The position numbers and the translations under genes were made by a program. From positions 558,001-622,000 of the forward strand of contig NZ_QKNX01000002.1 of assembly GCF_005239135.1 (NCBI RefSeq): a stretch of 64,000 bases of DNA, in the 5' to 3' direction. Below the pieces are notes generated by a model. It saw only the letters and a list, made by a program, of their open reading frames with translations, ran no database searches and was not told the DNA's origin. The DNA comes from Natronomonas salsuginis. Lineage in GTDB: Archaea > Halobacteriota > Halobacteria > Halobacteriales > Haloarculaceae. Below, in pieces: positions 1-64,000 of the stretch; within the stretch, counting starts at the first letter, position 1; every line of letters begins with the position of its first letter.

Positions 1-2332
1 GTTCGATCGTCGTCCCGTTTGTGAGCATGAGCGCCTCGTCGGCGGTCGACGCGTCAGTTCGGAGCGCCGCTCTCGCGTCGCGTTCCGACACGCCGGTGTC
101 GACCAGTTCGTCGATCAGTTCACCTCGGACGTACGCCGTCGAATCCTCGACGTCCCCCTCGAGTTCCTCGTATCGCCCGCCCCCAGCCTCGGCCGCCGCC
201 AGCGTCCGCGCCGCCGTCGACAACGAGACGCGCCCGGTCCCCAAGAACGGGATCCGACTGACGATACCGTCAGCGACCTGTCCGTGCGGCGAACTGAAGA
301 CGTTGATCGATCGCGTCGAGAGCGGATAGATCGTTCCGGCGCCCGGTTCGTCGATCCGATCCTGCGTCACTTCGCTCGTCGTGAGATACGAGGGAGCGGT
401 GTCGACCGCCATCGACAGGTGTCCGGCCGGATCACTCACCCGATCGGCCGACGGGTTCGACGCGGCCCTGTGCGCGTCCAGCGCCCCGCCGAGCCGATCG
501 GAGCCGATGTGCTTCCCGACCGCATCGCCGATTCCGTCGCTGGCCGCATCGAACGTGTCCGTTCGGGTTTTGAGCTCCGAATCGAGCGAGTCGAGGTATT
601 CGAGTCGCACCGCGAGACGCGTCCGCTCGCGCGCCGTCCGGTCGGCGTCGATCAGCAGCTCGTCCCGTTGGCTCCCGATCTTTCGGTGTAACCGCTCCGC
701 CGGGTTTGCCCGCCCCGTACCGACCGCGGGTGCCGGAAGCGTTACCCGGACGGCTCGTGTTCGATCTCTGACCGTCCCCAGATCCGACTCGATCGCCGCT
801 CGCTCCATCGACGGCGACGCGGTCGCCCTCGCCGTCGATCGAACGGTTCGTCCTCCGGCGGCTCGTCTGGCGATGCCGTCGAGCCCACCGTTTCCGATCG
901 CGTCCTCCGCGGCGCGATCGGTCGCGTCCCGGAGGTGCCCGTCCAGTCGACCGTCCGGGACGCCCTCGATGGGTGCCGTCCGCGCGTGGACTGCCACCTC
1001 CACACGGTAGATCCGCTCTTCGGTTTCCCTCGTCGTCATCGTGTCGTACCCCCGTTGCCACCGCCGCGTGACCGTCCGCGTTCTCGTTACCTCGAACGTG
1101 CCGCCGTCCACAGTCTCCCACCCCGTCTCGCTCGGGCCCCGGCTGCTGATCCGGTGGGTACTGGTTCGTGTGTCTGTTCTCACCCCGGTGTGCGTCCAGT
1201 TGCCGCCCGGCGAGCCGCCGCCCCACTGGTTCCGACTTCGGAGGTCCGAGGATGCCTCGACCCGCGCTTCGACCGTGTGGACCCGCTCGACAGCGTCGTC
1301 GAGGCGGTCGCGACCGCGCACTCCGATCGTGTCGACGAACGCGCGATCCGCCGAGGCGTTGACGCCGACGGTGATCGTCGGATCATCGGGCTCCTCGCGC
1401 CAGGTCCCGACCGATCGCTCCGGCGGCGGATTCACTCGAATCTCGTCGGTCGTCTTCAACACCGCATCCTGCCACTCCGGCTCACTGCCCAGCCCCGCGA
1501 TGAGATCGGTGGTCGCCACGCGACCTGCGGCGGCCGAGACGCCGTTCTCCCCACCCGGATCAGCCTCGCCGAACGTCGAGCGCTGCTCGGCGAGCAGCGC
1601 GTCGTTCGTCGACAGCTCGATGTGTCGCGTCCCGAGGACCGTCGAGATATCTGCGCCGCCGTACTGGGCATATCCGCGGATCCAGGCGATCGCGTAGAGC
1701 CGAGTGGTCATCCGCTGGCCGAGTCCGGGCTTCGTGACCGGCGCGTTCGCCCGTCGCTCGAATCGCTCCGTTCGATCGTGGAGCGCGAGCACCGGATTCG
1801 CGACGACGAATTCGGGCGATCGTTCGACGCTCGCCACCGTCCGGCCGTTCCGGATCGCCCTCAACCGAACGCCCTCGATCTCGACGCGCATCGCCGCGTC
1901 GTCCTCGCCCGCCCGCTCAACCTCAACGCGCTCGATCGCCTGTCGATACCCCGCGGTCGTCGGGTCGACTGCTGGTAGCGACGCGGTCGCCGTCACCGAT
2001 CCCCGAGTCGTTTCGGTCCCGTCGATCCGCTCGACTGCGCGCAGATAGAGTCGCAGTCTGAGCGCGTCCCGAAACGGCTCGTCGTCGCCTATCGCGCGCC
2101 CCGCCGGCGTATCGGCGGGATCGGTGACGGGCGCGATCGCCGCCTCCCGGGCAGCCTCGTCGGCCGCCCCTCGGAGCTCCGTCACCGCGGCGGCGGTCGC
2201 TCCCTGCATCGCGTCGTCGATGTGTGGCGACGCTTCGGGCGGCCGTGTCACGGTGGTCACGGCGATCGTCGTGCTCGTGAGCACGAGTAACACGCCGACG
2301 AGCGCGAACGGAACGCGGCCGCGATCGTTCAC
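1..2332 (-). CDS. DUF7286-like secretion-cluster protein, N-terminally anchored (3' end cut by window)
   Basis: Last visible gene of the Tad-like operon; it is open to the window edge, so at least 777 codons. The GTG start at 2332 overlaps the upstream stop as GTGA, which fixes the start. The protein begins N-D-R-G-R-V-P-F-A-L followed by a hydrophobic helix of about 20 residues. R-G before a hydrophobic stretch recalls a class III (prepilin-type) signal, although Arg at +1 is unusual. The rest is a long, charged, presumably extracytoplasmic region rich in Arg, Thr and Asp. It resembles the haloarchaeal family labelled DUF7286, which has no known function. Context suggests a structural or secreted part of the machine; that is inference. 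Confidence 0.75.
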   Translation of the reverse strand, partial: MNDRGRVPFALVGVLLVLTSTTIAVTTVTRPPEASPHIDDAMQGATAAAVTELRGAADEAAREAAIAPVTDPADTPAGRAIGDDEPFRDALRLRLYLRAVERIDGTETTRGSVTATASLPAVDPTTAGYRQAIERVEVERAGEDDAAMRVEIEGVRLRAIRNGRTVASVERSPEFVVANPVLALHDRTERFERRANAPVTKPGLGQRMTTRLYAIAWIRGYAQYGGADISTVLGTRHIELSTNDALLAEQRSTFGEADPGGENGVSAAAGRVATTDLIAGLGSEPEWQDAVLKTTDEIRVNPPPERSVGTWREEPDDPTITVGVNASADRAFVDTIGVRGRDRLDDAVERVHTVEARVEASSDLRSRNQWGGGSPGGNWTHTGVRTDTRTSTHRISSRGPSETGWETVDGGTFEVTRTRTVTRRWQRGYDTMTTRETEERIYRVEVAVHARTAPIEGVPDGRLDGHLRDATDRAAEDAIGNGGLDGIARRAAGGRTVRSTARATASPSMERAAIESDLGTVRDRTRAVRVTLPAPAVGTGRANPAERLHRKIGSQRDELLIDADRTARERTRLAVRLEYLDSLDSELKTRTDTFDAASDGIGDAVGKHIGSDRLGGALDAHRAASNPSADRVSDPAGHLSMAVDTAPSYLTTSEVTQDRIDEPGAGTIYPLSTRSINVFSSPHGQVADGIVSRIPFLGTGRVSLSTAARTLAAAEAGGGRYEELEGDVEDSTAYVRGELIDELVDTGVSERDARAALRTDASTADEALMLTNGTTIE

Positions 2333-3099
2333 GGCTCCCACCGTCGGACCACGATCTCCACTCGCCCGACCCGCTCGACTGGTACCGATCCGACTGTCCC
2401 GTACTCCGCCCGCAGGTCGGCCTCGACCCGATAGGCGAGCCTGGTTGCGAGCCGCTCGTTCGCCTCGCTCGACGACGCCTCGTCGGTCGCCCACTCGACG
2501 CTCGTCCCCACCGCTCGGGCGGTGCGATGGTACCGGTCTTTCGTCACCGGCGCGGTTCTGGGATCGACGAGCCGGAGTCTGGTCCGTTCGGGTGGAAAGA
2601 GCCGCTCGACGTACGCCGCTGCGATCGCCGCTGCGACCGATTCGACCGATCCCGTCGACGTCGGCGACCGCATCCCGCTGTCGACCGTCACGCTCGTCGC
2701 GGCCGTGTCGGCCGTCGGTGGCGGTGCCGGTCCGATCTCGATCTCGCTTTCGAGCGAGGAGTCGGCGTACGGCTCCCACCGTGCAGTGACGTGAACCCGA
2801 TTTCCAGTTCGTTCCTCGACCGTGCGGCGGACGGACGCCGGATACGGTGATTCGGTGAGGCGTTCCCCGTCAATCCTCACGTTCAAAACGACCGCCTGCG
2901 CGAGATGCTCGGCGAGCGTCGCGTGTGCCGTCTCACCTTCGCCGCTCGGTATGGCTGCGGTTTCGGTCGTGATCGCGTGTGCGGCCGGATCGCTGTCGAC
3001 GGTCATCGTGTCCCCCTCGCTCGGGATCGCGCTCGTGAGCGTTCCGACAGCGACGCCGACCAACAGCAGACACAGCGCCACGTCCAACACCGTGCTCAC
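2329..3099 (-). CDS. DUF7284-like N-terminally anchored protein
   Basis: 256 residues. I chose the GTG at 3099 because it overlaps the previous stop as GTGA, the coupling used in this operon; in-frame GTG codons at 3109 and 3115 are alternatives. The protein opens with a hydrophobic helix (VLDVALCLLLVGVAVGTL, about residues 3-20) and continues as a soluble domain with many Ser/Thr and Glu. This layout fits a pseudopilin-like or membrane-anchored pilus component. It resembles the haloarchaeal family DUF7284, whose function is unknown. It is co-transcribed with the ATPase and TadC-like genes upstream. Confidence 0.72.
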   Translation of the reverse strand: MSTVLDVALCLLLVGVAVGTLTSAIPSEGDTMTVDSDPAAHAITTETAAIPSGEGETAHATLAEHLAQAVVLNVRIDGERLTESPYPASVRRTVEERTGNRVHVTARWEPYADSSLESEIEIGPAPPPTADTAATSVTVDSGMRSPTSTGSVESVAAAIAAAYVERLFPPERTRLRLVDPRTAPVTKDRYHRTARAVGTSVEWATDEASSSEANERLATRLAYRVEADLRAEYGTVGSVPVERVGRVEIVVRRWEP

Positions 3100-3494
3100 C
3101 GCTCGGGCCACACGCACACCTCCAGAGCCCCCGGCCGAACCGTGCCGGGAGCGGTCCGAACGCTGACCGTCCGCGTCACGCAGTCCGCGATTTCGGCGCG
3201 TGGCGGCCCCTCGTGCCACGCTCTCGATTCAGCTCGGAGCGTCCCGTTGAGCGCGTGTCCGTTCGGTCGTGCGGCATCGGCGGCCGCCCCCAGCGGCGGG
3301 TGAACGACGCCGAACGGCGACGCCTCGGCGACGAGTGCGTCGGCTGCGATCGGTGCCACGTCCGCATCGCTGGTGAGAAACGGGAGCGTGGAATCGAGTA
3401 CGCCGACGTACAGCGAGAGCCCGATCCCGAGCGCGAGGACCGCGACGAGCGCGGCGAGCGGCTCCGTTTGGCCCTTACCCGACGAGGACGGCAT
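3096..3494 (-). CDS. DUF7285-like putative pseudopilin
   Basis: 132 residues. The N terminus is a short polar leader ending K-G, then Q-T-E-P and a hydrophobic helix (LAALVAVLALGIGLSLYVG). This is the shape of an archaeal class III signal peptide, with prepilin-peptidase cleavage expected between Gly8 and Gln9, as in the archaellins at the other end of this window. It overlaps the previous gene by 20 bases and the next by 4. It resembles the haloarchaeal family DUF7285. I infer a minor pilin or pseudopilin processed by the prepilin peptidase; no experimental role is known to me. Confidence 0.75.
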   Translation of the reverse strand: MPSSSGKGQTEPLAALVAVLALGIGLSLYVGVLDSTLPFLTSDADVAPIAADALVAEASPFGVVHPPLGAAADAARPNGHALNGTLRAESRAWHEGPPRAEIADCVTRTVSVRTAPGTVRPGALEVCVWPER

Positions 3495-3942
3495 CGATCC
3501 CCTCCCACTGAACGCGGCGCACGGTCAATCGCTCGGAACCCCGCCATTCCGGCTCTGCACGTCGCGCGTGCCATATCGCTCGCTCGAACCGCGACGGCGA
3601 GACGAACATCCTGCTGGGCGGCTCTCCGAGGAGAACCATATGGAGCCTCGATCCCTCGATTGTGGGTACGACGGGGCCGTATCCGAACGCTGCATGGTCG
3701 GTGCCGCCCGCACCGCGAGCCGAGATCGAGTCGGTCCCGATCCGAACGCTCTCGGCGTTGGGAAGCGGATGGCTCCCAGTGGCTGCGTACGCGCTCGCGG
3801 CCACGCTGTCGACGGTCCGCGCCGCTCCGGCTGCGTCCGGCGGCGCTGCGGACGGGAGCGTCGTGACGACGCCGAACGCCGCGCTGCTGACGATCGCCAA
3901 TCCGATCCACACGTACCACGCGTCCAACGGAACTCCGAACAT
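3475..3942 (-). CDS. DUF7283-like membrane-anchored protein
   Basis: 155 residues from the ATG at 3942; a longer in-frame extension exists, but this start sits 23 bases after the TadC-like gene and begins the membrane helix directly. An N-terminal hydrophobic helix (about residues 8-28) is followed by a compact domain with a conserved-looking region around R119-W124. It resembles the haloarchaeal family DUF7283, always found in this type of cluster. Function is unknown. A role as an envelope-side component of the pilus or secretion machine is inferred from the neighbours. Confidence 0.72.
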   Translation of the reverse strand: MFGVPLDAWYVWIGLAIVSSAAFGVVTTLPSAAPPDAAGAARTVDSVAASAYAATGSHPLPNAESVRIGTDSISARGAGGTDHAAFGYGPVVPTIEGSRLHMVLLGEPPSRMFVSPSRFERAIWHARRAEPEWRGSERLTVRRVQWEGIDAVLVG

Positions 3943-3965
3943 GGGCAGTCTGGTCCCGTCATCGC

Positions 3966-5654
3966 TTATAAACCCCCGGAGACAGACGCCGTGACCGAAA
4001 CTGCCAGCAGGTATGTGACGGTGGCGGTACAGAGCGCGATACCGATGCGGTGGCCGACCGCCGCCCGATCGAGTCCGCGCTGGAGTCCCGTCGACAGCCC
4101 CGTGAGTATCGCAGCCATGAGAAGCACGTAGACGCCGACCGCGATCCCGAGTCCGGCCGTCTCCGGGGCGCTTCCGCTCAGCGCCTCCGTCGTTCCGACG
4201 CTGTCGGCGAGCGCGACGGTCGCCCCGCCGACGAGCGGCCCGAAAAACGCCGCAGTGTTCGAAAGCGTCGACGTCACACGGCTGAGGTCCTGTCTCGCGT
4301 CGCGCTCGACCCGTCGGAGTTCGTCGAGGTGATCCGCCGTCTCGACGAGCGCCCGACCGGCCGGCGGTCCGGCACCCGCCGCCATCCCGAGCAAGCGCGC
4401 CGTGCTCTCCGCACGCCGACTCGGCACGCCGTCGAGCGCGCCGTGATCGCCGACGAACGCGGTTTCGACCCCGACTCGGAGCTGGCGTAGCCGTCGTGCC
4501 GCCGCCTCGAACGTCTCTCCGGCGATCCCGTCCAGTTCCCCCGCGGCATCGGCGACAGCCTGTTCGACGGCGATCCCGTCGGAGACGCGACGCCCAACGA
4601 GATAGAGCGCGTCGGAAAGCGTCGATTCGAGCTCGTCGGCCCGCGCTCTGATCGCGACGATCGGTCGAAACCGAACGAAGAGTCCGACGCCGGCCCCGAA
4701 CCCAACCGCGGCGAGCGGTGGCGTCCACGCGGCCAACAGCATGTGTGACACGCCCGCCGCCCCCGCTCCGGCGACGAGGCCCGCTCCGCCGTAGATCGCG
4801 GGATGCGTCGCTGCCGTCGAATCGACCGCCATCGGCGGAAACGCGACGGGTCGATTCGCGAGCAACCAGCCGCTCGTACACACCAACCCGATCGGGAGGA
4901 CGAGATCGTACACCGCGACGATTGCCGGGAGCGTGGCGTCGACGCCCGCTGCGCCCGCGGCCGGGAGCACGCTGACCAGCGCGAGCGGGAGGAGCACGCC
5001 GAACGCGTACACCGCCGTCGATGGGCCGCGAAGCGCGTCGGCTGCCTCTCGCGCTCGGTCCCGCGTCCCGTCGAGAATCGTGTCCATCGCTCGATCGAGG
5101 GTTCGATCCCGCTCGCCGGCGGGCGCGTTCGATGCGGCTTCGACGAGCGTCAACGAGCGATACAGCGCCGGGAACCGCGTTCGCCACGCCTCGGCGAACG
5201 CACCGAGGCCCGACCGCGGCGTCCCACGTGCCCGTCCGACACGGTCGGCCAGCCGGTTGCCCAGACGCCCGTCGGTTTCGGCAGCGAAGGCGGCGGCCTC
5301 CTCCGGCGTCGGCGTGATGCGCATCCGGAGTACCGCGCGGCTGACGACCGTCGGCGCGGTGCCGAGCGTCCGACTCCGACGGGCGTTGGCGATCGCGAGC
5401 ACGCCGCCGCGAGCGAGTACCGCCGAACCGTAGCCGGCCCCGACGGCGACGACGAGCAACGACGGCTCGCCGATGGCGATCGCCGCCGCGGCGACGAGGC
5501 CCCCGACCACGATTCCCACACCGTCGGTCGCGGCGGTCAGCGTTTCCGGATCGCCGTTCAAAAACGGCTCGACCCGCCGGATCGACTCCGGGACCGACGA
5601 CCGCGGTGAGAGCTCGGTCAGATGGCGGAGCGACCGTGCGGCGTCCGATCGCAT
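3966..5654 (-). CDS. Type II secretion F / TadC-like inner-membrane platform protein
   Basis: 562 residues. It has a cytoplasmic N terminus, an early pair of helices (about 46-85), a charged region, and two further groups of helices (about 212-330 and 455-560). These surround two GspF/TadC-type helical domains. Such proteins form the membrane platform that the ATPase turns or pumps to assemble pilins or export substrates. The start lies 4 bases after the ATPase stop, so the two are coupled. The length and duplicated architecture match archaeal TadC/ArlJ-like proteins. ArlJ itself is unlikely because no archaellum ATPase gene is nearby. Confidence 0.85.
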   Translation of the reverse strand: MRSDAARSLRHLTELSPRSSVPESIRRVEPFLNGDPETLTAATDGVGIVVGGLVAAAAIAIGEPSLLVVAVGAGYGSAVLARGGVLAIANARRSRTLGTAPTVVSRAVLRMRITPTPEEAAAFAAETDGRLGNRLADRVGRARGTPRSGLGAFAEAWRTRFPALYRSLTLVEAASNAPAGERDRTLDRAMDTILDGTRDRAREAADALRGPSTAVYAFGVLLPLALVSVLPAAGAAGVDATLPAIVAVYDLVLPIGLVCTSGWLLANRPVAFPPMAVDSTAATHPAIYGGAGLVAGAGAAGVSHMLLAAWTPPLAAVGFGAGVGLFVRFRPIVAIRARADELESTLSDALYLVGRRVSDGIAVEQAVADAAGELDGIAGETFEAAARRLRQLRVGVETAFVGDHGALDGVPSRRAESTARLLGMAAGAGPPAGRALVETADHLDELRRVERDARQDLSRVTSTLSNTAAFFGPLVGGATVALADSVGTTEALSGSAPETAGLGIAVGVYVLLMAAILTGLSTGLQRGLDRAAVGHRIGIALCTATVTYLLAVSVTASVSGGL

Positions 5655-5658
5655 GGAA

Positions 5659-7440
5659 TCACACCTCCAGTTCGCGGGTCCGCTTGCGGATGTCGGTTCG
5701 AACGTCGGCCGCGGTTTCGGTCGGCGTCGAGAGCGCCGCGATCAGCCGGCTATCGCCCACGTCGATCGTCTCGGTTTTGGGGTCGTACAGAGGTTCGAAC
5801 GCGACGCCGTCCGGCGTTCGACGAACTGATTCGATCGATCGAACCCGACGCTGGCGGCTGCCCGCCTCCTCGTACGCTTCGAGCGTGACGACGAGATCGG
5901 TGTCGGCGAACGCGGACTCGGCGACGCCGAGATCGGTGACGACGCGCTCTCTGACCGACTCCCCGCCGCCGCCGTGGATCGTCCCGAGGACGGTGCCGTC
6001 CGCCGCCCCGACGCGCATCGCCTCGTAGAGGACCTGCGCTTCCTCGCCGCGGACCTCGCCGACGACGAGCGCGCCGTCGCCGAGTCGGAGCGCAGTCCGG
6101 AGGGCGTCCGTCGCGGTGATCGACATCCCGTCGCCCTCGGTCACCCGAAGCGGCTGGACGTCGCGATCGTCGCCCTGGAGTTCGGAGACGGGGAGCTCCG
6201 GCGTGTCCTCGATCGCGACCGTTCGGACGTTGGACGGGATCTCCCACAGGAGCGCGCTGAGAAGGGTCGTCTTGCCGGCCCCGCGCGCCCCGGCGACGAG
6301 CGTCGCCGCCCCGCGGGCCGTCGCGACAGAGAGGAACGCCGCGACCTCGGCCGACAGGGTCCCGTTCTCGACGAGTTCGGCGATCCGAAACGCCTCCTCG
6401 TCGTGCGCGCGGAAGGTGAATCCGGTGCCGTCGCTGACGGGATCGGTGACGCCGGCGATCCGAATCCGTCGACCCCCCGCGTCCTCGGTCGCATCGAGCG
6501 TCGGACTCGCCTGTGAAAACGCGCGCCCGCTCGATCGCCGAAACCGCGACGCCAGCGCGGCGACGCCGGCGTCGGTCAATCGGACGTTCGTCAGCACCGT
6601 CCGTCCGTCACAGCGCACTCGGATGCGGTTGTCAGCCACGGGCGCGGTCGCGAACACGTCGGTCACGCCCGCATCCGCGAAGCAGTCGTCGAGGACGCCG
6701 AGCCCACGCGTGTGTTTTTCCAGCGCGTCCGCCAGGACGCCAACCGGCTGCCCCTCGGTGGCGATCGATCGAACGGCGCGCGAGGCGGCGCGCGCGCCCC
6801 CATCGATTTCGCCGCGGGCCAATCGCGCGTGGGCGGCGGCGAGGGTCGCCGTATCGGCCGGATCGAGCCGATGTTCGGCGGGGGTGAGGTGATACATCGT
6901 CCCCTCGTCGCTCTCGTACCACCGGACGATCGCTCCGGTTTCGAGCTCGTATCGGTCCCGGAGCGTGGCGTCGGCCGCGGGTCGCGTGGCGACTCGGGAT
7001 TTGGCGACCGTCGGGCCGACGTGCGGTCGGAGCGCGGTCGGGTAGTCGCTCCCGAGAAACACCCCTAACCCGGTTTCGGCGACGAGGTTCGAGACGGCAC
7101 CGTTGCGTCCGGCCGCCGCCTGCGCCGCGCCGAGCGGGTCCTCGCGAGCGCGATCGGCGAGCGCCTCGTCGTGAAAGCCAGCGGCATCGGCGAACCGACC
7201 GGCGGCGACGAGAAGCGCAGCGCTCCTCCCCTCGTAGGCTCGCTCGAAGCCGTCCGATCGCGTACAGATCGAGTCGACGTCTCGTCGTTCGAGCGCCTCG
7301 ATCACGGTCCGACGGCAGGCCGACTCCGTCGTCAGTCGACCGCCGCCCGGACAGTCGTCGCCTTCGACGCTGAGGCGGTCGGCTTCGAACGTCGGCTCAC
7401 AGCGACACTCGGATTCGGACGACAGCAGGCGGGTGAACAT
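5659..7440 (-). CDS. Type II/IV secretion system ATPase (TadA/GspE-like)
   Basis: 593 residues from the ATG at 7440. Secretion-superfamily motifs are all present: Walker A GARGAGKT (384-391), Asp box around IEDTPE (410-415), Walker B GALVVGEVRGE (456-466) and His box TIHGGG (487-492). It should form a hexamer that powers pilin assembly or export at the cytoplasmic face, with the TadC-like protein next to it as partner. The N terminus carries clustered cysteines (C12, C14, C30, C42) that may bind a metal, followed by a helical domain to about residue 250. It lies between the DUF7311 and TadC-like genes of the same operon. Confidence 0.9.
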   Translation of the reverse strand: MFTRLLSSESECRCEPTFEADRLSVEGDDCPGGGRLTTESACRRTVIEALERRDVDSICTRSDGFERAYEGRSAALLVAAGRFADAAGFHDEALADRAREDPLGAAQAAAGRNGAVSNLVAETGLGVFLGSDYPTALRPHVGPTVAKSRVATRPAADATLRDRYELETGAIVRWYESDEGTMYHLTPAEHRLDPADTATLAAAHARLARGEIDGGARAASRAVRSIATEGQPVGVLADALEKHTRGLGVLDDCFADAGVTDVFATAPVADNRIRVRCDGRTVLTNVRLTDAGVAALASRFRRSSGRAFSQASPTLDATEDAGGRRIRIAGVTDPVSDGTGFTFRAHDEEAFRIAELVENGTLSAEVAAFLSVATARGAATLVAGARGAGKTTLLSALLWEIPSNVRTVAIEDTPELPVSELQGDDRDVQPLRVTEGDGMSITATDALRTALRLGDGALVVGEVRGEEAQVLYEAMRVGAADGTVLGTIHGGGGESVRERVVTDLGVAESAFADTDLVVTLEAYEEAGSRQRRVRSIESVRRTPDGVAFEPLYDPKTETIDVGDSRLIAALSTPTETAADVRTDIRKRTRELEV

Positions 7441-7465
7441 GGGGCATCTGGCCCCGTTTTCGCAC

Positions 7466-7894
7466 TTAAACCCTCGCTCGGTCGAGCCGCGCACGTACCA
7501 CCGCCTCGCCGTTGAGTCGAACCAGCGAGAGTCGCAGTCGCGTTCGATCGGCGACGATCGTTGGCGCGTCGATGCGGACCGGGACGGCCGTCTCGACGGT
7601 CGTGTTCGGGCCGCTCGCCGGGATCCACCGCAACTCGTCGTCGTCGATCCGGAATCGTCCGGGATCGGCGAACGTCGGCTCCGGCGGATCGAGGACGATC
7701 GTCGTCGCCGGCGGTGCATCGGATCGCTCGCCGGGATCGTTTTCAGCGGCGAGTCGTTCCGCCGTCGCGTTTATCCGTTCGAGTTCGTCGATCGCGAGCG
7801 CGGCCGCTCGATCCCGATCGGCGTGTTCGGCGCTCGGGAGGGCGATCCCGAACAGCGCGGCTCCCAACGCGACGGCGAGGACGACGCGGATCAC
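7466..7894 (-). CDS. DUF7311-like small exported/anchored protein
   Basis: 142 residues. It starts with an N-terminal hydrophobic segment (IRVVLAVALGAALFGIALP), possibly a signal peptide or anchor, followed by a Glu/Arg-rich helix and a beta-rich C-terminal part. The ATG overlaps the stop of the preceding coiled-coil gene as ATGA, and 25 bases separate it from the ATPase gene. It resembles the haloarchaeal family DUF7311, found only beside this ATPase. Its role is unknown; a pilus or secretion accessory is inferred from the operon. Confidence 0.75.
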   Translation of the reverse strand: MIRVVLAVALGAALFGIALPSAEHADRDRAAALAIDELERINATAERLAAENDPGERSDAPPATTIVLDPPEPTFADPGRFRIDDDELRWIPASGPNTTVETAVPVRIDAPTIVADRTRLRLSLVRLNGEAVVRARLDRARV

Positions 7895-8265
7895 AACCGC
7901 GCTTTGAGTCGGTCCAGCGGCGTCGAACGCCGCGCCCCGTCAGTACCTTCCGTCTCGGCGTCCGTTTCCGACGCCGGGCCGGACGCGGCGTCGACCGTCT
8001 CCGTGGGCGCAACGTTTCGCTCGATGGCCTCGGCCGTCCGCAACGCCCGATCCGCGCGCCGCTCGACGTCTTCGTTGACCGCTCTGACGGAGCCGACGTA
8101 GCCGCGGAGCGCCTGTACAGCTGCCTCCAACTCGTCTATCCGAACCTCTAACTCGTCGAGTCGGTCGGTTCGTTCGAGCGGTTCCTCGCCCGAAACGGCG
8201 CGCTCGACCGCCGCCAAGCGCCGCGCGACGGACTCCCTGTCGTGACCCCGGTCGTTCTGGGACAT
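7891..8265 (-). CDS. DUF7310-like coiled-coil protein, first gene of the Tad-like operon
   Basis: 124 residues, no membrane segment. Residues about 12-85 show heptad-like spacing of Leu/Val/Ala with Glu and Arg, typical of a coiled coil; the C-terminal 40 residues are polar and disordered-looking. It resembles the haloarchaeal family DUF7310. It is the first gene after a clear promoter and is translationally coupled to the DUF7311-like gene. A cytoplasmic regulator or scaffold of the ATPase is plausible but not shown. Confidence 0.75.
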   Translation of the reverse strand: MSQNDRGHDRESVARRLAAVERAVSGEEPLERTDRLDELEVRIDELEAAVQALRGYVGSVRAVNEDVERRADRALRTAEAIERNVAPTETVDAASGPASETDAETEGTDGARRSTPLDRLKARL

Positions 8266-8287
8266 GCGGTCGGATGGTTCGCTTTCG

Positions 8288-8299
8288 GATATAAACGCT
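8288..8299 (-). promoter_or_regulatory. TATA box of the Tad-like operon (leaderless start)
   Basis: On the minus strand a GTTTATAT element is centred near 8293, about 28 bases ahead of the ATG at 8265. This is the haloarchaeal spacing that puts the transcript start at or next to the start codon. No other promoter of this quality appears before 2332, so the eight genes likely form one operon. Confidence 0.6.
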
Positions 8300-8309
8300 C
8301 GGCCCGCTC

Positions 8310-9644
8310 TCAGACGAGCGATGCGCCGTCGAAGTCACCGCGGTCGATCTTCACGTCGAGCAGTTCCAATATCGTCGGCGCGATATCGTACAGGTCGGCG
8401 TCTTCGATCTTCGCGGTATCGTCGTCGACGAACAGACAGGCGTTCCCGAAGCTGTGCATCCCGTTTCTCGGGCCGATATCGAAGACGTCGTCGCCGCCGC
8501 GGAAGCCGGCCTTGAGGTCGAACCCGTCGTTCGGAATGACGACGAGATCGGGGGCGATCTCGTCGTGTTCCCCGCGGAAGGCGTCCTCTTTCGTCACCAC
8601 GCGATCCGCGACCGGACGGCCGTCGGGACCCTCGAACGCCTCCAGCTCGGCTTTCAACTCGGCGCGCACCGCCTCGTACTCGGCTTCGGGAACCGAGCCG
8701 CGCGGCTCGCGACCTTCGAGGTTGATGTAGAATCGCCCCGGGATGAGCGAGTACGCTCGCGTTTCGTCTGTGACATCGCTGAGACTCTCGTGATCCTCGT
8801 CCTCGAAGGAGAGCCAGCCGTTCTCCGCCAACCAGACGTTACATTTTACCTCGTGGTCGAGCGTGGTGAACCCGTGATCGGACGCGACGACCATCGTCGT
8901 ATCCTCGTCGAGCATCTTTCGGAGTTCGCCGAGATACCGATCGAGCTTCGCGTAGAACTCGAGGAACTCCTCTTTGTACTCGCCGTCCTGCGCGTAGTGT
9001 TTAAATAAAAAATGGTTCACGCGATCCGTCGTCATGAAGACGCCGAAAAAGAGACTCCAGTCGTCCTGCTCGATGTAGTGTTTGAACGCCTCGAAGCGGG
9101 CATCGAGCGTCCGATGGGCGTCCTCGATGAACTTCGATTTGTCTTCTTGATGGCCGAGCTTGGCGTTCACGTCGATCTGGTAATCCAGCCGTTCGAGCGT
9201 CTCCCTGAGTTCGTTCGGGTACGCCGCCTTCTCGACGCCTGGCGAGAGAAAGCCGCTGACCATCCGCTGAACGTCCCGATCCGGCGGGAACGTGACGGGG
9301 ACGTTCATCACCGTCGCCTCGCCACCGGCGGCGTCGACTCGCGACCACAGCCGCGTCGCACGCACGTCTTGTCCCATCGGAACGTACGTGTCGTAGCTAT
9401 CTATCTCGCGGTCCTGAAAGCCGTACACGCCTGTTTCCCCCGGATTGACGCCCGTCGTCAGCGCCGGCCAACACGCGCTCGATTCCGGCGGAACGATCGA
9501 ATCGATCGCGCCGCCGGCGGCGAAGTCGCTCAGGTTCTCGAACGTTTCCTCGTTGTCAGCGACCAGCGAGTACGGTACGCCGTCGATGCCGAAAAAGGCG
9601 ACACGCGGTCCGCTCCCGCCACGAAGCCGGTCGAACAGTCCCAT
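8310..9644 (-). CDS. Alkaline phosphatase family protein (nucleotide pyrophosphatase/phosphodiesterase type)
   Basis: 444 residues, soluble. Metal-binding and nucleophile motifs of the alkaline-phosphatase superfamily are visible: FFGIDGVPY near residue 18, a Ser/Thr-rich nucleophile loop before ALTTG (about 60-66), DRVNHF near 208, ASDHGF near 255 and a late Gly-Met-His-Ser-Phe site near 402. The family hydrolyses phosphodiester, pyrophosphate or sulfate ester bonds with two metal ions; the substrate here cannot be told. No signal peptide is seen, so it acts in the cytoplasm. It is 44 bases from the divergent-side promoter of the pilus operon but is probably a separate unit. Confidence 0.85.
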   Translation of the reverse strand: MGLFDRLRGGSGPRVAFFGIDGVPYSLVADNEETFENLSDFAAGGAIDSIVPPESSACWPALTTGVNPGETGVYGFQDREIDSYDTYVPMGQDVRATRLWSRVDAAGGEATVMNVPVTFPPDRDVQRMVSGFLSPGVEKAAYPNELRETLERLDYQIDVNAKLGHQEDKSKFIEDAHRTLDARFEAFKHYIEQDDWSLFFGVFMTTDRVNHFLFKHYAQDGEYKEEFLEFYAKLDRYLGELRKMLDEDTTMVVASDHGFTTLDHEVKCNVWLAENGWLSFEDEDHESLSDVTDETRAYSLIPGRFYINLEGREPRGSVPEAEYEAVRAELKAELEAFEGPDGRPVADRVVTKEDAFRGEHDEIAPDLVVIPNDGFDLKAGFRGGDDVFDIGPRNGMHSFGNACLFVDDDTAKIEDADLYDIAPTILELLDVKIDRGDFDGASLV

Positions 9645-9821
9645 ATGCCCGTCTGCGAGAGGAAGCTACAAGAAGTTTCGTTTCGACGGACAGTGGCGAC
9701 ATCGGTCGTCGAAATCGGCACCCGTTCGTCGAAGCCGATCGTCTGTCCGGGGCCGGCTCGCTCGCCGACGTGGGACTCCGCGTGAAACGACGTCTACGAT
9801 GGACTCTCGCTTCCGGATGGA

Positions 9822-10361
9822 TCAGCCGAAGTGTTCCTCGTAGAGGTCCTGTGCGTGTTCGATCGCGTCCATCGCCGCCTGTTTGTCCTCCCACCCTTGC
9901 GTCTCGACCTCTTTGCCCTCCTCGAGGTTCTTGTAGGTCTCGAAGAACTCCGCGATCTCGTCGAGCGTCTGCTGAGGGATATCGTCGATGTCGTCGACGT
10001 GATCGTACCGCGGGTCCTCGCTCGGCACCGCGATGACCTTGTCGTCCTGCTCGCCGTCGTCGTCCATCTTCATTAGCGCGACCGGACGCGCTTCGATTAT
10101 ACAGCCGGGGAACGTCTGATCTTCCACCAACACGAGCACGTCGAAGGGGTCCTCGTCGTCGTAGTACGATCGCGGGATGAACCCGTAATCCGAGGGGTAG
10201 TGGACGTTCGAGTGGAGCACGCGATCCAGGACGACGCCGGGGATGTCCTTGTCGTACTCGTACTTGTTTCGCTCGCCTTTGAGACACTCGACGACCGCGT
10301 AGATCTCTTCCGGCGCGTTCGGGCCCGTTTCGAGGTCCTCCCACAGGTTAGCTGCAGCCAT
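9822..10361 (-). CDS. ppa: Inorganic pyrophosphatase (family I)
   Basis: 179 residues. It hydrolyses pyrophosphate to phosphate, which pulls nucleotide and aminoacyl-tRNA synthesis forward. Family I signatures are present: the active-site region around E-Y-D-K near the N terminus, YPSDYGFIP, and the D-E-D-P-F-D-V-L-V metal loop. I chose the ATG at 10361, giving the usual M-A-A-x-N-L-W-E-D-L start; an in-frame extension of 24 residues upstream looks non-native. The protein is very acidic, as expected for a halophile. It stands alone, 80 bases from the rnhA-linked gene. Confidence 0.95.
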   Translation of the reverse strand: MAAANLWEDLETGPNAPEEIYAVVECLKGERNKYEYDKDIPGVVLDRVLHSNVHYPSDYGFIPRSYYDDEDPFDVLVLVEDQTFPGCIIEARPVALMKMDDDGEQDDKVIAVPSEDPRYDHVDDIDDIPQQTLDEIAEFFETYKNLEEGKEVETQGWEDKQAAMDAIEHAQDLYEEHFG

Positions 10362-10440
10362 ACGCGACGGGTGCGGCTGAAAGCCGCAAAGAGCTTTCGA
10401 CATCCGATCGTCGTTCCGGCGTCCCTCGCACACGACGACG

Positions 10441-11052
10441 TTACCGATCTTCCTTGGCCGCCGCGATCTCGACGATGCGCCGAAGCGACTCCTCCACGCG
10501 GCGGCGCTGCTCGTCCGACGGCCACGCGTTCCGCGGGAAGTATTCGGTTCGGAACTCCTCGCGCTCGCCGGTGGTCGCCGCCTCGATCGGCTTCGCGTAG
10601 TGGTTGCTCATGAAGTCCGCGAACGCGGTCGCCGTCGCGCCGTGGACCTCGCCGTGCCGATCCTCGACGCGCGAGGCGATCGCTCGATTGTGCGCGTCGA
10701 TCGCGTCCCAGTCCGCGTCGGCTCCCGGTCCCGAGATCGATCGCTCGACGGCGCGAGTCGTGTCCGTGATCCGATCGAGCCGAACCGTCCCGTCCTCGAC
10801 CCACTCGATCGGGTACAACACGAGCGTCTCGCCGGTGTCACTCTCGCGGACCCTGGCGGTGTAGCCGTGTGCGTCGAGCAGTTCCTCGCGCTCGTCGCGG
10901 TATGCGGTTCGCTCGTTCCCGTCGACCGCCTCGCGAGCGCGGCGCGTGAGCGTCTCCGCGCGGTCGATCGCCTCCTCGGGGAGGGGAAGCGCCCCCGAGT
11001 CGTCGTGGTCGTCCGTCGGTGCCGAATCGGGTGTGGGGGTCTCGTCAACCAT
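10441..11052 (-). CDS. rnhA-operon protein (DUF7108-like)
   Basis: 203 residues, soluble and very acidic at the N terminus. Its ATG overlaps the last 8 bases of rnhA, so the two are translationally coupled. It resembles the haloarchaeal 'RnhA operon protein' family (DUF7108), whose biochemical role is not known. The central part (residues about 60-105) contains a beta-rich stretch and the C-terminal half is helical with many Arg/Glu. A partner role in RNA:DNA hybrid processing is inferred from the fixed gene order only. Confidence 0.8.
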   Translation of the reverse strand: MVDETPTPDSAPTDDHDDSGALPLPEEAIDRAETLTRRAREAVDGNERTAYRDEREELLDAHGYTARVRESDTGETLVLYPIEWVEDGTVRLDRITDTTRAVERSISGPGADADWDAIDAHNRAIASRVEDRHGEVHGATATAFADFMSNHYAKPIEAATTGEREEFRTEYFPRNAWPSDEQRRRVEESLRRIVEIAAAKEDR

Positions 11053-11635
11053 CGAGCGCCTCGTTGGCTAGTTCGTCGGCGCGGCGGTTTATCTCTCGCG
11101 GAACGTGGTCGATAGACCACTCCTCGAACTGCCCGAGCAACTCGCGGACGCAGACCCGCTTCTCGCGGAGCGTCGGATCGTTCGTGTTCCACTCCCCACG
11201 GACCTGCTTGACGATGAGCTCCGAGTCGCCCTTTATAACGAGCTCGTCGAAGCCGTACTCGGCGGCGACCTCGAGCGCGCCGATCAGCGCCTCGTACTCC
11301 GCTTGGTTGTTCGTCGCGCGGCCGATCCGCTTCGACCCCTCGGCCGCGATCCCGTCGCCGGTCACGATCACCCACCCGATCGCGGCCGGTCCCGGGTTTC
11401 CGCGCGAGCCGCCGTCGAAGTAGACGTGCGCCCGGCCGCCGCCGCCCTCGATGAGCGCGACGAGCCGTGCGGGATCGGCTCCCTGAACGACGACCGACGC
11501 CTCGTAGGCGACCGCCGTTGCGCCCTCCCATTCAGCCCGCCACAGTTCGTGTTCGGTGTTCCCCGGACGGATCTCGACGCCTTCAGTCTCCAGTCGCTCG
11601 CGGGCGCGGTCCGGATCACACTCGATGACGGGCAT
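11045..11635 (-). CDS. rnhA: Ribonuclease HI
   Basis: 196 residues. It removes the RNA strand of RNA:DNA hybrids. All four catalytic acidic residues can be seen: D74 (VYFDGGSRGNPG), E113 (NNQAEYEAL), D137 (KGDSELI) and D187 (RRADELAN). An extra N-terminal region of about 65 residues precedes the RNase H fold, as in haloarchaeal RNase HI; it may aid substrate binding. The next gene in the operon overlaps its end. It is divergent from nreA with 103 bases between the starts. Confidence 0.95.
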   Translation of the reverse strand: MPVIECDPDRARERLETEGVEIRPGNTEHELWRAEWEGATAVAYEASVVVQGADPARLVALIEGGGGRAHVYFDGGSRGNPGPAAIGWVIVTGDGIAAEGSKRIGRATNNQAEYEALIGALEVAAEYGFDELVIKGDSELIVKQVRGEWNTNDPTLREKRVCVRELLGQFEEWSIDHVPREINRRADELANEALDG

Positions 11636-11738
11636 GTCTCTGACTCCCCGACGGTCGGGGTTAGGGGTTCCGATCAGGCGTGTCGATCTCGGTCCTGAGG
11701 CCCGAATAGCATTTCACCGTCCGCCCCGAACGCTACCC

Positions 11739-13019
11739 ATGCGCCTCGACGAGTACGTCGACGACCTCGACCGCGACGAGTCGGTCGAACTCCGCAAGCT
11801 CGCCGAGGAGAAATCGTACGCAGTCACCGAGTTCGTCGACGACGCGCGAACCCGATTCGACGAGACGCTCTCCGACGAGACGCTCGTCGGCTCGACCGCG
11901 CCGTCGGTGTTCGTGGGCCGGTCGAGCTACCCGCGCGTTTTCGCCGGCCTGCTCTCGCCGGTCGGCGACGAGGACGACGCCGCGGACTACGCGACGACCG
12001 GCGAGTGGTACCGACACGGCTACGGGATCGAGGACGTGTTTCGGCGCCGAACCGGGCTGTTGAACTCCACACGGCGGTCGAACGTCGACGTCTACGACGT
12101 CTGGGACGGCTTCGTCGGCACCCAACGGGAGGTCGCGATCGCGGATCGCCCCGTCGACATCGAGTTGGGGCTGGACGGCCGCCCCGGGTTCGACCTCGAC
12201 GGCACGCTTGAGGACATCGCCGCCCCCCGTGGCCCCCGGATCAGCGCGGACAGCGCGCGGGTGACGGAGAACCCCTCCGTCCCCAGAGCGATCGAGAAGA
12301 CGCTCTCGGACGACGACTGGCGCGCCGAGGGCGCGATGACGTATCTCTACCGCCGGGGGTTCGACGTGTATCAGATCAATAACGTCCTCTCGGTCGGCGC
12401 GCTCGGACAGGGCGAACACCGTCGGCTCGTCCCAACGCGGTGGTCGATCACCGCCGTCGACGACACAATCGGGCAGTACCTCCGCGGGACGATCCGGAAC
12501 GCGTCTTCGATCGACCGGACGCTGGTCTGGCACGCCGACTACATGGGCAACGAGTACTGGGTCGTCGCCACGCCCGGCGAGTGGGAGTTCGAACTGATCG
12601 AACTGAAAGCGCCGGGCAGCATCTGGAACCCCGACCCGAACGGTCGGCTCTACATGGCGGCCGACAGCGAGGGCTACGAGGGCCGACGCGGCTACGTCGA
12701 GGAGACCTCCGGGGCGTACTACGCCGCCCGCCTCGGCGTTCTGGAGGCGCTCTCGGAGCGTGATCGGCAGGCCAAGGTGTTCGTCGTTCGCCACGCGACG
12801 AACGAGTACTGGGCACCAGTCGGCGTCTGGCAGATCCGAGAGTCGATTCGCGACGCGGTCGAGGGCGAACCGGTCGTCGCCGAGAGCTTCCACGGCGCCG
12901 TCAGCGAACTCGTTCCTCGCCTGCCCGTCTCGATGGCCGATCTCCGGCGAAAGTCGACGATGGTCGCGGGGATCCAAAGCGATCTCTCCGCGTTCGGCGC
13001 GGGGGTCGGTGATCCCTGA
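11739..13019 (+). CDS. nreA: DNA repair protein NreA
   Basis: 426 residues from the ATG at 11739. The archaeal Nre family takes part in DNA damage repair together with PCNA. The C terminus ends with I-Q-S-D-L-S-A-F-G, which fits a PCNA-interacting (Qxx[L/I]xxF) motif. The N-terminal region has no cysteines (I see none in the whole protein), so the zinc-binding N terminus described for some Nre proteins is absent here. The central part has the conserved W-x-A-D-Y-M-G-N-E-Y region. A 45-codon membrane-protein gene follows 1 base later. Confidence 0.88.
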   Translation: MRLDEYVDDLDRDESVELRKLAEEKSYAVTEFVDDARTRFDETLSDETLVGSTAPSVFVGRSSYPRVFAGLLSPVGDEDDAADYATTGEWYRHGYGIEDVFRRRTGLLNSTRRSNVDVYDVWDGFVGTQREVAIADRPVDIELGLDGRPGFDLDGTLEDIAAPRGPRISADSARVTENPSVPRAIEKTLSDDDWRAEGAMTYLYRRGFDVYQINNVLSVGALGQGEHRRLVPTRWSITAVDDTIGQYLRGTIRNASSIDRTLVWHADYMGNEYWVVATPGEWEFELIELKAPGSIWNPDPNGRLYMAADSEGYEGRRGYVEETSGAYYAARLGVLEALSERDRQAKVFVVRHATNEYWAPVGVWQIRESIRDAVEGEPVVAESFHGAVSELVPRLPVSMADLRRKSTMVAGIQSDLSAFGAGVGDP

Positions 13020-13020
13020 G

Positions 13021-13158
13021 ATGACGGTCCTCCCGAGCGGTCCCGAACTGTTCGTCGTTCTCCTCTCGTTGCTCTTTCTCCTCCTCCCGGGTGCGTACCT
13101 GTACATGATGGTCCGCGAGCGTCGTCCGCTGACGCAACTCGGTCGCCGTTGGCGATAG
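13021..13158 (+). CDS. Small single-span membrane protein (45 aa)
   Basis: 45 residues. The ATG comes one base after the nreA stop, which suggests co-transcription. One hydrophobic helix (about residues 11-31, leucine-rich) is followed by a basic tail ending L-G-R-R-W-R. I do not recognise the family. The spacing, codon use and membrane profile argue that it is real rather than chance. Confidence 0.55.
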   Translation: MTVLPSGPELFVVLLSLLFLLLPGAYLYMMVRERRPLTQLGRRWR

Positions 13159-13214
13159 CGCCCCCCGCGGGGGAAGGGACTTAACCCGTCGCATGAAACG
13201 AGAGATAACGAGCG

Positions 13215-14306
13215 ATGCTTCTCATCCTCTGTGTCGACCTCGACGACGACCTCGGCCGAAAGACGGCGTTCGACACGCCCGTCATCGGCCGCGACGCCGT
13301 CGAGGAGGCCGCCGTCGAACTCGCCACCGCGGACCCCGAGGACTCGGACGTGAACGTCTGCTTTCAGGGCGTCCATCTCCACGACAGCATCGACGACGAG
13401 TCGGTCGAGGTGGCCCTCGTGACCGGGACGGCGAAGGCAGACGTCTCCGCCAACCGAAAGGTCGGCGAGGAGGTCGACACCGTGCTCGCGTCGCTGTCGA
13501 CCGGCGAGGACGTCAAAGCAATCGTCGTCACCGACGGCGCACAGGACGAGAGCGTTCTCCCGGTCATCCGCTCTCGGGTGCCGATCGACGGCGTCCGGCG
13601 CGTCGTTGTCAGGCAGGCACAGGACCTCGAATCGATGTACTACACGTTCAAGCAGGTGCTCGCTGATCCAGAGACCCGGGGGACGATTCTCATTCCGCTC
13701 GGAATTCTGCTGTTGATCTATCCGATCTCGATCCTCGCGGAGGTGATCGGCCTCCCTGGGTCGTCCCTCGGCGTCATCTCCGCGCTCTTGGGGCTGTACG
13801 TCCTCTTCCGTGGGCTCGGACTGGAGGACACGATCGACGACACGCTCGAACGAATTCGCGTGGGGCTCTTTTCGGGGCGCGTCCAGCTCATCACGTACGT
13901 CGTCGCGGCCGCGCTCGTCATCGTCGGAGTCGTCGGCGGCGTCGAGGCGACCGAGGCGCTCACCGAGGTCGACGGCGAACCGACGCAGGCCGCCGCGGCG
14001 TTCGTCTACGGGGCCGTCCAGTGGGCCGCCGCGGCCGGGGTCGTCGCCGCGCTCGGTCGGATCACGGACGAGTACCTCGCCGGCGGGTTCGAGTGGCGCT
14101 ACCTCAACGCACCCTTTTACGTCGTTTCGATCGCGATCGTTCTCCACGGGATGAGCGCCTTCTTCGCCGCGCTCCCGTTCGCGGAGCTGTCGTATCTCGC
14201 CCTGACGTTGACGACCGGGACGTTTCTCGGCCTGGCGAGTACGCTCGCCTTCGCGGTCGCCGAACAGCGCTATCCGAGGAATCGCGACAGGGAGCTCACC
14301 GGCTGA
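13215..14306 (+). CDS. DUF373 family membrane protein
   Basis: 363 residues. The N-terminal soluble half (1-155) opens LLILCVDLDDDLG and contains VTDGAQDE, with a Rossmann-like look. The C-terminal half has about six hydrophobic helices from residue 156 onward, a charged loop, and a short polar tail. This is the layout of the archaeal DUF373 family, whose function is unknown. It is convergent with the propeller gene (2 bases apart). Confidence 0.85.
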   Translation: MLLILCVDLDDDLGRKTAFDTPVIGRDAVEEAAVELATADPEDSDVNVCFQGVHLHDSIDDESVEVALVTGTAKADVSANRKVGEEVDTVLASLSTGEDVKAIVVTDGAQDESVLPVIRSRVPIDGVRRVVVRQAQDLESMYYTFKQVLADPETRGTILIPLGILLLIYPISILAEVIGLPGSSLGVISALLGLYVLFRGLGLEDTIDDTLERIRVGLFSGRVQLITYVVAAALVIVGVVGGVEATEALTEVDGEPTQAAAAFVYGAVQWAAAAGVVAALGRITDEYLAGGFEWRYLNAPFYVVSIAIVLHGMSAFFAALPFAELSYLALTLTTGTFLGLASTLAFAVAEQRYPRNRDRELTG

Positions 14307-14308
14307 CG

Positions 14309-15088
14309 TTAGACGATCGCCATTCCCGAGACGCCCGAGAGCCCGATCGACCGGTGCCGCCAACCGTCTCCCACGTCGGCGAGGAAGACGCCAGCCTCCG
14401 TGACGGCGTAGGTCCCATCGCCGCCGTACGCAACGTCGACGACCGCTCCGTCGACCGGCAGGTCGACTGCTGTCCACTCGCCGTCGTCCGACCGCTCGTA
14501 CAGCGTCTCCCGCGTCGCCGCGTGCGCGCGCTCGCCGTCGCTCGAAACGCACCTAAACGCGCCGTCGAGCGCGCGTACCCAGCCGTTCGCGAGGGCGTAC
14601 AACCCGTCGCCAGTCGCCGCGAGCGGCGTCCCGCTGCCCGACACGTCGCGTACGTCGTCGAGCCCGACGTGCGTTCCGTCCAGCCGATAGACGCCCGACA
14701 CCGCGGCGACCATCCCATCGTCGATCGCTCGAACCCCGTCGATCTCCGCCACCGTCCCCCAGCCTCCGTCGTAGCGTGCGACTCGCTCCCCGCCCGACGC
14801 GACGAGCCCGTCGCGGTAGCCGACGGCCGTCGCGGCTCCGAAGTCGGTTCCGTAGAACCCATCGTCGGTGCCGATGAACACGTCCTCGGGCGTCCCGATC
14901 GCGAGATGACCGCCGTCGGCGGCGACCGCGGTCGTGTCGCCGCGACGGTCGAGCGAGAACTCTCCCACGATATCATCGGAGACGGCGACCCGGGCGAGCC
15001 CGATCGCCGAGGCGACGAACGCGGCCGTCGCCCCGTCGCCCCCGGCATACACCCGCTTTTCAGTGAGACTGATGTCCTCGTCGCTCAT
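14309..15088 (-). CDS. HVO_0234-like beta-propeller protein
   Basis: 259 residues built of repeated short strands with Gly-Asp-Gly turns, the pattern of a beta-propeller; no signal peptide or membrane segment. It resembles the haloarchaeal family typified by HVO_0234, function unknown. A TATAAATA element at 15117-15126 lies about 33 bases ahead of the ATG, and an AAGGAG Shine-Dalgarno sequence sits a few bases before it, so this gene has a short leader instead of a leaderless start. The promoter overlaps the last codons of the neighbouring regulator gene. Confidence 0.75.
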   Translation of the reverse strand: MSDEDISLTEKRVYAGGDGATAAFVASAIGLARVAVSDDIVGEFSLDRRGDTTAVAADGGHLAIGTPEDVFIGTDDGFYGTDFGAATAVGYRDGLVASGGERVARYDGGWGTVAEIDGVRAIDDGMVAAVSGVYRLDGTHVGLDDVRDVSGSGTPLAATGDGLYALANGWVRALDGAFRCVSSDGERAHAATRETLYERSDDGEWTAVDLPVDGAVVDVAYGGDGTYAVTEAGVFLADVGDGWRHRSIGLSGVSGMAIV

Positions 15089-15120
15089 GTGTCTCCTTGG
15101 TCAGCCCACGCCGAAAGTAT

Positions 15121-15894
15121 TTATATCCGATCCGCCTTCGAGAGGGCGCACTCGAACGTGCGTTCGCCCCACGCGAGCCCGTCCCGGCAGTCGGTGAACG
15201 CCGCGCCGACGAGCAGTCCGTCCTCGTAGCCGAACAGTCCGAGCGTGTCCGAATCGAACAGGACGATCGCGTAGGGTAGCTCCCCGGAAACGCTGTAGAG
15301 GTCGAGGTCGGCTTCGGCGGCCGCCGCTTCGAATCGCTCGTAGTTGGACTGCAGTCGGGCTATCGCGTCGGCTTCGGTGACGATCGTCGCGGTCTGCTCG
15401 CCCGCCTCGACGTTCGCGTGAACGTCGGCGAGGAACCGGGGCATCCCCGAGGGCGAGAGCACCCGGAGGTGACCGGCCCCATCGCCGAGTTCCGTCAGCC
15501 GATCCAACGGCCGCTCGGGCGCGTGTCGCCCCGGAACGGCGATCCGCCCGTGCTCGATCAGCGTCGGCGGGAGCTGTCGGTCGTCCGGAAGGGTCTCTAT
15601 GAGCCGCCGGCCGGCGTCGAGACGACCGAGCCGCGCGATGTAGTCGTCGTGACGCTGCCAGGCGAGTCGACCGAACCCGGTCAGCGCGTACCGTTCGTCC
15701 TCCTCGGTGACAAGCCCGGTCTCCTGAAGACGCTGGAGCGCTTTGTAGATCGTCGAACGCGACACGTCCAGCTCGCTCCGAAGGTCGCGCTGGTCGCGTG
15801 GCGCGTCCGCCAACAGCTCCAACAGCGGCGCACGCTTGCGGAGGATCTCGGCGACGGCACCAACGTCGGTTTGGCGATCCTCGAGTTGGATCAT
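15121..15894 (-). CDS. Winged helix-turn-helix transcriptional regulator (FilR1-like C-terminal domain)
   Basis: 257 residues. Residues about 18-75 form a winged HTH of the MarR/TrmB type (LELLADAPRDQRDL, then RSTIYKALQRLQETGLV as recognition region). The C-terminal two thirds (about 90-250) look like the FilR1 middle domain found in haloarchaeal regulators, a probable ligand sensor with a Y-S-V-S-G-x-L-P-Y segment. It is probably a repressor or activator controlled by a small molecule; the target is unknown. It is transcribed toward the propeller gene, which has its own promoter. Confidence 0.82.
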   Translation of the reverse strand: MIQLEDRQTDVGAVAEILRKRAPLLELLADAPRDQRDLRSELDVSRSTIYKALQRLQETGLVTEEDERYALTGFGRLAWQRHDDYIARLGRLDAGRRLIETLPDDRQLPPTLIEHGRIAVPGRHAPERPLDRLTELGDGAGHLRVLSPSGMPRFLADVHANVEAGEQTATIVTEADAIARLQSNYERFEAAAAEADLDLYSVSGELPYAIVLFDSDTLGLFGYEDGLLVGAAFTDCRDGLAWGERTFECALSKADRI

Positions 15895-16128
15895 TTCCTG
15901 GCGGTTTGTGCCGCCGGCATCCTGAACGTTTCGCTATTCGAGATCTATCCGAGGGGTCGAACGAGGCTCACCTCGATGAACGATGATGCGGCACGTAACG
16001 TGAAGTATGTTCCAGTGGTCTCTGCAGATGCGAACCGCTGACGGTTCTGCCCTCCACCCTCCACGGTGTTCCGCTCGCAGCGGATCGCTTGTCGGAACCC
16101 CTTTTGCGTTCGCCGCTAAGCGTCAGAC

Positions 16129-17505
16129 ATGGATGTATTCGGATCGAGCGGGGTCCGCGGCGTCGTCGGCGACGGGCTGACGGTTCCGTTTGTCGGGCAG
16201 GTCGCGGCCGCCGCCGGGCGGGTTCTCGACGCCGGGACGATCGCCGTCGCGCGTGACACGCGCGCGACTGGCCCCATGCTCGCGGACATCGCGGCCGGAA
16301 ATTTGGCTTCGGTCGGCGTCTCCGTCGATCGACTCGGCGTCGTTCCCACGCCTGGCGCGCAGGCGTACGCCGAACGCGCCGGCGTGCCGGTCGTGATGAT
16401 CACCGCCAGCCACAATCCCCCGGAGTACAACGGCGTCAAACTGATCGGGAGCGACGGGATCGAACTGTCCGAACGGACGCTGGAACGCATCGAGGACGAA
16501 CTCTCCGGTCCGGACGCCGCCTCGGTCGGATTCGCCGAGGTGGGCGCGAGTCGGCGGGTCGAGAGTGCACCGGACGCGTACGTCCGCGAACTCCTCCAAC
16601 GCCTCGACGCGGAGGGTCGACGCGATCGGATCGCCGAGGCAGACCTCACCGTCGCGCTTGATCCCGGCCACGGCGCCGGCTGTCTCACGAGCCCGCAGTT
16701 CTTCCGCAAGCTCGGCTGCCGGGTGGTGACGGTCAACGCCCAGCCCGACGGCCACTTCCCCGGTCGCGACCCCGAGCCGATCGCCGACAACCTCGCCGAT
16801 CTCCGGCGGCTCACTCGTGTGACGGACGCAGATCTCGGTATCGCCCACGACGGCGATGCCGACCGCGCGATCTTCGTCGACGAGAACGGCACTCACATCG
16901 GCGGCGAGGCGTCTTTCGCCGCGCTTGCGGCCGCCGAACTCGACGCCGACGACACCGTCGTCTCGGCGGTCAACGTCTCACAGCGAATCGTCGATATCGC
17001 CGACGAAGCGGGGGCCGCCCTCGAACTGACGCCGATCGGGAGCACGTACCTCATCACGCGGATCCGCGAGCTGCGCAACGAGGGGATGACGGTCCCGATC
17101 GCGGGTGAGGGCAACGGCGGAATCCTCTTTCCCGAGTATCGGATCGCCCGCGACGGAGCGTACACCGCGGCGCAGTTTCTCGACCTCCTCGTCGATCGAC
17201 CGGCCAGCGAGGTCGCCGCGGCGTACGACGGCTACGTCAACGTCCGTCGCAATCTCACGTTCGCCGACTCAGACGAGCGGGACGCGATGCTGGAAGCGGC
17301 CGAGACCCACGCCCGCGCGGCCGACGCCGAGCTGACGACCATCGACGGCTACCGCCTCGATTACGGCGACGCGTGGGTGCTCGTCCGGCCGAGCGGGACG
17401 GAACCGCTCATCCGGCTGTACGCCGAGGCGCGGGACGAAGCGAGAGCCAAGACGCTCCTCGAGGAGATGTACGAGGCGACGGTGCAGGACCGAGCGCGGA
17501 CGTAG
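16129..17505 (+). CDS. glmM: Phosphoglucosamine mutase / phosphohexomutase
   Basis: 458 residues. It interconverts glucosamine-6-phosphate and glucosamine-1-phosphate (or related hexose phosphates) on the way to nucleotide sugars. All four family sites are seen: phosphoserine loop TASHNP (Ser94), metal loop DGDADR (241-246), sugar loop GEGNGG (326-331) and phosphate loop RPSGTEP (420-426). The start follows FGSSGVRG at residues 4-11. It stands alone and is convergent with the DUF7118-like gene. Exact substrate preference cannot be read from the sequence; archaeal members are often dual. Confidence 0.9.
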   Translation: MDVFGSSGVRGVVGDGLTVPFVGQVAAAAGRVLDAGTIAVARDTRATGPMLADIAAGNLASVGVSVDRLGVVPTPGAQAYAERAGVPVVMITASHNPPEYNGVKLIGSDGIELSERTLERIEDELSGPDAASVGFAEVGASRRVESAPDAYVRELLQRLDAEGRRDRIAEADLTVALDPGHGAGCLTSPQFFRKLGCRVVTVNAQPDGHFPGRDPEPIADNLADLRRLTRVTDADLGIAHDGDADRAIFVDENGTHIGGEASFAALAAAELDADDTVVSAVNVSQRIVDIADEAGAALELTPIGSTYLITRIRELRNEGMTVPIAGEGNGGILFPEYRIARDGAYTAAQFLDLLVDRPASEVAAAYDGYVNVRRNLTFADSDERDAMLEAAETHARAADAELTTIDGYRLDYGDAWVLVRPSGTEPLIRLYAEARDEARAKTLLEEMYEATVQDRART

Positions 17506-17520
17506 CGTGCTTCGAGCGGT

Positions 17521-18672
17521 TCAGTCCGAGCGTTCGTCGAGAGCGGATTCGAGCGTTTCGAGCGTCTCGCGAGCGCGTTCGACCTCGTCTTCGATCTCGC
17601 CGCGTTCGAGCCGCGCTCGCTGATCGTCGGTGAGTTCCGCGTCGGCGTGTGCGGCCCGACGTATCCGTTCGTACCCGTCCTCGCGCGTTAGCGCCCGTAT
17701 CTCGCGAAGCGTCGCGGCCGCCTCGTCTCCGAGCCTGCCGACGATCCCGACCAGTTCGTCGATCCGGAACCGAAGCCGTTCGGCCGTCTCCGGCGGCCAC
17801 TCGATCCGGAGTGGGTCGGCCGACAGTCGCTCGAGATACGTCCGGTTCGTCGCGACGCGTCGTTTCAACAGGTCGGCGTCGCCGACGTAGTGGGTGAGCT
17901 TCGATGGCGAGTACCCCGCGTACTCGAGCAGTTCGTCGACCGGATACGCACCCGCGTCCCGACTTCGAACGTACTCGAGGAGTTCGTCGGGTGGCGTCTC
18001 GTACTCGACGAACGGCGTGTGCGCGGCCCGATCGACGAATCCGAGGAGCGCCTCGGCGCTCGCGTCGCGCCGGAACCGCTCGAACGCCTCGTCGACGAGG
18101 TCGTTGTACGCCGCGATCGGCTGGCGGCACCGGTCGATCGGCGCGTCGAGGTCCGCGTCGCCCAGTTCTACCAGCCGTTCGAGCGTCGCGATTTGCTCAC
18201 AAAGCGCGCGTCGTTGCTCCTCAGCGCGTCGTTTCGCCGCTCGGCGGTCTTCCTTCGCCGACTCCAAGTCCGCCCGGAGTTCCGCGCACCGTCTTGCCGG
18301 CGCGAGCGCCGCCCGTGCAGCGTCGAAGTTTCCCGCGTCGAGGGACTTCGAGACGCCGCCGGTCTTGACGTGCTCGTCGGCCTCGACGAACGCCTCCCGT
18401 TCGGGCACGTCGTCGGGGATCGATTCGAGCGTCTCCGCCAGATCGTTTCGGAACTTGACGTACCCCTCGAAGTCGTCCCAATCCGTCGCCCGCTCCTCCC
18501 AGCGATCGAGCACCGTCTCGACCGATCGGTACGCGTCGGCGACCGTCTCCAATTCGTCCGGGTCGAGCCCCGATTCAGACCGCTCCGACCGGAGCCGCTC
18601 GACGCGTTCTGCGGTGGCTCGGAGCTCGTTCGTGGCGGCCGTGGCCTCCGGTATCACATCGGGGTCGTCCAT
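17521..18672 (-). CDS. DUF7118-like coiled-coil protein
   Basis: 383 residues from the ATG at 18672, 7 bases after the hisI stop, so the two are likely one operon. It is almost all helical: a Leu/Glu/Arg coiled-coil region about 15-185, a compact central segment (YETPPDELLEYVRSRD, then EYAGYSPSKLTHYVGDAD) that could be a small helix-hairpin domain, and a charged C-terminal helix. It resembles the haloarchaeal family DUF7118, function unknown. No membrane segment. Confidence 0.75.
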   Translation of the reverse strand: MDDPDVIPEATAATNELRATAERVERLRSERSESGLDPDELETVADAYRSVETVLDRWEERATDWDDFEGYVKFRNDLAETLESIPDDVPEREAFVEADEHVKTGGVSKSLDAGNFDAARAALAPARRCAELRADLESAKEDRRAAKRRAEEQRRALCEQIATLERLVELGDADLDAPIDRCRQPIAAYNDLVDEAFERFRRDASAEALLGFVDRAAHTPFVEYETPPDELLEYVRSRDAGAYPVDELLEYAGYSPSKLTHYVGDADLLKRRVATNRTYLERLSADPLRIEWPPETAERLRFRIDELVGIVGRLGDEAAATLREIRALTREDGYERIRRAAHADAELTDDQRARLERGEIEDEVERARETLETLESALDERSD

Positions 18673-18679
18673 CGTCGGA

Positions 18680-19042
18680 TCACTCGTACACGTCGTCCGG
18701 ATCGAACACCCGATCGCCGACGACCTCGCCGTCGAGGGTCCGGTAGAAACAGCTCTCGTAGCCGGTGTGACACGCCCCGCCCTCCTGGTCGACGAGATAG
18801 AGGATCGCGTCGCCGTCGCAGTCGACGCGGATCTCCTCGATCCGCTGGACGTGGCCACTGGAGCCGCCCTTGTGCCAGAGTTCATCGCGGCTCCGCGAGT
18901 AGTAGTGCGCCTCGCCTGTCTCGCGGCTTCGTTCGATCGCCTCCCTCGTGACGTAGGCCAACATCAACACACCGCCGGTCTCGACGTCTTGGGCGATCGC
19001 CGGTAACAGCTTGTTTTCGTCGAAGGCGAGATCCACGCTCAT
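18680..19042 (-). CDS. hisI: Phosphoribosyl-AMP cyclohydrolase
   Basis: 120 residues from the ATG at 19042; the open frame continues upstream but homology starts here. It catalyses the third step of histidine synthesis, opening the adenine ring of phosphoribosyl-AMP. The family metal sites are visible: the D-C-D-G-D-A motif and the cysteines in [14 protein letters not shown]. The other his genes are not in this window. Its downstream neighbour is the DUF7118-like gene. Confidence 0.95.
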
Positions 19043-19161
19043 TGTCGGACAGTCGGCGCTCGCTCGAATAGGCCTTTTCGTTGGGCCGTCGAAAGGGTTC
19101 GTCGCGTCGTCGGGGACCGTACTTCTGTCGTGACTCCGGCCGACGCGCGTCTGACGAACGC

Positions 19162-19189
19162 TTATGTACGTGGAATCACGAATTGTGAT
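19162..19189 (+). promoter_or_regulatory. Promoter with inverted-repeat operator ahead of the ribbon-helix-helix gene
   Basis: A TTATGTA element (19162-19168) is centred 29 bases ahead of the ATG at 19194, fitting a leaderless promoter. Between TATA box and start codon is a perfect inverted repeat ATCAC-gaatt-GTGAT (19175-19189). Ribbon-helix-helix proteins bind such short palindromes and often repress their own genes, so autoregulation is likely but not shown. Confidence 0.55.
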
Positions 19190-19193
19190 AACC

Positions 19194-19619
19194 ATGGGCA
19201 ACAAGAACAAGACGATCTCCTTTCGGGTCAACGAGGAAGCGTTCGAGACCCTTCGGGAGATCGCAGAGGAGCGCGACATCTCCCTCTCGGCCGTGTTCCG
19301 CGACTACGTGGACACCCTCGTTGCTCACGACGGGCAGGTCCGAGTCGTCCCCGAACACGAGCTCAAGGCCGGTAGCGCCTCCGAGACCGCCTCCGCGGCC
19401 GAAAGCTTCCCGCCGAAAGTCGAGGTTCCAAAGAGCTTCGTCCGCGAACACGAGCGGCTCGAACTGGAGGCCGAACACCTCCGCGAACAGCTCGACGAGT
19501 ACAAGCAGTACGTGACGCGGCTCAGCCAGCAGGTCGAAGAACAGGAGGCCGAGGACGTCATCCAACTCGAGGATCTCGACGGCGACGAGGGCGAAGAGGA
19601 GCCCTTCAGACTCGGCTAG
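19194..19619 (+). CDS. Ribbon-helix-helix (CopG-like) DNA-binding protein
   Basis: 141 residues from the ATG at 19194; the in-frame ATG at 19164 lies inside the TATA box and is rejected. Residues about 4-50 form a ribbon-helix-helix: beta strand KTISFRV, then two helices with [15 protein letters not shown] linker is followed by a coiled coil (about 78-120) and an acidic tail. It should dimerise through the strand and bind a palindrome; the operator candidate overlaps its own promoter. It is convergent with the DUF5814 gene. Confidence 0.82.
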
Positions 19620-19628
19620 CGACGCCGA

Positions 19629-20084
19629 TCACCGCGAGAGTTCCCGTCTCCGTTGCCCGATCCGCCCGCCCGCTTCTTTGCGCCCGTCGACGTCCGCCAG
19701 CCGCTCGGCCGCTTCCAACGTCCGGACGGAATCGTCCAGAAACGAGAGCACGTCGCCCGGATACGCATACAGCATGTAGTCCGCGCCCATCACGTCGACG
19801 ATGGCCTCGGGGCCGAGCCCTTGCGCTCTGAGTTCGAGGAGATAGGCGACGAACTTCCGCTCGGGACAGCCACAGTGGGGATGGCCCTGGCAGTCGCAAT
19901 CGAGGAAGTCCTCGGCGAACTCGAGGACGCGATCGCGAGAGGCCTCGTCGAGTTTCGCGACCCCGTCGCCCGAAAAGAGGATGTCGAGCGTCGCCCCGGA
20001 GAACGCACTCTTCGGGAAGCTCGTCTCCAACTGCGAGGCGAGTTGGCGGTGATTTTTGACGTAGATCTTGTCCGTGATCGCCAC
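19629..20084 (-). CDS. DUF5814 family protein
   Basis: 151 residues from the GTG at 20084, which gives the usual A-I-T-D-K-I-Y-V-K-N start; the frame continues upstream over the tRNA without coding character. Cysteines in CDCQGHPHCGCPE look like a metal site. The family resembles the C-terminal domain of archaeal Ski2-type helicases, so RNA or DNA transactions are possible, but the function is unknown. Soluble and acidic. Confidence 0.8.
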   Translation of the reverse strand: MAITDKIYVKNHRQLASQLETSFPKSAFSGATLDILFSGDGVAKLDEASRDRVLEFAEDFLDCDCQGHPHCGCPERKFVAYLLELRAQGLGPEAIVDVMGADYMLYAYPGDVLSFLDDSVRTLEAAERLADVDGRKEAGGRIGQRRRELSR

Positions 20085-20163
20085 GACCGTGGGTAGTCGG
20101 TGACGATTGAAAAACCCACGGACGGCGTGTGCGCCTTCCTTGCACGCGCCCGGAAAAGACGAA

Positions 20164-20174
20164 ACGTATATACG
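20164..20174 (+). promoter_or_regulatory. TATA box of tRNA-His
   Basis: A CGTATATACG element is centred about 33 bases ahead of the tRNA 5' end at 20202, the position expected for an archaeal tRNA promoter with a few bases of 5' leader. Confidence 0.55.
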
Positions 20175-20201
20175 CCAGACTCGGCTTACATTAAACTGCG
20201 T

Positions 20202-20273
20202 GTCCGGGTTGGGGTAGTGGCATCCTACAGCCTTGTGGTGGCTGTGAGGCGGATTCGATTTCCGCACCCGGAC
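20202..20273 (+). tRNA. tRNA-His (GUG)
   Basis: A 72-base cloverleaf. If G20202 is taken as the extra G(-1) of tRNA-His and C20273 as its partner, the acceptor stem TCCGGGT/ACCCGGA (20203-20209 with 20266-20272) pairs perfectly. The anticodon stem CAGCC/GGCTG encloses the loop TTGTGGT with GTG at 20235-20237. The T arm carries GGATTCGATTTCC. No intron and no encoded CCA. The encoded G(-1):C73 pair is the identity element for histidyl-tRNA synthetase. Confidence 0.95.
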
Positions 20274-20283
20274 TTTATTAATT

Positions 20284-20314
20284 CCCAACCAAATATTATC
20301 AACCCCTGGTTGGG
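20284..20314 (+). terminator. Stem-loop after tRNA-His (possible terminator)
   Basis: CCCAACCA (20284-20291) and TGGTTGGG (20307-20314) form a perfect 8-bp stem around a 15-base AT-rich loop. It lies 10 bases after the tRNA and ahead of the HNH gene promoter (TTTAAA near 20324). It could end tRNA transcription or assist tRNA 3' processing. Archaeal terminators are usually plain T-runs, so the assignment is weak. Confidence 0.35.
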
Positions 20315-20349
20315 ACTGGATTTAAATCGCATCCCGGTCGATCAATCGT

Positions 20350-21150
20350 ATGCCTACCTGCCCTACCTGTGGTCGGCCCTTCGATTCCAAACGCGGGGTT
20401 CGAGTCCACCACAGTAGCGTTCACGATGAGCGACTTCCTAATCGAGTTTGTGGGGCCTGTGAATCCGAATTTTACAGCGAACACGAAAAGAAATACTGTT
20501 CTTCGGGATGCCGTGAATCGGCGGTTTCCTTCGAAGGTGAAAACAATCCGAACTACCGGGGTGGGAAGCAATCAACCCACTGTGAGTTATGCAGGGCCGC
20601 GTTCGAATATTGGCCGTCAGAGAAACCGGGATTATACTGTCCACGATGTGTCGAAGAACGGGAGTGGAGACACGTACGCGATATTCGCGGTCAAAAGAAC
20701 CCACGATGGAACGGTGGGAAAGTCACCGTTGAGTGCGATACGTGTGACAGTGAGATGGCTCGACACCCCAATCAACTCCGATCGGAACACGTCTTCTGCA
20801 GCGACGACTGCCAGTACGAGTGGCTCTCGGAGACGTTCACCGGGGAGGGACACCCGAACTGGAAGGGCGGATCGACGCCGAACTACGGCCGGGGCTGGCA
20901 CCGCGTCAGGAGGCTGGCACTCGAACGGGACGGTCACGCGTGTGTGGTCTGTGGGGTGACGAAGGCCGAACTGGGTCGCAATCCCGACGTTCACCACATC
21001 GTCCCGGTTCGCGCGTTCGTCGAGACGCCGGTGGCGACCGAGTCCGACGCCCACTACCTCGAAAACGTCGCCTGTCTCTGCCCGACCTGTCACCGAAAGG
21101 CCGAGTTCGGACACATCGAACGGGCCGATCTGTCCGCCGCGACGGCGTGA
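20350..21150 (+). CDS. Modular zinc-knuckle HNH endonuclease
   Basis: 266 residues. An N-terminal C2H2-like finger (C4, C7, H20/H21, H25) is followed by three four-cysteine zinc knuckles (C34-C54, C78-C100, C129-C154). Each knuckle is followed by a short [N/H]-P-[N/R]-[Y/W]-x-G-G motif (66-72, 117-123, 168-174) like the NUMOD3 motifs of homing endonucleases. The C-terminal HNH nuclease (about 190-256) has CVVC, DVHHIVP and CPTCHRK. The first half is clearly more AT-rich than neighbouring genes, hinting at transfer. It has a leaderless promoter and sits next to tRNA-His. Target site unknown. Confidence 0.82.
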   Translation: MPTCPTCGRPFDSKRGVRVHHSSVHDERLPNRVCGACESEFYSEHEKKYCSSGCRESAVSFEGENNPNYRGGKQSTHCELCRAAFEYWPSEKPGLYCPRCVEEREWRHVRDIRGQKNPRWNGGKVTVECDTCDSEMARHPNQLRSEHVFCSDDCQYEWLSETFTGEGHPNWKGGSTPNYGRGWHRVRRLALERDGHACVVCGVTKAELGRNPDVHHIVPVRAFVETPVATESDAHYLENVACLCPTCHRKAEFGHIERADLSAATA

Positions 21151-21191
21151 ATGCCGAGTCCCTTTTTAGCTTGGCAGGCCTGCTGTAGAAC

Positions 21192-21911
21192 ATGAACGCG
21201 GCCCTGTTGACCGTCGGCGACGAACTTCTCGCGGGGGATACGGCGAACACGAACGCGACGTGGATCGGTGCCCGACTCGCCGAACGTGGCGTGACGGTGA
21301 AACGCGTGCTAACCGTTCCCGACGAGACGGCGGTGATCGCCGAGGCGACGCGGCGATACAGCGACCGGTTCGACGCCGTCATCGTGACCGGCGGCCTCGG
21401 CGGGACGCCCGACGACATCACGATGGACGGCGTCGCGGCGGCGTTCGACCGCGACCTCGTCGAGAACGACCTCGCCCGCGCGGACGTCGAGCGCCACCTC
21501 GAAGCGATCGCGGACAAATACCCCGAGCTGAACATCGACGTTTCGGCGGAGGCGGCGCTCCCCGAAGGTGCGCGCCCACTGCTCAATCGGGCCGGGCTGT
21601 CGCCCGGGTGCGTCCTCGAAAACGTCTACGTCCTGCCGGGGATCCCCTCCGAGATGGAGCGGATGTTCGAGGACGTCGCCGAGGAGTTCGACGGCGACGT
21701 CGATTCGCGCTTTCTCTACACCCAAGAGCCGGAGGCGAACCTCATCGAGCGACTCGACGAGGTACAGGAGCAGTTCGGCGTCCGCGTCGGCTGCTACCCG
21801 GATCGAGAGGCGGGCCACAACCGCTTGAAGGTCAGCGGGACGGATACCGAGTCGCTCGCCGACGCGGCGGCGTGGCTGGAGGAGCGGGTCGCGCTCTCGA
21901 ACGAGGGGTAA
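21192..21911 (+). CDS. CinA-like molybdopterin-binding domain protein
   Basis: 239 residues with the MoaB/MogA-like fold of the CinA N-terminal domain: LLTVGDELLAGDTANTN at the start and VIVTGGLGGTPDD near residue 65. Bacterial CinA proteins are competence/damage-inducible and recycle damaged nucleotides; archaeal stand-alone forms like this lack the C-terminal amidohydrolase domain and have unclear function. A TATA-like TTTTTAG lies about 30 bases before the ATG. A cupin gene follows after 31 bases. Confidence 0.85.
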   Translation: MNAALLTVGDELLAGDTANTNATWIGARLAERGVTVKRVLTVPDETAVIAEATRRYSDRFDAVIVTGGLGGTPDDITMDGVAAAFDRDLVENDLARADVERHLEAIADKYPELNIDVSAEAALPEGARPLLNRAGLSPGCVLENVYVLPGIPSEMERMFEDVAEEFDGDVDSRFLYTQEPEANLIERLDEVQEQFGVRVGCYPDREAGHNRLKVSGTDTESLADAAAWLEERVALSNEG

Positions 21912-21942
21912 ATCCAAGACGCCGGGCCGCGTTGTCGGTCGT

Positions 21943-22317
21943 ATGTCCGAGACGTCGCAGCCGGTGATCAAACGCCGCGAATCGATCGAGTACCACACCG
22001 TCGAGGCCGGAGCGGGACTTCGGAAGGGCGTCCTCATCGGTCCGGACGACGGCGCGCCGAACCTGGCGATCCGTCGATTCGAACTGGAGCCGGGCGCGTC
22101 GGTGCCGAGACACACCAACGAGATCGAGCACGAACAGTACGTTCTCGAAGGCGAGTACACCGTCGGTATCGACGGGGAGGAACACACCGTCTCCACGGGC
22201 GACGCGCTCCACATCCCGGCGGGCGCGGTCCACTGGTATCGGAACGACGGCGATTCGCCGGGGGCGTTTCTCTGTGCGGTGCCCAACGGCGACGACGCGA
22301 TCGAAGTGCTCGAGTGA
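21943..22317 (+). CDS. Single-domain cupin protein
   Basis: 124 residues, one cupin barrel. Motif 1 is seen as R-H-T-N-E-I-E-H-E-Q-Y-V-L-E-G-E (about 64-79) and motif 2 as G-D-A-L-H-I-P-A-G-A-V-H-W-Y (about 87-100), supplying His/Glu metal ligands. Such small cupins act as isomerases, dioxygenases or sugar binders; the sequence does not say which. It is probably co-transcribed with the CinA-like gene. Confidence 0.85.
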   Translation: MSETSQPVIKRRESIEYHTVEAGAGLRKGVLIGPDDGAPNLAIRRFELEPGASVPRHTNEIEHEQYVLEGEYTVGIDGEEHTVSTGDALHIPAGAVHWYRNDGDSPGAFLCAVPNGDDAIEVLE

Positions 22318-22372
22318 ACCGCGGTTCGACGCCCCGCTACTGAGCCCCGGCGTCCGGGGCGAACGCCGCCGA

Positions 22373-22426
22373 TTCGAAATTCGAACTTTGATTACGAATT
22401 CCGTATTCTTTCGCCGGGCTTATTAC
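22373..22426 (+). promoter_or_regulatory. carB promoter region with paired TTCGAA boxes
   Basis: A TTATTA element (22420-22425) is about 27 bases ahead of the carB ATG at 22450, so carB is probably leaderless. About 40 bases upstream are two TTCGAA palindromes separated by one base (22373-22378 and 22380-22385), a possible operator. The whole block is AT-rich against the GC-rich surroundings. Confidence 0.45.
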
Positions 22427-22449
22427 GATGTACGGACTTCGGTCGAACA

Positions 22450-25400
22450 ATGCCAGACGAGGACCGCACTATTTTGCTCATCGGCAGCGGACCGATCCAG
22501 ATCGGACAGGCGGCGGAGTTCGACTACTCGGGCGCGCAGGCGTGCCGAGCGCTCAGAGAGGAGGGCGCTCGGGTCGTTCTCGTCAACTCGAACCCGGCGA
22601 CGATCATGACCGATCCGGAGATGGCCGACAAGGTGTACGTCGAGCCGATCACGACCGAGGCCATCGCCGAGGTCATCCGCACGGAGGAACCCGACGGCGT
22701 CATCGCCGGGCTCGGTGGCCAGACCGGGCTGAACGTCACCGCCGAACTCGCCGAGGAGGGCGTTCTGGAGGAGTACGGCGTCGAGATCATGGGGACGCCG
22801 CTCGATACGATCTACGCGACGGAGGACCGCGATCTGTTCCGCGAGCGCATGAAGAAGATCGGCGAGCCGGTCTGTCGCTCCGAGACGATCTCCTCGATGG
22901 ATCAGATCGAGGACGCCGTCGAGGCCGTCGGCGGGCTGCCGGTCATCGCTCGCACCGCCTACACGCTCGGCGGGTCCGGTTCCGGCGTCGTCGACGATAT
23001 GGACGAACTCCGCGAGATCGCCCGCAAGGGCTTTCAGCTCTCCCGCAACCACGAGGTCCAGATCACCGAGTCGATCGCGGGCTGGGTCGAACTCGAGTAC
23101 GAGGTGATGCGGGACGCAGACGACTCGTGTATCATCATCTGCAACATGGAGAACATCGATCCGATGGGGATCCACACCGGCGAGTCGACCGTCGTCACGC
23201 CCTCGCAGATCATCCCCGACGAGGCCCACCAAGAGATGCGCGACTCGGCGCTGAAAGTCATCCGGGAACTCGGGATCGAGGGCGGCTGTAACATCCAACA
23301 CGCGTGGCGCGACGACGGCACGCCATCCGGCGAGTACCGCGTCGTCGAGGTCAACCCCCGCGTCTCGCGGTCCTCCGCGCTCGCCTCGAAGGCGACCGGC
23401 TACCCGATCGCCCGCGTGACGGCGAAGGTCGCGCTGGGCAAACGACTCCACGAGATCGACAACGAGATCACGGGCGAGACGACCGCCGCGTTCGAGCCGG
23501 CGATCGACTACGTGGTCACGAAGGTTCCGCGGTGGCCGAAGGACAAGTTCTCCGACGTCGAGTTCGAACTCGGCCCGGCGATGAAATCGACCGGCGAGGC
23601 GATGTCGATCGGCCGGACCTTCGAGGAGTCGCTGTTGAAGGCGCTCCGGTCCTCCGAGTACGACCCCGCGGTCGATTGGACCGAGGTGGCTGACGACGAA
23701 CTCGAAGCGGCGTACCTCGAACGCCCGACGCCGGATCGCCCCTACGCGATCCTCGAGGCGTTCGACCGCGGCTACACCGTCGACGAAATCCACGACCTGA
23801 CGGGGATCTACGAGTGGTATCTCGAACGGTTCGGCCGAATCGCCGAAGCGGCAGACGCCGCCCGCAACGGCGAGTTCGGGCCCGCGGCCGACGCCGGATT
23901 CACCAACCAGGAGATCGCCGCCATCGCCGGCGGCGAGTTCAACGACACCCACGCCTCTTGGCTCCCCGCGTCGGTTGCCGGGGGGGACACCGAGGACGGC
24001 CGTCCCGTCGAGACCGACGGTGCCGGAACGACCGTCGACGGCGTCGAAACAGCCACTCATCCCCGGACGTACAAGCAGGTCGACACCTGTGCCGGCGAGT
24101 TCCGCGCCTCGACCCCGTACTACTACTCCGCCCGCGAGCCGCCGACGGGACGCGGGGCGAGCGAGGTCCAGGTCGACCGCGACGTCGAGTCGGTCGTCGT
24201 GGTCGGCGGCGGTCCGATCCGGATCGGCCAGGGCGTCGAGTTCGACTACTGTGCGGTCCACGCCGTGCGCGCCCTGCGCGAGATCGGAATCGACGCTCAC
24301 GTCGTCAACAACAACCCTGAAACGGTGTCGACGGACTACGACACCTCCGACGGCCTGTTCTTCGAGCCGATCACCGCCGAGGAGGTCGCCGACATCGTCG
24401 AGGAGACCGGCGCTGATGGCGTGATGGTCCAGTTCGGCGGGCAGACCTCGGTCAACGTCGGCGAACCGCTCAACGCGGAACTCGATCGCCGCGGATTGGA
24501 CTGTGAGATCCTCGGGACCTCCGTTGAGGCGATGGACCTCGCCGAGGACCGCGACCGCTTCAACGTCCTCATGGACGAACTCGGAATCAGTCAGCCCGAG
24601 GGCGGCACCGCGACGAGCAAGGCGGAGGCGCTCGACCTCGCCCACGACATCGGCTACCCCGTCCTCGTCCGACCGTCGTACGTCCTCGGTGGCCGCGCGA
24701 TGGACGTCGTCTACTCCGACGACGAACTCGAGGAGTACATCGAGGAGGCGGTCCGCGTCGCCCCCGACAAACCGATCCTCGTCGACGACTTCCTCGCCGA
24801 CGCCGTCGAACTCGACGTCGACGCGGTCGCCGACGGCGAGGACGTGCTGATCGGCGGCATCATGGAACACGTCGAGGCGGCTGGTGTCCACTCCGGCGAC
24901 TCCGCGTGTATGATCCCGCCGCGCTCGCTCTCCCAGGAGGTTCTCGAACGCGTCCGCGAGGTCACGCTCGACATCGCCCGCGCGCTCGAGACTGAAGGGC
25001 TGTTGAACGTCCAGTTGGCCGTCCGCGACGGCGAGGTGTACGTTCTGGAGGCCAACCCCCGCTCCTCGCGAACCGTTCCGTTCGTCTCGAAAGCGACGGG
25101 CGTGCCGATCGCGAAGCTCGCGGCGAAGGTTATGGCCGGCAACTCGCTCGCGGAGCTCCAGACCCACGAGCAGATCCCCGAACACGTCTCGGTCAAGGAG
25201 GTCGTCCTGCCGTTCGACCGACTGCCGGGATCGGACCCGCGGCTCGGCCCCGAGATGAAATCGACCGGCGAGGTGATGGGGACCGCCCGATCGTTCGGCA
25301 AGGCGTACCTGAAAGCGCAATCGGCGACCGGCAAGGGGATTCCGACGGAAGGTACGGCGATCGTCGATCTCGACACCCTGCGCGGTATGTCACAGAAGAA

Positions 25401-25683
25401 CGAGGACATCTCCGACGTGTGGGAGGGCGCGGTGCGTCACTTCGACGTCCGCGCACCCGAGGAGTTCGGCGATCTCACCGGGGCGCTCCGCGACGGTGAG
25501 GTCGACGCTATCTTCTCTCGTGACCGCGATGTCCTCGAAGTCGCCGTCGAGGAGGGGATCACCTATTTCTCGACCGTCCCGAGCTCGCGCGCGACGCTCG
25601 AAGCGCTCGAAACGGTCGACGAGCCCCTCGACGTGATGGCGCTGTCGGAGCGGCCGACAGAGCGCTGTGACTGGGGCCAGTAG
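22450..25683 (+). CDS. carB: Carbamoyl-phosphate synthase large subunit
   Basis: 1077 residues, normal length. It makes carbamoyl phosphate for pyrimidine and arginine synthesis using ammonia delivered by the small subunit CarA. Two homologous halves are clear: the first begins GSGPIQIGQAAEFDYSG (about 10-26), the second GGGPIRIGQGVEFDY (about 580-595), each with an ATP-grasp domain; an oligomerisation region lies between, and the C-terminal 130 residues form the MGS-like allosteric domain. carA is not adjacent here. It has its own promoter and no partner genes downstream. Confidence 0.97.
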   Translation: MPDEDRTILLIGSGPIQIGQAAEFDYSGAQACRALREEGARVVLVNSNPATIMTDPEMADKVYVEPITTEAIAEVIRTEEPDGVIAGLGGQTGLNVTAELAEEGVLEEYGVEIMGTPLDTIYATEDRDLFRERMKKIGEPVCRSETISSMDQIEDAVEAVGGLPVIARTAYTLGGSGSGVVDDMDELREIARKGFQLSRNHEVQITESIAGWVELEYEVMRDADDSCIIICNMENIDPMGIHTGESTVVTPSQIIPDEAHQEMRDSALKVIRELGIEGGCNIQHAWRDDGTPSGEYRVVEVNPRVSRSSALASKATGYPIARVTAKVALGKRLHEIDNEITGETTAAFEPAIDYVVTKVPRWPKDKFSDVEFELGPAMKSTGEAMSIGRTFEESLLKALRSSEYDPAVDWTEVADDELEAAYLERPTPDRPYAILEAFDRGYTVDEIHDLTGIYEWYLERFGRIAEAADAARNGEFGPAADAGFTNQEIAAIAGGEFNDTHASWLPASVAGGDTEDGRPVETDGAGTTVDGVETATHPRTYKQVDTCAGEFRASTPYYYSAREPPTGRGASEVQVDRDVESVVVVGGGPIRIGQGVEFDYCAVHAVRALREIGIDAHVVNNNPETVSTDYDTSDGLFFEPITAEEVADIVEETGADGVMVQFGGQTSVNVGEPLNAELDRRGLDCEILGTSVEAMDLAEDRDRFNVLMDELGISQPEGGTATSKAEALDLAHDIGYPVLVRPSYVLGGRAMDVVYSDDELEEYIEEAVRVAPDKPILVDDFLADAVELDVDAVADGEDVLIGGIMEHVEAAGVHSGDSACMIPPRSLSQEVLERVREVTLDIARALETEGLLNVQLAVRDGEVYVLEANPRSSRTVPFVSKATGVPIAKLAAKVMAGNSLAELQTHEQIPEHVSVKEVVLPFDRLPGSDPRLGPEMKSTGEVMGTARSFGKAYLKAQSATGKGIPTEGTAIVDLDTLRGMSQKNEDISDVWEGAVRHFDVRAPEEFGDLTGALRDGEVDAIFSRDRDVLEVAVEEGITYFSTVPSSRATLEALETVDEPLDVMALSERPTERCDWGQ

Positions 25684-25834
25684 GGACGCCGACCGCGTTC
25701 GCGACTTTCGAGCCGCCATTTTGTACCGTCGGATCAAACGCATCGCCAGGTCGGGAGCGCCGTCGTCGGTGATCCCCACGACCGTCTCGGCTCCGTCCCC
25801 GTAGGGTTTAGTTCATCGGCGCTGACCCCCGTAC

Positions 25835-26392
25835 ATGGACATCCAAACGGTGTTTCCGGAGATCGAAGCCATAGAGGATGATGCGCTCCGCTCGAGCGTC
25901 GCGGCGGCGTGGGCGACCGCTGCGGAAGACAACGGGATCGACATCGCGGATCTCGAAGCGGTGCCGTGGTTTCCGCCGGCCCAACGCGAGCTCGGGATCG
26001 CCGACGACGACGTGTTGCTCGTCGAACACGTTCGGGACGTGACCGCGTGTGCTGTCGGCCTCGCGGAATCGCTCACCGATCGGCGCTACGTCCCCAATAT
26101 CGACATGGACGTGATCGTCGCCGGGGCGCTCGTCCACGACGTCTCGAAACTCTACGAGTTTGATGGGATGGAGCGGACCGAGATCGGGCGACTACTCGGT
26201 CATCCGCATTTCGGCGTGTTGGTGACAGCCCGCGCCGACCTGCCGGTCGAGATGGCGCACATCGTGCTCTCGCACACGCCCCGAACGAACGTCGAGCCCG
26301 CGACGCTGGAAGCCGAACTCGTCCGTCGGGCCGACGAGGCGTCGGAGACGGCGATCAAAGCGAACGTGCTCACGGACCTTCGAGACGCATGA
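25835..26392 (+). CDS. HD-domain phosphohydrolase
   Basis: 185 residues. HD-superfamily metal ligands are visible: H of EHVRDVT (about 64), the V-H-D-V-S-K pair (about 100-105), H of GHPHFG and H of LSHTPR near residue 150. Such enzymes hydrolyse phosphomonoesters or nucleotides; the substrate is unknown. The gene overlaps the next one as ATGA, so both are translated together. 151 bases without a gene precede it. Confidence 0.82.
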   Translation: MDIQTVFPEIEAIEDDALRSSVAAAWATAAEDNGIDIADLEAVPWFPPAQRELGIADDDVLLVEHVRDVTACAVGLAESLTDRRYVPNIDMDVIVAGALVHDVSKLYEFDGMERTEIGRLLGHPHFGVLVTARADLPVEMAHIVLSHTPRTNVEPATLEAELVRRADEASETAIKANVLTDLRDA

Positions 26393-26769
26393 GAGACGAT
26401 GATTCGTCGAGCGGGGGGCTCGACGAACGACGGATCAAACTCGTCTGCTACGGATTGATCGTTTCGGGGCTCGGAACGCTCCTCGCGGCCACGGTCGTGT
26501 CCCGTCCACAACTGGCTGCTGCGCTCGGTCTCGGCGCGTTGGCGGTCGCCGCCCTCGTCTTCGAGCGAACGCGAGACGACGCGATGGGCGCCTCGATCGG
26601 GCTGTCGATCGGGGCGGCCGCCGCGCTGCTGTGGCCGACGCTCGGCGATGGCGGCTTCTACTTTCTCGGATCGATGTTGACCACTGCCGGCGCAGTCAAC
26701 GCCGTGTTGCTCCCGCGCTTTTATCGACTGGGCCAGCAGTTCGGCGCCGGCAGTCGTCCACCTAAATGA
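26389..26769 (+). CDS. Small membrane protein, four predicted helices
   Basis: 126 residues: a short polar N terminus, then about four hydrophobic helices (residues about 19-40, 43-58, 66-82, 88-106) and a short basic tail. It is coupled to the HD-domain gene by an ATGA overlap. I do not recognise the family. No charged catalytic motif is seen. Confidence 0.7.
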   Translation: MRDDDSSSGGLDERRIKLVCYGLIVSGLGTLLAATVVSRPQLAAALGLGALAVAALVFERTRDDAMGASIGLSIGAAAALLWPTLGDGGFYFLGSMLTTAGAVNAVLLPRFYRLGQQFGAGSRPPK

Positions 26770-26818
26770 GACGTGAGGTACTTTCAAGAGCCGTCGTAGC
26801 GAAGGGCTCGGGAGAGGG

Positions 26819-27964
26819 ATGAATATCGCAGATATCGCCACCGAGGAGTTCATTCAGGTGGACACCGACGAGCGGCTTGGCAAGGTTCGATCCATCTTCG
26901 AACGAGAGAACCCGAAGGGCATCGTAGTCACCGAAGGCGGTGCGTACGCCGGAATTCTCACCGAACGGCAGCTGATCCAGTCACACATCGCCGATGACGC
27001 GAAGGTGAACGTCCTCGCTCGAAACAACGTCCCCCGAGTGGAACGAGAGGCCAACATCCGCGATGTCGCTCGAATGCTCGTAGAGGGCGGCACGAAGGTT
27101 GCCCCCGTCTTCGAGGACGGCGATCTGTGGGGGATCGTCACCGAGGACGAGATCCTCGACGCGGTTCTCGACAATCTCGACGTCCTCACCGTCGAGCAGA
27201 TCTACACCGACAGCGTCGTCACCCTCGAAGAAGACGACCGACTCGGCAAGGTAATCAACTACCTGCGAGAGAACGACATTTCGCGCCTGCCGGTGGTCAA
27301 CGAGAACGGCCGGCTGAGCGGGATGGTGACGACCCACGACATCGCCGAGTTCGCCGTCCGAACGATGGAGCGCCAGCACAAGGGCGACCGCTCCGGAGAC
27401 ACGGATCGGATGCTCGATCTGCCCGTCTACGATCTTATGAACAGCCCCGTCGAGACGATCGGCCGGGAGGAGACGGTTTCAGCCGCCGTCGAGCGGATGT
27501 TCGACCACAATTACGCCGGCCTCGTCGTCACGCCCGACGACGACGAAACGATAGTAGCGGGCATCCTCACGAAGACCGACGTGCTCAGGGCGCTCACCTA
27601 CACCGAGGAGGAGAACATGGACGTCCAGATCACAAACATCGACCTCCTCGAGACGATCTCCCGCGAGGACATACAGGAGGCCATCACGGACGTGGCGGAC
27701 AAGTACCAGGCCATGCAGGTCCATCATGCCCACGTCCGGCTCACCGAACACAAAGAGCGGCTCCGCGGGACGCCACTGGTCTACTGTCAGATCCGCCTCC
27801 GAACGAACCACGGGCAGGTCGCCGGCTCCGGCGAGGGGTACGGCGCGGAGACCGCCTTCCACGTCGCGCTCGACAAACTCGAACGGAACGTCCTCGAACT
27901 GAAGGGGATCCGCGCGGACGAGCAGTACGAGGGACAGCTACTCAGAAAGCTCAACGAGTTGTGA
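26819..27964 (+). CDS. Four-CBS protein with C-terminal ribosome-hibernation-factor-like domain
   Basis: 381 residues. Four CBS domains are readable (about 1-58, 62-118, 125-187, 203-265), which bind adenosine nucleotides and sense energy state. From residue 267 (MDVQITNIDLLETI, then EAITDVADKYQAM) to about 364 the protein looks like an HPF/RaiA-type domain: beta-alpha-beta-beta-beta-alpha order with VHHAHVRLTEHKERLRG and a last helix AFHVALDKLERNVLELKG. HPF/RaiA proteins sit in the 30S decoding channel and silence ribosomes. I infer an energy-controlled ribosome-dormancy factor; CBS proteins have been reported on archaeal ribosomes. The nucleotide bound is unknown. Confidence 0.8.
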   Translation: MNIADIATEEFIQVDTDERLGKVRSIFERENPKGIVVTEGGAYAGILTERQLIQSHIADDAKVNVLARNNVPRVEREANIRDVARMLVEGGTKVAPVFEDGDLWGIVTEDEILDAVLDNLDVLTVEQIYTDSVVTLEEDDRLGKVINYLRENDISRLPVVNENGRLSGMVTTHDIAEFAVRTMERQHKGDRSGDTDRMLDLPVYDLMNSPVETIGREETVSAAVERMFDHNYAGLVVTPDDDETIVAGILTKTDVLRALTYTEEENMDVQITNIDLLETISREDIQEAITDVADKYQAMQVHHAHVRLTEHKERLRGTPLVYCQIRLRTNHGQVAGSGEGYGAETAFHVALDKLERNVLELKGIRADEQYEGQLLRKLNEL

Positions 27965-28015
27965 GGAATCGGTCACGTACTCAGCCGTCTTGTTTTCGCG
28001 TTCGAACGCGATCGA

Positions 28016-29371
28016 TCAGTCGTCCTCGGTCAACTGCTCGATGATGCCCGCCGGCATCCGCTCGCGCATCTCCTCGGGGATCGCATCGGGCGTCGTCGGT
28101 GGAGTTGCAGGGTCCGGATCGAAGGCGGGGCCGAAGAGCCGCAACGCCGTGTGGATCGTCGACCAGTCGTCCTTTTCGGCTGCGTCGCGGAGGCTCTGGG
28201 TGGGGGCCGACAGGAGCTGTCCCACGAGGGCGTCGGCCATCGATTCGAGGATCTCGCGCTCGGCCTCCGAGACGCCGTCGTCCGATTCGCCCTCTAACCG
28301 TGCGATCGCGGTCCGGAGCTCGCGGGCTTTGATCCGTTCGGCTCCCTCGTACATCGCGCCGATGACCTGGTCGGCGCGCTTTCGTTTGTACTGACTCAGG
28401 AGGTGCTTGAGCTCGTCGTCGATCATCGATTCGACGGCTTCGGCGGCCGCCTGCCGCTTCAGCTTCGTCTCGTCGGTGACGGTTTCGATCGTATCGAGGT
28501 CGTACACCGAGACGTGCGGCAGTGACTCCGCGTCGGGCTCGACGTCCCTCGGCTGGGCGATGTCGATGACGCACGTCTCCCCGGCGGTTTCGAGCGCGTC
28601 CGCCTCGACGACGTGCTCGGGGCTTGCGGTCGCCGAGACGACGATGTCGGCCTCGGCAGCGGCGACAGGGAGTGCGTCCAGCCTGACCGTCGAGGTTTCC
28701 GTGTCGAGCTGCCTTGCGAGATATTCGGCGCTCGACCGGGTCCGGTTCGCGATGATGAGTCTGGTGACCGGCTCATCGAGTACCTTCGCCGCGAGCGTCG
28801 CCATCTCCCCAGCTCCGACGACCAGCGCGGTCGCCTCGTCCAGCCCGTGTCGTGACTCGGCGAACCGTACCGCCGCCGAGCCGAGTGAGAGCGTCCCCTC
28901 GTTGATCGCCGTCTCGCTCCGCGCTCGCTCGCCGACGTGGAGCGCTTTCAACAGCGCGTCGTCCAGCGTCGGCCCAATCGCCCCGAGGCCGCGCGCGGTC
29001 TCGTAGGCGTCGCGGATCTGTCCGATGATCTGGTCTTCGCCCAACACGAGCGACTCGAGGCCGCAAGCGACCGACATGAGGTGTCTGAGGCTCGCCTCGT
29101 GATCGAGCGTTCTGGCGACGGTCGGATCGACGCCGTCGAGATACGTCGCGAGCGCGTCCCGTCCGGCCGCCGCGGTCTCGGCGACGACGTACGCCTCCGC
29201 GCGGTTGCACGTCTGGAGGACGAACGCCTCCGTAACGCCGGCTTGATCGTACAGCGCGCGGACGGCTTCCGCCGTCGAGTCGGCGGCGACGGTTTCGATC
29301 TGTTCGACACGCGCGTCGCTGTGTGAAACGCTAACGCCGGTAACGACTTCGGTTTCTGGTCCCTTGGTCAC
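28016..29371 (-). CDS. hemA: Glutamyl-tRNA reductase
   Basis: 451 residues. It reduces glutamyl-tRNA(Glu) to glutamate-1-semialdehyde with NADPH, the entry to tetrapyrroles. Catalytic Cys55 lies in VLQTCNRAEAY; the NADPH site VVGAGEMA is near residue 187 and NRTRSSAEYLA follows; the C-terminal helical dimerisation domain is present with an additional Pro/Asp-rich tail. Its ATG overlaps the sirC stop (ATGA), so translation is coupled. It is the last gene of the heme operon interrupted upstream by the TnpB element. Confidence 0.96.
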   Translation of the reverse strand: MTKGPETEVVTGVSVSHSDARVEQIETVAADSTAEAVRALYDQAGVTEAFVLQTCNRAEAYVVAETAAAGRDALATYLDGVDPTVARTLDHEASLRHLMSVACGLESLVLGEDQIIGQIRDAYETARGLGAIGPTLDDALLKALHVGERARSETAINEGTLSLGSAAVRFAESRHGLDEATALVVGAGEMATLAAKVLDEPVTRLIIANRTRSSAEYLARQLDTETSTVRLDALPVAAAEADIVVSATASPEHVVEADALETAGETCVIDIAQPRDVEPDAESLPHVSVYDLDTIETVTDETKLKRQAAAEAVESMIDDELKHLLSQYKRKRADQVIGAMYEGAERIKARELRTAIARLEGESDDGVSEAEREILESMADALVGQLLSAPTQSLRDAAEKDDWSTIHTALRLFGPAFDPDPATPPTTPDAIPEEMRERMPAGIIEQLTEDD

Positions 29372-30015
29372 GACTTCTCACCCAACGCCGAATCGACGAC
29401 GGCGTCTACTATCTGCCGAGGGTTAGACGCACCCGTACCTAAATCCTTCCAAACCCGTGACGATTGCACGACCGTCCGGACGGCGCGGCGGCGGCGGGCG
29501 GGATCGACGCCGCGGGCTTTCAACTCCTCGCGCACGTCCGCCGTTAGCTCGGCGAGTTCGCCCGCACCGTCGATTTCGCTCTGGATGCGCCGTCGAAGCT
29601 CCTTCGCGAGCGCGGGCGACGAACCGCCCGTCGAGATGGCCACGGACACGTCGCCGTCCCGCACCGTCGCCGGGACGACGACGCCGCCGGGGCCGCGCTC
29701 CTCGGAGTGATCGGCGCGGTTTATCAACGCTCCGCGCTCGCGAGCCTCGCGCTCGACGGCCGCGTTCACCGACGCGTCGTCCGTGGCGGCGACGGCGAGC
29801 ACCGGCTCGGTTCGCTCGAACCACGCCGCGACGCCGTCGTCGTCGGGTGCCGCGCGCACGAGGTCCGCGTCGCCGTAGTCGTCCGCGGCGAACTCGGGGC
29901 TCACGACGACGACCGCGGCCTCGCGCGCGAACCGTCTGGCCTTCCGCGCGCCAACCGGCCCGCCGCCGAACACCAACACCGTCTCGTCCGTGAAGTCGTG
30001 GTACAGCGGAATCAT
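29368..30015 (-). CDS. sirC: Precorrin-2 dehydrogenase (siroheme synthase family)
   Basis: 215 residues. It oxidises precorrin-2 to sirohydrochlorin with NAD+. The N-terminal Rossmann site FGGGPVGARKA (about 16-26) and the A-T-D-D-A-S-V-N segment with a candidate catalytic Asp are present; ISTGGSSPALAKELRRRI is the family's phosphate/substrate region. In the alternative heme route its product, after iron insertion, feeds the siroheme decarboxylase encoded upstream. Its start codon lies 7 bases from the end of the TnpB element, so its original promoter is now 1.5 kb away. Confidence 0.9.
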   Translation of the reverse strand: MIPLYHDFTDETVLVFGGGPVGARKARRFAREAAVVVVSPEFAADDYGDADLVRAAPDDDGVAAWFERTEPVLAVAATDDASVNAAVEREARERGALINRADHSEERGPGGVVVPATVRDGDVSVAISTGGSSPALAKELRRRIQSEIDGAGELAELTADVREELKARGVDPARRRRAVRTVVQSSRVWKDLGTGASNPRQIVDAVVDSALGEKS

Positions 30016-30082
30016 CTTTCACCAAGCAGGAAATCCCGCCGCTTGCGGCGGGGAGGACTGCGACACTTGACTGTCTGTCCAA

Positions 30083-30220
30083 CTACTGCGTTCTGTCGGT
30101 GTCGAGGCACTCTGCCCCTTCCAACAGCAATCCTTTCCACGTGTAGCCCCGCTCGTCTTTCAGTTCGGTTAGCCATTCGTGCTGTTCTTCGCTGACCTGT
30201 AGACGCACATCTTTGGGCAT
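30083..30220 (-). CDS. 45-residue TnpB-linked small protein
   Basis: Starts M-P-K-D-V-R-L-Q-V-S-E-E-Q-H-E-W and has a strand-helix-helix look (VRLQV, EEQHEWLTELKD, TWKGLLLEGAE), compatible with a minimal ribbon-helix-helix protein. I recall similar short genes divergent to tnpB in many haloarchaeal IS1341-type elements. A CATAAAAC element near 30246 lies 26-28 bases ahead of the ATG, so it is probably leaderless. It points toward sirC and hemA. Function unknown; a regulator of the element is plausible. Confidence 0.72.
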   Translation of the reverse strand: MPKDVRLQVSEEQHEWLTELKDERGYTWKGLLLEGAECLDTDRTQ

Positions 30221-30247
30221 GCATATTTGTTATCTTCTGTGCGTTTT

Positions 30248-31546
30248 ATGTGCTTCGGTTCCGTAGGAGTAGGGGGGACCGCCACCGCCACGAAAACGCT
30301 CGAAGCCACGCTCACGCCACCGACGGCGCACAAAGAGCGTCGGCTTCAGCGGACCGTGGCGACGTACCGCCACGCTCTCTCGGAGTCCTTCGACTCCGGC
30401 GCGGACACGCAGTCGGCGGTCAACGATGTCGTCACCGGCTACAACCTCACGTCCTACGCGAAGGACGCGCTCAAGAACTACATCCCGCAACTCCACCGGA
30501 CATACAACGCCGAGGAGTTGGACGAGGACCACCCCGTTCGATTCACGAACCGAGGGTGGCGTCTCGACCACTCCGAGGATCGAGAACACGAGTTCTGTTG
30601 GCGCGTTCCGCAGGCCGGGCGTGGCAACGCGTTCTGGATTCCGCTCCGCATCAACCCCGCACAACGCGAGTTGTGGGACGACCTGCGCGACGGCGGCGTG
30701 TCGGTCGGCGAGTTCCGACTGACCGAGAACCGCACCAACTGGGTACTCCACGTCACCGTTGAGTACGAGGTCGCGGAGCCAGAGGAGTCGAACGACCTGA
30801 CGCCGGTCGGCCTCGACATCGGTGAATCCAAACTCCTGACGGGCTGTGCCTGTCGGGACGGTACTCCGACCCAACCGATGCTGTTCGACGGCGGACGCGC
30901 CCGGCACCTCCGCAAAGAGATGTTCACGACCCTCCGCCGTCTCCAACAGCGAGACGCTGAGTGGCGCGTGGACGAACGATTCGACCAGAACGCTTTGACG
31001 GATATCGTGGAGAAGGCGTCCCGAGATGCCGTTGAGTACGCTCGGTCCTTCGAGAATCCGGTTATCGTCCTCGAAGATTTGTCGTACATCCGTGAACATC
31101 TCAACTACGGCAAGCGGCTGAACCGACGCCTCCACAACTGGGCGTTCGCGCGCCTCACCGGACGCATCGAAGATAAGGCTCGTGACGCTGGGATTCCGGT
31201 GCGATTCGTGAATCCGGCGTACACCAGTCAGACGTGTCACGCCTGCGGCCACCTCGGTTCGCGGTCGTCGCAAGCCGAGTTCCGATGCACGAACGCGGAG
31301 TGTTGGGTTTCGGAGTACCAAGCAGACATCAACGCGGCGGCCAACATCGCCGGCCACCTCAACCCGCGGGGAGAGAGCCTGTCGCTGAAACCGACGGGCG
31401 ATGACTCGCCTCGTGACGGGAGTGCTTGTGAGAGCACCACAGGACACCGCGAGCAGAGTCGGCAATCCCGACAGACGACGCTCGGGGACTTCAGTTCTGA
31501 AACCTCCGACGACGAGGCTTCCCTTGTAGGAAGCCCCGCCCTCTAG
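30248..31546 (+). CDS. tnpB: TnpB RNA-guided endonuclease
   Basis: 432 residues from the ATG at 30248. The RuvC-type catalytic triad is complete: D190 (VGLDIGES), E276 (IVLEDLSY) and D360 (QADINAA). A zinc ribbon has C330, C333, C347 and C352. The N-terminal half holds the RNA/DNA-binding region (TATKTLEATLTPP, then RRLQRTVATYRHAL). TnpB cuts DNA next to a short target-adjacent motif using an RNA made from the element's own right end, which favours retention of the element. The stop codon lies inside the last hairpin of the element, so the gene and its guide RNA overlap. The coding region looks intact. Confidence 0.93.
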   Translation: MCFGSVGVGGTATATKTLEATLTPPTAHKERRLQRTVATYRHALSESFDSGADTQSAVNDVVTGYNLTSYAKDALKNYIPQLHRTYNAEELDEDHPVRFTNRGWRLDHSEDREHEFCWRVPQAGRGNAFWIPLRINPAQRELWDDLRDGGVSVGEFRLTENRTNWVLHVTVEYEVAEPEESNDLTPVGLDIGESKLLTGCACRDGTPTQPMLFDGGRARHLRKEMFTTLRRLQQRDAEWRVDERFDQNALTDIVEKASRDAVEYARSFENPVIVLEDLSYIREHLNYGKRLNRRLHNWAFARLTGRIEDKARDAGIPVRFVNPAYTSQTCHACGHLGSRSSQAEFRCTNAECWVSEYQADINAAANIAGHLNPRGESLSLKPTGDDSPRDGSACESTTGHREQSRQSRQTTLGDFSSETSDDEASLVGSPAL

Positions 31547-31564
31547 CGCGGGCGAGGATGTCAC
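31500..31564 (+). ncRNA. Structured 3' end of the TnpB guide RNA (omega/reRNA)
   Basis: Two hairpins: GGCTTCC-cttgta-GGAAGCC (31516-31535) and CCGC...GCGG (about 31536-31551) followed by GCGAGGATGTCAC. In Halobacterium salinarum, IS1341-type genes produce sense-overlapping RNAs of this kind, and in TnpB systems they carry the guide just past the right end. The 5' end of the RNA is not determinable here. The guide would begin near 31565 and match the 3' end of ahbAB. Confidence 0.55.
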
Positions 31565-32622
31565 TCGTGCGTGTTGGCGTCGGCTCGCTCGTCGAGTCGG
31601 ATCCCCGTCTTCTTCAGAATCCGCGTCGAGAACAGCGAGTCCCAGTCGTCATCGCCGACGTCCCAGTGCTCGTCCATCTTCGCTTTGACCCGCCCGATCC
31701 GTCGGTCGCTCTCGGCCTCGCTCCGACCGTGCGTCATCGCGAAGAAGTTGTACGGCCAGACGCCCTCGTGTCGGGGGCGCTCGTAGCAGTGTGTGACGAA
31801 CTCCAAGCCGGCGACTTCGGGGCCGACGGCCCCGAGGAGGTCGTCGGGAACGTTCCAGACGGTCATCCCGTTCTCTGTGTAGCCGAGCGCGTAATGGTTC
31901 GGGACGACGCCGACGCGACGGACCTTGCCCTCCGCGTCGAACCGCTTTATCATTTCGACGACCCACTCGGTTTCGACGCCGAGCGCCTCGGCCACGTCGG
32001 CGTACGGCGTTTCGGTCACCGGCAGGCCACCCTGTATCTCGACGACGAGATCGCGCTCCTCGGGCGTCAGCGTGCCGCGGTCGGCCGGTTCGACTTCGGG
32101 GCCGAGTTCGGAGCAGTCGACGTCGCCCTCGGGAATCGGCCCGTCGAGCAGGAACTTCGCCTCGACGCGGAACTCCTGTCGTTTCGGCAGGTTGTACGTC
32201 TCCTGGCCGGTTTCGGCTTCGATCTCTTCCAGGACGCGATCGATGGCCCCGGCCTCGGCGACCGAGACGACGAACCACATGTTGAGATAGGGGTGTTCGC
32301 GCTCGTAGTTGTGGGCGACCTCGCGGTGGGCGTTCACCGCCTCCGCGATCTCCTCGAAGCGGTCCTCGGGCGCGTGCATGGCGACGAGCGTCGCGGCACC
32401 GCCGATCTCGGCGGCGTTTATCAGCGCGCCGAAGCGCGTCAGCACGCCGTCGTCGTCGAGGGTTTGGATCCGTCCGAGCAGTTCGTTCGCGGTGATCTCC
32501 ACGCCGCGCGCTCGAAGGGCCGCCGCGGCCGGTTCGAAGGGGTGCTCGACGACCGGAAAGCCTCCCTGATAGGCGTTGATGATCGCGCGGTCGATGCGGT
32601 CCAACCGGGCGGGTTCGCTCAT
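31561..32622 (-). CDS. ahbAB: Siroheme decarboxylase, fused AhbA-AhbB type
   Basis: 353 residues from the ATG at 32622; the frame runs on upstream but homology starts at M-S-E-P-A-R-L. It decarboxylates siroheme to didecarboxysiroheme in the archaeal alternative heme pathway. Two Lrp/AsnC-like halves are visible, each with an HTH-like segment (LDRIDRAIINAYQGGFPV and LTPEERDLVVEIQGGLPV); the C-terminal half has VGVVPNHYALGY and WPYNFFAMTHGRS typical of AhbB. Its stop codon is at the insertion point of the TnpB element, which separates it from sirC and hemA. Confidence 0.9.
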   Translation of the reverse strand: MSEPARLDRIDRAIINAYQGGFPVVEHPFEPAAAALRARGVEITANELLGRIQTLDDDGVLTRFGALINAAEIGGAATLVAMHAPEDRFEEIAEAVNAHREVAHNYEREHPYLNMWFVVSVAEAGAIDRVLEEIEAETGQETYNLPKRQEFRVEAKFLLDGPIPEGDVDCSELGPEVEPADRGTLTPEERDLVVEIQGGLPVTETPYADVAEALGVETEWVVEMIKRFDAEGKVRRVGVVPNHYALGYTENGMTVWNVPDDLLGAVGPEVAGLEFVTHCYERPRHEGVWPYNFFAMTHGRSEAESDRRIGRVKAKMDEHWDVGDDDWDSLFSTRILKKTGIRLDERADANTHE

Positions 32623-32767
32623 TGTCGACAAAAGGGGCGTCTCCGAAATAAGCCCCTCGCTCGGTCCCACGCGGACGAACATCTTCGAGTCGCCGCCGAG
32701 AGACACTGCGCGTGACGCTCCGCCTGACGAAGCTATTTACCGGTAGCAACCCTAAACGAGTTCGAAG

Positions 32768-33922
32768 ATGGAGCTTTTGCACACCGCCGTCGTTCCGGAG
32801 CACGCGCGCGAGATCAAACGCGAGGCGCGGGCGTTCGCCGCCGAACACATCGCGCCCAACGCCGCCGACCACTACGAGTCCGGCGAGTACCCCTGGAAGG
32901 TCCTCGAAGCCGGGATGGACGCCGGGCTCGTCGCCCAAGACATCGGCGAGGAGTACGGCGGACGCGGGCTCGACCTCCACCAGATCCTCGCGCTCGCCGA
33001 AGAGTTCTACCGCGCCGACGCGGGGATCGCGCTCACGCTCCAGCTCGCGAGCTTCGGGACGGCGATCGTCGAGGAGTACGGCGACGACGAACAGAAAGAG
33101 ACCTACCTCCGACCAGTCGCAGAGAACGAGCAGATCTCCGGACTCGCCGTCTCGGAGCCCGACACCGGCTCCGATCTCGCGGGGATGGAGACGACCGCCG
33201 AGAAAGAGGGCGACGAGTGGGTGCTGAACGGCGAGAAGTACTGGATCGGCAACGGCGTCGAGGCCGACTGGATCACCCTCTACGCGAAGACCGGCGACGA
33301 CCCGGACGACCGATACGGTAACTTCTCGATGTTCATCGTCCCGACCGATATCGACGGCTACGACGCCGAGCATATCCCCGAGAAGATGGGCTTTCGCGCC
33401 TCCAAACAGGCGCACATCGAGTTCAACGACGCGCGGATCCCCGAGGAGAACCTCATCGGCGTTGAGGGGGCCGGCTTCTACATGGTCGCGGAGTTCTTCA
33501 ACCACGGCCGGATCATCGTCGGCGGCCACGGCCTCGGCCTCGCCGCCGCGGCGATAGAGGAGGCCGCCGACTTCGTCCACGGTCGATCGGCGTTCGGTCG
33601 CCAGGTGAACGAGTTTCAGGCGGTCCAACACGACCTCGCGGACATGGTCACCGAGTTTCAGGCCGCCCGGACGCTCAACTGGCAGGCGGCCGACCGCGTC
33701 CTCGACAACGACAACGCGGGCCACTGGGCCGCGATGGCAAAAGTCAAATCGACCGAAACCGCGATGGAGTGCGCCGAACGGGGGATGCAACTACACGGCG
33801 GCCGGTCCGTCCTCGCCGAGAACCGCATCGCTCGCGTCTACCGGGATGTGCGCGTGCCGGTGATCTACGAGGGCGCGAACGAGATCCAGCGGAACCTGAT
33901 CTACGGGCAGGCGCAGTGGTAG
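32768..33922 (+). CDS. Acyl-CoA dehydrogenase
   Basis: 384 residues, standard length. It is an FAD enzyme that introduces the alpha-beta double bond into acyl-CoA and passes electrons to ETF. Signatures: SEPDTGSDLAGM in the middle domain, GRSAFGRQVNEFQAVQH and YEGANEIQRNLI at the C-terminal helical domain. Chain-length preference cannot be told. It is divergent from ahbAB with 145 bases between the starts; a TATA-like TATTTACC lies about 32 bases before the ATG. Confidence 0.92.
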   Translation: MELLHTAVVPEHAREIKREARAFAAEHIAPNAADHYESGEYPWKVLEAGMDAGLVAQDIGEEYGGRGLDLHQILALAEEFYRADAGIALTLQLASFGTAIVEEYGDDEQKETYLRPVAENEQISGLAVSEPDTGSDLAGMETTAEKEGDEWVLNGEKYWIGNGVEADWITLYAKTGDDPDDRYGNFSMFIVPTDIDGYDAEHIPEKMGFRASKQAHIEFNDARIPEENLIGVEGAGFYMVAEFFNHGRIIVGGHGLGLAAAAIEEAADFVHGRSAFGRQVNEFQAVQHDLADMVTEFQAARTLNWQAADRVLDNDNAGHWAAMAKVKSTETAMECAERGMQLHGGRSVLAENRIARVYRDVRVPVIYEGANEIQRNLIYGQAQW

Positions 33923-33950
33923 CCCCTCGCCGTCACTCTCTAGTTCGCTC

Positions 33951-34523
33951 TCATTCCTCGCTCGCGACGCTGTAGCGAACGGCGTCGCGAGGCTCGCCGT
34001 TGACGACGAGCGAGTTTCCGATTCGTCTCTCCTTCTGGCCACCGAAGCGCTCGATCTACGCTGAGATGGCCTGCCGGGCGTTGTCGTTCGCCGGATCGTG
34101 TTGAGCGACGACGACGGCGAGATCGAGCCGATCGAACGCGAGCTCGAAGAATCAGGCTGCCCGATCCCCCGAACATCACCGCCCCCACAGCGGCTTTCGG
34201 AGCCAGATCCCCATGATCCCGATCCGGCGATCCCGATCGACCGCGAGGTTCGAAGGCCCCGCCAACTCCTCGGCGTACTCGCCGTTTCTCGGCCGCAGGA
34301 CGTAGGTCGCGTCCTCACCGGAATCGAAGGCGTCGCTACAGCGCTCGACCCACTCGAACGCCGCCTCGGGGATGTCGTAGGGGTCCCACCGGATGTGCCT
34401 CGTGAGCTCCTCGATGTCGGGCGCATCGGCGCGGCCGTGTTCGTACAGCTCCCAGGGATCGAACTCGTCGACGTGGAGTCGTTCGTACCGAAACCGCATG
34501 CTTCGCATCTCGGTCGGAAACAG
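33951..34523 (-). pseudogene. GNAT N-acetyltransferase pseudogene (three in-frame stops)
   Basis: One continuous frame of about 190 codons matches the RimJ/RimL-type GNAT layout: YERLH-DEFDPWELYEH, DPYDIPEAAFEWVE, the strand RIGIMGIWLRKPLWGR, then GDRAA, LAFDRLDLAVVVAQHDPAN, IERFGGQKERR and a final NGEPRDAVRYSVASEE. It is interrupted by TGA at 34176-34178, TGA at 34152-34154 and TAG at 34056-34058, with no frameshift. The likely original start is a CTG at 34523 where an ATG would be expected. The first stop removes the acetyl-CoA-binding loop and everything after it. Confidence 0.8.
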
Positions 34524-34585
34524 GGACGTACCGAGTCGAGCGCGTTCGGAGCTAAAAGCTTTTGCCGGGCCCTCGAGTCGCCGAT

Positions 34586-35335
34586 TCAGCGCGATTCGAT
34601 GAGTCCGTACGTGGATTCGAGGTGGTCGATGATCCAATCGACGGTCGAGGGGTCGTAGGTCCAAAAGCCGTAGAACGCTCTGGACTCTCGCTCTTCTGCC
34701 AGGAGGGCGCACTTGTTCACGTCGATGCCCGCGCCGTCGTAAGCGACGAACCAGGTGCGTTCGATCTCGTCGCTCCGTTCGACGTGGATCGTGAGGTCGG
34801 TGTCGTGATCGGGTACGTCAGCGTCGGGCGCGGCGTAGGCGTGGACGTCGAGGCCGCTTTTTCCAGCCAACTGTTCGTAGATATCCATCTGCTCAGCGAT
34901 GATCGAAAGCTTCTGAAAGCCCGAGTGGATGGAGCCCTTTCCGATGCGCCAGGCGCGGTCCTCGATCTCTCGGGAGGCGGCGACCATCTGATCGATGTCG
35001 TAGGAGGTGAACATCGTCTCGTCGAGGTGATCGAGGATCGGACGGTATGCGTCCCCATCGAAGGCCGGATCGGTCGTTTGGGGTTCGGCGGTCGGATCGA
35101 TGTCGGCGTTGGAATCGAGGATCGTCTCGATCGCGGCGGCGGTGACGAACTCGTCCCCGTCGGCGAGGACCGCGAACGCCTCCGGCTTACCGCTCGGTGT
35201 GTGTTCTCCGAAGACGGAGAGATTTCGGTCGTGAAACTGCTCGCGGAGGGTCGCGATCGTCTCCTTGTCGGCGTTGAAGACCGTCAACGTCTTCTCGTGG
35301 TCTTCGACCCCCGCGATGAGCTCGATGAGAGACAT
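34586..35335 (-). CDS. DICT sensory-domain protein
   Basis: 249 residues. The N terminus MSLIELIAGVEDHEKTLTVF and the central segment around YDIDQMVAASREIEDRAW fit the haloarchaeal DICT-domain proteins. DICT domains are thought to sense light or redox signals near diguanylate cyclases and two-component proteins; here it stands alone without an output domain. The C-terminal third has a beta-rich region and ends with FWTYDPSTVDWIIDHLE. It is divergent from the zinc alcohol dehydrogenase with 163 bases between starts. Confidence 0.78.
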   Translation of the reverse strand: MSLIELIAGVEDHEKTLTVFNADKETIATLREQFHDRNLSVFGEHTPSGKPEAFAVLADGDEFVTAAAIETILDSNADIDPTAEPQTTDPAFDGDAYRPILDHLDETMFTSYDIDQMVAASREIEDRAWRIGKGSIHSGFQKLSIIAEQMDIYEQLAGKSGLDVHAYAAPDADVPDHDTDLTIHVERSDEIERTWFVAYDGAGIDVNKCALLAEERESRAFYGFWTYDPSTVDWIIDHLESTYGLIESR

Positions 35336-35498
35336 TCGCTTCAGTCGGGGCTATGACATTGTGGGTAATAAGCCTGTGGCCTCCGTCGGATCGTGGCATA
35401 TGGATAAACAAAGTACGAGTTTGTTCCGGTTTTCCCGCGGCCCAACACAATCGCTCGCGACAACGGGTTTTTTCCTCCGCGCATACGATGTCCCGCGT

Positions 35499-36551
35499 AT
35501 GCGCGCCGCAATCTACCGCGGTCCCCGAGAGATCGCGATCGAGGACGTTCCGCGTCCCGCGATCGAAGCGCCGACAGACGCCATCGTTCGCGTCACCCAC
35601 ACCGCAGTCTGCGGCTCGGACCTGTGGTTCTACCGCGGCGATAGCGACCGGGAAGACGGCTCCCCCGTCGGCCACGAACCGATGGGAATCGTCGAGGCCG
35701 TGGGCGACGACGTTCGCTCCGTCGAGCCCGGCGATCGGGTGTTCGCGCCCTTTTTGATCAGCTGTGGCTACTGTGAGTTCTGCCGGAAGGGGCTCCACAC
35801 GTCCTGTGTGAACGGCGATTCGTGGGGCGGCGACAACGGCGGCGGTCAGGGCGAGTACGTCCGCGCGAGACACGCCGACGGGACGCTCGTTCGGGTGCCG
35901 GAGCGCCACGCCGACGACGAGGATACGCTTCGGTCGCTGCTCCCGCTGACCGACGTGATGGGGACCGGCCACCACGCCGCGGTGAGCGCCGGCGTCGATA
36001 CCGGGTCGACCTGCGTCGTCGTCGGCGACGGGGCGGTCGGCCTCTGTGGCGTCCTCGCGGCCCGCAGGCTGGGTGCCGAACGGATCGTTGCGGTCGGCCA
36101 CCACGAGAATCGGCTCGACCTCGCTGCCGAGTTCGGCGCGACCGAGACGATCAACGCTCGGGGCGAGGAGGCGATCGAGCGGGCGAAAGAGACCACTTAC
36201 GGCGGCCCGAACCACGTCCTCGAGTGCGTCGGCGCGGCATCGGCGATGAACGCCGCCATTGAGATCTGCCGCGACGGCGGCACCGTCGGCTACGTCGGGG
36301 TTCCGCACGGCGTCACATCGGAGGGACTCGACGTGTTCGGGCTGTTCGGCGGGAACGTCGCGCTCGACGGTGGCGTCGCGCCGGTTCGAGCCTACGCCGA
36401 AGAGCTGATGGCGGACGTGTTGGCCGGCACGCTCGATCCGAGTCCGATCTTCACGAAGACCGTCGATCTCGACGGCGTCCCCGAGGGGTATCGGGCGATG
36501 GACGAACGGGAGGCGATCAAAGTGCTCGTCAGACCGCACGGCAGCGAGTGA
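35499..36551 (+). CDS. Zinc-dependent alcohol dehydrogenase (MDR family)
   Basis: 350 residues from the ATG at 35499. The catalytic zinc site AVCGSDLWFYRG and G-H-E-P-M-G are near residues 37-66; the structural zinc lobe has four cysteines in SCGYCEFCRKGLHTSC (about 88-103). The NAD(P) fold contains VVVGDGAVGLCG near residue 172. It oxidises an alcohol or reduces an aldehyde; the substrate is unknown. It shares a divergent promoter region with the DICT gene. Confidence 0.9.
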   Translation: MRAAIYRGPREIAIEDVPRPAIEAPTDAIVRVTHTAVCGSDLWFYRGDSDREDGSPVGHEPMGIVEAVGDDVRSVEPGDRVFAPFLISCGYCEFCRKGLHTSCVNGDSWGGDNGGGQGEYVRARHADGTLVRVPERHADDEDTLRSLLPLTDVMGTGHHAAVSAGVDTGSTCVVVGDGAVGLCGVLAARRLGAERIVAVGHHENRLDLAAEFGATETINARGEEAIERAKETTYGGPNHVLECVGAASAMNAAIEICRDGGTVGYVGVPHGVTSEGLDVFGLFGGNVALDGGVAPVRAYAEELMADVLAGTLDPSPIFTKTVDLDGVPEGYRAMDEREAIKVLVRPHGSE

Positions 36552-36641
36552 CCCTGACCGCGAGTCGCCGAAACCCGCCGAGTGCATCGTGATTAATACA
36601 CCTATATCATAATTAATGCATGCCAATGTGTAGCAAATGCT

Positions 36642-36685
36642 TTTATTATGCGCGTCCAAACTTTCGATAACGCGCCTACGGGCGC
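36642..36685 (+). promoter_or_regulatory. porA promoter and 5'-terminal UACG-capped hairpin
   Basis: TTTATTAT (36642-36649) predicts a transcript start near 36672. Exactly there begins a perfect hairpin, GCGCC-TACG-GGCGC (36672-36685), which closes on an extra-stable c(UACG)g tetraloop. The start codon follows 11 bases later (36697). The AT-rich stretch upstream (36590-36645) has several ATTAAT/ATGCAT elements that may bind a regulator. Confidence 0.5.
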
Positions 36686-36696
36686 AGTGATATCCA

Positions 36697-38586
36697 ATGA
36701 CAGACGAACTCATCTGGCGAATCGCGGGTGGTTCCGGCGACGGAATCGACTCGACGAGCCAGAACTTCGCGAAAGCGTTGATGCGATCGGGGCTCGACGT
36801 ATTCACGCACCGACACTATCCGTCGCGCATCCGCGGCGGCCACACCTACGTCGAGGTGCGCGCCGCCTCTGAACCGGTGAAATCCCGGGGCGACGGCTAC
36901 AACTTCCTGTTGGCCCTCGGCGACTCGTTCGCCAGAAATCCGCAGGAAGAGGCCATCTACGGCAACGAGGAACTCAAGCCAATCGTCGAGAACCTCGACG
37001 AACTCCGCGAGGGCGGCATCATCATCTACGACGAGGGGCTCATCGACATCGAGGAGGTCCCCGAGTTCGAGGCGCGCGTCGAGGAGAACGACTGGCACGT
37101 CTACCCGCTCGATCTCCGGAGCCTCGCCCGTGAGAAGGGCCGCGAGGTCATGCGGAACACCGCCGGCGTCGGCGCGACCGCCGCGCTCCTCGATTACGAT
37201 CTCGACCACATCGAGGATCTGATGGCCGACGCGATGTCCGGCGAGATCCTGGAGACAAACCTCGACATTCTTCAGATCGCCTACGACGAGGTCAAAGCGA
37301 AAGAGTTCACCCACGACCTCCGAATGCCGACGGGTGAACACGAGGAGGAGCAGGTGCTGCTCTCGGGCAGCAACGCTATCGCCTTCGGTGCGCTCGATTC
37401 GGGCTGTCGGTTCATCGCCGGCTACCCGATGACGCCGTGGACCGAGGTGTACACGCTCATGAGCCAGTACCTTCCCGAGGTCGGCGGTATCTCCGAGCAG
37501 GTCGAAGACGAGATTGCCGCGGCGGCGCTCGCCCTCGGCGCGTCGCACGCCGGCGTCAAGGCGATGTCGGGCAGCAGTGGCGGCGGGTTCGCCCTGATGA
37601 GCGAACCGCTCGGCCTCGCAGAGATGACCGAGACACCGGTCGTCCTCATCGAGGCGACCCGCGCCGGTCCCTCGACCGGGATGCCGACGAAGCCCGAACA
37701 GAGCGACCTCGAACACGTCCTGTACACGAGCCAGGGCGACTCCTGTCGGGTCGTCTTCGCGCCCGGGAACGTCGAGGAGGCCTACGAGCAGACTCGTGCG
37801 GCCTTCGAGATCGCCTACGATTATCAGCTCCCGGCGATCGTGTTGTACGATCAGAAGATCGGCGGCGAGCTCAGAAACGTCGACGAATCCTTCTTCGACC
37901 GCGAGCCCGATCCGGGCCTCGGCGCGACGCTCACCGAGGAGGAGATCGCCGAGGCGGCCCACCACGCCTCCGGAAAGTTCAGCCGCTTCCAGCACGACCC
38001 CGGCAACGAGCGCGGCGTCTCGCCGCGATCGATCCCCGGTCAGAAGGGCGGTCGCTTCCTCGCGACCGGCAACGAGCACAACGAACAGGGTCACATCAGC
38101 GAGGACCCCGACAACCGCGCCGCCCAACTCGAACGGCGGATCGGCAAACTCGACTCCATCCGCGGCGATCTCGACGCCAAGGAGTCGAGCAACCAGACGT
38201 ACCGCGGTCCGGAGGACGCCGACTACGGCATCATCACGTTCGGCAGCCAACAAGGCACCGTCGAAGAGGCCGTCGATCGGCTCAACGACGAGGGCCACAG
38301 CGTCCGGTCGATGGGCGTCTCCGATCTGATGCCGCTGGCCGAGGAGGAGCTGACGGAGTTCCTCTCCTCGGTCGATGAGGCGCTCGTCGTCGAGATGACC
38401 GCGAGCGCGCAGTTCCGCGGCCTCATCCAGAAGGAGCTCGGTCGGTTCGGCCCGAAGATGCACAGCCTTCTGAAATACAACGGCAACCCGTTCGAACCCG
38501 GCGAGATCGTCGACGGGTTCGAAGCGATAATCGGGGGCGACGACCCCGCGCCGACGACGACGTTCGTCCCCGCGGCAGGTGACTAA
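36697..38586 (+). CDS. porA: 2-oxoacid:ferredoxin oxidoreductase alpha chain (gamma-alpha fusion), probably pyruvate
   Basis: 629 residues. The N-terminal gamma-like domain (about 1-190: RIAGGSGDGIDSTSQNFAKAL, YPSRIRGGHTYVEVR) is fused to the alpha domain (about 220-629: LSGSNAIAFGALDSGCRFIAGYPMTPWTEV, GISEQVEDEIAAAALALGA). With the beta chain it forms an alpha2beta2 enzyme that oxidatively decarboxylates a 2-oxoacid to acyl-CoA and reduces ferredoxin. Lengths fit haloarchaeal PorA better than KorA by memory, but pyruvate versus 2-oxoglutarate is not certain. The beta-chain gene follows 3 bases later. Confidence 0.85.
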   Translation: MTDELIWRIAGGSGDGIDSTSQNFAKALMRSGLDVFTHRHYPSRIRGGHTYVEVRAASEPVKSRGDGYNFLLALGDSFARNPQEEAIYGNEELKPIVENLDELREGGIIIYDEGLIDIEEVPEFEARVEENDWHVYPLDLRSLAREKGREVMRNTAGVGATAALLDYDLDHIEDLMADAMSGEILETNLDILQIAYDEVKAKEFTHDLRMPTGEHEEEQVLLSGSNAIAFGALDSGCRFIAGYPMTPWTEVYTLMSQYLPEVGGISEQVEDEIAAAALALGASHAGVKAMSGSSGGGFALMSEPLGLAEMTETPVVLIEATRAGPSTGMPTKPEQSDLEHVLYTSQGDSCRVVFAPGNVEEAYEQTRAAFEIAYDYQLPAIVLYDQKIGGELRNVDESFFDREPDPGLGATLTEEEIAEAAHHASGKFSRFQHDPGNERGVSPRSIPGQKGGRFLATGNEHNEQGHISEDPDNRAAQLERRIGKLDSIRGDLDAKESSNQTYRGPEDADYGIITFGSQQGTVEEAVDRLNDEGHSVRSMGVSDLMPLAEEELTEFLSSVDEALVVEMTASAQFRGLIQKELGRFGPKMHSLLKYNGNPFEPGEIVDGFEAIIGGDDPAPTTTFVPAAGD

Positions 38587-38589
38587 TCC

Positions 38590-39525
38590 ATGAGTGCGTT
38601 CAACGCGATCGGAGAGAAACGGGAGGTACAGCGCGAGGACTTCACGCCCGGCATCGAGCCGCAGGCGACGTGGTGTCCGGGATGCGGCGACTTCAGCGTC
38701 CTCAAGGCGCTGAAGGGCGCGATGACCGAACTCGGGAAGAACCCCGACGAGGTGCTGTTGGCGACCGGCATCGGCTGTTCGGGCAAGCTGAACAGCTACT
38801 TCGAGAGCTATGGTTTCCACACGCTGCACGGCCGGTCGCTCCCGGTCGCCCGGGCGGCGAAGCTCGCCAACCCCGACCTCGAGGTCGTCGCCGCGGGCGG
38901 CGACGGCGACGGCTACGGGATCGGCGGCAACCACTTCACCCACACGGCCCGGGAGAACCACGACATGACCTACATCGTGTTCAACAACGAGATCTTCGGG
39001 CTGACGAAGGGCCAGACCTCACCGACGAGTCCGAAGGGGCACAAATCGAAGACGCAGCCCCACGGCTCGGCAAAGGATCCCGTCCGGCCGCTGTCGCTGT
39101 CGCTCACCTCGGGGGCGTCCTACGTCGCCCGCACGGCCGCTGTCAACCCGAACCAGGCCCAAGAGATCCTCGTCGAGGCGATCGAGCACGACGGGTTCTC
39201 CCACGTCGACTTCCTCACGCAGTGTCCGACCTGGAACAAGGACGCCAAACAGTACGTCCCCTACATCGACGTGCAGGAGAACGACGAGTACGACTTCGAC
39301 ATCACGGACCGCCGCGAGGCCGCCGAGATGATGTTCGAGACGGAAACGGCGCTCCACGAGGGGAAGGTGCTGACCGGTCGGTACTACCAGGACGCTGACC
39401 GCCCGTCGTACGGACAAGAAAAGCGCGCTGTCGGCGAGATGCCCGAAGTGCCGCTGGCCGAGCGCTACCACGACGACAGCTACGAGTGGGAGCGCAGCTA
39501 CGACATGCTGGATCCCCATAAATAA
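38590..39525 (+). CDS. porB: 2-oxoacid:ferredoxin oxidoreductase beta chain, probably pyruvate
   Basis: 311 residues. It carries the thiamine diphosphate and iron-sulfur site: WCPGCGD (C29, C32), GCSGK (C62), and the ThDP/Mg motif GDGDGYGIGG beginning at 103 and ending with FNNEIFG near 130. A further Cys is in LTQCPTWN. Electrons go to ferredoxin, matching the pathway of aerobic haloarchaea that lack pyruvate dehydrogenase activity. Specificity (Por versus Kor) is judged mainly from length. A T-run (39553-39557) follows the stop and may terminate transcription. Confidence 0.85.
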   Translation: MSAFNAIGEKREVQREDFTPGIEPQATWCPGCGDFSVLKALKGAMTELGKNPDEVLLATGIGCSGKLNSYFESYGFHTLHGRSLPVARAAKLANPDLEVVAAGGDGDGYGIGGNHFTHTARENHDMTYIVFNNEIFGLTKGQTSPTSPKGHKSKTQPHGSAKDPVRPLSLSLTSGASYVARTAAVNPNQAQEILVEAIEHDGFSHVDFLTQCPTWNKDAKQYVPYIDVQENDEYDFDITDRREAAEMMFETETALHEGKVLTGRYYQDADRPSYGQEKRAVGEMPEVPLAERYHDDSYEWERSYDMLDPHK

Positions 39526-39830
39526 TCCGCACGGCGTCGCGACATTTCATACGACTTTTTAGGCGAGTTACCTGCCGAGAGTACGAGAAACACTCGATAA
39601 TACTGTTTCTGAGGGACGCGTCCAAACGGGGTAAGCCGAACGGATCATTCGTGGCGGTGACTGCCTTTCGACGATGTATCGCGTTCTATTTATAAACAGA
39701 TCCGCGGAGACCGCGCCCCATGTATAAACTCTCCCCTCATGAATGCCGAAATAGTGTTTAAAAATGGCTCTGCGGATCACGTATTACTTATAAATCCCAC
39801 CCGTGACCGCTCGGAGCAGTATATAAACCG
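39526..39830. other. AT-rich intergenic region with five regularly spaced TATA-like boxes
   Basis: About 305 bases between convergent porB and purD. After a T-run near 39553, five TATA-like elements occur: TTTATAAA (39689-39696), TATAAA (39723-39728), TTTAAAAA (39757-39764), TTATAAAT (39788-39795) and TATAAA (39822-39827), spaced 31-35 bases. No protein-size gene is seen; the largest leaderless candidate is a 13-codon frame at 39720. An undetected small RNA or a DNA-bending region are both possible. Confidence 0.5.
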
Positions 39831-41123
39831 CTACTCGCGCAGTTCCCGCATGTGGTCGATCCGCGTTTGCACCAGCTTGGCCGTCCCGATGTCGTGGCGG
39901 ACGCGCAGGCCGTCCGTTCCGGTCCGATCGAAGGCATCTTCGACGACCGCCTCGGCCTCGGCGATTGAGTCGGCGACCCCGACGACGGCGAACGACCGAG
40001 AGGTCGTCGTGTAGATCCCGTCCTCGCGGGCGTCGACGCTCGCGTAAAACAGCTGGGCGTCGCCGGCGCTCTCGGCGTTGATCGCCACCTTCGCGCCCGC
40101 CTTCGGATCGGTCGGGTAGCCCTCGGGGACGGCGTACTTACAGACCGTCGCCTTCGGCTCGAACTCGAGTTCGGGGAGCGACTCGCCCTCCCGTCCCGCG
40201 ACAAGCAGGTCGACGAAGTCGGTGGCCAGCACGGGCAGGGTGTTCATCGCTTCGGGATCCCCGAAGCGGGCGTTGAACTCGACGACCTTCGGCCCCTCGG
40301 TCGTCAGCATGAACTGGCCGTAGAGAATCCCCTTGTAGTCGGGCATCGCCTCGACAACGGCGTCGATGACCTCGACCGCGTCGTCGTAGTCGGCCTCGGT
40401 CATGAACGGCAGCTGGGGCGTCGAGTCGCTGTAGGAGCCCATCCCGCCGGTGTTCGGCCCCTCGTCGCCCTCGAAGGCACGCTTGTGGTCCTGCACGGCC
40501 GGCGAGACGCGGTACTCCCCGTCCGCGACGAACGCCTGGATCGTGAACTCCTCGCCGATCAGCCGTTCCTCGAGGACGAACGACTCGTACTCGCTGCCGA
40601 GGACGAACTCGATTCCTTCCGCCTCGGTGATCTGGTCGCCGATGACGCGGACGCCCTTCCCGCCGGTCAGCCCGCGCGGTTTGATCGCGAGGTCGCCGTC
40701 GTACTCGCGGATGTAGTCGGCGGCTTCCTCGCCGCTCTCGAACGTCGCGAAGGTCGGACAGCCCGGAATCGAGTGTTCGGCCATGAACTCCCGCTGGAAT
40801 GCCTTGTCCGTCTCGATCCTCGCCTCGGCCTCCCGCGGGCCGAACGCGTAGATCCCGGCGTCGTCGAGGGCGTCAGCCACGCCCGCGTTGAGCGCCGACT
40901 CGGGGCCGACCGCCGCGAGCGTCGCGCCGACCGATTCGGCGTACTCGACGATCGCGTCACCGTCCGTCTCGTCGATCGTCTCGTAGCCCGACGCGATCGC
41001 GTCGATCCCGGGGTTACGGTTCGACGCACACGCGTACAGTTCGCCGTCTTCGGCCCTCGCCACAGCGCGGGCGATCGCGTGTTCGCGGCCACCGCCGCCG
41101 ACGAGAAGCACCGTCTCTGTCAT
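39831..41123 (-). CDS. purD: Phosphoribosylamine--glycine ligase
   Basis: 430 residues. It joins glycine to phosphoribosylamine with ATP, the second step of purine synthesis. Signatures: VLLVGGGGREHAIA at the start, the ATP-grasp lysine loop IKPRGLTGGKGV (about 148-159), EFNARFGDPE near 290 and a C-terminal biotin-carboxylase-like domain. No other pur gene is adjacent. It is divergent from the acyl-CoA synthetase, with 151 bases between the starts. Confidence 0.96.
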   Translation of the reverse strand: MTETVLLVGGGGREHAIARAVARAEDGELYACASNRNPGIDAIASGYETIDETDGDAIVEYAESVGATLAAVGPESALNAGVADALDDAGIYAFGPREAEARIETDKAFQREFMAEHSIPGCPTFATFESGEEAADYIREYDGDLAIKPRGLTGGKGVRVIGDQITEAEGIEFVLGSEYESFVLEERLIGEEFTIQAFVADGEYRVSPAVQDHKRAFEGDEGPNTGGMGSYSDSTPQLPFMTEADYDDAVEVIDAVVEAMPDYKGILYGQFMLTTEGPKVVEFNARFGDPEAMNTLPVLATDFVDLLVAGREGESLPELEFEPKATVCKYAVPEGYPTDPKAGAKVAINAESAGDAQLFYASVDAREDGIYTTTSRSFAVVGVADSIAEAEAVVEDAFDRTGTDGLRVRHDIGTAKLVQTRIDHMRELRE

Positions 41124-41274
41124 ATCCGAGATCGGTGCACGGAGAAGCCTAAACGTTGCCCTTGCGACCCCCTACTGTATCCACGCTTGTGCATACCTGC
41201 GGGCGATTCACCGCCGCCGAGACACGATAAGGCATACCACAATACGTATGTCGCTCATACCTGTGTGATACGAT

Positions 41275-42960
41275 ATGTCAACTATCCCCGACCTCGAGGC
41301 GTACCGGTTTTACGAGCGCGAGTGGACCGAGTACGACGACCTGCTCGACTCGTTCGAGTGGGAGGTTCCCGAGCGATTCAACATGGCGTCGTACATCTGT
41401 GATCGGTGGTGTGAAGACGGCGATCGGACGGCGCTCGTCGCCGACGACGGGGACGGAAACGGCGAGATGTACTCGTTCGAACGGCTCCGCAAGGAGGCCG
41501 ACGCGACGGCGGCGTTCCTCCGCGAACGCGGCGTTTCCCGCGGTGACAGAGTCGGGATCAACGCCCGCCAGCGCCCCGAGACGGTGGTCGCGCACGTCGC
41601 CTGCTGGAAACTGGGTGCCGTCTCCGTCCCCCTGAGCACGCTCTTCGGGACCGACGCGCTCTCGTATCGACTCGACGATTCGGAATCGGTCGCCTGCTTC
41701 GTCGACGGCTCGAACGTCGAAACGCTCCGGGAGAGCCATGGGGATGTCCCATCGCTGGAGACGGTCGTCACGATCGGCGACGCCGAACCGACGGGCGACG
41801 AAACGGCGTTCGGAACGGTTCTGTCGTCCTCCTCGGAGCGCTTCGAGACGGTCGACACCGCGGCCGACGACGACGCCATCATCATCTACACCTCGGGCAC
41901 GACCGGCGATCCGAAGGGCGTCCGTCACGCTCACCGCGTCCTGCTCGGCAATCTACCGCTTTTCATCACGAGCTTCTGCAATCTGGAGTTGAACGACGAC
42001 GACGTGTTCTGGACCCCCTCCGAGTGGGCCTGGGTGGCGACGCTGTTCGACGTCGTCTTCCCCGGGCTCTACTACGGCCGCCCCGTCGTCGCCCACACGG
42101 CTGACGGCTCGTTCGACCCAGAGACGGCCATGGATCTCCTCGAACGACACCACGTGACGAACTTCTTCGCGCCGCCAACGGCGCTCCGGATGATGGAGCA
42201 ACTCGACGCCCCCGAGCGGTGGGATGTCTCCAGCGTCCGTTGCATCCCGAGCGGCGGCGAGTCGCTCGGCGACACGATCGTCGAGTGGGCCGAGGCGGTC
42301 TTCGACGGGGCGGCCGTCCACGAGGCGTACGGTCAGACCGAGGCCAACATGACCGTCGGCGACTGCACGAAGCTCCTCGACTCGAAGGACGGCAAGATTG
42401 GCCCCATCGGGCCGGGACACGACGTTGTGATCGTCGATCCCGAGACCGCCGAACCGACTGTCGACCGCGGCGAGACCGGAGAGATCGCCGTCAGATACGA
42501 GGGGAACCCGGTCTGTTTCAAGCAGTACTGGAACAAGCCCGAAGCCACGGCGAGCAAGGTACAGAACGGCTGGCTGTTGACCGAGGACCTCGGCCGGATG
42601 GACGAGGACGGTTTCGTCGAGTTCGTCTCCCGGAAGGACACCGTCATCATCTCGGCCGGATACCGGATCGGCCCCGTCGAGATCGAGGAGGCGTTGTCGG
42701 CACACGATGCGGTCGCCGACGCGGGCGTGATCGGCGTCCGCGACGAGGAGCGCGGTGAGGTGCCGAAGGCGTTCGTCACGCTCGCGCCCGGGTACGAGGC
42801 GTCGACTGATCTCGCCGACCGGCTCCGAAGCGACGTCAGAAGCCGGCTCGCCGCGTACGAGTACCCCCGCGAGATCGAGTTCGTCGACGACCTCCCGAAG
42901 ACCAGCTCCGGGAAGATCCGGCGGGCGTCGCTCGAAGAGCGTGAAGGACTGGTCAAATAA
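41275..42960 (+). CDS. Acyl-CoA synthetase (AMP-forming)
   Basis: 561 residues. ANL-superfamily motifs are complete: P-loop IIYTSGTTGDPKG (about 202-214), EAYGQTEAN near 350, LLTEDLGRMDEDGF near 435 and the adenylation lysine in KTSSGKIRR near the C terminus. It activates a carboxylate, probably a medium- or short-chain fatty acid or acetate-like substrate, to the CoA ester. Repeated CATACC elements precede the gene and may be operator sites. The iron-type alcohol dehydrogenase follows after 69 bases with its own TATA box. Confidence 0.9.
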   Translation: MSTIPDLEAYRFYEREWTEYDDLLDSFEWEVPERFNMASYICDRWCEDGDRTALVADDGDGNGEMYSFERLRKEADATAAFLRERGVSRGDRVGINARQRPETVVAHVACWKLGAVSVPLSTLFGTDALSYRLDDSESVACFVDGSNVETLRESHGDVPSLETVVTIGDAEPTGDETAFGTVLSSSSERFETVDTAADDDAIIIYTSGTTGDPKGVRHAHRVLLGNLPLFITSFCNLELNDDDVFWTPSEWAWVATLFDVVFPGLYYGRPVVAHTADGSFDPETAMDLLERHHVTNFFAPPTALRMMEQLDAPERWDVSSVRCIPSGGESLGDTIVEWAEAVFDGAAVHEAYGQTEANMTVGDCTKLLDSKDGKIGPIGPGHDVVIVDPETAEPTVDRGETGEIAVRYEGNPVCFKQYWNKPEATASKVQNGWLLTEDLGRMDEDGFVEFVSRKDTVIISAGYRIGPVEIEEALSAHDAVADAGVIGVRDEERGEVPKAFVTLAPGYEASTDLADRLRSDVRSRLAAYEYPREIEFVDDLPKTSSGKIRRASLEEREGLVK

Positions 42961-43029
42961 CGCCGCGAAGCGGTGGCTCACGCGCTGGATGTGGGAGGAT
43001 TTAATGCGGCTCACAGAGCAGTTTCGAGT

Positions 43030-44262
43030 ATGTTCGAAGCGGAGACCGTCTGGGAGTTTAGCATGGCCGACCGCGTCAAGTTCGGAACCGGCGCGATTGA
43101 CGAACTCGCCGCGGAACTCGACGACCTGGACTGCTCGGCCGCGATGGTCGTCACGGACGAGGGCGTGTTCGCCGCGGGCATCGCCGACGAAGTCATCGAC
43201 GCGTTACCCGACGACGCCGAGCACGCGGTCTTCTCGGACGTCCAGCCCGATCCGTCCGTCGACGTCTACGAGGCAGCCGTCGAGTTCGCGGCCGAGTTCG
43301 ACCCCGACGTCATCGTCGGCGTCGGCGGCGGTAGCTCTCTCGACGTGGCGAAGACGACCGGCATCGTCCACGAGCACGGCGGCGACATCCTCGATTACGT
43401 CGCGCCGCCCACGGGTGAGGGCAAAGCGATCCCGGACCCCGGCGTCCCGACGATCGCCGTCCCGACGACCTCCGGGACCGGCTCGGAGACTTCCCCCGTC
43501 ACAGTCATCTCCCTGCCCGACAAGAAGCTGAAGGTCGGCATCTCCAGCCGCCACCAGTATCCGAACCTCGCGGTCATCGATCCGGCGCTCACCGTCTCGC
43601 TGCCGCCGGGCCCGACCGCGGCCTCGGGAATGGACGCGCTGACGCACGCGATCGAGGCGTTCACGACCCGTCCCTACGACGCCAAGCCGCGCCCCGACTC
43701 ACCCGACGAGCGTCCCGACTACGACGGCCGGAACCCCTTCACAGACCAACTCGCACGGAAGGCGATCGATCTGATCAGCGACAACCTCCGGCGCGCGGTC
43801 AACAACGGCGAGGACCTCGAGGCCCGACGGAACATGGCGCTCGCGAGCATGCTCGCCGGGATCGCGTTCACCAACGCCGGCGTCGGCGCGACTCACGCCA
43901 TCGCGTACCCGGTCGCGGGCGAGTACCACACGCCGCACGGCGAAACGGTCGCCACGCTGTTGCCAGAAGTCATGCGATTCAACGCGCCGAGCGCGTTCGA
44001 GCGCTACGGCGAGATCGCAGAGCTCATGGGCGAAAACGTCGACGGGTTGAGCCGCGACGAGCGGGCCGATCGCGCGGCCGAAGCCGTCAGCAAGCTCTCG
44101 GACGACGTGGGGATCCCACAGGGAATCGAGGCGTTCGGCGTCGACGAGGACGCCATCGAGCAGTTGGCTGCCGACACCATGGAGATCCAGCGGATCCTCG
44201 TCGGTAACCCGCGTCGCGTCGAGCAGACCGACGTCGAGGGGATCCTCCGGCGATCGCTGTAA
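43030..44262 (+). CDS. Iron-containing alcohol dehydrogenase (hydroxyacid-oxoacid transhydrogenase-like)
   Basis: 410 residues from the ATG at 43030; a TTTAAT element at 43000-43005 lies 27 bases upstream, which supports this start over one at 42973. Family III ADH sites are seen: GGGSSLDVAKT near 97, TTSGTGSE near 138, and metal ligands in VIDPAL, DALTHAIEAF, GATHAIAYPV and YHTPHGE. The N terminus W-E-F-S-M-A-D-R-V-K-F-G-T-G resembles the transhydrogenase (HOT) subgroup. The substrate is not certain. Confidence 0.87.
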   Translation: MFEAETVWEFSMADRVKFGTGAIDELAAELDDLDCSAAMVVTDEGVFAAGIADEVIDALPDDAEHAVFSDVQPDPSVDVYEAAVEFAAEFDPDVIVGVGGGSSLDVAKTTGIVHEHGGDILDYVAPPTGEGKAIPDPGVPTIAVPTTSGTGSETSPVTVISLPDKKLKVGISSRHQYPNLAVIDPALTVSLPPGPTAASGMDALTHAIEAFTTRPYDAKPRPDSPDERPDYDGRNPFTDQLARKAIDLISDNLRRAVNNGEDLEARRNMALASMLAGIAFTNAGVGATHAIAYPVAGEYHTPHGETVATLLPEVMRFNAPSAFERYGEIAELMGENVDGLSRDERADRAAEAVSKLSDDVGIPQGIEAFGVDEDAIEQLAADTMEIQRILVGNPRRVEQTDVEGILRRSL

Positions 44263-44360
44263 CAGCGCCCGACTGATCTCGAGACGAACTGATCGAGGGC
44301 TGCGTTTGCGGTCGCCGCCGAAAGCCACGGCGTTTAGTATCGCGAGATCCTGTCGTCGGT

Positions 44361-46469
44361 ATGGAAAACCGCCTCGACAAGACCGCCTCGCCGTACCTCC
44401 GCCAGCACGCCGAGAACCCGGTCGCCTGGCAACCGTGGGACGAGGAGGCGCTCGAACTCGCCAGGGAACGCGACGTGCCGATCTTCCTGTCGATCGGCTA
44501 CGCCGCCTGTCACTGGTGTCACGTCATGGCCGAGGAGAGCTTCGATGACCCGGCGATCGCCCGCCGGCTGAACGAGAACTTCGTGCCGATCAAGGTCGAC
44601 CGCGAGGAGCGCCCCGACGTCGACACCCTCTACATGAACGTCTGTCAGATGGTCCGCGGCTCGGGCGGGTGGCCCCTTTCGGTGTGGCTCACACCGGACG
44701 GAGAGCCGTTCCACGTCGGGACGTACTTCCCGCCGGAGCCGACGAGCAACATGCCGAGCTTCGGCTCCGTGCTCGACGATATCGCCACCGCGTGGAGCGA
44801 TCCCGAACGCAGACCGCAGCTCGAAGCCCAGGCCGACCAGTGGGCCACCTCGGCGCGCAACGAGCTCGAGGGGACGCCTGACCGGACCCGCGAGGCACCT
44901 GACGACGGATTTCTCGACGCCGCGGCGAACGCCGCCGTCCGCGGTGCCGACAGGGAGCACGGCGGCTGGGGAAGCGGACAGAAGTTCCCCCACGCCGGTC
45001 GGATTCACCTCCTGTTTCGGGCCCACGACCGGACCGACCGGGGGACGTATCTCGACGTCGGCCTCGAGACGCTCGACGCGATGGCATCCGGCGGGCTCTA
45101 CGATCACGTCGGCGGCGGCTTCCACCGCTACTGCGTCGACCGCGAGTGGACCGTCCCGCACTTCGAGAAGATGCTCTACGACAACGCCGAGATCACCCGG
45201 GCGTTCCTCGCCGGCTACCAGCTGACCGGCCGGGAGCGATACGCCGAGGTCGCCCGCGAGACGTTCGAATTCGTCGAGCGCGAACTCACGCACTCCGAGG
45301 GCGGTTTCTACTCGACGCTGGACGCCCAAAGCGCCGACAGCACCGGTAGCCGCGAGGAAGGCGCGTTCTACGTCTGGACGCCGAAGGCGGTTCGCGACGC
45401 CGTCGACGACGGGACCGCGGCCGACCTGTTCTGCAAGCGCTACGGCGTCACCGACGGGGGGAACTTCGAGAACAACACGACGGTCCTCACCGAGTCGACG
45501 CCGGCGAGCGAACTCGCCGCCGATTCCGTCATGGGTACCGACGCGGTGGAGGAACTGATCGACGAGGCGACCGAGGAGCTCTTCGAGGCCCGCGAGACGC
45601 GTTCGCGCCCCCCTCGCGACGAGAAGGTCCTCGCGGCGTGGAACGGGCTGATGATCTCGGCGTACGCCGAAGGTTCGCTCGTCCTCGACTCCTCGTATGT
45701 GGACCGCGCCGAAGACGCGCTCTCGTTCTGCCGCGAACATCTGTGGGACGCCGAGGACAGACGCCTGTATCGTCGCTTCGAGCGCGGCGAGGTCGGCATT
45801 CCCGGCTACCTCGAGGACTACGCCTTCCTCGGGCGCGGTGCGTTCGACACCTACCAGGTGACCGGCGACGTCGAGCATCTGCAGTTCGCGCTCGATCTCG
45901 GGCGGGCGATCCGCGAGCGGTTCTACGACGAGGACGAGGGGACGCTGTATTTCACGCCGGTCGACGGCGAGACGCTCCTCGCGCGACCCCAACAGCTCGT
46001 CGACAGCTCGACGCCGTCGAGCGCTGGCGTCGCCGTCCAACTGCTGTCGGCACTGTCGCACTTCGCCCCCAACGCCGGGTTCGATCCGGTTGCCGAGTCG
46101 GTCCTCGAAACACACGCGTCGACGCTGGAGTCGGACCCGCTCTCGTACACGTCGCTCGTCCTCGCGGCGGTCGATCGAGCCGCCGGAACCGCCGAACTGA
46201 CTATCGCGGCCGAGGAGCTCCCGGCAGCGTGGCGCGAGACGCTCGCGGACGCCTATCTCCCGGCGCGGATTCTCACGGTCCGACCGCCCACCGAGGAGGC
46301 GCTGTCGGCGTGGCTCGACCGGCTCGACCTCGATTCGTCGCCACCCATCTGGGCCGAACGCGACGCGATCGACGGGCGAGAGACGGTGTACGCCTGCCGG
46401 TCGTTCACCTGCTCGCCGCCGAAACACGACATGGCCGAAGCCATCGCGTGGCTGCAGGACGATCGGTAG
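44361..46469 (+). CDS. DUF255 thioredoxin-domain protein (YyaL/spermatogenesis-associated 20-like)
   Basis: 702 residues. The N-terminal DUF255 thioredoxin-like domain (1-165) has the redox-like motif A-C-H-W-C-H-V-M (about 50-57) and DREERPDVD. The remainder is an (alpha/alpha)6 barrel like glycosidases, with GGLYDHVGGGFHRY, VPHFEKMLYDNA and KVLAAWNGLMISA. The family is widespread and its enzymatic role is not settled. It has no signal peptide. It is convergent with the rpe gene. Confidence 0.9.
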   Translation: MENRLDKTASPYLRQHAENPVAWQPWDEEALELARERDVPIFLSIGYAACHWCHVMAEESFDDPAIARRLNENFVPIKVDREERPDVDTLYMNVCQMVRGSGGWPLSVWLTPDGEPFHVGTYFPPEPTSNMPSFGSVLDDIATAWSDPERRPQLEAQADQWATSARNELEGTPDRTREAPDDGFLDAAANAAVRGADREHGGWGSGQKFPHAGRIHLLFRAHDRTDRGTYLDVGLETLDAMASGGLYDHVGGGFHRYCVDREWTVPHFEKMLYDNAEITRAFLAGYQLTGRERYAEVARETFEFVERELTHSEGGFYSTLDAQSADSTGSREEGAFYVWTPKAVRDAVDDGTAADLFCKRYGVTDGGNFENNTTVLTESTPASELAADSVMGTDAVEELIDEATEELFEARETRSRPPRDEKVLAAWNGLMISAYAEGSLVLDSSYVDRAEDALSFCREHLWDAEDRRLYRRFERGEVGIPGYLEDYAFLGRGAFDTYQVTGDVEHLQFALDLGRAIRERFYDEDEGTLYFTPVDGETLLARPQQLVDSSTPSSAGVAVQLLSALSHFAPNAGFDPVAESVLETHASTLESDPLSYTSLVLAAVDRAAGTAELTIAAEELPAAWRETLADAYLPARILTVRPPTEEALSAWLDRLDLDSSPPIWAERDAIDGRETVYACRSFTCSPPKHDMAEAIAWLQDDR

Positions 46470-46485
46470 CCGACCCGTTCGCCGT

Positions 46486-47220
46486 CTAGGCGCGTCGATA
46501 CGGGCCGAGCCGGGTCCCGTCCAACAGATACGCCTCGCCCGCTGTGAGCCCATCCGGGAGAAACGGCGAGAGGAATCCGTCGCCCTCGTTGACGGCCGTA
46601 CCGCCCGAGAGATCGTTGAACGCCGGGCAGACGACCAATTCGTCGCCGACCTCGGGATACCTCGAGAATCCCTCTGGATCGAGGCGTCCGCGGAGCCAGA
46701 CGCGCTCGGTCCGTCGGCCGCCGACCGAGTCGGTCAACCGGACGAGCGGGTGTTCGTGGGCGGTGCAGACGAGCGGGGCCGCGGCGACCGACTCGGCCGG
46801 CCACGTGTGGCCGTGACAGAAGCCGACGGAGCCGATCCGGACGCCGTCCCCATCGGTCACGTCGACGCCGCCGAATCCGCCGACGACGGTTTCGATCGCC
46901 CCGTCGTGGTTGCCCTTCGTCACGGTCACGGGTACCTCGTCGGTCACCGCCTTCAGCAGCGCTCGTAGTTCGGCGCGCTCCTCGCGTCCCGGCTCACCGA
47001 TGCTGTCGCCGAGATCACCGAGAAAGAGCACCCGGTCGACCGGGTGGCGATCGAGCAGCCCCAGTACGCTCTCACGCCGCCGCTCCGCGCGGCTGTCGAT
47101 CTCGACGCCGTCGCGTCGCAGTCCGACTTCGAGCCCCGCGTGGTAGTCCGCGACGACGAGGACCCGTTCCGACCCGCACGCCGCGATCACGGCGGGATTG
47201 CCGAGGATCGGCTCGAGCAT
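46486..47220 (-). CDS. rpe: RPA-associated metallophosphoesterase
   Basis: 244 residues, calcineurin-like fold. Metal ligands are seen in VVADYHAG (about 23-30), FLGDLGDS (about 65-72), KGNHDG (about 101-106) and FCHGHTWP near 133. Position directly after rpa1 and rpap1 matches the haloarchaeal rpa1 operon, whose third gene encodes such an enzyme (named rpe in Haloferax). A nuclease or phosphatase linked to single-strand DNA repair is likely but the substrate is unknown. The ATG directly abuts the rpap1 stop. Confidence 0.87.
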   Translation of the reverse strand: MLEPILGNPAVIAACGSERVLVVADYHAGLEVGLRRDGVEIDSRAERRRESVLGLLDRHPVDRVLFLGDLGDSIGEPGREERAELRALLKAVTDEVPVTVTKGNHDGAIETVVGGFGGVDVTDGDGVRIGSVGFCHGHTWPAESVAAAPLVCTAHEHPLVRLTDSVGGRRTERVWLRGRLDPEGFSRYPEVGDELVVCPAFNDLSGGTAVNEGDGFLSPFLPDGLTAGEAYLLDGTRLGPYRRA

Positions 47221-48867
47221 TCAGATCGGCTTCAGCGTTCCGTCCGCCGGCTCGTAACACTGACCGCTCATGAGCGCGTCCTGAATCGCCTCCGCGACGG
47301 CGTCTTCGTCGACGCCGGCCTCCTCGGCCACCGTCGCGACGAGGTCCGCTTTGTCGGCACCGTCGCCGTCGTCAAGGCGTTTCATCGCATCCATGACGGC
47401 CGCGCTGAGATCGACGTCTCCCTCGGCTGTTGGCTCGTCGGCTGTCAGCCCCTCGTCGACCGCTTTCTGGCCCTCGTCGGTGTCAGTTTCCTGAGCAGCT
47501 ACCGACTCCTCGGCCGGCACGGTTTCATCCGCGTCGGTTTCAGTTTCTACCGGCGTTTCAGCCTCCGTCTCCGGCACGTCCGGTTCGGCTTCGACGTCGG
47601 CCGGCTCCTCGGCGACGCCCTCGGGTTCGATGTCGGCGGGCTCGACCTCGTCCGCGGTCGAGAACTCCGTCCCGAACTCCTCTTCAACCTCGCGTCGTTC
47701 CTCCTCGTCCAGTTCGAACTCGGCGGGATCGAAGTCGTCCAACTCCGCCTCGGCCTCGGCGTCAGGTTCGCGCTCGTCGTCCTGAACTGCGGGCTCGCTC
47801 GCTGTGTCGAGTTCGGGTTCCGATTCAGGTTCCAGCTCCGGCTCGGCCGTGGGTTCATCGGTTGGCTCCGACACCGATCCTGGTTCGGATTCGATTTCTG
47901 TCTCCGCCCCCGCGCTGCGTTCGTCCGCCGATTCGCCCCCGATCTCGCTCGCCGCTTTTCGATCAACGGGGTCCGTCTCCGATTCGGACGACTCCGCCGA
48001 ACTCGATGCAGAGGTGGGCTCCGAGTCGGCTTCGACGCCAGTCGCTCCCAGCGTCTCACCGTTCGTCGGCGCGGGCTCCCCCTCGCCATCCGACTCGACC
48101 GCGGCGGCCGCGGCCGCTGCAGTTCCGGGCGAGGGCGCGCCCGAGAGATCGACCGTCGCGAGCGCGCTCGGGTCGCCGGCCCCTTCGCCCGGCGCGAGTT
48201 CGAGTCGTCCCACCTCGTCGCGCTCGCCGGCGACGACCCGAACGGCGTCGATCGCGACCTCCCGAAGCGCCGCGAGATACTCCGGTGAGGTCCCGTAGTA
48301 ATCGAGCGCGAGCGCGACGCCGTCAGCGAGGCGGTCGTCGATGTCCGCGTGGACGAGCGCGGCGCGGAGCTGTTCGCCGGCCAGCCCCGATTCGATGGCG
48401 CTCGCCATCACGCCGATCCGTTCGAGCGTCCGTTCTGCGGTCGTGACGACCCACCGATCACGCGTCTTCGCGTCGACTTCGCTGACCGATTCCGGGCGAA
48501 CCGAGGTGTATATCCGGTCCCCGTCGTCGGGTTCGTAGGTTCGTGCCTTTCCCGACAGCGCGAAGAACGCCGGGGGTTCGGCGCGTTCGAGTGCCGCAAG
48601 CGCCTCCGGCTGGTACTGGCCAGCGTAGGTGACGAACGCCCCGGTCGGATCGACGAGGCGACCGCGGATCATCTCTTGGTTCACGTCCTCGACTTCGGTG
48701 AGTACCCCAACGGCGAACAGCCGGTTGATCCGCGCGCCGGTCGGCGAGACGACGTAGTTCGGCGCGCGCTCCTCGTCGCTCTCGCTGTGGGAGAGCTCGG
48801 CGTCGTCGAACTCTGCGGCGAAGATTCGGTAGGCAACCTCGCGGCGACCGGGTGCCGAACCGCTCAT
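47221..48867 (-). CDS. rpap1: RPA-associated protein RPAP1
   Basis: 548 residues. The N-terminal 190 residues hold an OB-fold-type domain (REVAYRIFAAEFDDAEL, SPTGARINRLFAVGVLTEVE, RGRLVDPTGAFVTYAGQY). Residues about 235-450 are a very long Glu/Ser/Pro/Thr-rich acidic linker, and the C-terminal 70 residues form a compact helical domain (ALMSGQCYEPADGTLKPI at the end) like a winged helix. In Haloferax, RPAP1 works with RPA1 and is essential or near-essential. It overlaps rpa1 by ATGA. Confidence 0.87.
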   Translation of the reverse strand: MSGSAPGRREVAYRIFAAEFDDAELSHSESDEERAPNYVVSPTGARINRLFAVGVLTEVEDVNQEMIRGRLVDPTGAFVTYAGQYQPEALAALERAEPPAFFALSGKARTYEPDDGDRIYTSVRPESVSEVDAKTRDRWVVTTAERTLERIGVMASAIESGLAGEQLRAALVHADIDDRLADGVALALDYYGTSPEYLAALREVAIDAVRVVAGERDEVGRLELAPGEGAGDPSALATVDLSGAPSPGTAAAAAAAVESDGEGEPAPTNGETLGATGVEADSEPTSASSSAESSESETDPVDRKAASEIGGESADERSAGAETEIESEPGSVSEPTDEPTAEPELEPESEPELDTASEPAVQDDEREPDAEAEAELDDFDPAEFELDEEERREVEEEFGTEFSTADEVEPADIEPEGVAEEPADVEAEPDVPETEAETPVETETDADETVPAEESVAAQETDTDEGQKAVDEGLTADEPTAEGDVDLSAAVMDAMKRLDDGDGADKADLVATVAEEAGVDEDAVAEAIQDALMSGQCYEPADGTLKPI

Positions 48868-50141
48868 GCGTCCACCTCCGAGAGGAAAGCCGTCGCGAGC
48901 GCTTTCGGATCGTCGGCGCGCTCGTCGAACGCGGTCGCGTTGAGGTTCGCGCCGTACTCGTCGACCGAGAGCGCGCCGCGAACGCTGAACTCCCGTCCCT
49001 CGAGCGCGTCGGCGATGCGCTCGGCGACGACTCCTCGGTCCATCGCATCGCGGGCGTGGTCGAGGGCGTCTTCGAGTGAGCCGCCATACACGCGGGCGGT
49101 GAGATCGCTGCCGAGGATGACCGTCACCGTCTCGGTCCCGTCGTCGAGGATCGCTTTCACCCGCATGTCATCTTCGGGATCCACCTGTCCGTGGGTCCGA
49201 CACTGATCGTTCTGGACGACGCGGCCGCACTCGGGACACCGCTGAATCAGCCCGGAACCGTCCCTGACCTCGATCACGCTCCCGGTCAACAGCACGTCGT
49301 AGACGCCGCCGGATTCGACCGCCGCCCTGACTGTCATCTCAGTGGCCGACTCGTTGACCTCGACGTCACCGATCGACTCGACCGCCGTGAATTCGGTCAC
49401 GTTGACCGAGGGGACACCGCGGAACTCGTCGACGTACACGTCCGCGAGGCGGACCGACGCCCCCGCCGCGATCTCGGAGTGAGGGTCCCAGTCGGTGAAC
49501 GGGAGCCTGGTCGTCTCGTCGCCGATCTCACCGCTCAGGATCTCGGTTTCGCCGTCCCGGCCGTTTATTGTCCGGCGCTCGACCTCCAGCACCTTGGCAT
49601 CGACCGTCCGACCGCGATCGCCGGGTTCGAGGTCGATGAGGTCGCGCTCGCCTCCGATCTCGTATGGTACCGAGAGCGGTTCCTCTTGCATCGTGACGGT
49701 CGTCGATCCGCCGAGGTTCAGTTCGGGTTCACCGTCCCACTCGCGGACGCCCGCGTTACCTGCTGTGATCGTGTCGCCGGGCGACAGCGAGAAGTCGTTC
49801 CACGCGGTGTAGGAGATTCGCCCGCTCTCGTCGGCGAGTTCGCCCTCGAAGATGATCTGGTTTTCACCCTCGTAGCGGATCGATCGCTTCCCGACGGTCA
49901 ACACCCGCGCGGTGACGCTCACGTTGCCCGATTCCGGCGTGATGTCGTCGATCTCCGTCTTCGGCGGCGAGCCGCTTTGGCCGCTGCTCGATCCCGCGTC
50001 GCCGTACTTGCGCCGCAGGCTCTGTTTCGCCTCGTCCATCGGCACCGAGTACGAGACCAGCTTTTCGAGATCCGCTTTGACCTCCGTTTTGTCGACGCCG
50101 AGGGTGGAGGCGAGTTCCTCGGCAGCGTCGTCAAGGCTCAT
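48864..50141 (-). CDS. rpa1: Replication protein A (single-stranded-DNA-binding), RPA1 type
   Basis: 425 residues from the ATG at 50141 (a GTG one codon earlier is possible). An N-terminal helical segment (1-48) is followed by three OB folds (about 70-155, 170-255, 268-390). The third contains a zinc finger with C302, C305, C314 and H317. It coats single-stranded DNA in replication and repair. The three-gene order rpa1-rpap1-rpe and the length indicate RPA1 rather than RPA3. No TATA box as clear as others was found; transcription may start in the 60 bases before the thioredoxin-like gene. Confidence 0.92.
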   Translation of the reverse strand: MSLDDAAEELASTLGVDKTEVKADLEKLVSYSVPMDEAKQSLRRKYGDAGSSSGQSGSPPKTEIDDITPESGNVSVTARVLTVGKRSIRYEGENQIIFEGELADESGRISYTAWNDFSLSPGDTITAGNAGVREWDGEPELNLGGSTTVTMQEEPLSVPYEIGGERDLIDLEPGDRGRTVDAKVLEVERRTINGRDGETEILSGEIGDETTRLPFTDWDPHSEIAAGASVRLADVYVDEFRGVPSVNVTEFTAVESIGDVEVNESATEMTVRAAVESGGVYDVLLTGSVIEVRDGSGLIQRCPECGRVVQNDQCRTHGQVDPEDDMRVKAILDDGTETVTVILGSDLTARVYGGSLEDALDHARDAMDRGVVAERIADALEGREFSVRGALSVDEYGANLNATAFDERADDPKALATAFLSEVDA

Positions 50142-50201
50142 CACCGATTGATTGGGCGGCTGGTGTCAAAAGCGTTCGTGAGCGGTCGGTCGAAGGCGCG
50201 A

Positions 50202-50576
50202 TCAGGCGTCGAGCTGTTCGGCCAGGTGGACGGCGATCGGTTCGTCGGCGTCTTCGACGAACCGCGCGAGTTCCTCGCCCGACTCGGCGTCCTCGACGAT
50301 CACTGTCGGGATGAGCTCGATCCCGTAGGCGTCGATTTCCGGACCGACCTTCGAGCCGTCGCCGGCCTTCTCGACGGGGTAGTGTTCGACCGCCTCGACG
50401 CCAGCGGCTTCCATCGCTGCGCCGAAGTCGGGGAGCTGCGAGCGGCAGTCCTTACACCAGTCGCCGCCCCACACCTTTACCACGATGTCGTCGGCCCACG
50501 ATTCGAAGATCGCGATGGCCTCCCCGTAGGAGTCCGCATCCCAGACGGGATTGGGCCGCATGGTTTCGAGTTCCAT
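50202..50576 (-). CDS. Thioredoxin-family protein
   Basis: 124 residues from the ATG at 50576. The redox motif W-C-K-D-C is at about residues 39-43, and the cis-proline region is GIELIPTVIV. The fold is a plain thioredoxin, cytoplasmic, no signal peptide. It probably reduces protein disulfides; partner unknown. It is transcribed in the same direction as the rpa1 operon and ends 60 bases before rpa1. Confidence 0.88.
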   Translation of the reverse strand: MELETMRPNPVWDADSYGEAIAIFESWADDIVVKVWGGDWCKDCRSQLPDFGAAMEAAGVEAVEHYPVEKAGDGSKVGPEIDAYGIELIPTVIVEDAESGEELARFVEDADEPIAVHLAEQLDA

Positions 50577-50621
50577 ACGCAACAATTCGTCGCGCGCGTC
50601 TTAAGCGCCGCGCTCGGACGC

Positions 50622-50783
50622 CTACCGATCCCTGACGAGGAAAGTCCGGCCCCCCCGACGCTCGAAGTGCACCTCGCCGACGTCGGCGGCGTATCCCCTG
50701 ATGTGCGAGACCGGTAGCTCGCTGATCTCGAGGACGCGGGCCCCCTTCGTCTCCTCGGTCGCTCGGTAAGGTTGTGCTGACAT
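50622..50783 (-). CDS. 53-residue conserved-looking small protein
   Basis: Begins M-S-A-Q-P-Y-R-A-T-E-E-T-K-G-A-R and contains LEISELPVSHIRGYAADVGE followed by HFERRGGRTFLVRD. The alternation of strands and one helix, an acid-basic balance unlike random GC-rich frames, and a TTTATC element 27 bases before the ATG support a real leaderless gene. I recall no function. It lies upstream of the thioredoxin-like gene (45-base gap) and could share its transcript. Confidence 0.65.
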   Translation of the reverse strand: MSAQPYRATEETKGARVLEISELPVSHIRGYAADVGEVHFERRGGRTFLVRDR

Positions 50784-51021
50784 ATCTCTGATAACGGGTG
50801 GGGTTGATAAATCGGCCAGCCAAATGCGGAGTGAAAGTGAAAGTAAACGCGATACGGACCGTCACCGCGCCCTACTGGTCGGAGTTACCACGCTCTCACC
50901 GTCCCAACGAACAGCGCACAGACCCGAGTACCGTCCACCGTGACGGGAATGTTGCTTCCGGGGAATCGGCATAGCCGAGACTCCCACGGAGGAAACCGCG
51001 CCGTTCACCGCACGGAGGATG

Positions 51022-51528
51022 TCATAGTTCCGTCTCGACGCCGTCGGTCCGTTCGACCGTAACTGCTCCCGTCGGAGCGTCGACACGCACCGTCCGTCCA
51101 CAGCCGCCGCCGACCTCTTCGCCGACGATCTCTATTCCGTGGTCGGCGAGTACGCGCCGCGCGACGGCCACGTTCCGGTCGCCGATGGAGTCGCCGTCAT
51201 CGGTCCCGAAATCGACGACCGCCGCGCCGCCGGTCACCTTCGCCCTGAGCGCAGCCTCGTTCGCCTCCGCCTCGATGAGCGCCCCAACTACGACGTCGAT
51301 CCCGGCGTCGACGAACCGCTCCGGCGGGCGCGATTCGTCCCCATTCCGGCGTGGTAACATGGGGTGAAAGAGCGAACTGACACCCGCTCTCCGATCGTAG
51401 ATCGCGATCCCGAGACACGACCCAAGGCCGCTCGCGATCAGCGTCCCCTCGGCGGCAACGGCAAACTCCGCGATCGAGACCTTGATTCGCCCGGTCGGTC
51501 GGGTCGTTCTCCCGGGGACCCGCCTCAC
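51022..51528 (-). CDS. cheD: Chemoreceptor glutamine deamidase CheD
   Basis: 168 residues from the GTG at 51528, 3 bases after the cheC stop. It deamidates glutamines on chemoreceptors to set signalling sensitivity, and its activity is modulated by CheC. The catalytic Cys38 (SGLGSCLGIAIYD), His55 (LFHPMLP) and the Thr of VTGGAAV are present. The downstream 238 bases to 50784 hold no recognisable gene, only a short GTGAAA repeat near 50837. Confidence 0.92.
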   Translation of the reverse strand: MRRVPGRTTRPTGRIKVSIAEFAVAAEGTLIASGLGSCLGIAIYDRRAGVSSLFHPMLPRRNGDESRPPERFVDAGIDVVVGALIEAEANEAALRAKVTGGAAVVDFGTDDGDSIGDRNVAVARRVLADHGIEIVGEEVGGGCGRTVRVDAPTGAVTVERTDGVETEL

Positions 51529-51531
51529 TAC

Positions 51532-52728
51532 TTAGAACACCTCGCCCGGATCGACGTGGGTCCGGTCGGCTCGATCGACGCGGAGATCGCGCAGCACCTC
51601 CCGGAGTTCAGCCTCGTCGGGCAGCGCGAACAGGTCACAGTGGAACGTGCCGTCGCCCTCCGTTCGGATCGTCGAATCGAGGAGGAACGCGTGCTCTTGG
51701 GTCCGTGCCAACCGACCGACGAGCGGGCTCATGATTGCCGATCCCATGTCCGAGACGAACGTCGGTGGGGAGTGATCGATCGACGATTCGAGAACGTTCG
51801 CCCAGCCGTCGATGAAGCCGCTCGTCAGGATGTTCCCGACCTCTTTCATCGCGCTCTGCTCCATCTCGGACCACTCGCCGTCCGTCTCGACGGGAACGAG
51901 CGCGTCGACGACGGCCTCGGCGGACGGCCGATCGAACAGGATCGCGAGGTAGCCGCTCGGCGTCCCCTCGTACTCCATGACTGTCCCGACGTATCGCCGA
52001 TCGCCGACGGCCGCGGGGACCCCGTCGATGGGAACGAAGCGCAGGCGGTTGACGTCGACGTCCGTCTCGATGCCAGTCATCGCAGTGATGTTCTCCGCGG
52101 CTCGCTCGGATCCGGCCTTCGTCATCCGGTTGAACACTTCGAACTTCTCGAAGGGAACGCCGTCGCCGTTCGCCGACTCCAGCGCGCCGACGAGTGATTC
52201 GCGTTCGGGGATCAACAGGATGTGAAAATCGATGGCTTCGGTGGGGGATTCGACCCGGCTCCGGAAGACGAACACCTGCTCGTCACCCTCGGTCGCCCCG
52301 GTCGGCAACACGCTGGCACCGGTCCCCTCGAGGTAGGTCGGCGGCGAAATGTCGATGATTGCGTCGAGATGCTCCGCCCAGCCATCGATGAACCCGCTCG
52401 TCAGGATGTTTCCGACCTCCTCGATCGAACTCCGACGCATTCGCTCGTCGGCCTCCGGGGCGAGGACATCGGTGATCGCCACCCGTGCCGCCTCGTCGAA
52501 GGCGAGCACTGTCTCGCCGTCGAGCGCGCCGTCGAGTGCGATCTCGACGCCCGCCAACTCGCCGCCGAGGTACTCGGCTTTCAGCTCGTCGGGTGCCATG
52601 AGCGAGACGTTCGTCACCTCGACGTGGGCGTCGATCCCGGTCAGTCGCGACAGCGATTCGGCCGCTGATCGCGCTCCGTCTCGCGCGAGACTGGTGTACG
52701 TCTCGAACGAATCGATATCGATCCGCAT
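51532..52728 (-). CDS. cheC: CheC with duplicated CheC domains
   Basis: 398 residues from the ATG at 52728. Two CheC units each carry the phosphatase helix E-V-G-N-I-L-T-S-G-F-I-D-G-W-A (104-118 and 296-310), which attacks CheY-P. CheC proteins dephosphorylate CheY and bind CheD. Most single-domain CheC proteins are about 200 residues, so this is a fused double form. It is coupled between cheY and cheD with gaps of 2-3 bases, one operon. Confidence 0.92.
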   Translation of the reverse strand: MRIDIDSFETYTSLARDGARSAAESLSRLTGIDAHVEVTNVSLMAPDELKAEYLGGELAGVEIALDGALDGETVLAFDEAARVAITDVLAPEADERMRRSSIEEVGNILTSGFIDGWAEHLDAIIDISPPTYLEGTGASVLPTGATEGDEQVFVFRSRVESPTEAIDFHILLIPERESLVGALESANGDGVPFEKFEVFNRMTKAGSERAAENITAMTGIETDVDVNRLRFVPIDGVPAAVGDRRYVGTVMEYEGTPSGYLAILFDRPSAEAVVDALVPVETDGEWSEMEQSAMKEVGNILTSGFIDGWANVLESSIDHSPPTFVSDMGSAIMSPLVGRLARTQEHAFLLDSTIRTEGDGTFHCDLFALPDEAELREVLRDLRVDRADRTHVDPGEVF

Positions 52729-52730
52729 CC

Positions 52731-53087
52731 CTACCCGGCCACCACGTTCTCGATCTCGTCGAGGACGCTCGGCTTCTGGAACGGCTTCGTGATATACCCC
52801 TGCGCGCCGGCCTGGATGGCGCTTTTCATCTTCTGCTCTTGGCCGACGCTGGTACACATGATGACGTTCGCGCCGGGATCGTCGCCGGTGATCTCGCTCG
52901 TCGCCTCGATGCCGTCCCGAATCGGCATCACGATATCCATCATGACGACATCTGGCTCGTGTTCGTTGTACAACTCCACCGCCTCGACACCGTTCTCGGC
53001 CTCGCCGACGATGGCGTACTCTTCGGCCAAAATCTCTCGCAGGAGGCTTCGCATGAACTCCGAGTCGTCCGCAATCAGGACCTTCAT
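52731..53087 (-). CDS. cheY: Chemotaxis response regulator CheY
   Basis: 118 residues from the ATG at 53087; an upstream in-frame GTG looks non-native. A single receiver domain has the acidic pair D7-D8, phosphoacceptor D51 (MMDIVMP), the Thr/Ser of MCTSVG (79-80) and K101 (YITKPF). Phosphorylated by CheA, it controls the archaellum switch through CheF/ArlCDE in haloarchaea. It heads cheY-cheC-cheD. A gap of 87 bases separates it from the DUF7500-like gene. Confidence 0.95.
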   Translation of the reverse strand: MKVLIADDSEFMRSLLREILAEEYAIVGEAENGVEAVELYNEHEPDVVMMDIVMPIRDGIEATSEITGDDPGANVIMCTSVGQEQKMKSAIQAGAQGYITKPFQKPSVLDEIENVVAG

Positions 53088-53174
53088 TGCTGTCTCTGCT
53101 TGTGGTACGTCCCCGAACACGTCAAGGCCCGTTCGACCTCACCGTTCGAAACGAACTCGGAGCCGTGACGCCGG

Positions 53175-53813
53175 TCACTCGAGCGTCGACTCCTCACGGA
53201 TCGCGGCGACGAGATCGTCGATCGAATCGGTCCGATCCAGATCGTGTCGCTCCAGAAGCTTCGCGAGGTTCGGGGTCTCTGCCGTCTCGAACGTCGATTC
53301 GCGAAGCAGGATATCGACGACCTCGTCCGGCGGCGTCCCGTCCGTGACGTGGCCTGCGTACCACCGAACGAGGTTCTCGAACGTCGCGATCACGTCGTCG
53401 GAGACGGTCCGGTGTCGAACCGTTTCGCCCTCGAAGTGGCCGACGATATCGAGCCCGTAGCGGGCCTTCGAGCGCGCCAGTTCCTCGGCGAGCAGCGTGC
53501 GTGCCGCCTCCGGGCTCGCCGGGGCGTCGCGGCCGAGTCGTTCGCTGGATTCGGACTCGGTTCGGTGGTCGCCCCGGCGCTCGCTCGCGTCGGCTCGATC
53601 GGCGATCGATTTGGGGATCTTCGGCGGACTGCCGCCGGGAGACACGACGTATCGTCCCTTGTCGTCAAGTTTCTCGACGTACTCGCTGTCGGCGATATCG
53701 AGCTCTTCGGGGGACAGTGCGGGCTGTTTCGGCTCGTCGTCGAGATCGGTCGGTCGCTTCGAATCATCGTGTTTGTCGGTCGGTCCGGTTCTGTCGGGAG
53801 TGTCGTCGGTCAT
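53175..53813 (-). CDS. DUF7500-like archaellum/chemotaxis cluster protein
   Basis: 212 residues. An acidic, disordered N terminus (1-30) is followed by L-S-P-E-E-L-D-I-A-D-S-E-Y-V-E, a linker, and a helical C-terminal domain (about 105-212) with LARSKARYGLDIVGHFEG, FENLVRWYAGHV and DDLVAAIREE. It resembles the haloarchaeal family DUF7500 seen in motility clusters. Function unknown; it could link chemotaxis proteins to the archaellum motor. It follows the second arlG by 9 bases. Confidence 0.75.
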   Translation of the reverse strand: MTDDTPDRTGPTDKHDDSKRPTDLDDEPKQPALSPEELDIADSEYVEKLDDKGRYVVSPGGSPPKIPKSIADRADASERRGDHRTESESSERLGRDAPASPEAARTLLAEELARSKARYGLDIVGHFEGETVRHRTVSDDVIATFENLVRWYAGHVTDGTPPDEVVDILLRESTFETAETPNLAKLLERHDLDRTDSIDDLVAAIREESTLE

Positions 53814-53822
53814 GGTGTTGTC

Positions 53823-54281
53823 TCACGCTCGAAATCTGATCGCGTCCTCGTTGTCCCTGACGGCGACCGTCACGCGCGTCTCGCCGCTGATGTCGACCCC
53901 CGCGACGGTCACCTCGACGACCGTGCCGGGCGGCCACCGGTCGGTCCCCGACCCGTCGGCTCGTGCGATGCTCTCGGGGGTGGCGAACGATCCCTCGATC
54001 AGCACGTCGATCGCATTGCTGTCGGGTTGTAGCTCCGTCGCCCCCGTGTTCTTGACGTACAGCGTGAGTTCGTTCGCGCCGGCGTCGTAGATGGACTCGG
54101 GGCTCCCGGTGTCGCTGATCACCTCGATGTCGGTGTCGATCCGCTCCTCAACGCCCTCGCTTTGGTCCGTAATCGATGTGCTGACGCGATCGACCTCCGT
54201 CACGAGCGTGCCCGCGACGCCCGCCGCGACGACGATGCTCGCGATGAAGATGACCAGATGCGACGCCGAGACGCTACTCAT
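53823..54281 (-). CDS. arlG: Archaellar stator-type protein ArlG, second copy
   Basis: 152 residues from the ATG at 54281; an in-frame start at 54386 would overlap the previous gene and add a polar leader, so it is less likely. The N terminus SSVSASHLVIFIASIVVAAGVAGTL is a single membrane anchor, followed by a beta-sandwich domain with TLYVKNTGATEL. ArlF and ArlG form the periplasmic stator that binds the S-layer and restrains the rotating motor. It is a diverged duplicate of the upstream arlG. Confidence 0.85.
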   Translation of the reverse strand: MSSVSASHLVIFIASIVVAAGVAGTLVTEVDRVSTSITDQSEGVEERIDTDIEVISDTGSPESIYDAGANELTLYVKNTGATELQPDSNAIDVLIEGSFATPESIARADGSGTDRWPPGTVVEVTVAGVDISGETRVTVAVRDNEDAIRFRA

Positions 54282-54351
54282 CGGTGTCTCCCCCCGGTCC
54301 GAGGGGATTTCGGCTGCGGTCTCCGTCGGCGTTGGTTCGTTCGAATCATGA

Positions 54352-54831
54352 TCAGTCGGCGTTGAACTCCAGCGATCGTTCGGCACCCTTCACCGAGACG
54401 GTGAGCCGATTTCCGCTGCCGTCGAGCTGTTGGCCTCTGTCGATTACGATTTCGATGACTTCCCCTTCGGCCCATGCCGAACTCCCGTCGTCGCCGTTCA
54501 TCGACGTGATCGTCAGATTCGCGTCGTCCACGAACAACCCGTTAACGAGGACGTCAAGTTCGGTTTCGTTTTTTACGAGCGTCGTCGTCCCCGTGTTTCG
54601 CGCGTACAGTGTAATCTGAGCGCCTTCTGCGTCTTCGGTATAGAAGTTCGAGCCCCCACCGTCGTTGAGCAACTCGATATCCGAATCGATCGAGTCTGTG
54701 ATCGCATCCCCCCGAGTTTCCGCAGACGTGGAGATGTCCCCAACGGTCGTAACGAGCGTCCCGGCGACGCCCGCCGCGACGAGTATACTCGCGATGAATA
54801 TCACGAGCGTGGAAGCCGATACCCCGCTCAT
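54352..54831 (-). CDS. arlG: Archaellar stator-type protein ArlG, first copy
   Basis: 159 residues. Anchor SGVSASTLVIFIASILVAAGVAGTL is nearly identical to that of the second copy, and the sandwich domain has TLYARNTGTTTL. It overlaps arlF as ATGA, the usual arlF-arlG coupling, so this is probably the ancestral copy. 70 bases separate it from the second copy. arlH, arlI and arlJ, which normally follow, are not in this window. Confidence 0.87.
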   Translation of the reverse strand: MSGVSASTLVIFIASILVAAGVAGTLVTTVGDISTSAETRGDAITDSIDSDIELLNDGGGSNFYTEDAEGAQITLYARNTGTTTLVKNETELDVLVNGLFVDDANLTITSMNGDDGSSAWAEGEVIEIVIDRGQQLDGSGNRLTVSVKGAERSLEFNAD

Positions 54832-55277
54832 ATATCGGTGATCTCATTTTCGGTTCGAGCGACACCGTTCTCTGTAACGATCTTTACTCGTGTCGGTTTC
54901 GTATCGACGTTTGCGACGGTGATATCGAGCGTCTCACCCGGCAGCCACAGATCCGTGGCCCCGTCGCCCGCGATATCGGTCGTCACGTTTTGGGGAGTCG
55001 GTATCACACCATCGAGCAGCACGTTCGTCTCGTTGATCGACAGTGTCGTGCTCCCCGTGTTATTTAATTCGAGCGCCAACCTGTCGTCGGTGCTATCGTA
55101 GGTCGCCCTCCACACCCCGAATTCGGTGTTCAGTGCGTCGATTCCGCGATCGACTTGCTGCCCCTGGGCTCCGGCCAGCGAGCCAAAGCTCCCGATCAAG
55201 GGCGGCACCGCGATCCCGGTTGCGACGAGCAGCCCGATGAAGATGATCGCCGCAGAACCGCTCACGCTAAACCCCAC
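54828..55277 (-). CDS. arlF: Archaellar stator protein ArlF
   Basis: 149 residues from the GTG at 55277. The N terminus MGFSVSGSAAIIFIGLLVATGIA is a membrane anchor typical of ArlF; the C-terminal part is a beta sandwich (ALELNNTGSTTLSI). It binds the S-layer and works with ArlG as stator of the archaellum. It is the first gene of the run arlF-arlG-arlG-DUF7500. The 287 bases upstream contain no gene and must hold the promoter. Confidence 0.87.
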   Translation of the reverse strand: MGFSVSGSAAIIFIGLLVATGIAVPPLIGSFGSLAGAQGQQVDRGIDALNTEFGVWRATYDSTDDRLALELNNTGSTTLSINETNVLLDGVIPTPQNVTTDIAGDGATDLWLPGETLDITVANVDTKPTRVKIVTENGVARTENEITDI

Positions 55278-55564
55278 GTTCGATCGTTCCCCCCGACAAT
55301 CGGACGGAGACGGAGCTCGACGTGGGCTTCCTCACGCCGCGCCGTGTAGTTTGGACAGTCATCCGTCAGTGTCGTTCATCCTAGCTCTCGATTCGCACCG
55401 GCTCCCCGATACCGAAACGTGCCGCCGGTGAGTTCGACTCGTGGGTTCGGTTTCCATCGAAACGTACCACGGTTACACACTAAAACAGGCTGTCCATTTC
55501 AGTCCCCGAAACACCCTGCGATTCACCGACTGCGGCAGCGTGATCGCCGGCGATCGATCGCGAT

Positions 55565-55993
55565 CTACTCCTCCGTCTCGGATACCATCGTCATGGTCTT
55601 ACTGAGCCGTTCGCCGTACTCGTCGGGTTCGATGTTGTCGTCGGCGTACGCCTGTGCCCACTCGGCTTCGGCGTACCAGGTCCAGTCGTTGCCCTCGTCG
55701 TTGAGGTGCCCGTCCAATCGTTCGACCCCCCAGTCGTCGGCGATCCGCTCGACGAACGCCATCGCGACGTTCGCGATCGCGTCGTTCGGATCCTCGTCGT
55801 AGCCATGTTCGACTTCGACGATAGTGTCGTTCAGCTCGACAGATTCGTAGTCGACACCGCGGTCGTCGATCTCGGTGCGGAGTGCGGAGAGGTGGTCGTC
55901 GTCGATTCCGAGAGCGTCCTCAGTACCCAGGCAACCAGTAATGCTGAGGGTCGCGGCCGTCACCGCGCCGGTAACGAATGTACGTCGATCCAT
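55565..55993 (-). CDS. Tat-exported lipoprotein (DUF8159-like)
   Basis: 142 residues from the ATG at 55993. M-D-R-R-T-F-V-T-G gives a twin-arginine motif, and L-S-I-T-G-C is a lipobox with Cys at about residue 21, so a folded protein is exported by Tat and lipid-anchored outside. The mature part alternates short strands and helices (YESVELNDTIVEVEHGYD; DWTWYAEAEWAQAY). It resembles haloarchaeal DUF8159 lipoproteins, function unknown. It lies between the archaellins and the arlF operon but has no evident motility role. Confidence 0.78.
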   Translation of the reverse strand: MDRRTFVTGAVTAATLSITGCLGTEDALGIDDDHLSALRTEIDDRGVDYESVELNDTIVEVEHGYDEDPNDAIANVAMAFVERIADDWGVERLDGHLNDEGNDWTWYAEAEWAQAYADDNIEPDEYGERLSKTMTMVSETEE

Positions 55994-56146
55994 GCTTACG
56001 TGGGCGAACGGCACCCATTCATATAACAAACTGACGTGTTTCAGCCGTCGAGTTCCGTACTGATCGGGAGTCTCGTAGCCAACTGGAAAGCTCGATGGAC
56101 GCCCACGATACTTCTGATGAGTCCTACTGCTGTGGGGTCTACGTCG

Positions 56147-56157
56147 AAAAAAGAGAA
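56147..56157 (-). terminator. T-run terminator after the archaellin genes
   Basis: On the minus strand CTCTTTTTT lies about 23-33 bases after the last archaellin stop. Archaeal RNA polymerase stops at T-runs, so this is a reasonable terminator for the archaellin transcript. Confidence 0.5.
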
Positions 56158-56179
56158 CCGCTAATCGTCCGAACCGAGG

Positions 56180-56833
56180 TCAGCCGAGTCGGATCTCGTC
56201 GCCGTCGACGCTTCCGTCGGTCCCGCCGTCGAGTTGCGGATCAAGCGGGTCTTCGATGATGAAGCTTGTTTCGGCCTGCGTGCCCTCAGCGGTCGTGATC
56301 ACGACATCGACCGTCGTGCCCGCCTCGATCTCCCCGACACCGAGCTGGCCGCTGCTGTCCGGAGTAACCACGATGGTAGCGGTCGCATCGCTGTCACTCG
56401 AATCCGTGCCTATCACTGACGTGGATCGACTGTCAAACGCGATCTCATCAGTTCCCGCGGTGTTGGCGGGATCAACACCGTCAAACTCGGCCGACGCCCC
56501 AGCGTCGGTGAACACGGAGACGGTTGAGTCATTGAGGTCGATCGCGTTCGACCCCGGACCCAGCTGAACCGTCGTGCTGAACTGGTTGATACCACTCAGT
56601 TCACCACTACCATCTACATCGACCGTCCCCGTCGTGCTGAGGAAGACGAGGTTGGTCGAGACCTGCTCCGTACTCTCTTCGCCTGTACTCTGTGCTTGCG
56701 TCTGGAGGAACCCAGCGGTGTTGATCAGCACACCCGCCGCGATGGCCGCAACCAAGACCAACGCGATGAAGACGATCAGGGTACCGATACCCACCTGACC
56801 GCGTTCCTCACGTGCTGTGTATTCTTCGAACAT
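56180..56833 (-). CDS. Archaellin, second gene of the pair
   Basis: 217 residues. A class III signal ends E-E-R-G|Q-V-G-I-G with cleavage by the prepilin peptidase after Gly12, followed by the long hydrophobic assembly helix ([21 protein letters not shown]). The first 57 mature-side residues are almost identical to the upstream archaellin; the exposed domain diverges and is rich in Asp, Thr and Ser. It is a filament subunit of the archaellum. The start lies 5 bases after the first archaellin's stop, so both come from one transcript. Confidence 0.93.
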
Positions 56834-56838
56834 TGTTT

Positions 56839-57459
56839 TTAGCTAAGCCTGATGTCCTGATCTTCGGACAGCTGTGGGTCGAGTGGGTCTTCGATGATGA
56901 AGCTCGTCTCGGCCTGCGTGCCCGAGGGGGTCGTAATCACGATATCGACCGTCGTACCCGAACCAAGCGCCTCGGTGCCACCAATAGTCTCACCTATTCC
57001 TGCTCCGGCCACGTCGAATTCAAGCGTCGCCGTCGCGTCCTCGCTGCTCGAGTCGGTGCTCAGCACTTCCGATCCGCTCAGAGTGATCCCAGTTTCGTCT
57101 ACGCCGTCGAATTCAACGGAGTCACCGCTATCGGTGAACACCGAAATCGTCGAGTCGTTGAGATTGATCGCGTTCGATCCCGGTCCCAACTGAACCGTCG
57201 TGTTGAAGCTCTTGATACCGGCGGGGTTACTGCTTCCATCTTCAGTTACTGTCCCCGTCGAACTCAGGAAGACGAGGTTGGTCGAAACCTGCTCTGTACT
57301 CTCTTCACCAGTGCTTTGCGCCTGCGTCTGGAGGAACCCGGCCGTGTTGATCAGCACCCCAGCCGCAATCGCCGCCACCAGCACGAGTGCGATGAAGACG
57401 ATGAGGGTACCGATTCCCACCTGACCGCGTTCCTTGTTGTCGATTTCTGTGTCGAACAT
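56839..57459 (-). CDS. Archaellin, first gene of the pair
   Basis: 206 residues. Prepilin-type leader with cleavage after N-K-E-R-G|Q, assembly helix identical to that of the second gene, then a variable outer domain and the shared C-terminal block [17 protein letters not shown]. Probable N-glycosylation sequons (N-x-S/T) occur, for example in FNTTVQ and LNDSTI. It is the likely major archaellin because it is first in the transcript. Symbols (arlA1/arlA2 or arlB) differ between genera, so none is assigned. Confidence 0.93.
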
Positions 57460-57604
57460 GCTTTCAATTGCACGCCCGCCGATCCCGCCGCATAGAGGGT
57501 TCGACTCGGACGTTACTCCCCCTACAGACGGATTCCCCGTAAAAGCGCCAGCGAACTCCGAACGCGTATCCCGCGCCGAATTGAGGGCTAACTCGGAAAC
57601 AAGG

Positions 57605-57612
57605 TTTATATA
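57605..57612 (-). promoter_or_regulatory. Archaellin TATA box with long 5' leader
   Basis: TATATAAA on the minus strand (57605-57612) predicts a start near 57582, giving a leader of about 123 bases before the archaellin ATG at 57459. No closer TATA-like element is obvious. The 195 bases between 57460 and 57654 hold no other gene. Most other genes here look leaderless, so a long leader stands out. Confidence 0.45.
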
Positions 57613-57654
57613 TTAGTTGCAGTCGGGATCGCCCGTCCACGCGAGTTTCTGAGT

Positions 57655-58189
57655 TTACCCCGATACTCGCTCGCGCTCGGCGCTGACGCGTTGTCGGCGC
57701 GCGCGTTCGTACCGCCTTCGCTCCGTTTCGATCGTCATCCAGTCGCCGAGGTCTTCGTACACGTCGTCCAGCGTTCGCTCGTCGCTCGTCGCTGCGACGG
57801 TGATTGCATCGACCTCGGCCGGCGTCGCGGCGTCGTATCTCGCCTCGTAGTCGGCGACCATCGCCGTCAGCTCGGTGACGCGCTCTTGCAGCTCTTCGAC
57901 CGAGTGGTCCGCCGCGAGTCGGTTGATCCGCCGCCACTCGAAGTACGAATCGTTGCGTTCGTAGGTCGCCGGATGGCCGTCGTGCCACGTGACGATCCCG
58001 AGATCGGCGAACCACTTCAGATACTTCCGGGCGGTCTTGGGATCGCACTCCGATCGATCGGCGATGCTCGCAACCGTCTCGGGCTCGCGGGTCTGAAGAA
58101 CGGTGCCGTAGACGCGTTGCTCGACGTCGTCGCCGCGAAACGGATTCTCGAACGGCGGCGATCCTACGATCCGCTTGTACGCCCGGCAT
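57655..58189 (-). CDS. DUF7342-like winged-helix protein, start displaced by a frameshift
   Basis: From VEQRVYGTVLQTREPETVASIADR through DPKTARKYLKWFADLGIVTWHDG the frame encodes a winged HTH, then a coiled-coil dimerisation region and a basic tail; it resembles haloarchaeal DUF7342 proteins, often transcription regulators. The open frame runs from a TAA at 58189-58191 and contains no ATG or GTG before the conserved part. An ATG at 58187-58189 encodes M-P-G-V-Q-A-D-R in the +1 frame, and removing one base near 58164 would join it to [17 protein letters not shown]. Either an error, a real lesion, or unusual initiation. Confidence 0.6.
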
Positions 58190-58877
58190 TACGCCACGCC
58201 CGTTCTTTTTCGACACGCGTCACCATCGCCAGATACAGCGCGAGTACGAACAACAGCACGCCCCCGGCCGCCGCCACGCCGAGGGCAGTCGCGCCGAGGA
58301 ACATCGGCTCCTCGCGCGCGAGGGGGAGGAACGTGTGGTGTAACTCGCCGCGGACCGGCACGAAGTAATCGACGGTCGTGTCGACGGCGTACCACAGCGT
58401 CGCGATGCCGGTGGCAGCGGGCGAGAAATCCGAGATTCGGTGGAGGACGAACGCCTGCAGGACCATCGCGGCGTGACTCCAGATCAGGAACTGTCGCATC
58501 GCGGGGTGGAGATAGCTGAACTCCGCCCAGAAGGCGAGATGTACCCAGACGGTCCACCCGCCCAAAATGATGTTGCCGAAGAAGGCAAGCGCAGTGAGCC
58601 ACTCCTGTCGATGGCCGAGTTTCCACGCCGCGAGCGCGAGCGCGATGAACAGCGTCGCGACGGGGCTGTCGGGGACGAAGATCCACATCTCGACGGGCGT
58701 TTGTGCGAACTGAAAGCCGTAGTAGTAGAAGCCGAATGCCGTGCCGACGAGGTTGACGAGGACGATCGGCCACGCGAGCGTGAGCGCGAGGTTTTCGAGG
58801 GGTTCGGGTAGCGGCGCGACGTATCGGGGGAGATCGTCGCGGGGCACGTCGGACTCGAAGAGCCCACGGAGGTTCAT
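58164..58877 (-). CDS. DUF1405 membrane protein
   Basis: 237 residues from the ATG at 58877 (a GTG two codons earlier is possible). About six or seven membrane helices are visible; the first two flank [24 protein letters not shown] and [13 protein letters not shown] are typical of DUF1405. Function unknown. Its stop overlaps the start region of the DUF7342-like gene by about 25 bases, so the two genes are probably co-transcribed. Confidence 0.87.
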
Positions 58878-59015
58878 ATCCACACCACCGGCCGGGAATA
58901 TAAAAGCGCGCCGAGAGCGAGCGACGCGGCGGTTCGGCCGTTCGGCCGTCCCGATGTCGGCAGACGCGGGGGGGGAAAGACACGCATTAAGTGCATTCGG
59001 ACCGTACCCGAAGGC

Positions 59016-59921
59016 ATGAGTGAAACGGACCTCGAGGAACTCAAGCGAGGAACGGACCTCGTCAAGCGTGGTTTCGCGAAGATGCAGAAGGGTGGCGTCA
59101 TCATGGACGTCGTCACGCGAGAGCAGGCCCGCATCGCCGAGGACGCGGGCGCGGTCGCCGTCATGTCGCTGGAAGCGGTTCCCGCCGATATTCGAAAGCG
59201 CGGCGGCGTCGCCCGGATGGCCGATCCCGGCGAGCTAGAGGAGATCATCGACGAGGTCTCCATTCCGGTGATGGGGAAGGCCCGCATCGGCCACACCACC
59301 GAGGCGCAGATCCTCGAGGCGACCGGCGCGGACATGATCGACGAGTCGGAAGTCCTGACGACCGCCGACGAGCGCTACCACATCGACAAACGCGAGTTTA
59401 CTTCGCCGTTCGTCTGCGGCGCTCGAAATCTGGGCGAGGCGCTGCGCCGGATCGACGAGGGCGCGGCGATGATTCGCACGAAGGGCGAGGCCGGGACGGG
59501 CGACGTGAACCAGGCGGTCACCCACCAGCGCAACATCCAGCGAGCGATCCGACAGCTCTCGGGGATGAAATACGAGGAGCGCGACGAGTGGGCCCGAAAG
59601 AACGAGGCCCCCCGCGATCTCGTCCACGAGACCGCCGATATGGGTCGCCTTCCGGTCGTCAACTTCGCCGCGGGCGGGATCGCGACGCCCGCCGACGCGG
59701 CGCTCATGATGCAGTTGGGCTGTGACGGCATCTTCGTCGGCTCGGGCATCTTCGGGGCGGAAGACCCCGTCGAGATGGGGACCGCGATCGTCGAGGCCGT
59801 CAACAACTACGACGATCCCGAGAAGCTCCGCGACATCGCCAAGGGGATCGGCAAGGGCATGAAGGGCCAGGCCAACGAGACGATGCCCGAAGAGGAGAAG
59901 CTGCAAGGTCGTGGCGTCTAA
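59016..59921 (+). CDS. pdxS: Pyridoxal 5'-phosphate synthase lyase subunit PdxS
   Basis: 301 residues. It condenses ribose 5-phosphate, glyceraldehyde 3-phosphate and ammonia (from PdxT) to vitamin B6. The TIM-barrel signatures are complete: [12 protein letters not shown] (D31), VMGKARIGH (K88), [10 protein letters not shown] near 160 and [13 protein letters not shown] near 220. Its sequence is unusually well conserved and low in lesions. A TATA-like CATTAAG lies about 28 bases before the ATG. pdxT is not adjacent. Confidence 0.97.
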
Positions 59922-60049
59922 CTCCGAACACCGCTCTTCTCTTCGCGTTCGTCCAGATTGCGAGCCTCGCGAATCCGGTGGCGAGTCCAACGCCGGCCGC
60001 GTCGATGGGCCGATACGGTTTTAGAGCGGCACCGATATACGCCGGTAGC

Positions 60050-60749
60050 ATGAATGCGAGGGCCGTCGCCTCGTCGTTGTCGGCCAATAAACTGCGGATC
60101 GCGCTCATCGCTGCCCTCATCGTCGGCGTCGGGGTCAGCGGCGCGTTCGCGGTCGGCGTGCTCGGCGTCCCGGAATCGTGGGTATCGATAATACGTTCGG
60201 GAACGTAACCGACGAGACGACGGTGAGACGGATCTCGTGGTCTCGACCCCGAATCCGATCGGCGTCAGCCTCGACAGTATCTCCGTCGACTACACGGTCT
60301 CGATGAACTCCGTCGAGATGGCCACGGGATCCCACGACAGCGTCTCGATCGGTTCCGGAAACTCGACGCTCAAACTCGAAACGCCGATGCAAAACGAGTC
60401 GATCCCCCCGTGGTGGACCAGTCACATCCGAAACGACGAGCGCACCATGGTCCGTATCGACGCGACCGTCCGCTCCGCGCGGCTGGGGCGGAGCACGGAT
60501 CTCAGTCGCTCCCGCGAGATCGAGACGGATATCTTGGACGAGGCCGATCCCAGTAGCTCCACCGCCACCGACGAAAGTGACTGTACTGGTTCGGGCGGGG
60601 CGAGCGCTCCGGCCGCCACCGGGCATGGTGGCTCCGACGAGACGGAGACCGAAACGGAGGCAACCGCTACCACGACGGCAACCGAGAGCGGTGACGACTC
60701 GACGGACACCCCGGATGGTGGCGACGGCGGCGGCATCCTGCCGAACTGA
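60050..60749 (+). pseudogene. LEA14-like protein gene broken by two single-base deletions
   Basis: Three frames together encode one protein: frame 1 (60050 to about 60175) gives a membrane anchor, NKLRIALIAALIVGVGVSGAF; frame 2 (about 60178-60225) gives VGIDNTFGNVTDETT; frame 3 (about 60226-60749) gives ETDLVVSTPNPIGVSLDSIS, WWTSHIRNDERTMVRIDATV and a Thr/Glu-rich tail. Restoring one G near 60172 and one near 60224 would give a continuous LEA14 (water-stress, late-embryogenesis type 2) domain protein. Either the gene is decaying or the assembly has two indels. Confidence 0.75.
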
Positions 60750-60851
60750 ATCCAGCCACGCGTTCGAGCGGTTCCACGTGCGTTCACCCTCCGCCGATCA
60801 GTTTCGCCCCACTCTCCGAAGCTTATAATCCCTCGAACCCGAACGTTTCGT

Positions 60852-62054
60852 ATGGCTCGACTCCCGGGAATCGACGCTCCCGAACAGGTCGTCTGCCACG
60901 TGGATATGGACTGTTTTTACGCGGCCTGCGAGCGGCTTCGAGACCCGGCGCTCGACGGTGAGCCGGTCGTGGTCGGCATGGGGTACGAAACGGGCGAGAC
61001 ACACGGTGCCGTCGCGACCGCGAGTTACGAGGCCCGCGAGCACGGCGTCGAGTCCGCGATGTCGATCACGGAGGCGCTGAAGCGGTTACCGCGACGCGAA
61101 GACGGCACCGATACGGGCGGGCCGACCGGCGTGTACCGACCCGTCGATATGGATTTTTACAAGGCCGTCAGCGAGGACGTACGGTCGGTTCTCTCGCGAA
61201 CGGCTGAGACCCTCCGGAACGTCTCCATCGACGAGGCGTATCTCGATCTCGGGGAGCTCGAGTGGTCGGACGCGGCCGCGTTCGGCCGGTCGCTGAAACA
61301 CGAGATCGAATCCGAGGCTGGGGTGGTCGCGTCGGTGGGCATCGCTCCGGACATGACCACCGCCAAACTCGCCTCCGACGCCGACAAGCCGGACGGATTG
61401 GTCGTCGTCGAGCCCGACGACGTACGGTCGTTTCTCGCGCCAATCCCCGTCGCTGAACTCCACGGTGTCGGCCCCGTGACCGCATCGGAACTCCGCGAGA
61501 TGGGTTTCGAAACGGCGGGCGACATCGCCGCCGCCGAGGCGTCCGTTTTCGCCGACGCGTTCGGCAAGCGAGGGCGGGCGCTCCACGCGCAGGCACGTGG
61601 CGAAGACGATCGCACGGTCGAACCCAGGGGCGATCCCAAGAGCATCTCCAGTGAGTCGGCGTTCGCCGAGGCGACAGCGGACGGCGATCGAAAGCGCGCC
61701 CAAATCGAGACGCTCGCTCGGAACGTCGCCGAGCGGGCTACCGCGAAGAACGCGCTGTATCGGACGATCGGAATCAAGGTCGTCGAACCCCCGTTCGACG
61801 TGCACACTCGCTCGCAGTCGCTCTCGGGTCCGGTCGACGATCCGGAGCTGGTCGAACGGACCGCCGTCGAGCTGCTGGCCGAGTTCGAAAGCGAGCACGT
61901 TCGAAAACTCGGCGTTCGGCTCTCGAACCTCTCGTTCGACGCTCGTGAGCAGGCGACGATCACCCGGTGGGACACAGGCGAGGGGGAGCCGGATCTCGAT
62001 CGACGGTGGGGCCGGACTGCCGGCGGACAGGCTCGCCTCTCCAGATTCGAGTGA
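60852..62054 (+). CDS. dinB: DNA polymerase IV (Y family)
   Basis: 400 residues. It copies across damaged DNA. Catalytic acids are seen in HVDMDCFYAACE (D18, D20) and SIDEAYLD (D127, E128). The C-terminal tail ends G-Q-A-R-L-S-R-F-E, which fits a PCNA-interacting box (QxxLxxF). The little-finger domain is complete. A TATA-like TTATAATC sits about 25 bases before the ATG, consistent with leaderless transcription. It is followed by a small conserved gene. Confidence 0.95.
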   Translation: MARLPGIDAPEQVVCHVDMDCFYAACERLRDPALDGEPVVVGMGYETGETHGAVATASYEAREHGVESAMSITEALKRLPRREDGTDTGGPTGVYRPVDMDFYKAVSEDVRSVLSRTAETLRNVSIDEAYLDLGELEWSDAAAFGRSLKHEIESEAGVVASVGIAPDMTTAKLASDADKPDGLVVVEPDDVRSFLAPIPVAELHGVGPVTASELREMGFETAGDIAAAEASVFADAFGKRGRALHAQARGEDDRTVEPRGDPKSISSESAFAEATADGDRKRAQIETLARNVAERATAKNALYRTIGIKVVEPPFDVHTRSQSLSGPVDDPELVERTAVELLAEFESEHVRKLGVRLSNLSFDAREQATITRWDTGEGEPDLDRRWGRTAGGQARLSRFE

Positions 62055-62097
62055 ACCGCGCGAACAGACTTTTTTGTCCTGCCGTCCGATCGGGGGT

Positions 62098-62373
62098 ATG
62101 AACCATCTCGCGGAAGCCGGCGAGGGTCGGTGGCGGCTTTCGTCGCACGCACACGTCATCGTCCACGAGACCGACGACGGGAACGAGCTGCTGACGGTCT
62201 ACGACTGCGGGGCCGCTCAGAAGCCGCCGGCGGCGCAACTGATCGGAAACTTGGTTCGCGTAGACGCCGACCACGAACTTGTCCGACAACCCACCGGCTA
62301 CATCGCCAAGCTTCGCGAGTCGTCGATGCTCGAACGGCAGGACGACCGCCACTGGATCATCCGGCGCAGATAG
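62098..62373 (+). CDS. 91-residue protein of unknown function
   Basis: From the ATG at 62098. It begins M-N-H-L-A-E-A-G-E-G-R-W-R and contains SSHAHVIVHETDDGNELLTVYD and PTGYIAKLRESSMLERQDDRHW. It is beta-rich and soluble, one Cys. I do not recognise the family. A run of T (62070-62075) about 25 bases upstream could be its promoter or a terminator of dinB. Confidence 0.65.
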   Translation: MNHLAEAGEGRWRLSSHAHVIVHETDDGNELLTVYDCGAAQKPPAAQLIGNLVRVDADHELVRQPTGYIAKLRESSMLERQDDRHWIIRRR

Positions 62374-62476
62374 CGAACAGGCGAGGCGTGGGATCGTGTT
62401 CCGGTATCGGCGCACCGCGCGACCGCTTCGACCGAGTACCGGCAGTGTTCAGGTCACAGCGGCGTTGGCCGCGGAT

Positions 62477-62541
62477 TCGTATATAAACTCACGCCCGTCG
62501 CGTCGAGACGGCATGACGTTCGTCTGACGGAGAACTATATC
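62477..62541 (+). promoter_or_regulatory. Two TATA boxes ahead of the HerA-like gene
   Basis: GTATATAAAC (62477-62486) and ACTATATCAA (62532-62541) lie about 84 and 29 bases before the ATG at 62565. The second fits a leaderless start. The first would make a longer leader containing a tiny frame M-T-F-V-stop at 62513. The rest of 62374-62564 holds nothing else recognised. Confidence 0.45.
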
Positions 62542-62564
62542 AATCGAGCGTCTGTGCTTCGACG

Positions 62565-64000
62565 ATGGGCGAGGAAACGATCAGCGTCGGCGCGACCGAG
62601 GACGGGACGACTGTCGAACTGCCCGTCGTCGATCTGCTCACCGGGCGTGGATTCATAACGGGAAAATCGGGGTCGGGGAAGTCGAACTCAGCGAGCGTGA
62701 TCGCCGAAAAGATCCTCGATCGGGGCTACAGCCTGCTCGCGGTCGACATCGACGGCGAGTACTACGGGCTCAAAGAGGAGTACGAGATCCTCCACGTCGG
62801 GGCCGACGAGGAGTGTGATCTTCAGGTCGGGGTCGAGCACGCCGAGAAGATCGCTGAACTCGCGTTGGGACAGAACGTCCCGATCATTCTCGACGTGTCG
62901 TCGTTTCTCGACGAATCGGACGCGAGAGAACTGCTGACCGAAGTGACGAAGCAGTTGTTCGCGAAAGAAAAGAAAATGAAGCAGCCGTTCTTGATGCTCG
63001 TCGAGGAGGTCCACGAGTACATCCCCGAGGGCGGCGGCGTCGACGAGTGCGGGCGGATGTTGATCAAAGTCTCAAAGCGTGGACGCAAACACGGTCTCGG
63101 GATCGTCGGCATCAGCCAGCGACCGGCCGACGTGAAGAAAGACTTCATCACCCAGTGCGACTGGCTCGTCTGGCACCGCCTCACGTGGAACAACGACACG
63201 AAGGTCGTCGGCCGAATTTTGGGGACCGAGTACGCTGCCGAGATAGAGGAGATGGACGACGGCGAGAGCTTCCTCATGACCGACTGGAACGAGTCGATCC
63301 GCCGCGTCCAGTTCGAACGCAAACGGACCTTCGACGCCGGGGCGACGCCCGGCCTCGACGACTTCGAGCGGCCGGAGCTGAAGAGCGTCAGCGGTGATCT
63401 CGTCGACGAACTCCAGCAGATCACGGACCAACAGGAGTCGCGCCAGAACCGGATCGACGAGCTCGAACGACAGCTCCAACAGCGCGATGAGCGAATCCGC
63501 GATCTCGAACGACAGCTGTCTGACGCCCGCGATCTCAAAAAGATGGCCGATCGCTTCTCGCGGGCGATGATGGAGCAGGTGACCGGTCGTCCGCTGTCGG
63601 TCGCTCCGGGGCGGCAAAGCGAGCTGAACGAGGCCCTCACCGGCCCCATCAGGCGCGACCCCGAACTCGAGGCCGAGCTCAACGCCGTTCGAAACGGAGA
63701 CCGCGACCCCACAGCGCCACCGATCCCGGACGCTCAATCCGAGTGGGAGGCGAACGCGTCCGAGGGCGGTTCGGATACATCCGGCCGTGAGTCCGACGCG
63801 GATTCGAAAAACGCCCCGCCCGACGACGGCGATGACGCCGGTGATTCGTCGGGCGTGTCGATGATCTTCGACCCCGTCCCGGGGGCGGACGACCCGGACA
63901 GCGCTGGGGCCGACGATATCGACGCCGACACGGAGGGCGGCGACGAGTCTCCGACCGACGCCACCCTCACCGATTCTTCGACACCCGAGAACTCCCCGAC
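62565..64000 (+). CDS. HerA-like ATPase (DUF87), C-terminal end cut by window
   Basis: At least 478 residues. Walker A ITGKSGSGKSN (31-41) and Walker B FLMLVEEVHEY (142-152) flank the HerA/FtsK-like P-loop core; GIVGISQRPADVKKDF is the downstream HerA motif. A coiled-coil region (about 285-330, DELQQITDQQESRQN through DLERQLSD) follows, then a long Asp/Gly/Ser-rich tail that is still open at the edge. HerA proteins form hexamers that move along DNA, often with NurA nuclease; NurA is not seen here. No membrane segment. Confidence 0.88.
   Translation, partial: MGEETISVGATEDGTTVELPVVDLLTGRGFITGKSGSGKSNSASVIAEKILDRGYSLLAVDIDGEYYGLKEEYEILHVGADEECDLQVGVEHAEKIAELALGQNVPIILDVSSFLDESDARELLTEVTKQLFAKEKKMKQPFLMLVEEVHEYIPEGGGVDECGRMLIKVSKRGRKHGLGIVGISQRPADVKKDFITQCDWLVWHRLTWNNDTKVVGRILGTEYAAEIEEMDDGESFLMTDWNESIRRVQFERKRTFDAGATPGLDDFERPELKSVSGDLVDELQQITDQQESRQNRIDELERQLQQRDERIRDLERQLSDARDLKKMADRFSRAMMEQVTGRPLSVAPGRQSELNEALTGPIRRDPELEAELNAVRNGDRDPTAPPIPDAQSEWEANASEGGSDTSGRESDADSKNAPPDDGDDAGDSSGVSMIFDPVPGADDPDSAGADDIDADTEGGDESPTDATLTDSSTPENSP

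What the first reader, a model, noticed from the sequence alone, without database searches (positions are those of the whole stretch)
30015..31564. TnpB element inserted exactly at the ahbAB stop codon, splitting a heme operon; empty site can be rebuilt
Left flank TTTCAC and right-end TCAC allow precise joining. The product reads ahbAB-GAG-TGA, then AAG, then the sirC ATG: a 3-base spacer, as expected for coupled genes. The element therefore landed between two translationally linked genes without losing any coding base, and it uses the TCA of the ahbAB stop codon.
Basis: partly seen in the sequence, partly recalled or inferred. Interest (0 to 1): 0.68.

Follow-up and report, generated by a model that had tools for sequence, protein, structure and literature searches.

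The report
TnpB element at a stop-start overlap
A small jumping gene with an RNA-guided nuclease has landed exactly on the four-base stop/start overlap (ATGA) between two heme genes, and its right end carries the letters that rebuild the lost stop codon; several relatives sit on the same kind of overlap in other operons, so such junctions look like safe landing places for this family.

Summary
The element is real: a 1,549-bp, tnpA-less IS200/IS605 (IS1341-type) TnpB element at 30016-31564, inside a minus-strand ahbAB-sirC-hemA operon that is uninterrupted in all 29 relatives checked. "TCACC" at the left belongs to the element, because other insertions share it. Sister-genome empty sites for several independent insertions show that the family inserts 3' of TCAT/CCAT, starts with CTT and ends with GTCAC. 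The published ISH12 element has the same ends.

The reconstructed empty junction is therefore GA-ATGA-TTCC: ahbAB's stop and sirC's start overlapped by 4 nt, with no AAG spacer. The element separated them. sirC keeps its ATG, and the right end (TCAC, read GTGA) gives ahbAB GAG-TGA instead of GAA-TGA, so the protein is unchanged.

This recurs. 7-8 of 36 TCAT insertions lie on ATGA overlaps (metY|metX, oppC|oppD, a cobD-like pair), against about 1% of random TCAT sites. Relative to tolerated sites the excess is about fourfold and weakly significant.

The TCAT elements also carry a conserved, apparently undescribed 44-46-aa CopG-like gene (dN/dS about 0.13), transcribed toward the downstream host gene. 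No tnpA was found in this genome.

The parts
31561..32706 (-). ahbAB (fused siroheme decarboxylase subunits); its present stop TGA (31561-31563) lies in the element's right end
   Evidence: NCBIfam AhbA and AhbB models; ORF list
30012..30015 (+). target TCAT = reverse complement of ATGA, the ancestral ahbAB stop / sirC start overlap; stays on the left of the element
   Evidence: Family empty sites TCAT|flank
30016..31564 (+). IS200/IS605 (IS1341-type) TnpB-only element, 1,549 bp, CTTTCACC...GAGGATGTCAC
   Evidence: Alignment limits and end conservation in copies at unrelated sites; same ends as published ISH12
30035..30052 (.). left subterminal hairpin CCCGCCGC-TT-GCGGCGGG
   Evidence: Read directly; hairpin at the same place in related copies
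30083..30220 (-). conserved 45-aa ORF, predicted CopG/Arc-like ribbon-helix-helix protein, transcribed toward sirC
   Evidence: Found in 35 of 36 TCAT-type copies; median dN/dS 0.13; AlphaFold2 pLDDT 89; best Foldseek hits are CopG, TM 0.78-0.84, E 0.8-1.3
30243..30255 (-). A+T-rich TATA-like box about 24-35 nt upstream of the small ORF (candidate outward promoter)
   Evidence: A+T-rich at this distance in 38 related copies; inference
30248..31546 (+). tnpB, 432 codons, RuvC D/E/D and zinc finger intact
31535..31552 (.). right subterminal hairpin (expected 3' part of the omega-RNA scaffold)
   Evidence: Read directly; varies in arms with pairing kept in other copies
31561..31564 (+). right terminal TCAC; read on the minus strand as GTGA it gives ahbAB ...GAG TGA
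31565..31584 (+). predicted omega-RNA guide (flank = antisense of the last ahbAB codons); would match the empty allele next to TCAT
   Evidence: Position as in ISDra2 (PMC8612924). In this genome the sequence occurs only next to TCAC, no TCAT-flanked match with 2 or fewer mismatches. Function inferred
29368..30015 (-). sirC-like precorrin-2 dehydrogenase, start ATG at 30015-30013
   Evidence: NCBIfam cysG_Nterm; start conserved in relatives
28016..29371 (-). hemA, glutamyl-tRNA reductase; overlaps sirC by 4 nt (GTGA)
   Evidence: NCBIfam hemA

Best explanation
A tnpA-less IS200/IS605 element, mobilised by a TnpA supplied in trans, inserted 3' of a TCAT tetranucleotide that was the reverse complement of the ATGA stop/start overlap of ahbAB and sirC. 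The ends used by this family (target TCAT kept on the left, element terminus TCAC on the right) split an ATGA overlap without damage: the downstream gene keeps ATGA with its start codon, and the upstream gene reads into GTGA, so its last codon changes NNA to NNG and its stop is restored. The AhbAB protein is unchanged (GAA to GAG). What is lost is the 4-nt coupling. sirC-hemA expression then depends on readthrough or on the left-end promoter that drives the small CopG-like gene toward sirC (inferred). TnpB with an omega-RNA whose guide is 31565 onward would cut the empty allele (TCAT + guide) but not the occupied one (TCAC + guide), keeping the insertion in a multi-copy chromosome (inferred from ISDra2). 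Shown: element ends, target, family empty sites, recurrence at ATGA overlaps, conservation of the small gene. Inferred: transcription, nuclease activity, role of the small protein, and the exact empty sequence at this locus.
For: Empty sites for independent insertions of the family are TCAT or CCAT|flank with no CTT (L119, L076, L132, L087, L137, L090). The metY|metX insertion of a same-genus genome (L045) has a 97%-identical gapless empty site GGTCAT|AGCGCG in another genome of that genus (L255). TCAT junctions are conserved for L046, L076, L077, L084. ISH12 in phiH and ChaoS9, as annotated, begins CTTGATT and ends GAGGATGTCAC after CTAT. Of 36 TCAT insertions, 8 were classed as ATGA overlaps (7 if the doubtful L240 is dropped) against 12 of 1,481 control TCAT sites. 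Upstream genes read NNG-TGA at the element in all 8; 7 of 8 changes are synonymous. Flanking genes identified: MetY/MetX, oligopeptide permease/ATPase, CobD-like. The reconstruction matches the relatives with an ATGA overlap here (L021, L024, L025, L039).
Against: No genome of the same species without the element was available; the nearest relatives (about 80-82% protein identity) have 1-nt spacers (TAG-c-ATG) as well as overlaps, so the exact pre-insertion sequence here is inferred. Element identity at the left terminal bases varies among copies. ATGA overlaps are also sites where insertion is tolerated: against tolerated sites only, the excess is modest (7 of 35, window excluded, vs 7 of 122; Fisher p 0.016; dropping L240 too, p 0.037). 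No transcript or protein data were seen.
Confidence: 0.87

Rival explanations
1. One reading: the element was inserted after TTTCAC; the ancestor had ahbAB-GAG-TGA, AAG, ATG with a 3-nt spacer.
For: TCAC occurs at both ends of the interval (30019-30022 and 31561-31564), so a direct-repeat join is possible.
Against: CTTTCACC is present after TCAT in other insertions at unrelated sites (L073, L076). Empty sites of the family lack it. Close copies have CTTTCTAC, CTTGCGG or CTTAATT at the same place.
Confidence: 0.05
2. The target is CATCTT (CTT is host sequence), giving an ancestral ...GAAAGATGA junction (AhbAB ending ...THER).
For: CATCTT precedes nearly every copy, and L021 has GAGAGATGATTCC at this junction.
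Against: Joins that include CTT are 3 nt too long for L119, L076, L132, L087, L137 and L090 against their empty relatives; ISH12 as annotated begins with CTT.
Confidence: 0.06
3. The recurrence at ATGA overlaps is purely survivorship: insertion is random among TCATs, and those inside genes are lost.
For: Start-codon-like sites are also enriched (A+B 21 of 36 vs 168 of 1,481). Against tolerated sites only, the ATGA excess is about fourfold with p 0.016-0.037.
Against: Some excess remains after restricting to tolerated sites, but the gene calls are heuristic.
Confidence: 0.65
4. The TnpB copy has been domesticated by the host as a regulator of the heme operon (its guide is antisense to ahbAB).
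For: The predicted guide is complementary to the 3' end of ahbAB mRNA (direct reading); single copy of this subfamily in the genome; no tnpA found.
Against: RuvC residues are intact, unlike nuclease-dead TnpB-derived repressors; no relative has the element here, so there is no sign of long retention.
Confidence: 0.05

Closest known systems
ISH12 (= ISH1.8), IS605-type element of Halobacterium salinarum and phages phiH and ChaoS9
   Same: Termini CTT...GAGGATGTCAC, near-terminal palindromes, no target duplication, tnpB region about 70% identical in DNA
   Different: Carries tnpA; target CTAT; lacks the small CopG-like gene
IS1341-type (TnpB-only) haloarchaeal elements, e.g. ISNph5-22 and ISHwa (PMC3119063)
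   Same: TnpB-only, target oligonucleotide outside the element, palindromes near both ends
   Different: Neither recurrence at stop/start overlaps nor the small gene turned up in the passages read
ISDra2 TnpB (Deinococcus)
   Same: Target sequence left of the element doubles as TAM (TTGAT); guide comes from right flank (PMC8612924)
   Different: Carries tnpA; activity demonstrated there, only inferred here
CopG/Arc ribbon-helix-helix repressors
   Same: Size and strand-helix-helix topology; TM 0.78-0.84 to CopG
   Different: No significant sequence match and Foldseek E-values not significant

Membership tests
IS200/IS605, IS1341-type (tnpB-only) | TnpB with RuvC D/E/D and zinc finger | tested here: met
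   guided_TnpB 128.7 bits over cut-off 100; motifs aligned with solved chains
IS200/IS605, IS1341-type (tnpB-only) | No target duplication, insertion 3' of a fixed short target | tested here: met
   Empty vs filled sites, target TCAT/CCAT
IS200/IS605, IS1341-type (tnpB-only) | Subterminal hairpins at both ends | tested here: met
   Direct reading and copies
IS200/IS605, autonomous | Y1 HUH transposase TnpA | tested here: not met
   None in the element, and no PF01797 match in the genome assembly; so non-autonomous
OMEGA (TnpB/omega-RNA) nuclease | RNA-guided cleavage of TAM + guide | not testable with these tools
   Anatomy fits; no activity data
CopG/RHH transcription regulators (45-aa ORF) | Ribbon-helix-helix fold | tested here: inconclusive
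   AlphaFold2 extended N-terminus + 2 helices, pLDDT 89; CopG top hits TM 0.78-0.84 but E 0.8-1.3
CopG/RHH transcription regulators (45-aa ORF) | Sequence-specific DNA binding as dimer | not testable with these tools
   none
ATGA overlapping gene pair (ancestral ahbAB/sirC) | Stop and start share ATGA | tested here: inconclusive
   Reconstructed from family rule; 6 of 29 relatives show ATGA or GTGA overlap here, closest ones do not

The most novel reading that the evidence does not exclude
The TCAT-type haloarchaeal TnpB elements actively favour ATGA stop/start overlaps of operons rather than merely surviving there, their termini TCAT/TCAC having been shaped so that both genes stay intact. The co-conserved CopG-like protein and its outward promoter manage expression of tnpB and of the separated downstream gene: an operon-compatible insertion strategy.
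Probability: 0.2. Interest if true: 0.72.

Novelty: new variant of a known kind. Interest (0 to 1): 0.52.

Why it matters
It shows how a transposon's fixed target and fixed right terminus can fit the genetic punctuation of operons: the element brings its own stop codon and leaves the start codon in place. Huber et al. (PMC6728339) found translation of downstream genes at such overlaps strictly coupled in Haloferax volcanii, so these insertions are natural experiments on uncoupling. The change TCAT to TCAC also removes the expected TAM from the occupied site. The conserved small CopG-like gene is a possible missing regulator of TnpB elements.

Tried and rejected
Other copies in this genome are too distant (at most 37% protein identity) to help. 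Rfam gave only sub-threshold matches. Pfam, NCBIfam, PHROGs, PADLOC and PDB sequence searches gave nothing useful for the small protein. A strict start-codon test that required an upstream in-frame stop gave 8 of 37 vs 6%; it was replaced by the frame-composition test. L240 was classed as an ATGA overlap by that test, but its upstream ORF does not look like a real gene. Element copies with CCAT and CTAT targets were left out of the ATGA test because they cannot form ATGA.

Full report
What is there. Minus-strand genes ahbAB, sirC and hemA are interrupted between the first two by an element that carries tnpB on the plus strand. In all 29 related genomes examined, sirC follows ahbAB directly, with overlaps or mostly short gaps and nothing of element size between them. 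TnpB passes the NCBIfam cut-off, and its catalytic and zinc-binding residues align with solved relatives.

Right end. Unconstrained alignments of copies inserted at unrelated places mostly stop at or within a few bases of window position 31564, and nearly all end GAGGATGTCAC.

Left end. Copies at unrelated sites have CATCTT followed by a variable but element-specific stretch and then AGG and the hairpin. Two of them (L073 Halogeometricum pallidum, L076 Halorubrum amylolyticum) have exactly the window's CTTTCACCAAGCAGGAAA. To decide whether CTT is host or element I joined the flanks of 16 insertions and searched 392 genomes. Empty relatives of L119, L076, L132, L087, L137 and L090 lack the CTT: the real junction is TCAT or CCAT|flank. 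The published ISH12 element in phages phiH and ChaoS9 begins CTTGATT and ends GAGGATGTCAC. The element is therefore 30016-31564 and the target TCAT at 30012-30015.

The rebuilt junction. TCAT is ATGA on the minus strand. Removing 30016-31564 gives ACG CAC GAA TGA with ATG ATT CC starting inside it: a 4-nt stop/start overlap, as sirC and hemA still have (GTGA). With the element in place ahbAB reads GAG TGA, the last G and the stop coming from the element's terminal TCAC. AhbAB keeps the same sequence. sirC keeps ATG. The AAG before it is the element's own CTT. Relatives vary here: ATGA or GTGA overlaps in 6 of 29, short spacers in most others, including the nearest. The exact ancestral sequence is an inference from the family rule.

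Recurrence. With paired ends defined for 82 insertions (loci), targets were TCAT 36, CCAT 17, CTAT 19 and a few others. Eight TCAT insertions were classed as lying on an ATGA overlap between two long co-directional ORFs; one (L240) is doubtful. Among identified pairs are metY|metX (L045), oligopeptide permease|ATPase (L046) and a CobD-like gene with its neighbour (L084). In all eight the upstream gene now ends NNG-TGA in the element, synonymous in seven. Empty relatives confirm the TCAT junction for L045 (97% identical, gapless, same genus as the window's genome), L046, L076, L077 and L084. Control TCAT sites in the same flanks are ATGA overlaps in 12 of 1,481 cases. Against control sites that would not disrupt a gene, the figure is 7 of 122 versus 7 of 35 with the window left out (Fisher p 0.016), or 6 of 34 without L240 (p 0.037). 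I therefore regard tolerance as the main cause, with possible additional preference.

The small gene. In 35 of 36 TCAT copies and 9 of 17 CCAT copies, but in none of 19 CTAT copies, the left end holds a divergent ORF of about 45 codons, at 30083-30220 here. It is under purifying selection (median dN/dS 0.125, 167 pairs). It is annotated only as a hypothetical protein in plasmid pR1SE and has no family match. AlphaFold2 predicts an extended N-terminus and two helices (pLDDT 89); the best fold matches are CopG chains (TM 0.78-0.84, E about 1). An A+T-rich box lies 24-35 nt upstream in the aligned copies. Its transcription would run into sirC. I infer a DNA-binding regulator of the divergent tnpB promoter; this is not shown. 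No paper combining TnpB and this kind of protein as an element component was found in the library searched (by titles and abstracts).

Maintenance. By analogy with ISDra2 (PMC8612924) the guide would be 31565 onward. In this genome that sequence occurs only behind TCAC, never behind TCAT with 2 or fewer mismatches, so the occupied site should be spared and an empty copy cut. No Y1 transposase gene was found in the assembly, so the copy seems unable to move without help.

Verdict. An ordinary family of element, but the corrected anatomy explains why it could split a coupled heme gene pair without protein damage. The same fit recurs in other operons, and a conserved small gene travels with it.

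Noticed in passing
L088 and L137 left ends: Two Natrinema copies appear to carry an internal duplication in the left end that duplicates and disrupts the small ORF (elements 1.66-1.76 kb instead of about 1.56 kb).
   Followed up: no
G087:C13:197489-197711: A solo left end, 89% identical to window element positions 1-224 of the query, without tnpB: possibly a remnant or a PATE-like derivative.
   Followed up: no
L184 (Halorubrum lacusprofundi plasmid pR1SE): The plasmid pR1SE carries an 86.8% identical copy of the element with the small gene annotated as hypothetical (WP_176580075.1); its left terminus lacks the CTT seen in other copies.
   Followed up: partly
L096, L097, L079, L151: A sister subfamily ends in GTCAA instead of GTCAC and has different left flanks (TCATAGAGA in L096); its target rule was not worked out.
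   Followed up: no
window 30215-30255: The start codons of tnpB (30248) and the small ORF (30220) are 27 nt apart, and TATA-like stretches of each lie over the other's start, suggesting overlapping divergent promoters.
   Followed up: no
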